25,911 nt of DNA from a virus. Of this stretch, positions 1 through 25,911 are shown piece after piece. The stretch covers positions 1-25,911 of the IMG/VR virus record IMGVR_UViG_3300031539_000276; one strand, written 5' to 3'. Numbering within the stretch: the stretch's first letter is position 1; the number at the start of each line of letters is the position of its first letter. The notes beneath the pieces were generated by a model. The model made no database searches and was not told where the DNA came from. It saw only the letters and a list, made by a program, of their open reading frames with translations. Position numbers and translations under genes: made by a program.

Positions 1-158
1 TCGGAGTCGGTGGGCGTGATCCAGCCGAACAGGATCGCGTTCATCCAGAGCCAGTTCTGGCCCGTGTGCAGCACCAGTAGGGTGCGGGCCGTGGAGAGTT
101 TCCCCTGCTCGTCGCGGAGCAAGTCACTGAGGCGGTGATTCTGGCGGCGCTCGTTCAT
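1..158 (-). CDS. Partial small membrane-associated phage protein (C-terminus beyond the window)
   Basis: The gene starts with the ATG at 158-156, which overlaps the TGA of the upstream gene in an ATGA junction, and stays open to the window edge (52 codons visible). The visible protein begins MNERRQNHRLSDLL, continues with a charged segment (RDEQGKLSTARTLL), and then enters a hydrophobic, Trp-rich stretch (NWLWMNAILFGWIT) that probably begins a membrane helix. A charged N-terminal 'LLRDEQGKLS' box followed by a membrane segment is a pattern I associate with small membrane proteins in phage lysis or late regions, but I cannot name the family. It directly follows a holin/XhlA-like gene, which fits a lysis-module position. 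Product unknown; the call is positional. Confidence 0.6.
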   Translation of the reverse strand, partial: MNERRQNHRLSDLLRDEQGKLSTARTLLVLHTGQNWLWMNAILFGWITPTDS

Positions 159-469
159 CGTGGGCCCCTCCTGCGCTCGTCGCGCACCTCATCCTCCAGC
201 CGCTTGATCCAACCGGCGTGCGCCTCCTGGGTTGTCTCAGCCCGGGCGAGCCGCTCACCATGATCGGCCACCGACGCCACGAGTTCCTTCACGTCCCCCT
301 TCGTCTCGGCAACGTTCTTGTCGGTGCGCTCGATCATGCCGCTCAGGCCATTGAGGCCCTTCTTCCAGGCCATCCACGCGCCGCCGGCGGAGAAGACCCC
401 ACCCACCGTGGCTGACACTCCAGCCACGATGGCGACTACTTGGACGAGGGAGGCGGGTTCGGCCTGCAT
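155..469 (-). CDS. Holin/XhlA-like membrane protein with coiled coil
   Basis: A 104-aa protein with one hydrophobic N-terminal segment (about residues 7-36, Gly/Ala/Val-rich, ending AWMAWKKG) followed by a long charged, heptad-like helix (about residues 43-98, from MIERTDKNV to RLEDEVRDERR). A membrane anchor plus coiled coil is the architecture of XhlA-type haemolysin/holin accessory proteins and of several phage lysis-cassette proteins. Their usual role is at the inner membrane during lysis; that role is inferred here. The ATG at 469-467 sits 2 nt after the stop of the methyltransferase-glycosyltransferase gene, with a GAGG motif about 8 nt upstream. It ends in an ATGA overlap with the next gene. 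No catalytic motif is visible. It could instead be a structural membrane-anchored coiled-coil protein. Confidence 0.65.
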   Translation of the reverse strand: MQAEPASLVQVVAIVAGVSATVGGVFSAGGAWMAWKKGLNGLSGMIERTDKNVAETKGDVKELVASVADHGERLARAETTQEAHAGWIKRLEDEVRDERRRGPR

Positions 470-471
470 GG

Positions 472-2187
472 TCAGATCCTCCCGTCAGGTGGTCGGCGGT
501 CAGCCGGTGAGGTCGGAAGGGCCAGCGCCTCGGCCACTTCTCCCCGGTAATAGGCCAGATTCTGGCGCAGGCGCGGGTCGGTCGGATTCAACTCTACCGC
601 CCTGGTCCCGTGGCGGATCGCCTCGTCATTCTTGCCCAGGTTGTACGCCGCCAGGGCAGCGTAGTCGTGCGGCGCGCTCCCCCACGCGAACGCTTCCGTG
701 AGGTAGAGCAGCTCCCGCTTGGTGATGGCGAGCGCCGCGATGGCCGCGGCGTAGCACGACACCCACTCGTTCCGCTCCATGCAGACCTTGGCGAGATCCA
801 CCCAGGCTTCGCGGAGGTTGGGGGCTTCCAATGCCGCGCGTGCCAGCCACTCCATCTGACGTGCCGGCTCGCACTTGGCGAGGTAGCGCATGGAGGCGGC
901 GCGCTCCGGCTTCCACTTCGCTGACGGGAGCGCGAGGTGCCGCCTAAACTCGGCGGCCGCCTCGTTGAGTTGCCCCCGAAAGAACAGCTCCCTGGCGTAG
1001 TAGTGCGCGTTTCTGTCGTCGTCCGGGGCTTCTGTTACCGCGAGCTTGAGCAGCGGCAGATAGTCGGGTTTGGCTCTGGCGGTCGGGTCGGGGTGGTGAT
1101 GGATCGCGAGCGTGACGTCGCCCTGTACCTCCTCTATCCCGTAAGTCTGAAGGACCTCGTGGACGGGATGCGTCCACCTGTACCCCTGGCGTGCGTGGAT
1201 CTTGTCGGCGTTGTAGACGATGTCCGGCGTCGTTCCGTCTGCAAGCCACGACCACGTGTAGGGGTATCGGGGACGGGTCAACCCTCGCGCCTTCGCGTCC
1301 TCCAGGGCTGCACGCCAGCCGGGCAGCAGCACCTCGTCCAGGTCGAGCGCGATGCAGTAGTCCGCGTCGCCCGGGATGAGCGATAGCGAGGCGGTGCGGG
1401 CCACGTCAAACCTCCACGGATCCACTACGATCTCGTGGACTGTCACGCCCGCGTCGCGGAGGACCTTCTGCGTCCCATCGGTCGAGCCGGTATCAGTGAC
1501 CACGCGATAGTCCGCGCCGACGGTGGACGCGGCCCACCGTTGGGCGCACGCGGCCTCGTTCTTCGAGATGGCGTACACGGCGACCTTCACGCGCACACCG
1601 GCTTCCCCCCGGGGCCCCATCTCCCCACGGGGACACGGTCCCGGGCCTAGCGGCCCGACTAGTCCGGTCGGGCCTATTGTGGCCCGGTAGATGTACGCCC
1701 CGATCTCAGCGTCGTTCACGAACTCGGTCGGTTCCCCGAGTGCGGCGCATACGCGCTCGTGCGACCAATCCTCCTCCACGTGGGTTTCAAACGGGTTGCC
1801 GCACAACGCCCCCTGCGGATAGTGGACGATGGGGATGGACACGACCACCATGTCCGCCACGCCACGAATCCTGTCCAAGAGCACGCGCGCCTCCTTGGAT
1901 GTCATGTGCTCCAGCACGTCCCCGAGGAAGGCGAGGTCATAGCGTCCCTCCGGCTCCCAGGTCCGCGCGTCGGAGACGTGGACAACGTCGTACTGCTCAC
2001 GGAGCTTGTACGCATCGACGTATGGCTCCCACACCTCCACAGCCGTCCAGTGGGAGCCGGGCCAGCGCGCGCGGAAAAGCTGCGCGTAGGTGCCGCAGCC
2101 CGCGCCGATGTCCAGGACGCGCTTCGGCCTTTCGCCCATGAGGCGTTCCACCATCCAGGCCTTACCATGTGGGCTGCTGCCCGGCAT
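472..2187 (-). CDS. Fusion enzyme: SAM methyltransferase + collagen-like linker + GT2 glycosyltransferase + TPR repeats
   Basis: A 571-aa protein. The start is the ATG at 2187-2185, 6 nt after a strong AGGAGG; longer upstream readings lack a good ribosome binding site. Domain 1 (about 20-170) is a class I SAM-dependent methyltransferase: motif I VLDIGAGCG at 24-32, an acidic residue after strand 2 (VEVWEP, 50-55), and GDVLEHM at 89-95. Residues 172-197 form a short collagen-like Gly-X-Y linker with one register break. Domain 2 (about 200-370) is a family 2 glycosyltransferase: SKNEA at 208-212, DTGSTDGT at 232-239, the metal-binding DLDE at 282-285 and WTHPVHE at 338-344. From about 385 to 560 there are helical repeats of TPR type. 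GT2 domains followed by TPRs occur in protein/peptide glycosyltransferases such as SunS. It lies beside a GPT-rich collagen-like tail fibre, so I infer it decorates that fibre. Host surface glycans are an alternative substrate. Confidence 0.85.
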   Translation of the reverse strand: MPGSSPHGKAWMVERLMGERPKRVLDIGAGCGTYAQLFRARWPGSHWTAVEVWEPYVDAYKLREQYDVVHVSDARTWEPEGRYDLAFLGDVLEHMTSKEARVLLDRIRGVADMVVVSIPIVHYPQGALCGNPFETHVEEDWSHERVCAALGEPTEFVNDAEIGAYIYRATIGPTGLVGPLGPGPCPRGEMGPRGEAGVRVKVAVYAISKNEAACAQRWAASTVGADYRVVTDTGSTDGTQKVLRDAGVTVHEIVVDPWRFDVARTASLSLIPGDADYCIALDLDEVLLPGWRAALEDAKARGLTRPRYPYTWSWLADGTTPDIVYNADKIHARQGYRWTHPVHEVLQTYGIEEVQGDVTLAIHHHPDPTARAKPDYLPLLKLAVTEAPDDDRNAHYYARELFFRGQLNEAAAEFRRHLALPSAKWKPERAASMRYLAKCEPARQMEWLARAALEAPNLREAWVDLAKVCMERNEWVSCYAAAIAALAITKRELLYLTEAFAWGSAPHDYAALAAYNLGKNDEAIRHGTRAVELNPTDPRLRQNLAYYRGEVAEALALPTSPADRRPPDGRI

Positions 2188-2197
2188 CGGCGTCCTC

Positions 2198-2344
2198 CTA
2201 GTTGTTCTGGGCGGGCGGCTCATCACCGCCGCCGCCACCCGGGCGGGTGGAGGTGAACGACCGCCGCCGAAGCGACTTGACGAGGACCAGCCCGCAGATC
2301 ACCAACGTGACCACGGCGACCAGAATCCCAATCCACTTGCTCAT
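2198..2344 (-). CDS. 48-aa single-helix membrane protein with Gly/Pro-rich tail
   Basis: A short gene between the collagen fibre and the fusion enzyme. The ATG at 2344-2342 is preceded at 5-6 nt by a textbook GCAGGAGG, and the stop TAG at 2200-2198 is embedded in the ribosome binding site of the next gene (TAGGAGG), implying translational coupling. The 48 residues comprise MSKW, one strong transmembrane helix (about 4-22, IGILVAVVTLVICGLVLV), a basic stop-transfer box (KSLRRR), then a Ser/Thr/Gly/Pro tail with five consecutive glycines and an acidic end (DEPPAQNN). The positive charges predict an N-out/C-in topology. I do not recognise a family. It could anchor the glycosyltransferase, take part in lysis (small holin or spanin-like) or alter the host envelope. 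Confidence 0.75.
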   Translation of the reverse strand: MSKWIGILVAVVTLVICGLVLVKSLRRRSFTSTRPGGGGGDEPPAQNN

Positions 2345-2380
2345 GATTCCTCCTGCGTAAATGGTTTCACTTCCCTCCTC

Positions 2381-5300
2381 CTACCACGAGCCAGGATACC
2401 ACACGATTGCACCACTCATGTACGCCAGCACGTCGCCGTCCTCGGGTGAGTTTTCCGGGGTGATCGAGCCTGGCGGTCCCGTCGGCCCGGTGGGCCCTGT
2501 ATCTCCCGGCTCTCCAGTGTTGCCCTGAGGTCCTGTAGGGCCAGCGGGCCCCGTTGCTCCCGGAGTCCCCGTCTCACCTATCGCACCCTGCGGACCCGTC
2601 GGGCCCTGTGGACCTGTAGCCCCTTGAGAACCTTCGGCACCGGCCGGGCCGGTCGGCCCTACTGGACCCGTGGGCCCTGCCGCGCCGGTCGCGCCCGTCT
2701 CTCCGGTTTCTCCAATGCTCCCCTGGGGTCCAGTCGGTCCAGTGGCACCCGTGGCACCAGCGGCACCCTCGCCACCCTGTGGGCCTGTAGGACCCGTCGC
2801 ACCCGTTGCTCCTGGCGTACCAGTCTCACCAATCGGGCCCGTGTCGCCCGTCGGGCCTGTGGGGCCGGTAGCGCCTTGGCTGCCTTCCGCACCGGCAGGG
2901 CCAGTCGGTCCCGTTGGGCCAGCTGCACCCGTAGGTCCAGTGGGGCCCGTCTCTCCGGTTTCACCGATAGCGCCCTGTGAGCCTGTCGGCCCTGTGGCAC
3001 CCGTCGGGCCCTGGGAGCCCTCGACACCTATGGGACCCGTTGGACCCGTCGGCCCCTGCGGCCCCGTGGCCCCTTGAGCGCCCGTCTCACCAATAGGGCC
3101 GATCTCCCCCATCGGGCCCGTGGGGCCAGTGGCACCGTCCGCCCCGGCCTGCGCGACTAAGATCCAGTACGGCGAACCCGTGGGCTCCTCACCAGTGCTG
3201 CTCACTGAGATGAGGATGAAGCTAGACCCATAGGACTCCACGACATCGTCTGTGAAGTACGTCGTTTCGGCGACCCACTCGCCCATCCACTTCATCCCAG
3301 CAGCACCCTCAGGACCCGTCGGGCCTGTCGGTCCCGTCGGCCCCGTCGGACCGATCGAGCCCGTCTCGCCTATCGGTCCCGTGTCTCCGGTCGGGCCAGT
3401 AGGTCCCGTGGCACCCTGCGAACCTTCCGCACCAGCAGGACCCGTTGGCCCGGTCGGACCAGCAGGGCCGGTGGGACCCGTGGCGCCAGCCACCACCAGG
3501 TCGCCGACAGGGACGTTCCGGTTCCCCTGCGCGGAGTCGTCGTAGATGAGGAGGAGGTCGTTCACCCCGTCCACTGGGTCGGCCAGCGGGGTGAGGCGGG
3601 CCACGTCCACGTTGGGCACCAGGTCGCCGGTGGCTGCGTCTACGTCGAGGCGGAGCGCTCCGTCGCCGGCGGCCTTGAACACGAGCGGACCCATTACCTG
3701 ACTACCGCCCTGGTTCGTCGCCACTACCACCGGCGCCGGCGTGAACTCATAGACCACCGCCTCACCGGCCGCTCCAGTACCACCAGCCCCAGAGTACGGC
3801 GTCAGTGTCAGCGCCCACGTATGGCCGCGGATATCACCATCGGTCGGTTCTAGGACATCGTCTTTGTTCGGAGCATCCAGGGTGAAATCGTAGAACGGCG
3901 CGGCGTCCTTCGTGATGACGATCCTCAGGCTACCGACGCCATCCGTCGCCAGGTTCCAGTAGACCCACAGCGCTGTGTAGTTGCCCACGGGCGGCGGGTT
4001 GAGGACATCCACTACTTCCAGCCATGCCGACAGGATCTTGTTCCGCTCAAACCCCGCCGGGATGCTCCGCCGGATCAGCGAGGACTTGACCGCAGCGCCC
4101 TGGGCAGCGGCCGAGGTCCCTGCGCAGTTGAACATCCACCCGGAGAGGTACAGCTCCTGGCCGTCCAGGAGGGCGTCGATGGCGGAGAGGATCGCGGAGA
4201 GTTTCACCTGGGTCCCGAACGTGCTGAAGGTCCACGTCGCCACGCCCACGTCCGCGTCACTGGCGAGGGACGGGTCCTCGAAAGCGTCAGTGCCCGCAGC
4301 GGCAACCACGGCCTTGAGGCGACCAGACAGGCTGTCGGTGTCGATGGTCCGGGCCGTGCCGTAGGCTTCGTTGTCCGCGTCTACTGTCAGGTCCACCTCG
4401 CCCGAGGGGAACACGTCGGAGTCGGATTCCCGGTAGACAGTCTTGGAGGTGAGGGCGGGGGTGCCGTCGTCCACCGCGTAGGCCTCGATGACCACATTTG
4501 CCGCACCGTCCGCCGGGTGCGCGAAGCTGAACGGCTGGGCGAGCGGGTCGGTGGAGGGGCCCACGCTCGTGTAGGCCGGCGGGCCCGAGCCCTTGGCGTA
4601 GGTCCGGTAGTAGAGAGTGATGTTCGTGCCCTGGCCCGCAGCCACGGCGAGCCACTTCTCGTTGCCGTCGGTGGTGCGGCCCAGGTAGATGAGCTCCATG
4701 GTGGGGAGGTTGCCGCTCACCTGGTACGTGAAGGGCTTCACCTGGAGGCCGGTCACGTCGCCGTCCGCCACGTCCTCACCGACGATGCCCACGTAGACGG
4801 TCTGGGTCGGATCGCCGTCCGGGTCGAAGGTGTGGACCAGGACGCTTCCGGTCGCGTCTTCCACGCCCGATGCGTTCACCTCGCCGATGGTCGGGGCGTC
4901 GGTGACGTCCACCAGCCACCGAACGTGGGCGATGGGGTAGGTCCCCTGCCACACGAGGTAGAGCTCATCGCCGTCCAGGTCGAGCGTGGCCACCAGGGAG
5001 GGCTCGGTGAAGACCACCTTGAAGGACTTCTTGTAAGCGAAGAGTTGGTGAGCACCTGTGGTGCCCGTCGGGGTCTCGTATCCGAGGGCGGTCATGTAGA
5101 GCGTGTCGCCCAGGTCCCATGTCCCGCCGAGCACGAAGCTGGCCAGGCCATCGGCGTCCACCGCGTGGGCGGCCTGGGCGGCGGCGGTCGCGGCCGAGGG
5201 GTAGCCGGTGTCAGACACCGCAACCCTTACCGAGCCGGTGAACGGGAGCTTGGTGCGGAAGAACCCTGTGGCGGTCCCGGTGATGTCCCAGGAGACCGTG

Positions 5301-7612
5301 GCCTCGAGGACGGCCGGCCGCTTGAAGCCGTACCGGGTGACTTCGCCCGCGCCCGGGACGATGTCGCCGAGGGCTTGGATCCAGACCAATAGGCTCCGGC
5401 CCCAGCAATTCCCGGCCGTGGCCACCCTACCGATCCCCGCGACGGGGCCACGGATCTCCTGATCCGTCCCCGGGTCTCGGCCCACATACTTGTCGGTGAC
5501 GATGACAACGGGGTCGCCGGGTTCTAGGTGCGGGTGACCGTAGGTGGGCCGGATCTCCCAGAGCATGAGTCCATATGCGAAGTGATACGGGATCCGCTCG
5601 GCCACGATGTTGCCCAGGGTGCCGTCCGGGATCCACTTGGCGGTCTCATCATCCAGCCGCTCGGTCGTCTGGAGCCCGCGGCCACCCAGCTTCTCGGTGG
5701 CGGTCGCGTAGAACCGCCTCGATTCTCCGTCAAACCCGCCATTGCCGTCCTCGTCCTCAGCCCAGCCCCACGGAACGAAATACTCGTCCGTCCGCGAGGC
5801 GTACCCGGGGCCGATGTAGACCGGGGTGTAGTCGCCCGGCAGGAAAATGGCGGCGGGGGGTGGGACGGTCTGGTCGTCGCTCATCATCCGGACGGCCTTG
5901 ACCCGGCCCTGGGAAGTGATGATCCCGCACCCGGCCAGGTAAGCCAGGCGGTCCAGCTCATCCTTCGCGTCGGTCTCGCGGATGGTCTTGGTGACGTAGT
6001 TCGCGTCCTCCAGCAGCGGCCCACGGAACCGCCCGGGAAGGCCCACCTGGCCGTCCACGATGTCGGCAGCGGCAACCTTGATTGTGACGTTCGCGTACTC
6101 GATGGGCGTCCGCGTGCCATTGGCCCCGGAGGTCACAACAAACGGCGGGATGGTGCGGCGGAGTCGGTGGAGCGGGGAGATGCACGTCAGGACGTGGGCA
6201 GTGTCCGCGCACTCGTAGTCCTCCACCTCGAAGCTGTCGATGTGCATCCACTCGGAGCGCAACAGGTACTCGTAGGTCGGATCCCCGATCCAAATCCTGA
6301 CCTCGATCTCGCCGATGTGGTTCGCGGCGAGGATCTGCGTTCCGTAGTCGAGGTAGTCCTTCTCCCCGGTCTTCAGGATCCGCACGATGGCCTTGGTGAT
6401 GTTCCCCTTCAGCGAGTGGGGCTCCACTTGCCAGACGGCGTCGCTCACCGTGGCCACGCCGGAGAGGTCGGTCGTGGTCACCTCGCGCACTCCGAGCCGA
6501 CGCGCGATGGGCGATGCGAACCCGTCGGCGGACGGCGTGAGCGTGACGCGCATGTTCCAAGCGGCCGCCGGCGTGAGGCCGGAGAGGTCCGAGCCGCCGC
6601 GCGCGGTGTTGTCCTCGCCGATCACGTCCCCGTCCTTCACCGCGGTCCACGCGCCTCCACCCGAGGGCTGGATCTCATACGTGAGCGTGGAGCCGTTCGG
6701 GGCCTGGCCGTCCGCGATGATCTCCTGGCTCCCGGTGGTGCCGAGCCCTTGGATCCTGTTCCCGGCGCCCGAGAACGTGACGGTCGCCACGGTGTAACTC
6801 GCCCGGGCCAGCGTGAAGCGGGGCATGGAGCCACCGGGCGAGTCCAGGAGGATGACGGTGCCTCCGCCTCGCTCCTCGCCCTGGCTCGTGGCTCCTTCGG
6901 AAATGGCGTAGTGGGTGACCGAGTAGCCCGTGTCCGTGATGTTGGAGCCGAGGCGCGAGTCGGCGAGCCAGGCGGTGTTGCTCGCGGGCTCGCCGGTCGC
7001 CGTGACACCCCAGATTCGGATAAGGGTCTCGGGACATGTGGTCTGGGCGCCGGACCACCCCTCCGCGTACTTCGGCGCGGGCCCGACCACCGGGATGTAC
7101 TCGGCGTCGGTGAAGTCGAAGGTGATGTCCGACGCCGTGGTCCCGGGGGCCAGGGCGGTGGCGAATCCGATCTGGGCCACCACCATGCGGTCGTCGTCCG
7201 GCCCGCGCTCGATGACCCGGTAGATGGCCGCCCGCCATTCCGTCACGTCCTTGGCCAGGGCGCCGTTCGCCTTCGGGTGGAGGCGGGCCACCAGGTTGGC
7301 GAGCTCCCGGCGCTCGGCGTCGGCACCGGTCCACGTGATAATCAGGCCCATCGCCGGCATCGTGCGGGTCAGGCCGGTGACAAGCGTCCCGTCGTCGCTT
7401 CCCTGGGTGATGGCGTCCGACGTGTTCCGATAGAGCATGAGCCCGCCGGAGTCGAGCACCTGGACGTTGAGGCCGGAGTCGGCCCCGGTCCATTCGTCCA
7501 GCGTGTCCTTCACGTCGGAAGAGCGGACCTGGACCACCTCCGCGATGAGGTGGAGCGCCGGGTCAGGGCGGTGCAGCAGATCGCGGAACTTCGGGGTCCA
7601 CCCTGACCTCAT
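2381..7612 (-). CDS. Giant tail tip/fibre protein with C-terminal collagen-like stalk
   Basis: A 1743-aa protein, last and largest of the tail-tip genes. It starts in an ATGA overlap with the 889-aa tail gene. The first ~770 residues are mixed beta-rich domains, and a segment near 400-770 (rich in aromatic/beta motifs, including [19 protein letters not shown] and [16 protein letters not shown]) resembles tail hub/baseplate proteins in general character. Residues ~770-1370 look like a string of Ig/FNIII-like beta domains. From ~1374 the protein becomes collagen-like (Gly-X-Y, mostly GPT), interrupted at ~1440-1490 by a Trp/Tyr-rich module, and ends in a short non-collagen cap ([18 protein letters not shown]...WYPGSW). 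The role is inferred as a central tail tip plus receptor-binding fibre. The hub assignment is weaker than the fibre assignment. Confidence 0.8.
2467..3146 (-). repeat. Collagen-like Gly-X-Y repeat block 2 (coding)
   Basis: This part of the 1743-aa fibre gene encodes about 225 residues of nearly unbroken Gly-X-Y triplets, dominated by [12 protein letters not shown] and GAEGSQ modules. Such segments form trimeric triple helices in bacterial and phage collagen-like proteins. A module containing [14 protein letters not shown] occurs here twice and once in block 1. The same amino acids are written with different synonymous codons, so the DNA is a degenerate, not perfect, tandem repeat. Confidence 0.9.
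3147..3295 (-). other. Carbohydrate-binding-like module inserted in the collagen stalk
   Basis: Between the two collagen blocks the fibre gene encodes ~50 residues (starting MKWMGEW) with regularly spaced aromatic residues: [14 protein letters not shown], then P-YWILV. The W...Y...D.V...G..Y/F...P....W pattern resembles the small chitin-binding/CBM5/12-like modules commonly seen in phage collagen-like fibres. It would be displayed on the outside of the trimer at a hinge in the stalk. Binding specificity cannot be read from the sequence. Confidence 0.6.
3296..3494 (-). repeat. Collagen-like Gly-X-Y repeat block 1 (coding)
   Basis: About 65 residues of Gly-X-Y triplets, mostly GPT and GPA, at fibre residues ~1374-1439, between the beta-domain region and the inserted Trp/Tyr-rich module. 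It contains the first copy of the [14 protein letters not shown] module. Hydroxyproline is not expected in bacteria, so stability would rely on Gln/Glu/Thr at the Y position or on glycosylation of Thr. Confidence 0.9.
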
Positions 7613-10278
7613 GCGAAGATGCCCTCCATGTCAGCAACCGTCTGCACCCCGCGCGCCGCGCGGATGGCGCGAAGCCGGAGGTCCCCTGCCTTGGTGGTGC
7701 CAGCGCAGCCGACATAGAGCCGCTGGGCGGCCCAAGCGGACGCGAACGGGACCGCGGTAGCGTCCGCGGCCGTCGTCTCGGTGCCGGTCCCGATGGTCTG
7801 GCCCAGGAGCACGGAGCCATTGGGGTTGATGACGCAGCGCAGCCGCTCCCGGTTCCCATAGCTCGGTGCCGCGGCCAGGGTGGCCACGGCGCTGGCCGAG
7901 CCGTTGGAGTGGGTCAGGCGGTAGAACGCACCCGTAGACTCCAGCGTGACCCGTGCGCCCGTGGTAGCGTCCGCGGCCCCGATGTGCAGTACACCACCAG
8001 CCCCGAGCAGCGCGCCGAGTTCGTCCATGTCCACGAGCAGCGTGAACGCGCCCACGCCCGTCCCGTAGGGCCACGGGAAGTAGCAGGTGGGGTCGGTTTC
8101 GGTGAAGCCAGCGCCCACCGTGACAGTGGCGAGTTCGCTGATTTGCCCGGAGCGGTACTGGTAGAGCACAGACGCATCAGTCGGAGCGAGCGCCTGCATC
8201 GCGGCGAGCGACTTCTCGGCACCGGAGGAGGAGACGCACTTGGTGTGGGCAGAGTTGGCCGTCGCGTTCGTGCCCGCGTAGGCGATCTGCTCCGCTGCCC
8301 ACGCCGCAGGGAGCGCGAGCGTGGAAGCAAACGCGCCGTCGAGAGTGGTGTCCTCGGCAAGAGCGTTGACCTTGAGGCCCACGGCGTCGATGGCACCGCT
8401 GGCCGCTTGGTGGAACCGAACCGAGTACCGATCCCCCAGGTCCAGGGTGACGTTCCAGTAACCCGTCACCTCGGACGTGCCATTGTGGTAGGCTATGACC
8501 AGGCGCGCGGCCGCGGCCTCATGGTAGAGACGGATGGCCGCCGTTGCCCCCGCGCCATTACCCAGGTTCCAGAAAGTCCGAGCCGTGCCCTGATTGGCGA
8601 GGTCTGCGACCACACCTTCCACGAGGTACGTCGCCGCCTGCGGGGGCGCCGTGTAGGCGTCCACGAAGCCGTCCTCTGCCCTTACCGCGCTGGCGTCGAG
8701 AATGTCCTGCGGGGGGATTGGGTCGTTGAAGGCGTTGACGCGCCACACGTCGATGGAGCCGGTCTGGTTTGCCGTCGTGGCAGGGGCGATCAGCAAACTG
8801 TTCAGATTCGCCGCGGTCGTCCCGCTAGTGCTCTGGAATCCAATGGCCCAATAGCCAAACCCCTTGGGTATAACGAAAAGTAGCGTGCCGGTAGCACATG
8901 AAACTGTCGGCTTGCCATTAACCCACGCAGTAATCGTCAAGTCGGCCCGCGTTGCGGGCGCTGTGTTGTCGTACAAGACCAGCGACTGGCTGCCCGTTGC
9001 GGGCATTGTACGCTCACAAACAACCCACACGAAGGACTTCACCCCGTCGCCCGTGAAGGTTACGGACCGCGCTATCCTCTCTAGCAATGTGGCATCATCG
9101 TCTGCCACGGTGTACGCAGTCACGCCCCCCATCGGATCAGATATTCCAGGGGTAACAACCGGCGTCTCTAACTTGTTCCATGTTGACAGATTATCGCTGC
9201 TGACGAGGTTCGTGTACGCCCTGCCCAACAGCGTCGTCCGGTACGTGATCCCGTCGTTCGCCGTCCAGCGGTGGCGGTTGCGGAGCACGTTGACGGCGGC
9301 GCTCTTGACCATCGGCGTCCAGTCCACCCACCGGGCGATACCGTTGCGCACCACCGCGGGCACGGAGGCGTAGGCCGTCCGCATCCGGTACGCGCTGCTC
9401 GTTCCATCCACCGAGAGCACGAGCTTGTCGGAGTGGCGGTTCATCCACTCCTCGACGGCCATCCCCGCGCCCGCGTTGAAGCGGTCGAAGATCGGCCCCG
9501 AGGTCGTCGCGTCGGCGCTCCCGTCGGACGCGATCAGCAGGTTGACGAACCCCTCCAGGTGGTCCGCGCCCGCCTGACTTGCGCCGAGGTACAGCGTCCA
9601 CGTGCCGGAACCGAACGTACCCACGGCCACGGAGGCGGCGTCAAGGTCAGCGTCCGCGTCGGTGTCGGCGTACAGGTAGAGTGTGCCCGAGCGCGCGCGG
9701 AGGCCGACGAAGAACGGCACCCCCGCCGTCAGGCTCTTGGAGAGCGTGGCGGTCGCGGCCACTCCTCCGGCGACGATGTACGCCTTCAGGCTGTTGTCCG
9801 CGGCCTTGTAAAGCTGGATGCGGTCGTTGGCCGTCAGGTACCACTCGGCGACGACGTGGTCCTCGCCGTCCGTGTGGACCCAGCCGGGGACCACGATGCC
9901 GACGGCGGCGAACTCGTTGGCGCCCCAATTTGCAGGCAGGACGACGCTCGGCGCCTGGCCCGCCCGCACCCCCAGCGCGTACTCGCCAGACAGGCCGGAC
10001 AGCGCCCATCCGAGCGGCCACAGCGCGCGCTGGAAGAGGACCGTGGCAAGGTCGCGGTCGCCGTCGGAATCGGAGTCCACCCACTCGACAGGCGGCACGT
10101 TGGCGCCGACGTACCGCACGGCGCCGTCGCGACCGATGGCGGGCACGGTCCCGGCCCGCGTGTACTGCTCGACGGAGCCGCGGTCCTGCTCGAGGGAGGT
10201 CCGCCACGACAGCGTGCCGAACCGCTGCAGGCACTGCCCGCCGCCGAAGAACAGAACGTCAGAGAGGGGGATGCTCAT
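7609..10278 (-). CDS. Large tail protein with LamG-like/beta-sandwich domains (putative receptor-binding)
   Basis: An 889-aa protein starting in an ATGA overlap with the upstream 286-aa tail gene and ending in an ATGA overlap with the fibre gene. It contains three segments of concanavalin/LamG-like character: ~120-255 (with [12 protein letters not shown] and [17 protein letters not shown]), ~530-690 ([20 protein letters not shown]), and ~735-889 ([23 protein letters not shown]). These are recurrent LamG-style strand patterns. Between the first two lies a distinct jelly-roll-like module (~360-500, with [15 protein letters not shown] and [13 protein letters not shown]) of lower GC. Such domains in tail proteins normally bind host surface glycans; that function is inferred. 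It sits between the distal tail protein and the fibre, consistent with a tail-tip adhesin. Confidence 0.7.
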
Positions 10279-11135
10279 GATGCGCTGACTCCTGCTATGA
10301 TGCGTGGCTCTAACTCTTCGTAGGGGACCTCACCCACCCAGCCGCTCCACTGCCCGTCCGCAATCTCGAACCCGGCGTCCCCCGGAGGGGCCACCACGTA
10401 GCGAGCCTTCTCGGCCTCGTTCACGTCCATGACCAGCCACATGGGCTTGCGGGCGAAGAACAGCTCCTCGATGTGGTAGCGGGCCTGGGGATACTCGGAG
10501 CGCTCCAGCCGGAGGCCGGGTTGACCCACGCGCAGCTTGCCGATGGTGCCGGCCGCGGCCCACCCCTCCGGGCTCCGCTCAACCTCGTAGACGAGGCGGA
10601 TCTTCCCGTGGCTGTAGGGCTTGCGGAGCGCGTGCTCCGGGCTCCAGCCGAGGCCCAGGTGCAGCCCCACGATCTCAGGCTTCAGCCCGGCGCCCATGGC
10701 GGGGACGAAGATCCGCGCGGCCTTGGCGTTCTGCTCCCCGAGGTCCCACAGGATCGCGCCTTCCTCCGTGCGGATGGGGAGGCCGTCGGAAAGCCGGGAG
10801 TTCGGGTAGACACCGGTCGGGATGGTCGCCGAGGCCACCGTGGTGTACGTCGAGAACCCATCGTCCGACGCCCGCACCTGGATGGGGTAGCCGCTGAGGT
10901 TGTGGTCGCGGTCGATGGCCAGGTGCGTGAAGGCGCGGACCCGGTTGAACGCGCACGTCACGTAGGCGTCCGCGTTCGTGGTGGACGGAGCCCAGCGATT
11001 CAGGGACCGCTGGCGCCGGCCCGTCCCGACGAACCGCACGTCGAGGCCGGTCTCGGTGCTCGACGCCGTGAGGACGTGGTCCGGGAAGGTCCGCCAGGAC
11101 AGGAGATTTTCCGCGAGGAAGAGAGGGCGCGCCAT
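10275..11135 (-). CDS. Tail-tip protein of unknown family (distal tail-like position)
   Basis: A 286-aa protein, ATG at 11135-11133 with a GAGGTAG ribosome binding site, starting 3 nt after the gpZ-like gene. It is beta-rich with two apparent parts. Residues ~20-170 have a galactose-binding/discoidin flavour (TASSTETGLDVRF, AFNRVRAFTHLAIDRDHNL, VRASDDGFSTYTTVAS). Residues ~180-286 include SHGKIRLVYEVERS, RYHIEELFFARKPMWLVMD and GEVPYEELEPRII. The position directly between the tape measure/gpZ-like genes and the giant tip proteins is where many siphophages place the distal tail protein. I do not recognise a specific family, so this is a positional assignment. Confidence 0.6.
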   Translation of the reverse strand: MARPLFLAENLLSWRTFPDHVLTASSTETGLDVRFVGTGRRQRSLNRWAPSTTNADAYVTCAFNRVRAFTHLAIDRDHNLSGYPIQVRASDDGFSTYTTVASATIPTGVYPNSRLSDGLPIRTEEGAILWDLGEQNAKAARIFVPAMGAGLKPEIVGLHLGLGWSPEHALRKPYSHGKIRLVYEVERSPEGWAAAGTIGKLRVGQPGLRLERSEYPQARYHIEELFFARKPMWLVMDVNEAEKARYVVAPPGDAGFEIADGQWSGWVGEVPYEELEPRIIAGVSAS

Positions 11136-11138
11136 CGT

Positions 11139-11900
11139 CTACCTCGCCGTCTGCATCGCGGCCGTGAAGGCGCGGTTAAAGTTGGCGTCCCAGTTGTCGA
11201 GGACGTGGCGCCGGATGTTGTCCACGAAGTGGAGCTCGGGCTCAATGGAGACCCGGGGCACGAGCTGGTAGAGGGGAACCAGGTTCGCGTCGCGGAGGTT
11301 GCGCCGGACCCCATCCTCTCCGGCCGCCTTGTATTTGGCGGCATTCCGTGGGTTGATCCGCATGAAGATGGTCCCTTTCCCACTGGATCGGCGGATCAGG
11401 AAGACGTGCTTCTTCCCCTGCATGGTTTCGTTTCCGACCAGCACTCCACCCCCCGGCAGGAGGCGGTCGGAGGATCCCGCCTTCCCTCCTCCCAGGAGGC
11501 TCTTCGGCCGCCATGCCTTCTTGATGATCCCCGCGCCCGTGCGAGGGACGTGCCGAGTGGGAACGGCAATCGACGTGCCGCGGAAGGGGCCCTTGATCGT
11601 CATGTCCTCGAACTTGGCGATGACGTCGGCCCGCTTCTGGCCGCCGGGCGGCTCCACGCGCACGCGGGCCTCCAGGGCATCCTTCTTGGCGAACTGCGCG
11701 ATCTTCACGGCCCGGTCCACGAATGACGCCCGGCGCACCGTGAAGATCTCCCGCTGGTGCGCACGCTGGACCTTCTGGCCACCGAGCGCCGAGTCGTTAA
11801 TCGCCTTCGACGTGGCGAACGGCAGTTGATCTGCCCACACCGCGCGCACGAAGGCGCTGGCCTGCCGGGTGTCGAGCTCCATGGTCACGTCGGCAGGCAT
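11139..11900 (-). CDS. Minor tail protein, gpZ-like
   Basis: A 253-aa protein. I chose the ATG at 11900-11898 (MPADVTMEL) because it follows the tape measure stop by 1 nt and has a GGGGGTGA motif just upstream; longer readings run into the tape measure gene. The N-terminal part (WADQLPFATSKAINDSA, then HQREIFTVRRASFVDRA) matches the pattern of lambda gpZ-type minor tail proteins, where an 'A-I-N' helix and a basic VRR helix precede a beta-rich, basic C-terminal half. Here the latter includes KKHVFLIRRSSGKGTIFM and VPLYQLVPRVSIEPEL. gpZ acts in finishing the tail before it joins the head. In lambda the gene lies before the tail tube gene, so its place after the tape measure is unusual. Confidence 0.55.
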   Translation of the reverse strand: MPADVTMELDTRQASAFVRAVWADQLPFATSKAINDSALGGQKVQRAHQREIFTVRRASFVDRAVKIAQFAKKDALEARVRVEPPGGQKRADVIAKFEDMTIKGPFRGTSIAVPTRHVPRTGAGIIKKAWRPKSLLGGGKAGSSDRLLPGGGVLVGNETMQGKKHVFLIRRSSGKGTIFMRINPRNAAKYKAAGEDGVRRNLRDANLVPLYQLVPRVSIEPELHFVDNIRRHVLDNWDANFNRAFTAAMQTAR

Positions 11901-11901
11901 G

Positions 11902-13755
11902 TCACCCCCTGAGCGAGGAGCCGGGAGGGAACCGCACCACCTCGTCACGGTCCTGGCGGTCGTACATCTCCCGCTCGATTTCCGCGATGGGACGCCCGCC
12001 GCTTTCGATGATGTTGGTGATGCGGATGGGCCGCTTGTTGGCCTCATTCATCTTCGACAGCGCCGTGGAGGAGTAGTCGTCCACCACCACCTTGGGCCGG
12101 TCCTTCTTCGAGAACAGCGCGGAGCCGATGGCGAACACGCCCCCAATCACAGCACGGGTCAGCGGGTCCTTCGTGGCGCTTTGCAGGATGTTCCCGATCA
12201 TGCTCATCACGGAGGACGACACCGAGCCGGTCCCCCGGATCACGTCGGCGGCCATGTCGCCCATCGTGGCGGCCACGACGCCGGCGGTCTGCTTGAAGCG
12301 GTCCTCGGCCTTGTCCAGCGGGCCGGCGACCGTGGGGTGCAGCGTGTCGCCGAACGGAAGGCCGCGCTCCGCACCGGGCAGGGAAAACGCGGGGGCCAGG
12401 GAGTACCGCTTCCGCTTGTACTGCGCGTTCGGGTCCTCGATGGTCTGGGGGCGCAGCAAGTGGGACGGAGCGGGGCCCATCGGGGACGTGGCCAGGAAAA
12501 GGCCCTCGGCGCCCCCGAACTGATCCGCCAGGGACTTGAGCCGGGCGAGCTCGTTGGCCAGGGTTCGGACCTTCTCGGCGGCCTTCGCTGCCTCTTCGCC
12601 GGGCGCGGCCAGCTTGCCGGCCAGGTCGGCCTTCTGCAGTTCTTCCTCAGCGCCGCGGATCGCGGTGAGGAGGCCCTGCATCTCCCTCACCGAGCCACCG
12701 AGCGCCGGGGGGCCTGCCAGGCCACCACCCGCGCTAGGCAGCTGCGGTCCCTCGGGCAGGCTGGGGGCGACGGCGCGCATGCGCCGCTCGATGATGGCGA
12801 GTTCGGCGCTGAGTTGGGCGAGATCTTCCTCCGCCTTTGCTATCCACGACACGCGATGCTCTGACTTGAGACTCTCGGTAATCGCGGCGATCTCGTCGGC
12901 CACGCCCTTGTAGCGGTCCCGCAGCACGTCGAGGTTGGACACGTTGCCGAGCGACGCCTCGATGGCGGCCAGCCCTACATCCTCGCCGGCGAGCTCCTGG
13001 AACTGCAGGGCGAGCGCGTCGAGAAACGCGGCGACCCGTGGCGAAGTGGCCACAAACTCCATGAGCCGGTTCTTGACGTTTTGGACCTGGGCGCCAAACC
13101 GCTCGGCGGCTTCTGCCCCGCGATTGGTCGAGTCCCCGAGCTTGAGGATCAGTTCGTCGGCCTTCCGCATCGCCTCTGTGCGGAACGCCTCGGCCTTCTG
13201 GGCGTCGTTGAGGTTGTCCGCGACGGTCCCGAGCGTGGCCGCGTACCGCTTATTGACGGCCTCCACGTCGATGATGATGCCAAGGTCGTCGAGGCGGAGC
13301 TTGGACTGGCGGGACAGGGCGACGGTGTACTTCTCGAAGGCGGTGGCCGCGTCGATCTTCAGCGCACGACCCAGCGCACGGGACTGGCGGACCAGGTTCG
13401 CAACCTCGTCCGCGCTCTTGGCTGCTCCGAGCGAGAGCGCCATGTTGGCGCCCGTCATGAGGTCGAGGTCGGAGATCGTGCCCCGCGATGCCGCCCGCAG
13501 CTTCTGTAGGGCGTCCACCTCGTTGGCGGTGATCCGGGCGAAGGCGGTCTTGACGCCGATCACTTCGGCGCCGGCCTTGCCCATGCGCTGCAGGCCAATG
13601 ATGGCCCCGACGGTCGCTGCGCCGATGGCCGCCAGGTCGCGGCCCACGTCCTTCACCAGTCGGACGCTGGAGCGCAGGTTCTTCTCAAAGCCCTTGACGA
13701 CGTTCGACGCCAGGTCCTTGGCGCGGATGATGATCTCGACGATGCCCTTATTCAT
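11902..13755 (-). CDS. Tail tape measure protein
   Basis: A 617-aa protein. The ATG at 13755-13753 overlaps the preceding ORF by 8 nt and has an excellent AGGAGG ribosome binding site 7 nt upstream. The N-terminus (IVEIIIRAKDLASNVVKGFE) is the standard opening of tape measure proteins. It is followed by a Gly/Ala-rich hydrophobic segment (~41-60), long charged alpha-helical stretches with coiled-coil character, a Pro/Gly-rich break near 305-335 (SLPEGPQLPSAGGGLAGPPA) and a late hydrophobic region (~530-550, AVIGGVFAIGSALF). The family sets tail length and is ejected with the DNA. At roughly 0.15 nm per residue the tail would be near 90 nm; that is an estimate. It follows the assembly chaperones, as in most siphophages. 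Confidence 0.9.
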   Translation of the reverse strand: MNKGIVEIIIRAKDLASNVVKGFEKNLRSSVRLVKDVGRDLAAIGAATVGAIIGLQRMGKAGAEVIGVKTAFARITANEVDALQKLRAASRGTISDLDLMTGANMALSLGAAKSADEVANLVRQSRALGRALKIDAATAFEKYTVALSRQSKLRLDDLGIIIDVEAVNKRYAATLGTVADNLNDAQKAEAFRTEAMRKADELILKLGDSTNRGAEAAERFGAQVQNVKNRLMEFVATSPRVAAFLDALALQFQELAGEDVGLAAIEASLGNVSNLDVLRDRYKGVADEIAAITESLKSEHRVSWIAKAEEDLAQLSAELAIIERRMRAVAPSLPEGPQLPSAGGGLAGPPALGGSVREMQGLLTAIRGAEEELQKADLAGKLAAPGEEAAKAAEKVRTLANELARLKSLADQFGGAEGLFLATSPMGPAPSHLLRPQTIEDPNAQYKRKRYSLAPAFSLPGAERGLPFGDTLHPTVAGPLDKAEDRFKQTAGVVAATMGDMAADVIRGTGSVSSSVMSMIGNILQSATKDPLTRAVIGGVFAIGSALFSKKDRPKVVVDDYSSTALSKMNEANKRPIRITNIIESGGRPIAEIEREMYDRQDRDEVVRFPPGSSLRG

Positions 13756-14026
13756 CGGGCACCTCCTCGCGCTTGCGTGAGGCGAGGTTCTCTATCATCC
13801 CGCCGATCCCGCCGTCCTTGAGCGGGTAGGCGCGCCGGAACAGCTCCTCACCCGAGAAGCTGTCCCCACCGAAGGCCGCGCCGATTCCGCCGCCCGTGCC
13901 GAGCAGGGCGCGGAGCTGGGCCCTGGCCTCGAACATGGGGGCCCGAGCGTGGAGGGCGCGGAAGAGCGGCCACGGCACGTCGCCGCCCACCATCCCCGGG
14001 AAGTACGCAGCGACCTCGGCGATCAT
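13748..14026 (-). CDS. Second tail assembly chaperone ORF (gpT-like, probably made by -1 frameshift)
   Basis: A 92-codon ORF between the tail chaperone and the tape measure. Its only in-frame ATG near the start (14026) overlaps the upstream stop in an ATGA junction but has no Shine-Dalgarno sequence. The reading frame is -1 relative to the upstream ORF and stays open back to a TGA at 14122-14120, so about 31 more codons (EFLDPPGLVPESPGDDDPG...) could be included. This layout matches the lambda G/GT arrangement, where a minority of ribosomes shift frame to make the fusion that recruits the tape measure. The protein ends ENLASRKREEVPDE. Independent initiation by coupling remains possible. Confidence 0.65.
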   Translation of the reverse strand: MIAEVAAYFPGMVGGDVPWPLFRALHARAPMFEARAQLRALLGTGGGIGAAFGGDSFSGEELFRRAYPLKDGGIGGMIENLASRKREEVPDE

Positions 14027-14583
14027 GTCGTCGAGGCCGGCGTGGACCCTGACCCCTCCGTCCCCCGGGTCATCATCACCTGGGCTCTCGGGGACGAGGC
14101 CAGGTGGGTCCAGAAACTCTCAGCGAGCCCGTAGAGCAGGCGGTTGACCTCGTCCGTGAACGCGATGCCGGCCCGGAACACCGCGGGCGGATCCAGGGCC
14201 TGGAGGCCGAACGCCCCAGGGAACTCGTCGAGGAACGCCCCCTGCGCCCGCCAGCCCTGGCGCTCCTGGGCGCTGTTCAGCAGCTCCACGAACGCGAGCG
14301 CCTGGGCCACCGTCACGTCCCCACCAGCCACCTCCCCAACCCCCTCCACGTCGAACCGGAAGCCGAACGCGGACAGCGGCACGTCGAGCAACCCGGCCCT
14401 GGCAGGGAACTCGCGCACGAAGGCGTTGTGGGCCGCAGCGTCCCCGTCCTGCACACGCGACAGAAGGCGCAGGTAGTGGACGGCCTCCTGCGTCGAGAAC
14501 GAGCGCACGTTGACCGTGCGCCCGTCATCGAGCGTCAGGGTGACGCCATCAAAGGCCTGGAAGATCGCCTCGCTCCGGTCCAC
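14023..14583 (-). CDS. Tail assembly chaperone (gpG-like)
   Basis: A 186-aa protein starting with GTG at 14583-14581, 10 nt after the tail tube gene, with a run of eight G acting as a poor but usable ribosome binding site. The protein opens with a beta-rich substrate-like head (FDGVTLTLDDGRTVNVRSFS) and continues with helices (EAVHYLRLLSRVQDGDA; VAQALAFVELLNSAQERQGW). Position between the tail tube and tape measure genes, together with an overlapping -1 ORF, is diagnostic of tail assembly chaperones. These bind the tape measure and promote tube polymerisation and are not part of the virion. Sequence identity alone would not have named it. Confidence 0.7.
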   Translation of the reverse strand: MDRSEAIFQAFDGVTLTLDDGRTVNVRSFSTQEAVHYLRLLSRVQDGDAAAHNAFVREFPARAGLLDVPLSAFGFRFDVEGVGEVAGGDVTVAQALAFVELLNSAQERQGWRAQGAFLDEFPGAFGLQALDPPAVFRAGIAFTDEVNRLLYGLAESFWTHLASSPRAQVMMTRGTEGSGSTPASTT

Positions 14584-14593
14584 GGCCCCCCCC

Positions 14594-15604
14594 TCAGTCG
14601 AACAGCAGGGCGAGGTCGTTGCACTTGTACAGGTACGTCCCGCTCGCGAAGCCGTTGTCCTCCTGCGGGTCGGGGTAGTTCTCCAGGTAGGCGACGTTCA
14701 CGTCGAGGTTGCACTTGTTGTACTTCACGCTGCCGATGGTCAGGTCGATGGTGTGCGGCAGCGGTGGTACCGCGGCCGAGTAGCCGCGCGCCACTACGTA
14801 GTCGTAGTCGGCCAGCGCGACGGAGCGGGCGTTGATCTCGAACGTCGGCTTGATCTCGCTGATGGCGAACTGCTCGATGGCGTCGGTGGCGTCGGACGCA
14901 TCGTCCAGGCGCTGGATGCTCACGCCCGCGTTGATCGTCGCCGACTGGAACCGGGGCGGATCCCAGGTATCGGTCGCGTTGACGATGGCCAGCGCGAGTC
15001 CCTTGAAGGGCGGCGGCTTGACACCGTCGTATGTGAGGGCCGCTAGGTCCGCCTCGGTCAGCCCGGTCGCCGGGGCGTTGACCATGCCGGAGACCGTGCA
15101 GCGCAGCACGGCGAGGTTGCCCGCGGTGATCGGGATCGACCAGGTGCAGCGGCACCCGTTGATCTTGATGAGCTTCCCGCTCTCCGTGTAGGCCCAGACC
15201 GTGAAGCTGCCGTGGCCCACGTCGGCCATCGTGTACGTCACCGTCTCCGAGCCCGGCACCGTCACGTCGACTACCGGCGCCATGCCGGAGCCCACGAGGA
15301 ACGGGTGGACCTGCGGCAGGACGGCGACGGCGTAGGCCGCGCCCGCGCCCGTGAGCTCCAGGTCCACGTCGAACTCGACCATGAACCCGGCGGGGTCCCC
15401 GGGGGGCGCCTCGCCGATGATCGTGGCGAGCGCCACGTCCTCCCGGAAGTTCGGGAAGGCGGGCACGACCCGCAGGCGCAGGGGCCCGCGCACGCGCACC
15501 GCGTCGGTGGCGATCACGGGCGCCGCGTCCACGCCGTACCCTCCGGTCTCGACCTTCGCCATCATGCCCCGCAGCTTGATCGGGCGGGGATAGGAATTGG
15601 CCAT
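14594..15604 (-). CDS. Major tail tube protein
   Basis: A 336-aa protein, ATG at 15604-15602 with GGAG 7 nt upstream, separated by 4 nt from the upstream gene. It is almost entirely beta-strand in character (LRLRVVPAFPNFRED, GFMVEFDVDLELTG, GSFTVWAYTESGKLIKINGC, ITAGNLAVLRCTVSGM). These alternating patterns, including a 'G-x-L-x-K-I-x-G-C/A' turn and a late PTFEINARSVALADYD segment, are typical of phage tail tube proteins related to the lambda gpV fold. It lies between the tail terminator and the assembly chaperones, the canonical place. It polymerises into the tail tube through which DNA passes. At 336 aa it is somewhat long for a tube protein and may carry an added domain. Confidence 0.8.
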   Translation of the reverse strand: MANSYPRPIKLRGMMAKVETGGYGVDAAPVIATDAVRVRGPLRLRVVPAFPNFREDVALATIIGEAPPGDPAGFMVEFDVDLELTGAGAAYAVAVLPQVHPFLVGSGMAPVVDVTVPGSETVTYTMADVGHGSFTVWAYTESGKLIKINGCRCTWSIPITAGNLAVLRCTVSGMVNAPATGLTEADLAALTYDGVKPPPFKGLALAIVNATDTWDPPRFQSATINAGVSIQRLDDASDATDAIEQFAISEIKPTFEINARSVALADYDYVVARGYSAAVPPLPHTIDLTIGSVKYNKCNLDVNVAYLENYPDPQEDNGFASGTYLYKCNDLALLFD

Positions 15605-15608
15605 GGTG

Positions 15609-15890
15609 TCACTCCTGCCCGAGGGCGTTGATGCGCCGCTCGTACTCGGCGGCTGCGGTGATACGGGTGTCGAAGGACTGGAGCCGGTCGAGCAGGCCCG
15701 TGTCCGTCACGTCGGCCAGCTTCGCCGCGAGCGCCCCGGACTCCACCGGGAACGTCTCGGGATCGAAGGGCAGGCCGAGACGCTGCCACAGGGCGGCTGG
15801 CGCGACGCCGAAACCGGCGTCGATCAGCGGACGGGTAGGAGGCATCTTCGGCTTGCCACTCGGCTCGGGTACGGACTTGAACTTGCTCAC
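15609..15890 (-). CDS. Small protein of unknown function in the tail module
   Basis: A 93-aa protein starting with GTG at 15890-15888 in a GTGA overlap with the upstream gene; the overlap decides the start. The N-terminus is basic and Pro-rich (SKFKSVPEPSGKPKMPPTRP) and the rest is helical (GVAPAALWQRLG, AALAEK-like ALAAKLADVTDTGLLDRL, AAEYERRINALGQ). It sits between the tail terminator and the tail tube. I do not recognise the family. A tail assembly or completion role is plausible only from position. Confidence 0.65.
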   Translation of the reverse strand: MSKFKSVPEPSGKPKMPPTRPLIDAGFGVAPAALWQRLGLPFDPETFPVESGALAAKLADVTDTGLLDRLQSFDTRITAAAEYERRINALGQE

Positions 15891-16360
15891 GGCTGCGCCT
15901 CCGGGTCGTTTCTGAGCGTGATGTGCGTGATGTCGTAGACCGTGCGAGCCCGGGCGTGACGCTGCCCCTCCTCTACGGCCTCCCATAGCGTTGGTCCCTC
16001 GTCGATCTTCTCGGCGAGCCCGCCGAGATCCTCGTCCGACAGCAGCGCAAGCGCCGCCCAGCTGATGAGCGGGTCCACCGCGTCGTCGGGCGGCGTGCCC
16101 GCGGGGACGATGGCTCGGAACTCGCAGACGAGGCGGAGCACACGGTCGGCCGTGTCCGACGCCTCGTACTGTGGCGTGGGGCTCTCCAGGAAGAAGAGCA
16201 CGATGGCCGGGAGTTGGTCGGTTGTGATCGGCCGGTTCGGGAAGCGGTGCGCCGTCAGCCCGGTGGGCTTGGTGCGCGCCGTGCCGTTCACGGTCACCGA
16301 CGCCAGCGCGAGGCGGGCCACCGCGGCGTCAGCGATTCGGAGGCGCATGGAGTCGGCCAC
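15887..16360 (-). CDS. Tail terminator-like protein (gpU-like)
   Basis: A 157-aa protein. I chose the GTG at 16360-16358 because GGAGG lies 6 nt upstream and the start is 1 nt after the upstream stop; an internal ATG four codons later is a possible alternative. Features match gpU-type tail terminators: an N-terminal helix RLRIADAAVARLA, the 'LPAIVLFFLE' strand, an R-V-L-R-L-V-C-E-F strand, a helix with DPLISWAALALLSD, and a C-terminal RTVYDITHITLR strand. In the family this protein forms a hexameric ring that caps the finished tail tube and provides the head-binding face. It precedes the tail tube gene, as expected. Confidence 0.6.
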   Translation of the reverse strand: MADSMRLRIADAAVARLALASVTVNGTARTKPTGLTAHRFPNRPITTDQLPAIVLFFLESPTPQYEASDTADRVLRLVCEFRAIVPAGTPPDDAVDPLISWAALALLSDEDLGGLAEKIDEGPTLWEAVEEGQRHARARTVYDITHITLRNDPEAQP

Positions 16361-16361
16361 G

Positions 16362-16682
16362 TCACACCTCCGCCAGCATGAGCCGGATGATTCCGCCGTC
16401 TGCATCGGCGGCGAGTTGCCGGCGGATCTGGTAGGCGTCGCCGTCCACGGTGATGTAGCGGTCGATTCCCGTCCGGGGGCCGATGTGCGTGAACGCGCCC
16501 TTCACGATGACCACGGACGGCCCGCTCTCCTGGACCTGGCCGTAGTCGGCCGACTCGAAGAGCGTCACAGGAAGTTCCTCGAAGTGGCCGTAGCTGGACT
16601 CGCCGGAGGCGGTGTCCACTACGGCCACTCCACCTGTGGCCTGGATCATCGAAACCTGCTGGGCGACGGTCAGGGTGGGCAT
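16362..16682 (-). CDS. Head-tail joining protein (gpFII-like)
   Basis: A 106-aa protein, ATG at 16682-16680, 4 nt after the upstream stop; no clear Shine-Dalgarno, so initiation may rely on coupling. It consists of a short helix (LTVAQQVSMIQATGG) followed by beta strands, with characteristic late strands SGPSVVIVKGAFTHIG, IDRYITVDGDAYQIRRQL and GGIIRLMLAEV. A short beta-barrel protein with an 'I-D..Y.VDG..Y.IR' pattern directly upstream of the tail terminator gene corresponds in size and place to lambda gpFII-type joining proteins. It would be part of the neck that connects head and tail. The assignment rests on pattern and order. Confidence 0.55.
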   Translation of the reverse strand: MPTLTVAQQVSMIQATGGVAVVDTASGESSYGHFEELPVTLFESADYGQVQESGPSVVIVKGAFTHIGPRTGIDRYITVDGDAYQIRRQLAADADGGIIRLMLAEV

Positions 16683-16686
16683 GAGA

Positions 16687-17058
16687 TCAGCGCACGTACA
16701 CGATAACCGTGCCCTTCTTCGAGGCCCCCGCAGCCGCGACCGAGACCGTCAGCTTGCTTCCGGCCACGCCCGCGAGGCTCGTGCCCGCGACGTGCTCGGT
16801 GTTCGCCGTGTCCCGGAGCAGTCCGGCCCCCAGGAGCACGTCGTGGCCCCCGACATCCGTGATCGTCACGCCGTAGTTGTCGTCCGGCGCGTCGCCGACG
16901 GTGCCCGGGATCGTGGTGAGGCCGATGATCGCGCCGTCGTAGGGGAACGTCGTGGTGCCGCTGACGGCGCCCGTCACGCTGTCCGACGTCCAGGCCGCGA
17001 CGATCTTCTTCACGCTCCCGAAGGTCGTCTCCGTGAATACCATCGCCGAGCCGGCCAT
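16687..17058 (-). CDS. Small beta-rich structural protein (decoration or neck)
   Basis: A 123-aa protein, ATG at 17058-17056 with a strong GGAGG 7-8 nt upstream, directly after an intercistronic hairpin. The sequence is nearly all beta-like with Thr/Ser/Gly and few charged residues (SVTGAVSGTTTFPYDGAII, GLTTIPGTVGDAPDDNYGV, KLTVSVAAAGASKKGTVIVY). No catalytic residue pattern is seen. The location in the block of three small genes after the capsid suggests a capsid decoration or neck protein. The sequence alone does not settle it. Confidence 0.65.
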   Translation of the reverse strand: MAGSAMVFTETTFGSVKKIVAAWTSDSVTGAVSGTTTFPYDGAIIGLTTIPGTVGDAPDDNYGVTITDVGGHDVLLGAGLLRDTANTEHVAGTSLAGVAGSKLTVSVAAAGASKKGTVIVYVR

Positions 17059-17079
17059 GTTCTATCCTCCAGAGAAAGC

Positions 17080-17106
17080 CGGGGGCGGGCACAGCGCCCG
17101 CCCCCG
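17080..17106 (-). terminator. GC-rich intercistronic hairpin (possible attenuator or mRNA stabiliser)
   Basis: A perfect 11-bp inverted repeat (CGGGGGCGGGC / GCCCGCCCCCG) with a 5-nt loop lies about 9 nt after the stop of the 187-aa gene. In the direction of transcription the stem is followed by GGCTTTCTCT, only moderately U-rich, and then by the ribosome binding site of the next gene. It may terminate part of the transcripts or protect the upstream message from 3' exonucleases. Confidence 0.6.
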
Positions 17107-17114
17107 TTCGTGCG

Positions 17115-17678
17115 TTACGTGGTCGGGATGGCGAGGACCATGACCGTGCAGCCACCCGTCGCGTTGCCCACCGCCGCCGTGCTCGTGGCGATGATCTTCT
17201 TCGTCGCCGTGTTCGTGAACGCGAACACCAGCACCGTACCCGCCGCCTCGGTATCGAGGACGGTATGGGCCATGCACTTGTCGATGGTGTCGTCCTCCCC
17301 GACCTCCACGGTCGGGAGGGTGCCGGTACCGATGGCGTAGGTCTCATCGACCACGACCACCACGAGGCATGCCCGGTCCTTTGTCGCATGTGCGGCAACG
17401 AGGGTGTCCGTGGTCACGTCCGTCTTGACGATGGAATGCGACCCGCCCAGGCCCGCGGTGAGGAGGGCGGCCACGCCAGCGCCGGAAGCGAGCATGGCGG
17501 ACGTGATACTGGCGGCCGGAAGGTCCAGTGTGGCCCCAGGGGCCAACTCGAACTCGGCCCCGCTCGGGAAACTGAACTTCCGGTTCGTGCCGTCGATGGT
17601 GAAGATGACGTTCCCGGACTTGTCCTTGAAACGCTGATTCCCGTTGAGCCAGTCGCACTTCACGTTCGTGTGAGACAT
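17115..17678 (-). CDS. Structural/decoration-type protein of unknown family
   Basis: A 187-aa protein, ATG at 17678-17676 with GGAG about 7 nt upstream. The N-terminal ~55 residues contain a short WLNGNQRFKDKSGNVIFT segment and then a beta-helix-like repeat of the sort used at the base of spikes or fibres (GTNRKFSFPSGAEFEL, APGATLDLPAASITSAML). The rest is a beta-rich domain (LVAAHATKDRACLVVVVVDE, AGTVLVFAFTNTATKKIIATS). Placed two genes after the capsid and flanked on both sides by stable hairpins, it is probably a highly expressed virion protein, perhaps a capsid decoration or spike. I do not recognise the family. Confidence 0.65.
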   Translation of the reverse strand: MSHTNVKCDWLNGNQRFKDKSGNVIFTIDGTNRKFSFPSGAEFELAPGATLDLPAASITSAMLASGAGVAALLTAGLGGSHSIVKTDVTTDTLVAAHATKDRACLVVVVVDETYAIGTGTLPTVEVGEDDTIDKCMAHTVLDTEAAGTVLVFAFTNTATKKIIATSTAAVGNATGGCTVMVLAIPTT

Positions 17679-17708
17679 GGTCCTGCTCCATCGTCCGAAG
17701 ACGTTTGC

Positions 17709-17723
17709 GGCGGTGGTTCCGCC
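17709..17723 (-). other. Second short hairpin in the same intergenic region
   Basis: A GGCGG/CCGCC 5-bp stem with a 5-nt loop lies just downstream of the large UUCG hairpin and about 30 nt before the start of the next gene. Together they structure almost the whole 95-nt gap between two head genes. No promoter-like sequence is evident in that gap. Confidence 0.35.
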
Positions 17724-17739
17724 TCAGTGATGAAGGGTG

Positions 17740-17767
17740 GCGGGCGGGACCCGAAGGCCCCGCCCGC
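17740..17767 (-). terminator. Very stable intercistronic hairpin with cUUCGg tetraloop
   Basis: Read on the minus strand, GCGGGCGGGGCC-TTCG-GGTCCCGCCCGC forms a 12-bp stem (11 Watson-Crick pairs and one G-U) closed by a C(UUCG)G tetraloop, starting about 6 nt after the stop codon of the 157-aa gene. No U-run follows, so it is a weak candidate for an intrinsic terminator. A role as a 3'-end stabiliser or partial attenuator is more likely. Confidence 0.65.
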
Positions 17768-17773
17768 TCACGG

Positions 17774-18247
17774 TTACGCCGCGGTGTAGTCGGCGGTCAG
17801 GCCGGCCACGGGGAAGCGCGGGTTGAAGCAGATCATGGTGACGGCGATCTGGTCGGCGGCGTTGGCGCAATCGAGCCACACGCCGACATGAGTCGCCGTC
17901 GGAAGCACCTCGTGGATGTCCTGCACCGAGCACTCAAGGAACAGCACGTCCCCCACGGCGTCCGGGGCGGTAGCGACGGCGTGGGTCTTCACGGCCGTGG
18001 GCGTCGCCCCGGCCGCGGAGGTGCCCGCGTAGATGCTGAACGCGTTCACGCCGGCGCCGGTGAGCGCGCTCGCCATGCAGTAGGCGAGGAAGCGGTGGAA
18101 GTTGACGATCGGCAGCATCCTGACGGTCGCCCCCTGGGGCTGGCCCAGGTCCACCAGCTGCGCCGTCGTGGCGTCAGCCGGGTCGTGGATCACCGGGCGA
18201 ACAAGCGCGTTCGCCGTCAGGTGCTCCGTGGAAGCGGTCGCGGTCAT
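17774..18247 (-). CDS. Head-module protein of unknown family (possible decoration protein)
   Basis: A 157-aa protein, ATG at 18247-18245 with AAGGAG 7 nt upstream; another ATG at 18252 leads at once to a stop. It follows the capsid gene. The sequence mixes Ala/Thr-rich strands and a few helices (TASTEHLTANALVRPVIHDP, MLPIVNFHRFLAYCMASAL, VGDVLFLECSVQDIHEVL, THVGVWLDCANAADQIAVTM). It has no recognisable catalytic signature or repeats. A gene of this size immediately after the capsid often encodes a decoration or stabilising protein. It is also followed by a strong UUCG hairpin, suggesting abundant message. Function otherwise unknown. Confidence 0.65.
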   Translation of the reverse strand: MTATASTEHLTANALVRPVIHDPADATTAQLVDLGQPQGATVRMLPIVNFHRFLAYCMASALTGAGVNAFSIYAGTSAAGATPTAVKTHAVATAPDAVGDVLFLECSVQDIHEVLPTATHVGVWLDCANAADQIAVTMICFNPRFPVAGLTADYTAA

Positions 18248-18275
18248 GTCATTTCTCCTTGTTCAGTGGGGCGCC

Positions 18276-19649
18276 TTAGCGCGTGGCCAGGGTGACGAAG
18301 GGGGAGAGGGTCGAGCCGTTCTTCGGCGTGAGCGCCGAACGCCACCAGGGCGCGCCGCAGTTCCGCTCGTAGAACCGGAACGTCCGCTCGAGCTGCAGGA
18401 AGCGAACGTGGATGGACTCGTCCTGGCGCATGGGCTGGTACAGGCCCTCCAGGAACTCGTAGAAGTTGGCGAGGATGATGTCGCCGGCCGTTCCCACCGT
18501 CTTGCAGAACTCGGTGTAGAACACGGGGCGGCCCCAGAGGAAGTCGGGGAACCCATCGCGCTCGCTCGGCTGGTAGAGCAGGACGCCGGCGGTGCCGACG
18601 GCGATGGAGCACTTCGCGAGTTGCGGACGGCAGTCGTGGTTGGCGAGCCAGATGGCGCGGTCGAGGCCGTAGACCCGCGCGGCCATGTCGATGATGTTGT
18701 CGCCGACGATGGTGGCGGCGGCCTGGTTGGTCTTCTTGGCCACCTCCACGGTGCACGCGGCGTTGACCACGCCGACGTACTGCGAGCCACCGATGCCGAA
18801 GAGCTTCTCGTTCAGCATGTGCGCGCCGCGTTCGTCCGCGAACCCAGAGGCCAGCATCGCCACGAACGAGATCGGCGAGTCGGTCATGATCTGCTCGGTG
18901 GCGTAGGCCGCACCGACCAGGGGCGACGCCTCCAGCGTCACTTGCTCCATGGCCATCCGGCTGGGCGTGGCCGTGGCGGTCTCGGGCGTGCGTGTGAACG
19001 TGAGCCCACCCGACACGCTGGTCGAGTGGTTCTTGTCCGTCCGCGCGTTGTATTTCACGATGGGCGCGGTCATGGGGACCAAGCGCGTCCGGCCGGCCGT
19101 CGGGTCGGCCTCGGGCTGGATGGACAGCATCCCGGGCATAACCTGCGTCGGCACGAGGAAGCCGCCGTAGGTGTCCGAGTAGGCGCCCTGCTCGTCGGAA
19201 CCCGCTGCCGCCCGGATGTCCTTCGGCGCGAACCCGCGGGGCAGCATGAACGCCATCTCCTGCCCCTCGTCGTCCGACACCGCGAGCATCCGGAGGCGCT
19301 CGTCCTTCACGTCCGCGCGCACCTGGGCCCGGGAGTCCTTCACCACGGACATGAGGAAGTCGCGGTGGCTCTCGAACCCGGCGCGCGGGTCCTTCGCGGC
19401 GCGGGGCTCCGCGACCGTCGAGCGGACGGACGGGGCGGCCGCCGCCTTGGCCTGGATGAGCTCCAGGATGCTGGCGTTGACCTGGTCCACCGACAGGCCG
19501 TCGTTCACCCACTTGTCGGCCGTCGCGGCGTCGATCTTGTGGGTCGCGGTGATGCTGCGGATCTGATGCATCCGCGTCTTCTCGGCGGCACGGATGCTGG
19601 CGAGCTGGTCAGCCCCACTCGGGGCCGCCGTGTCCTTGACATCGGACAT
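18276..19649 (-). other. Candidate internal start giving a stand-alone capsid protein (457 aa)
   Basis: Inside the fusion gene, the ATG at 19649-19647 (MSDVKDTAAPSGAD) is preceded by AGGGAG at 6 nt. This would initiate a 457-aa protein containing just the helical delta-like region and the HK97 capsid domain, at the exact boundary between the linker and capsid part. This would resemble the nested C/Nu3 arrangement of lambda, in which protease and a shorter in-frame product come from one gene. Confidence 0.5.
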
Positions 19650-20372
19650 GGGATTCTCCCTGGCCACGGGGGCCGGTTCGATGGGTGCAGGGGTGATGAC
19701 CTCCGCCACGTGCACCCCCGCGGCGGTCGGTGTGATGGGGGCGGGGCTGGAGACCAGCGCCGCCAATGCGGTCGGGGTGTTGCGGAAGGTGGACATGTCC
19801 GCCCGGGCCTCGATGACCTTGCCCTTGGTGATGGCGTCCACAAAGCCGGCGGCCTTCGCCTCCTCGGCCGTGAACCACGTTTCCGCGTCCATCCATTCCT
19901 GGACCTGGGCGTCGTCCTGACCGGACTTCTCGGCGTAGACGTGGGCGAGGGAGCCGCCGACCCTGTCGAGCAGGTCGGCGAACTCGCGCATGTCGTTGGC
20001 GTCGCCCATGACCAGGCCGGCGGGGTTGTGGATCATGAAGAAGGCGTTGTCCGCCATCTTCACCGTGTCGCCCGCCAGGGCGATGACCGAGGCGATGGAC
20101 GCGGCCACCCCGTCGATCTCGGTGGTGATCTTCGCCTTGTGCGTGCGCAGCGCGTTGTAGATGGCGAGCCCCTCGAAGACCTCGCCTCCGCCCGAGTTGA
20201 TGCGGACGCGGATGCGCTTCGCGTCGAGGGCCTCCAGATCCTTCACGACCTGCTTGGCCGTCACGCCCTCGCCGTACCAGTTCGCGCCGATGTCGTCGTA
20301 GATGAGGATTTCCGCCTCGCCTTTCTTCTCATCGGAGGCGCGGATCTGGCAGCGGAGTTGATGGTTGTGCAT
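18276..20372 (-). CDS. Fused ClpP-like prohead protease and HK97-fold major capsid protein
   Basis: A 698-aa protein, ATG at 20372-20370 with GGAGG 8 nt upstream. Residues ~20-185 are a ClpP-like serine protease: RVRINSGGGEVFEGLAIYNAL at 55-75, catalytic Ser in GVAASIAS (Ser92), catalytic His in MIHNP (His115), and a likely Asp near DAETWFTAEEAKAAGFVD (Asp162). After a Pro/Ala linker (~195-240) comes a helical delta-domain-like stretch (~242-310) and an HK97-type capsid domain from ~385 (SDTYGGFLVPTQVMPGM) to the end, including LMNEKLFG-like HMLNEKLFGIGG and GLDRAIWLANHD. The protease matures proheads by cutting scaffold/delta segments; the capsid domain builds the shell. Such fusions are known in other phages. 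Confidence 0.9.
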   Translation of the reverse strand: MHNHQLRCQIRASDEKKGEAEILIYDDIGANWYGEGVTAKQVVKDLEALDAKRIRVRINSGGGEVFEGLAIYNALRTHKAKITTEIDGVAASIASVIALAGDTVKMADNAFFMIHNPAGLVMGDANDMREFADLLDRVGGSLAHVYAEKSGQDDAQVQEWMDAETWFTAEEAKAAGFVDAITKGKVIEARADMSTFRNTPTALAALVSSPAPITPTAAGVHVAEVITPAPIEPAPVARENPMSDVKDTAAPSGADQLASIRAAEKTRMHQIRSITATHKIDAATADKWVNDGLSVDQVNASILELIQAKAAAAPSVRSTVAEPRAAKDPRAGFESHRDFLMSVVKDSRAQVRADVKDERLRMLAVSDDEGQEMAFMLPRGFAPKDIRAAAGSDEQGAYSDTYGGFLVPTQVMPGMLSIQPEADPTAGRTRLVPMTAPIVKYNARTDKNHSTSVSGGLTFTRTPETATATPSRMAMEQVTLEASPLVGAAYATEQIMTDSPISFVAMLASGFADERGAHMLNEKLFGIGGSQYVGVVNAACTVEVAKKTNQAAATIVGDNIIDMAARVYGLDRAIWLANHDCRPQLAKCSIAVGTAGVLLYQPSERDGFPDFLWGRPVFYTEFCKTVGTAGDIILANFYEFLEGLYQPMRQDESIHVRFLQLERTFRFYERNCGAPWWRSALTPKNGSTLSPFVTLATR

Positions 20373-20373
20373 G

Positions 20374-21930
20374 TTATCGGCCTCCGTAGAAGTCGAGCTG
20401 AGACGAAGTCAGGCGCCCAGCCTTTGGGCCCTTCCCGTTTCCGTTTCCCTTGCCGGGTTCTTGCGGCGGAGGCCCTACCGGGGCGGGCGCCGGCTGCTTC
20501 TTGCCGAGGCCGGTGACGTCCACGCTGGCCTTCTGGGCGTAGTCGAGATCGTCGGCCGTCTCATCGACCACGGTCTCGAAGTCGAGTCCGCGATCCGACG
20601 CGCCGCGCTGGCGCGAATTGAGACCCATGGCCACCTCGCGCTCGAAGGCCTCCAGGTCGTTGCTCGGGTCCACCCACTGCCAGCGCCGGCCCCGCCACTC
20701 GGCGGCGTAGTAGTCCTCGGGCATGGACGACGGGAGACGCAGCGCGCGGGTGAGCAGGCCCATGTCCACGAAGTCGCGGTAGATCCAGCGGTGGACGCGG
20801 GAGCTCACGACGTTCTGGAGCACGCGCCAGTGGTCGCGCTCGGGGAGGAGCCCGGCCCGCATGCTCGAATAGTTGGCCTCAGCCACGTCACCCGTGAGGG
20901 TGAGGTAGGACATGCCGAACCCGCGGGCGACCCCCCGGAGCATGGTCTTCAGGAACGGGTCGAACGCGGTGTTGGGATGGGTCGGATCGAAGGCGGTGAA
21001 CTCCTGACCCGGCTGTAGTTCCTGCATCAGGCCCGGGGCAATCTTCATGCGCCGGGGAGACGACTCCTTGCCGTCCTCGTTCTGCATCCGGAGGCGCGTG
21101 GCGTAAGCCTCGATGGCCTCGGGGGTGTTGTTGCTGATGAGGCCCATCTTGCTGGCGTGGTACCGACTCGCCACCAACTCGGCCTCGGTCATCCCGTCGA
21201 TCCCCTCGACCGTCGTGAGGATGGGGGCGAAGGGCGAGTAGCCGCGGTGCTGTCCCGCCCGGTAGCGGGTGAACAGGTGGCGGATCTCCCTGGCTTCGAT
21301 TCGCTCCCGCTTCCGGCTGGCGCCGAGGTTGTCCGGGTGCTCCGTCCAGAAGTGGTAGGCCACCGGGCGGCCCACGTCGTCGAGCTCCACGCCCATGACG
21401 ATCTCTCGGCCCGCGCGGCCCCGCTTCTCGTTGAGGTCCTCGTCGAGGAGGTCAGGGTCAATCATCTCCACGGCGTAGCCGAAGGGGTTGTCCCACCCAC
21501 GGCGCCGGCGGAGGAACACCTCACCGTCGGTCCACCAGGATTTCACCATGAGGCGCTGGAGCTCGTACCACGTTTCCACGCCGTCCACCGTGGCGTGGTC
21601 GGTGCCCCAGTCCTTCCAGCCGGTCTCCAGGGCCCAGTTGACCGGGCGGTTCGGCTCGCCGCTGGGCAGCATCACCAGGGGCTTCAGCCGGATCCCCTCC
21701 CAGCCGACGATGTTGTCGGCGGCGGCCTCCACCAGGCCGGCGGCGTAGGGGTTGTTCCGCACGAGGTCGCGGGCGCGGGCCCGGAGCGTGCGGGCAGCGT
21801 ACTGGATCTCCGTGTCCGGGTGGCTCGCGGCTGCCCAGCGGTCGGCGGACAGCCGGTTGAACTCGGCACCGCGGAAGGCGGAGGCGGCTCCCCACTGGAG
21901 GGCGGCGGCGGTGTCGAAGAGGTTGGCCAT
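20374..21930 (-). CDS. Portal protein (lambda gpB family)
   Basis: A 518-aa protein in a TAATG overlap with the upstream membrane-protein gene. The family pattern is clear: an N-terminal helical region with ARTLRARARDLVRNNPYAAG and AADNIVGWEGIRL, a middle with SWWTDGEVFLRRRRGW and a conserved aromatic/acidic strand (PFGYAVEMIDPDLL), VSRYHASKMGLI-like ASRYHASKMG, and the late 'TGDVAEANYSSMRAGL' block with a D-Y-S-S-x-R-x-G motif typical of lambda-type portals. The C-terminus is a Gly/Asn/Lys-rich tail. Portals form the dodecameric ring at one capsid vertex, serve as the packaging channel with terminase and join the neck. The order terminase-portal-protease-capsid is standard. Confidence 0.9.
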   Translation of the reverse strand: MANLFDTAAALQWGAASAFRGAEFNRLSADRWAAASHPDTEIQYAARTLRARARDLVRNNPYAAGLVEAAADNIVGWEGIRLKPLVMLPSGEPNRPVNWALETGWKDWGTDHATVDGVETWYELQRLMVKSWWTDGEVFLRRRRGWDNPFGYAVEMIDPDLLDEDLNEKRGRAGREIVMGVELDDVGRPVAYHFWTEHPDNLGASRKRERIEAREIRHLFTRYRAGQHRGYSPFAPILTTVEGIDGMTEAELVASRYHASKMGLISNNTPEAIEAYATRLRMQNEDGKESSPRRMKIAPGLMQELQPGQEFTAFDPTHPNTAFDPFLKTMLRGVARGFGMSYLTLTGDVAEANYSSMRAGLLPERDHWRVLQNVVSSRVHRWIYRDFVDMGLLTRALRLPSSMPEDYYAAEWRGRRWQWVDPSNDLEAFEREVAMGLNSRQRGASDRGLDFETVVDETADDLDYAQKASVDVTGLGKKQPAPAPVGPPPQEPGKGNGNGKGPKAGRLTSSQLDFYGGR

Positions 21931-22139
21931 TAGCTACGCTCCGCCCGGCGCCAGAGGGCGTAGAGCCCGGCGCCGAACAGCACGCGGAGGTGGCCCCAAC
22001 CCGCGAGGGAGAGCAGTAAGACGCCGGCGGAGATCAGCCACACCTCGGGGACCAGGAGCGCGGCAATGCCCGCAGTCAGGAGCGCCCAGCCGGCCACGAT
22101 GGCCAGGGCGTGCAGGACGGTGGGGAGGCGCTTACCCAC
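21930..22139 (-). CDS. Two-helix small membrane protein
   Basis: A 69-aa protein. I chose the GTG at 22139-22137 because it overlaps the end of the upstream gene by 8 nt; earlier readings give a Trp/Pro-rich non-hydrophobic N-terminus lying wholly inside that gene. Two hydrophobic helices are evident (~8-29, LHALAIVAGWALLTAGIAALL; ~34-50, LISAGVLLLSLAGW), then a short C-terminal amphipathic/basic part (GAGLYALWRRAERS). A membrane protein is unexpected between a head-joining gene and the portal. It may be an envelope-altering extra gene or assist prohead assembly at the membrane. I do not recognise the family. Confidence 0.6.
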   Translation of the reverse strand: MGKRLPTVLHALAIVAGWALLTAGIAALLVPEVWLISAGVLLLSLAGWGHLRVLFGAGLYALWRRAERS

Positions 22140-22698
22140 GGACGAACTCCACGGCGTGGGATAGGGTCCCGTCAGGGTTCTCCTCCAGGGCCACCAGGAG
22201 CGAGTAGTGGGCATGGGCCGCGTTGAGCTCTGCCCGGTCCCGGTACGTGATCGACCGGCCGTTGATCGTTATGGCCTGGATGTCCGAGGAGCCGGCGACC
22301 CCGGCGACCATGGCGGTCTCGATGGCGTCGAGCATCTGGCGGTTGAACGTCTTCGCGTTCACCGCGTCGGACGGATCCTGGAGGAGGAGGAGGTGCTCGT
22401 TGTAGACGACGTGCACCTCGCCGGCGAGGGCCACCCGGCCGATCAGCCGATACTTCCCGGCGACGGTGACGGCGGCGGTGACGCTCCCGGGAACGCGGAC
22501 CTCGTAGACATCGCCGCTCGCGGTGATGGTGACACCGACGGGCGTGGCGTTGGCGAGCGTCAGGTCCGATCCACCCCGGAGGTAGTAGCTGAGCACCCAG
22601 CCATCGGACGCCGGGAAGTCCGGGTACGTGGCATCCCAAAACCAGGACGAGCCGATGACCGCCTCGGCCGGCTCGTGGGTCGGGATCTCGTAGGACAA
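22132..22698 (-). CDS. Head-tail joining protein, gpW-like C-terminus with beta-rich N-terminus
   Basis: A 188-aa protein. The start is TTG at 22698-22696, with AGGAGG 4 nt upstream of the spacer GCGG; no ATG/GTG with a better ribosome binding site is present. Residues ~10-110 are a beta domain (FPASDGWVLSYYLRG, DVYEVRVPGSVTAAVTVAGKYR) of a type frequent in phage head modules. Residues ~113-175 are helical with the motif AITINGRSITYRDRAELNAAH, closely resembling gpW-type joining proteins, in which a short strand 'I.I.GR.V/I.Y' is flanked by helices. gpW-type proteins plug the portal after packaging. It is first in the transcript from the internal promoter. Confidence 0.6.
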   Translation of the reverse strand: MSYEIPTHEPAEAVIGSSWFWDATYPDFPASDGWVLSYYLRGGSDLTLANATPVGVTITASGDVYEVRVPGSVTAAVTVAGKYRLIGRVALAGEVHVVYNEHLLLLQDPSDAVNAKTFNRQMLDAIETAMVAGVAGSSDIQAITINGRSITYRDRAELNAAHAHYSLLVALEENPDGTLSHAVEFVRG

Positions 22699-22716
22699 CC
22701 GCCCTCCTAGACGCGA

Positions 22717-22758
22717 AAGAGGTTCCGCCCCAGAGCGTTGTCTGGGGCCGAGCCTCTT
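22717..22758 (-). other. 5' leader hairpin
   Basis: Downstream of the internal promoter, GCCCCAGA/TCTGGGGC forms a perfect 8-bp stem with a 6-nt loop (22727-22748). It is extended by a 4x4 internal loop and an outer AAGAGG/CCTCTT 6-bp stem (22717-22758). The next ribosome binding site follows 8-10 nt later. It may control translation of the TTG-started gene or stabilise the 5' end. Confidence 0.55.
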
Positions 22759-22795
22759 GGTCGGGCGGTCGAATATGTTGGGTTACTCCAAGCGC

Positions 22796-22825
22796 ATAAT
22801 ACCACAGGTTGCGGTAGCGGGTCAA
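22796..22825 (-). promoter_or_regulatory. Internal sigma70-like promoter (extended -10)
   Basis: On the minus strand, TTGACC (22825-22820), an 18-nt spacer and TATTAT (22801-22796) with TGG directly before the -10 make a good sigma70 promoter with extended -10. The predicted start is near 22788, giving a ~90-nt leader before the gpW-like gene. It lies in the only sizeable gap of the block and would drive the head-tail genes separately from terminase. A run of nine C ends 2 nt upstream of the -35 box. Confidence 0.65.
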
Positions 22826-22836
22826 GCGGGGGGGGG

Positions 22837-23103
22837 CTATACGCCGACGGACTCCTTGCGGGGTCCGTCACACTCCACCAACTCGGCCTTGACCGCGTGG
22901 CGTTCCCATCCAACGACCCGGTACACGGCGGTCCCGTTGGCGAAGAAGAGCCGGAACAGCCACGGCGCGGCGCCCTCGCCAGCGAGACGAGCGATGTAGT
23001 CAGCATCCTCGAATAACAGTTCCGGGGAGATCAGGAGCGGATCCGTGAAGCCATCTATCGTCAGGTGCCCGTCCTCATGGCGCGTGCAGATTGGCGTGTT
23101 CAT
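22837..23103 (-). CDS. Small acidic protein of unknown function
   Basis: An 88-aa protein. The ATG at 23103-23101 is in an ATGA overlap with the zinc-ribbon gene and has GGAGG 4-5 nt upstream; an in-frame upstream start would be wholly inside the neighbour. The sequence (MNTPICTRHEDGHLTIDGFT ... WLFRLFFANGTAVYRVVGW ... VECDGPRKESVGV) suggests a compact alpha/beta fold with acidic N-terminal and central parts. No motif is recognised. It is the last gene before the C9 tract and internal promoter. Confidence 0.65.
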   Translation of the reverse strand: MNTPICTRHEDGHLTIDGFTDPLLISPELLFEDADYIARLAGEGAAPWLFRLFFANGTAVYRVVGWERHAVKAELVECDGPRKESVGV

Positions 23104-23294
23104 GTTGCCTCCGTGAAGTGGTGTACTCGGATCTCGTAGATCGCCCCGCACTTTCGCACGTGGCACTCATAGGTCAGGACCACGTCGTCGGGTTCCCCGC
23201 GCACGGTCTCGTATCCGGCCAGTGGCATCCGCAGTCTGGGTGGGGCGCCGCAACATGGGCACCGCACAGACAGGCGCAGGAGGCGGTCGCTCAT
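23100..23294 (-). CDS. Small zinc-ribbon protein
   Basis: A 64-aa protein. The ATG at 23294-23292 overlaps the terminase stop (ATGA), indicating translational coupling. Cysteines CPCC at 12-15 and CHVRKC at 44-49 form a knuckle pair of the CxxC/CxxxxC zinc-ribbon type, with the intervening LRMPLAGYETVRGEPDD loop. Small zinc-ribbon proteins in this place are found in other phages and in Mu-like Com/Ogr regulator families, but the spacing here does not allow a family call. It may bind nucleic acid during packaging or late transcription. Confidence 0.6.
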   Translation of the reverse strand: MSDRLLRLSVRCPCCGAPPRLRMPLAGYETVRGEPDDVVLTYECHVRKCGAIYEIRVHHFTEAT

Positions 23295-25366
23295 CGGCCC
23301 CATCCCCCACCCCACCGGCCCCCCGTCGCCCAGTCGCCGCGTTCGTCGGGTTCGGCGGCGCGGCGTGGCTCGGCTTCCTTCTCGGGCTCGGCGGGCGATA
23401 CCCACACCCGTGCGTGCTCGGCCCACTCTGCCATGTCCATGCGCGGCCCTCCCCACCGGATGAATGCGGCGTCGGCCAGGCAGTGCAGGTCGATGGCCTC
23501 GTTCCGCTTCCGGATCTGCACGAAACGATATTCTACCGTGCGCGATCCCGTCACGCGGACGGGTTGCTTCTGTTCGGCGCCGAACTGCGCGAAGTACTCA
23601 GCGTCGAAGCCGTTGCACAGGTCGGAATCCGGCTTGCGGAGATACACGTACCCGGGCAAGCCCGGGCGCTGCACCTTGAGCCGACTGAATAGGTCGGACT
23701 TGAGCGTGTAGGTGCCAAGGGTGTGCAGGATCACCTTGCCGGTGGTCTTGCGCGTGGCACCCGTCACGGCCGGAGCGCCCGCAGCCCCCTTGTCGCCCTT
23801 CGCTGCCCAGATGTTGCGGGCCTGGCGCGGCTGGACGAAGGCATACACGGCCTGGGTTGTTCCGGCCACACCACCCGAGTCGATCATGGTCGCCTGGATT
23901 CGCATGGGACGGCCGGAGGCGTGGCGGAAGGTGCGCGCCAGCAGGAAGTCCAGGCGGCCCCAGGTGTCGCCATGGTGAGGCAGGCCGTAGATCCGTTCGT
24001 GGAAGATGTCCCAGGACGTGCGGCTGCCCCCATAGCCGCGCACCAACATCTCCAGCCGGTCCCCCTGCACGTCCACCCCGGCCGTCAGGACGCCCACACC
24101 GTCCGGGACCTCCACGATCTCGCCGCCCACACCCGTGTAGATCACCGCGCGGCCCTCAATGGTTGTGGCGTCCACCTTCTCACCGCGCTCCTCGAACGGT
24201 TCGCCGAGCCACTGGTTGACCCATACCTGGAGCATCGCCGGGTCGTCCTTCGACTCCAGAAACACCCGCACCATCTCCGACCATGATGCGCCCTCGAACG
24301 GCGACATGAGCCCGGAGATCGCGAACCCACGCGCCGCCCGACCGGGGTACTTCGGCACCCATCGCCCTGACGCCAACAGGTCGGGCTTGTCGAACTCCTC
24401 GATGGTATCGCCGCAGTGTTCACAGACGTAATGGGCCGTCGCGTAGAGGTGCTCGACGTCCCACTCCGCGCTGTTACAGGCGGCGCACTTTTCCGTGGGA
24501 GCTGGGGGCTCGTGACCGCAGGAGCGGCACGTCACCTTGCGGGCCCACTTGATCCCGTGCTTCACGTCCGGCCCGCCCCACTTGAGCACCTGGTACTCGG
24601 AGCAGTGTGGGCACACGACGTGGTACTCTCGCCAGTCGGATGCCTTGAGCGCCTTCAGGATTCTGGAAGAATGCAGGAGCTTCGGCGTGGAGCCCATCAC
24701 CACCTTGCGATCCGGGAACGTCCGACACGCCCGAACCGCCAGCATCACCGGGTCGCCCTCGCGGTTGTCGTTTGAGCCCGAGCTCATCTCGAACCCGTCC
24801 ACCTCGTCGAGGATCACGTCCCGGGCCGTGGTGCGGCGCAGGCCCTTGGGCGAGTGGGCACCGCGGATCGTGATGGAGCCGCCAGGGAAGAGCTTGTCCA
24901 AGATGGTATTGCCAGAGTCGCGGGATCGCTTCTCCTTGACGCGCTCACGAAGGACGGGGGTGGCGTCGAGCATCGGGGTAAGCTGCTTCTGGCTCCAGTC
25001 CTTCGCGTCGTCCACGGTCGGCTGGACGATCAGGATCGGAGCGGGGTCGTGGTCGATCACGTAGCCAACCCGCTGGCCAAGGATGCCGATGGTATACCCG
25101 ACGCGGGACGGCTTCATGACCACAACCTCCCGCACCGTCCGGTCGGAGATGGCGTCCATGATCTCGCGCAGGAACGGCACGCGCGCCGTGTCCCACTTCT
25201 CGCCGAGTTCGGTGTAGCCGTGCTGGTCCGCCCACTCGGATCCGGTGAGGCGTGGGGCGGGGCGGAAGACGCCCGAGACGATCTCGTTGACCTCCCGCTC
25301 CCATGCGTCGAGTACGGCCGGGTCGCTGGCGAGGGGAGACGCCGGGAAGATGGCGGGCGCGCTCAT
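23291..25366 (-). CDS. terL: Terminase large subunit (lambda gpA family)
   Basis: A 691-aa protein starting in an ATGA overlap with the small subunit. The N-terminal ATPase has an atypical Walker A (KPSRVGYT at 85-92, comparable to the lambda gpA KSARVGYS type), Walker B VILDEVDG at 184-191, and a coupling GSTPK at 225-229. Two CxxC pairs form zinc-ribbon-like insertions: CPHC 252-255 with CRSC 280-283, then CAAC 294-297 with CEHC 315-318. The C-terminal nuclease contains candidate metal ligands Asp432 (GVDVQGD) and Asp496 (MIDSGG). It cuts concatemeric DNA and drives it into the prohead through the portal. This family is associated with cohesive-end (cos) packaging. The C-terminal ~35 residues are Gly/Trp/acidic-rich, possibly a portal-binding tail. 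Confidence 0.95.
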   Translation of the reverse strand: MSAPAIFPASPLASDPAVLDAWEREVNEIVSGVFRPAPRLTGSEWADQHGYTELGEKWDTARVPFLREIMDAISDRTVREVVVMKPSRVGYTIGILGQRVGYVIDHDPAPILIVQPTVDDAKDWSQKQLTPMLDATPVLRERVKEKRSRDSGNTILDKLFPGGSITIRGAHSPKGLRRTTARDVILDEVDGFEMSSGSNDNREGDPVMLAVRACRTFPDRKVVMGSTPKLLHSSRILKALKASDWREYHVVCPHCSEYQVLKWGGPDVKHGIKWARKVTCRSCGHEPPAPTEKCAACNSAEWDVEHLYATAHYVCEHCGDTIEEFDKPDLLASGRWVPKYPGRAARGFAISGLMSPFEGASWSEMVRVFLESKDDPAMLQVWVNQWLGEPFEERGEKVDATTIEGRAVIYTGVGGEIVEVPDGVGVLTAGVDVQGDRLEMLVRGYGGSRTSWDIFHERIYGLPHHGDTWGRLDFLLARTFRHASGRPMRIQATMIDSGGVAGTTQAVYAFVQPRQARNIWAAKGDKGAAGAPAVTGATRKTTGKVILHTLGTYTLKSDLFSRLKVQRPGLPGYVYLRKPDSDLCNGFDAEYFAQFGAEQKQPVRVTGSRTVEYRFVQIRKRNEAIDLHCLADAAFIRWGGPRMDMAEWAEHARVWVSPAEPEKEAEPRRAAEPDERGDWATGGRWGGGWGR

Positions 25367-25842
25367 TCGGCCCTGCCCGCCAGCGCCCGCAGGTCAGACC
25401 GCACGTCCTCCACGAGCGCCTCGATCAGCTCCATGGCCACCGCCTCCGACACGCGGAGCCGCTTCGCCCACGCCTTCGCGTGCGTGCCCTTGGCCGATTT
25501 GAGCTTCCGGTCCACGGCCTCCAGGGGGGCGCGGACCAGTTTGGCCACGTCGGCCAGCTCCACGAGCTCGCCACGGCGGACAAGGTTCTCCGTTTCGGCC
25601 TTGTCGGCCTGCTCCTTCACGAGCCGCGCCCGCTCCGCCTGGAAGCCCAAGTTCCCGTGACCGGCGGCGCGGGCAGCCGTCGCCACCCTTTGGATGGCCT
25701 GGTGTTCGAGCTGCACATTGGGCCATGGGTAGGACTTGTCGGGGTTCCGCGTGATGCGCCCTGACTTCGTGTACCGGGAGAGCACCCGCACAACGATCCC
25801 GAGGCGCTTGGCCGTCTCTTTCTGCGACAGATTTTCACTCAT
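25363..25842 (-). CDS. terS: Terminase small subunit
   Basis: A 159-aa protein with ATG at 25842-25840. The N-terminus (LSQKETAKRLGIVVRVLSRYTKSGRI) is a clear helix-turn-helix like the DNA-binding domain of lambda Nu1, followed by a basic Trp/Pro segment and an extended helical/coiled region (QAERARLVKEQADKAETENLVRRGELVELADVAKLV) typical of small-subunit oligomerisation. It ends in a 4-nt overlap with the large subunit. It recognises the packaging site and regulates TerL. Only a weak GGTCGAG ribosome binding site precedes the start, in an AT-rich leader. Confidence 0.85.
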   Translation of the reverse strand: MSENLSQKETAKRLGIVVRVLSRYTKSGRITRNPDKSYPWPNVQLEHQAIQRVATAARAAGHGNLGFQAERARLVKEQADKAETENLVRRGELVELADVAKLVRAPLEAVDRKLKSAKGTHAKAWAKRLRVSEAVAMELIEALVEDVRSDLRALAGRAE

Positions 25843-25911
25843 CTCGACCGGACCCGGACTTTATGTTTAATAATTCCTAACTGTGCAGAAGAAGGACCAT
25901 CGCGCGATACC
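25843..25911 (-). promoter_or_regulatory. AT-rich leader upstream of terminase (possible cos/promoter region)
   Basis: The 69 nt before terS hold an AT-rich stretch (25860-25880) that stands out against the GC-rich genes, plus a short GTCCGG direct repeat nearer the gene. Only a poor -10-like AATTAT/TATTAA is visible and no convincing -35 box. In lambda-like phages this is where cos and a late promoter lie, but nothing here proves either. Confidence 0.3.

Follow-up and report, generated by a model that had tools for sequence, protein, structure and literature searches.

The locus examined here raises the question of what a phage would modify with an enzyme that carries a methyltransferase (MT) and a glycosyltransferase (GT) on one polypeptide and is encoded beside a collagen-like tail fibre. 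The stretch of DNA that was analysed, referred to as the window (25,911 nucleotides), is an IMG/VR virus contig of 25.9 kb; its GC content is 68%, and its genes include those for terminase, portal, and capsid. Relatives of its TerL are at most 39% identical and are scattered across many hosts. On the minus strand (18276–20372), one open reading frame joins the major capsid protein and a ClpP-like head maturation protease in a single fusion. The features that bear on the question are collected in Table 1.

Table 1. Coordinates of the enzyme gene, its domains, and the neighbouring open reading frames in the window
Feature	Coordinates	Strand	Basis
MT-GT2-TPR fusion enzyme, 571 aa	472..2187	minus	ORF, AGGAGG, Pfam, PHROG, AF2
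Class I SAM methyltransferase domain, N-terminal, aa 1-168	1684..2187	minus	Methyltransf_23/25; homologues fused or adjacent to glycosyltransferases
Collagen-like interdomain linker ATIGPTGLVGPLGPGPCPRGEMGPRGEAG, between MT and GT	1597..1683	minus	Sequence; comparison with other fusions
GT2/GT-A glycosyltransferase domain (DTGSTDGT, DLDE, WTHPVHE)	1093..1596	minus	PHROG 13126; GmaR and SunS by profile; ThuS/SunS by fold
TPR-like helical domain, C-terminal	475..1092	minus	TPR_14; AF2 helices; OGT TPR by fold
48-codon ORF that separates the enzyme from the fibre; hydrophobic stretch at the N-terminus	2198..2344	minus	Translation
Tail protein/fibre P0002, 1743 aa, GPT-type collagen-like C-terminal region aa 1376-1717, proposed substrate	2381..7612	minus	Pfam Collagen 1e-39
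104-aa ORF downstream of enzyme, PHROG 1009 (no function assigned); N-terminus hydrophobic, resembling a holin in appearance only	155..469	minus	

Architecture of the enzyme and its fibre neighbour

A sequence-only reading of the window had described the enzyme as a class I MT followed by a GT2 domain and TPRs, and this description held, since the open reading frame, Pfam, PHROG, and AlphaFold2 agree on it and the quoted motifs are present. The enzyme starts at the ATG at position 2187, with an AGGAGG just 5' of it. Methyltransf_23 (E 2e-8), Methyltransf_25 (E 4e-7), and TPR_14 pass the Pfam cut-offs, and Glyco_tranf_2_4 lies just under its own (E 1e-4). NCBIfam offered no specific name for the enzyme. 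Residues 218–571, the GT and TPR part, match PHROG 13126 at 1e-100, a family annotated as "beta-1,4-glycosyltransferase" and assigned to the category host takeover. The AlphaFold2 model, based on 35 related sequences, has a mean pLDDT of 89 and three confident domains, which consist of the MT (1–168), a GT-A domain (about 200–365), and TPR-like helices (377–547), with a disordered linker at residues 172–195.

Foldseek searches with the GT and helical part returned as best matches the peptide S-glycosyltransferases SunS and ThuS (7msn, 7msk; E 7e-15 to 1e-14), with further fold matches to GmaR and to the TPR domain of OGT. In a profile search, the best solved relative of the GT domain was GmaR (22ao, 7x9r; E 7e-8); SunS was also matched, and a weak match to the TPR domain of collagen prolyl-4-hydroxylase appeared (E about 0.01). 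The proteins with these folds act on different substrates. SunS and ThuS modify Cys of bacteriocin precursors, whereas Cys is absent from the collagen stretch of the tail protein encoded next to the window enzyme, and GmaR, a relative in the GT domain, is a flagellin O-GlcNAc transferase with an anti-repressor role. The MT part matched many O-methyltransferases by fold, among them the sugar O-methyltransferase EvdMO1.

The collagen-like region of the fibre P0002 comprises 97 Gly-X-Y triplets, of which 53 have Thr at Y and 28 are GPT; Ser occupies Y in none of the 97. The enzyme had been placed immediately downstream of the fibre, which is nearly right, although the 48-codon open reading frame intervenes. 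The cassette of enzyme and fibre sits in the structural module.

The linker between MT and GT has a collagen-like character that the first reading overlooked. It is a feature of the window enzyme only and is absent from all other MT-GT fusions found. No other part of the enzyme gene folds as strongly at the RNA level, where the linker forms strong hairpins (z -2.76). The fold of the linker DNA (z -2.8) barely exceeds that of the most structured collagen DNA of the fibre, a margin too small to establish the linker as a hairpin element or as a collagen arm under selection. Whether the linker arose as a copy of fibre-gene sequence was tested, and the case is unconvincing, as the matches span just 12–13 nt.

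The GT family is linked to collagen genes in phages and Clostridia

Scanning with the whole enzyme as a single protein recovered one distant relative only, so that aligned GT parts had to serve as the query. With those of the window, the Actinomycetia phage DSL-LC01, and a human-faecal clone (alignment A1), 80 viral loci and 80 genome loci were obtained, the latter almost all from Clostridia. The motif DTGSxD is present in 165 of 165 core GT proteins and DxDE in 164 of 165; the window enzyme has both. The closest phage relatives of the GT, in DSL-LC01 (54%) and in the human-faecal clone (44%), each have a GPT-collagen gene upstream.

Collagen genes in the loci were scored as a Gly-X-Y run of at least 8. 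An enzyme found broadly in phages without collagen proteins would, by its own statement, have refuted the sequence-only reading, and this was not the case: GPT-collagen is present on all 32 viral contigs of at least 30 kb that carry the core GT, and the controls have little or none, with Gly-X-Y runs on 1 of 19 random viral contigs of at least 30 kb. The Fisher p value for this comparison is 7e-13, with the limit that the contigs are related and the counts not independent, since the viral loci are largely those of related actinophages. Of the core-GT loci, 61/80 from viruses and 72/80 from genomes have a Gly-X-Y run within 10 kb of the GT. The same distance held no run in 42 random loci, in 20 loci of distant phage GTs, or in 26 MT-family loci without the core GT. 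The viral core-GT loci that lack a run are mostly short fragments, and the two longest of them have GPT-collagen when the whole records are considered.

Gene order gives a more specific picture. Among the 59 Clostridia loci with enough flank, a same-strand run ends at most 1.2 kb upstream of the GT in 49, as compared to 3.7% of random positions; for the viral loci the corresponding values are 16 of 68 and 6.5%. Where Clostridia loci were inspected (L102, L103, L129, L154, and L162), the GPT-collagen gene ends 58–118 bp before the GT, and the recurrent neighbours of Clostridia GTs are not phage structural genes. One of these members, L103, matches PHROG 13126 at 1e-110. In some of the five collagens the N-terminus is rich in Cys and a short C-terminus (NQLLANLRAAGL-like) is shared, an exosporium-like arrangement.

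Could the linkage reflect shared descent of the tail module and nothing else? The viral set is dominated by related actinophages, and a WhiB-like gene adjoins the GT in 31 viral loci, as such descent would have it. However, the GTs are only about 45–60% identical, the ends of the paired collagen genes are non-homologous, the intervening genes differ, and the same pairing is found in the genomes of Oscillospiraceae and other Clostridia. We consider that a linkage without any enzyme-substrate relation is very improbable.

A further possibility is that the enzyme glycosylates other virion proteins, such as capsid or tail tube, and that the collagen neighbour is incidental. In mycobacteriophages, GTs encoded next to an O-methyltransferase are reported to modify capsid and tail-tube proteins (Freeman 2023, as cited in PMC11600133). 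The window resembles that system in that phage GT and methyltransferase genes lie in a structural module, but it differs in that the mycobacteriophage enzymes are encoded by separate genes and act on capsid and tail tube rather than on a collagen-like fibre. The position of the GT directly behind collagen genes in Clostridia, away from phage structural genes, and the near-complete linkage to GPT-collagen in long viral contigs both argue against an incidental neighbour, and we regard this explanation as unlikely.

Freshwater actinophages carry both GT and collagen-like genes, and DNA protection or superinfection exclusion has been suggested as the role of their GTs (PMC10202952). By analogy, the window enzyme could alter host surface glycans, receptors, or phage DNA, and the host takeover category of its PHROG points the same way. 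Against such a role, which we judge to be very unlikely, no membrane segment was found in the enzyme sequence or fold model, the TPR-bearing fold is like that of peptide and protein glycosyltransferases, and the collagen linkage in bacteria would be left unexplained.

The association runs in one direction. When collagen was used to predict the GT, just 2 of the 117 phage loci sampled for Gly-X-Y had the core GT, so that the GT is an optional addition to phage collagens. The collagens linked to the GT are rich in Thr, with a median Thr-at-Y fraction of 0.57 in viruses and 0.56 in Clostridia, as compared to 0.12 in an unbiased sample of phage Gly-X-Y regions that includes non-collagen GSS/GYS repeats. 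In Gram-positive collagens as a whole, Thr often occupies Y (48%, PMC8968730), and given this and the repeats in the control, the enrichment is only suggestive. It supports Thr as the putative acceptor without proving it.

The wider GT family extends beyond collagen. Distant members in jumbo phages (L005–L008 and their relatives L369–L392) have no collagen nearby, and those of L005–L008 are positioned between DNA ligase and prohead protease genes. These enzymes probably act on another substrate, which indicates that the wider family has other substrates. One core GT (L052:10001-11740) carries a 237-aa C-terminal extension that resembles a second GT2-type domain.

The MT family accompanies glycosyltransferases

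For the MT, an alignment of the window domain and three homologues was used as the query and yielded 37 viral loci. The search for further MT-GT2-TPR fusions, proposed in the sequence-only reading, turned up in-frame fusions like that of the window on 8 further contigs (L170–L177, of which L171 is cut by the contig end). GPT-collagen is present on 5 of them, and the other 3 are only 5–6 kb long. The fusion in L170 is 73% identical to that of the window in the MT and 61% in the GT, and its gene comes after that of a tail protein in which Gly-X-Y triplets continue without interruption for about 885 residues. In L043, L050, and L199, the MT is encoded by its own gene, which directly adjoins the start of the GT or overlaps it.

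Elsewhere the MT family has other partners. It is fused to an unrelated Gly_transf_sug GT in 10 contigs. In most of the other lineages examined, L179 and L196 being exceptions, MTs without the core GT have a GT2, GT group 1, GT17, or GT25 gene beside them. Collagen is absent from all of these loci. The Gly_transf_sug-MT fusions (411 aa; L181, L183–L187, L189, L191, L193, and L194) represent a second kind of MT-GT fusion, and the one in L187 adjoins a GT25 gene. With the GT tied to collagen and the MT to glycosyltransferases, sugar methylation is the likely second step. The first reading had left the choice between sugar and side-chain methylation open; the MT neighbourhoods favour the sugar over the side chain as the likely target. 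That the MT instead has the fibre protein or some unrelated substrate as its target is fairly unlikely: its substrate is unreadable from sequence and the Foldseek matches span many O-methyltransferases, but the family pairs with several unrelated glycosyltransferase families even where collagen is absent.

The relationships among the fusions were examined in trees. In a tree of 190 GTs, those of the window and L170 are sisters (support 100) within a set of 80 rows (97), and the L172-type fusion falls in another clade (100), apart from both. In the MT tree, the fused MTs group loosely together, which is compatible with one origin. On these trees, two fusions or one fusion with a later exchange of the GT are both possible.

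Other putative tailoring genes occur near the core GT. An unrelated Methyltransf_24 gene is present at 17 of the viral loci, and 7 have a tryptophan-halogenase (L003, L037, L038, L044, L057, L059, and L078), one of which is DSL-LC01; several of the halogenase genes are directly adjacent to the GT. These halogenases may modify the fibre or its decoration.

Discussion

The sequence-only reading had proposed that the enzyme decorates the neighbouring GPT-collagen fibre by sugar transfer and methylation, and this idea gained strong comparative support from the linkage in phages and in gut-dwelling Clostridia and from the pairing of the MT with glycosyltransferases. As the GT family is near-obligately tied to GPT-collagen genes, the enzyme would most likely decorate the phage's own fibre. 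We think it probable, by analogy and from comparison of sequences, that the enzyme is a phage-borne decorator that would glycosylate Thr in the collagen region of the fibre and then O-methylate the sugar. The proposal takes up four observations, namely the domain architecture, the GT-collagen link, the MT-glycosyltransferase link, and the recurrence of the MT-GT fusion.

The enzyme would act in the cytosol during assembly of new virions. Its TPR domain would hold the Gly-X-Y chain while the GT-A domain, drawing on a host nucleotide-sugar, attaches a sugar to threonines of the fibre, predicted to be those at Y of Gly-Pro-Thr and similar triplets in the C-terminal collagen-like region of the adjoining tail protein. 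The fused MT would then O-methylate the transferred sugar. For the virion, the decoration could provide shielding, tune receptor binding, or support a triple helix that is free of hydroxyproline. The acceptor residue, the donor sugar, the order of the steps, and the benefit to the virion are what we infer.

The closest experimental precedent, which the first reading did not name, is SgtA of C. difficile, which has a GT-A domain and four TPRs, uses UDP-GlcNAc and Mn2+ to place beta-O-GlcNAc onto Thr of the GPT region of BclA3, and is encoded by a gene that adjoins bclA3 (PMC7157674). From that description, the window GT can be likened to SgtA in layout, size, and gene neighbourhood: both combine a GT-A domain with C-terminal TPRs, at about 360 aa, and both genes lie beside one for a GPT-rich collagen-like protein. 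Thr O-glycosylation has been shown for SgtA and is proposed for the window enzyme. SgtA differs in that it has no fused methyltransferase and acts at the spore surface, not on a virion. Collagen modification in Mimivirus, a virus of amoebae, consists of lysyl hydroxylation and glucosylation and is chemically unrelated to that considered here. The collagen-modifying enzymes of this virus, mentioned in a review (PMC8968730), provide an example of a virus that puts sugar on its own collagen.

The locus could also belong to a modular cassette for collagen decoration, in which a conserved collagen-Thr GT is combined with exchangeable tailoring enzymes (the fused MT, an adjacent Methyltransf_24, or a flavin halogenase) that would diversify the glycans of the fibre. 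The short collagen-like arm of the window enzyme could then dock on the fibre triple helix, or join it, during modification. We put this extension forward as a possible but doubtful one.

Neither the class of enzyme nor the idea that virions are glycosylated is new. The open-access papers searched contained no link between this phage GT family and collagen; as far as could be checked, the near-obligate association of the GT with collagen in phages and in Clostridia is new, as is the recurrence of the MT-GT fusion. They provide a testable function for a widespread phage GT family that is annotated as "beta-1,4-glycosyltransferase, host takeover" and connect, through one enzyme family, phage tail collagens with a collagen system of Clostridia. 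A compact MT-GT fusion could serve as a single-gene tool for the glycosylation of GPT collagen. The findings further suggest that certain phage fibres carry methylated sugars, as glycoproteins; this would matter for the adsorption, stability, and recognition of virions.
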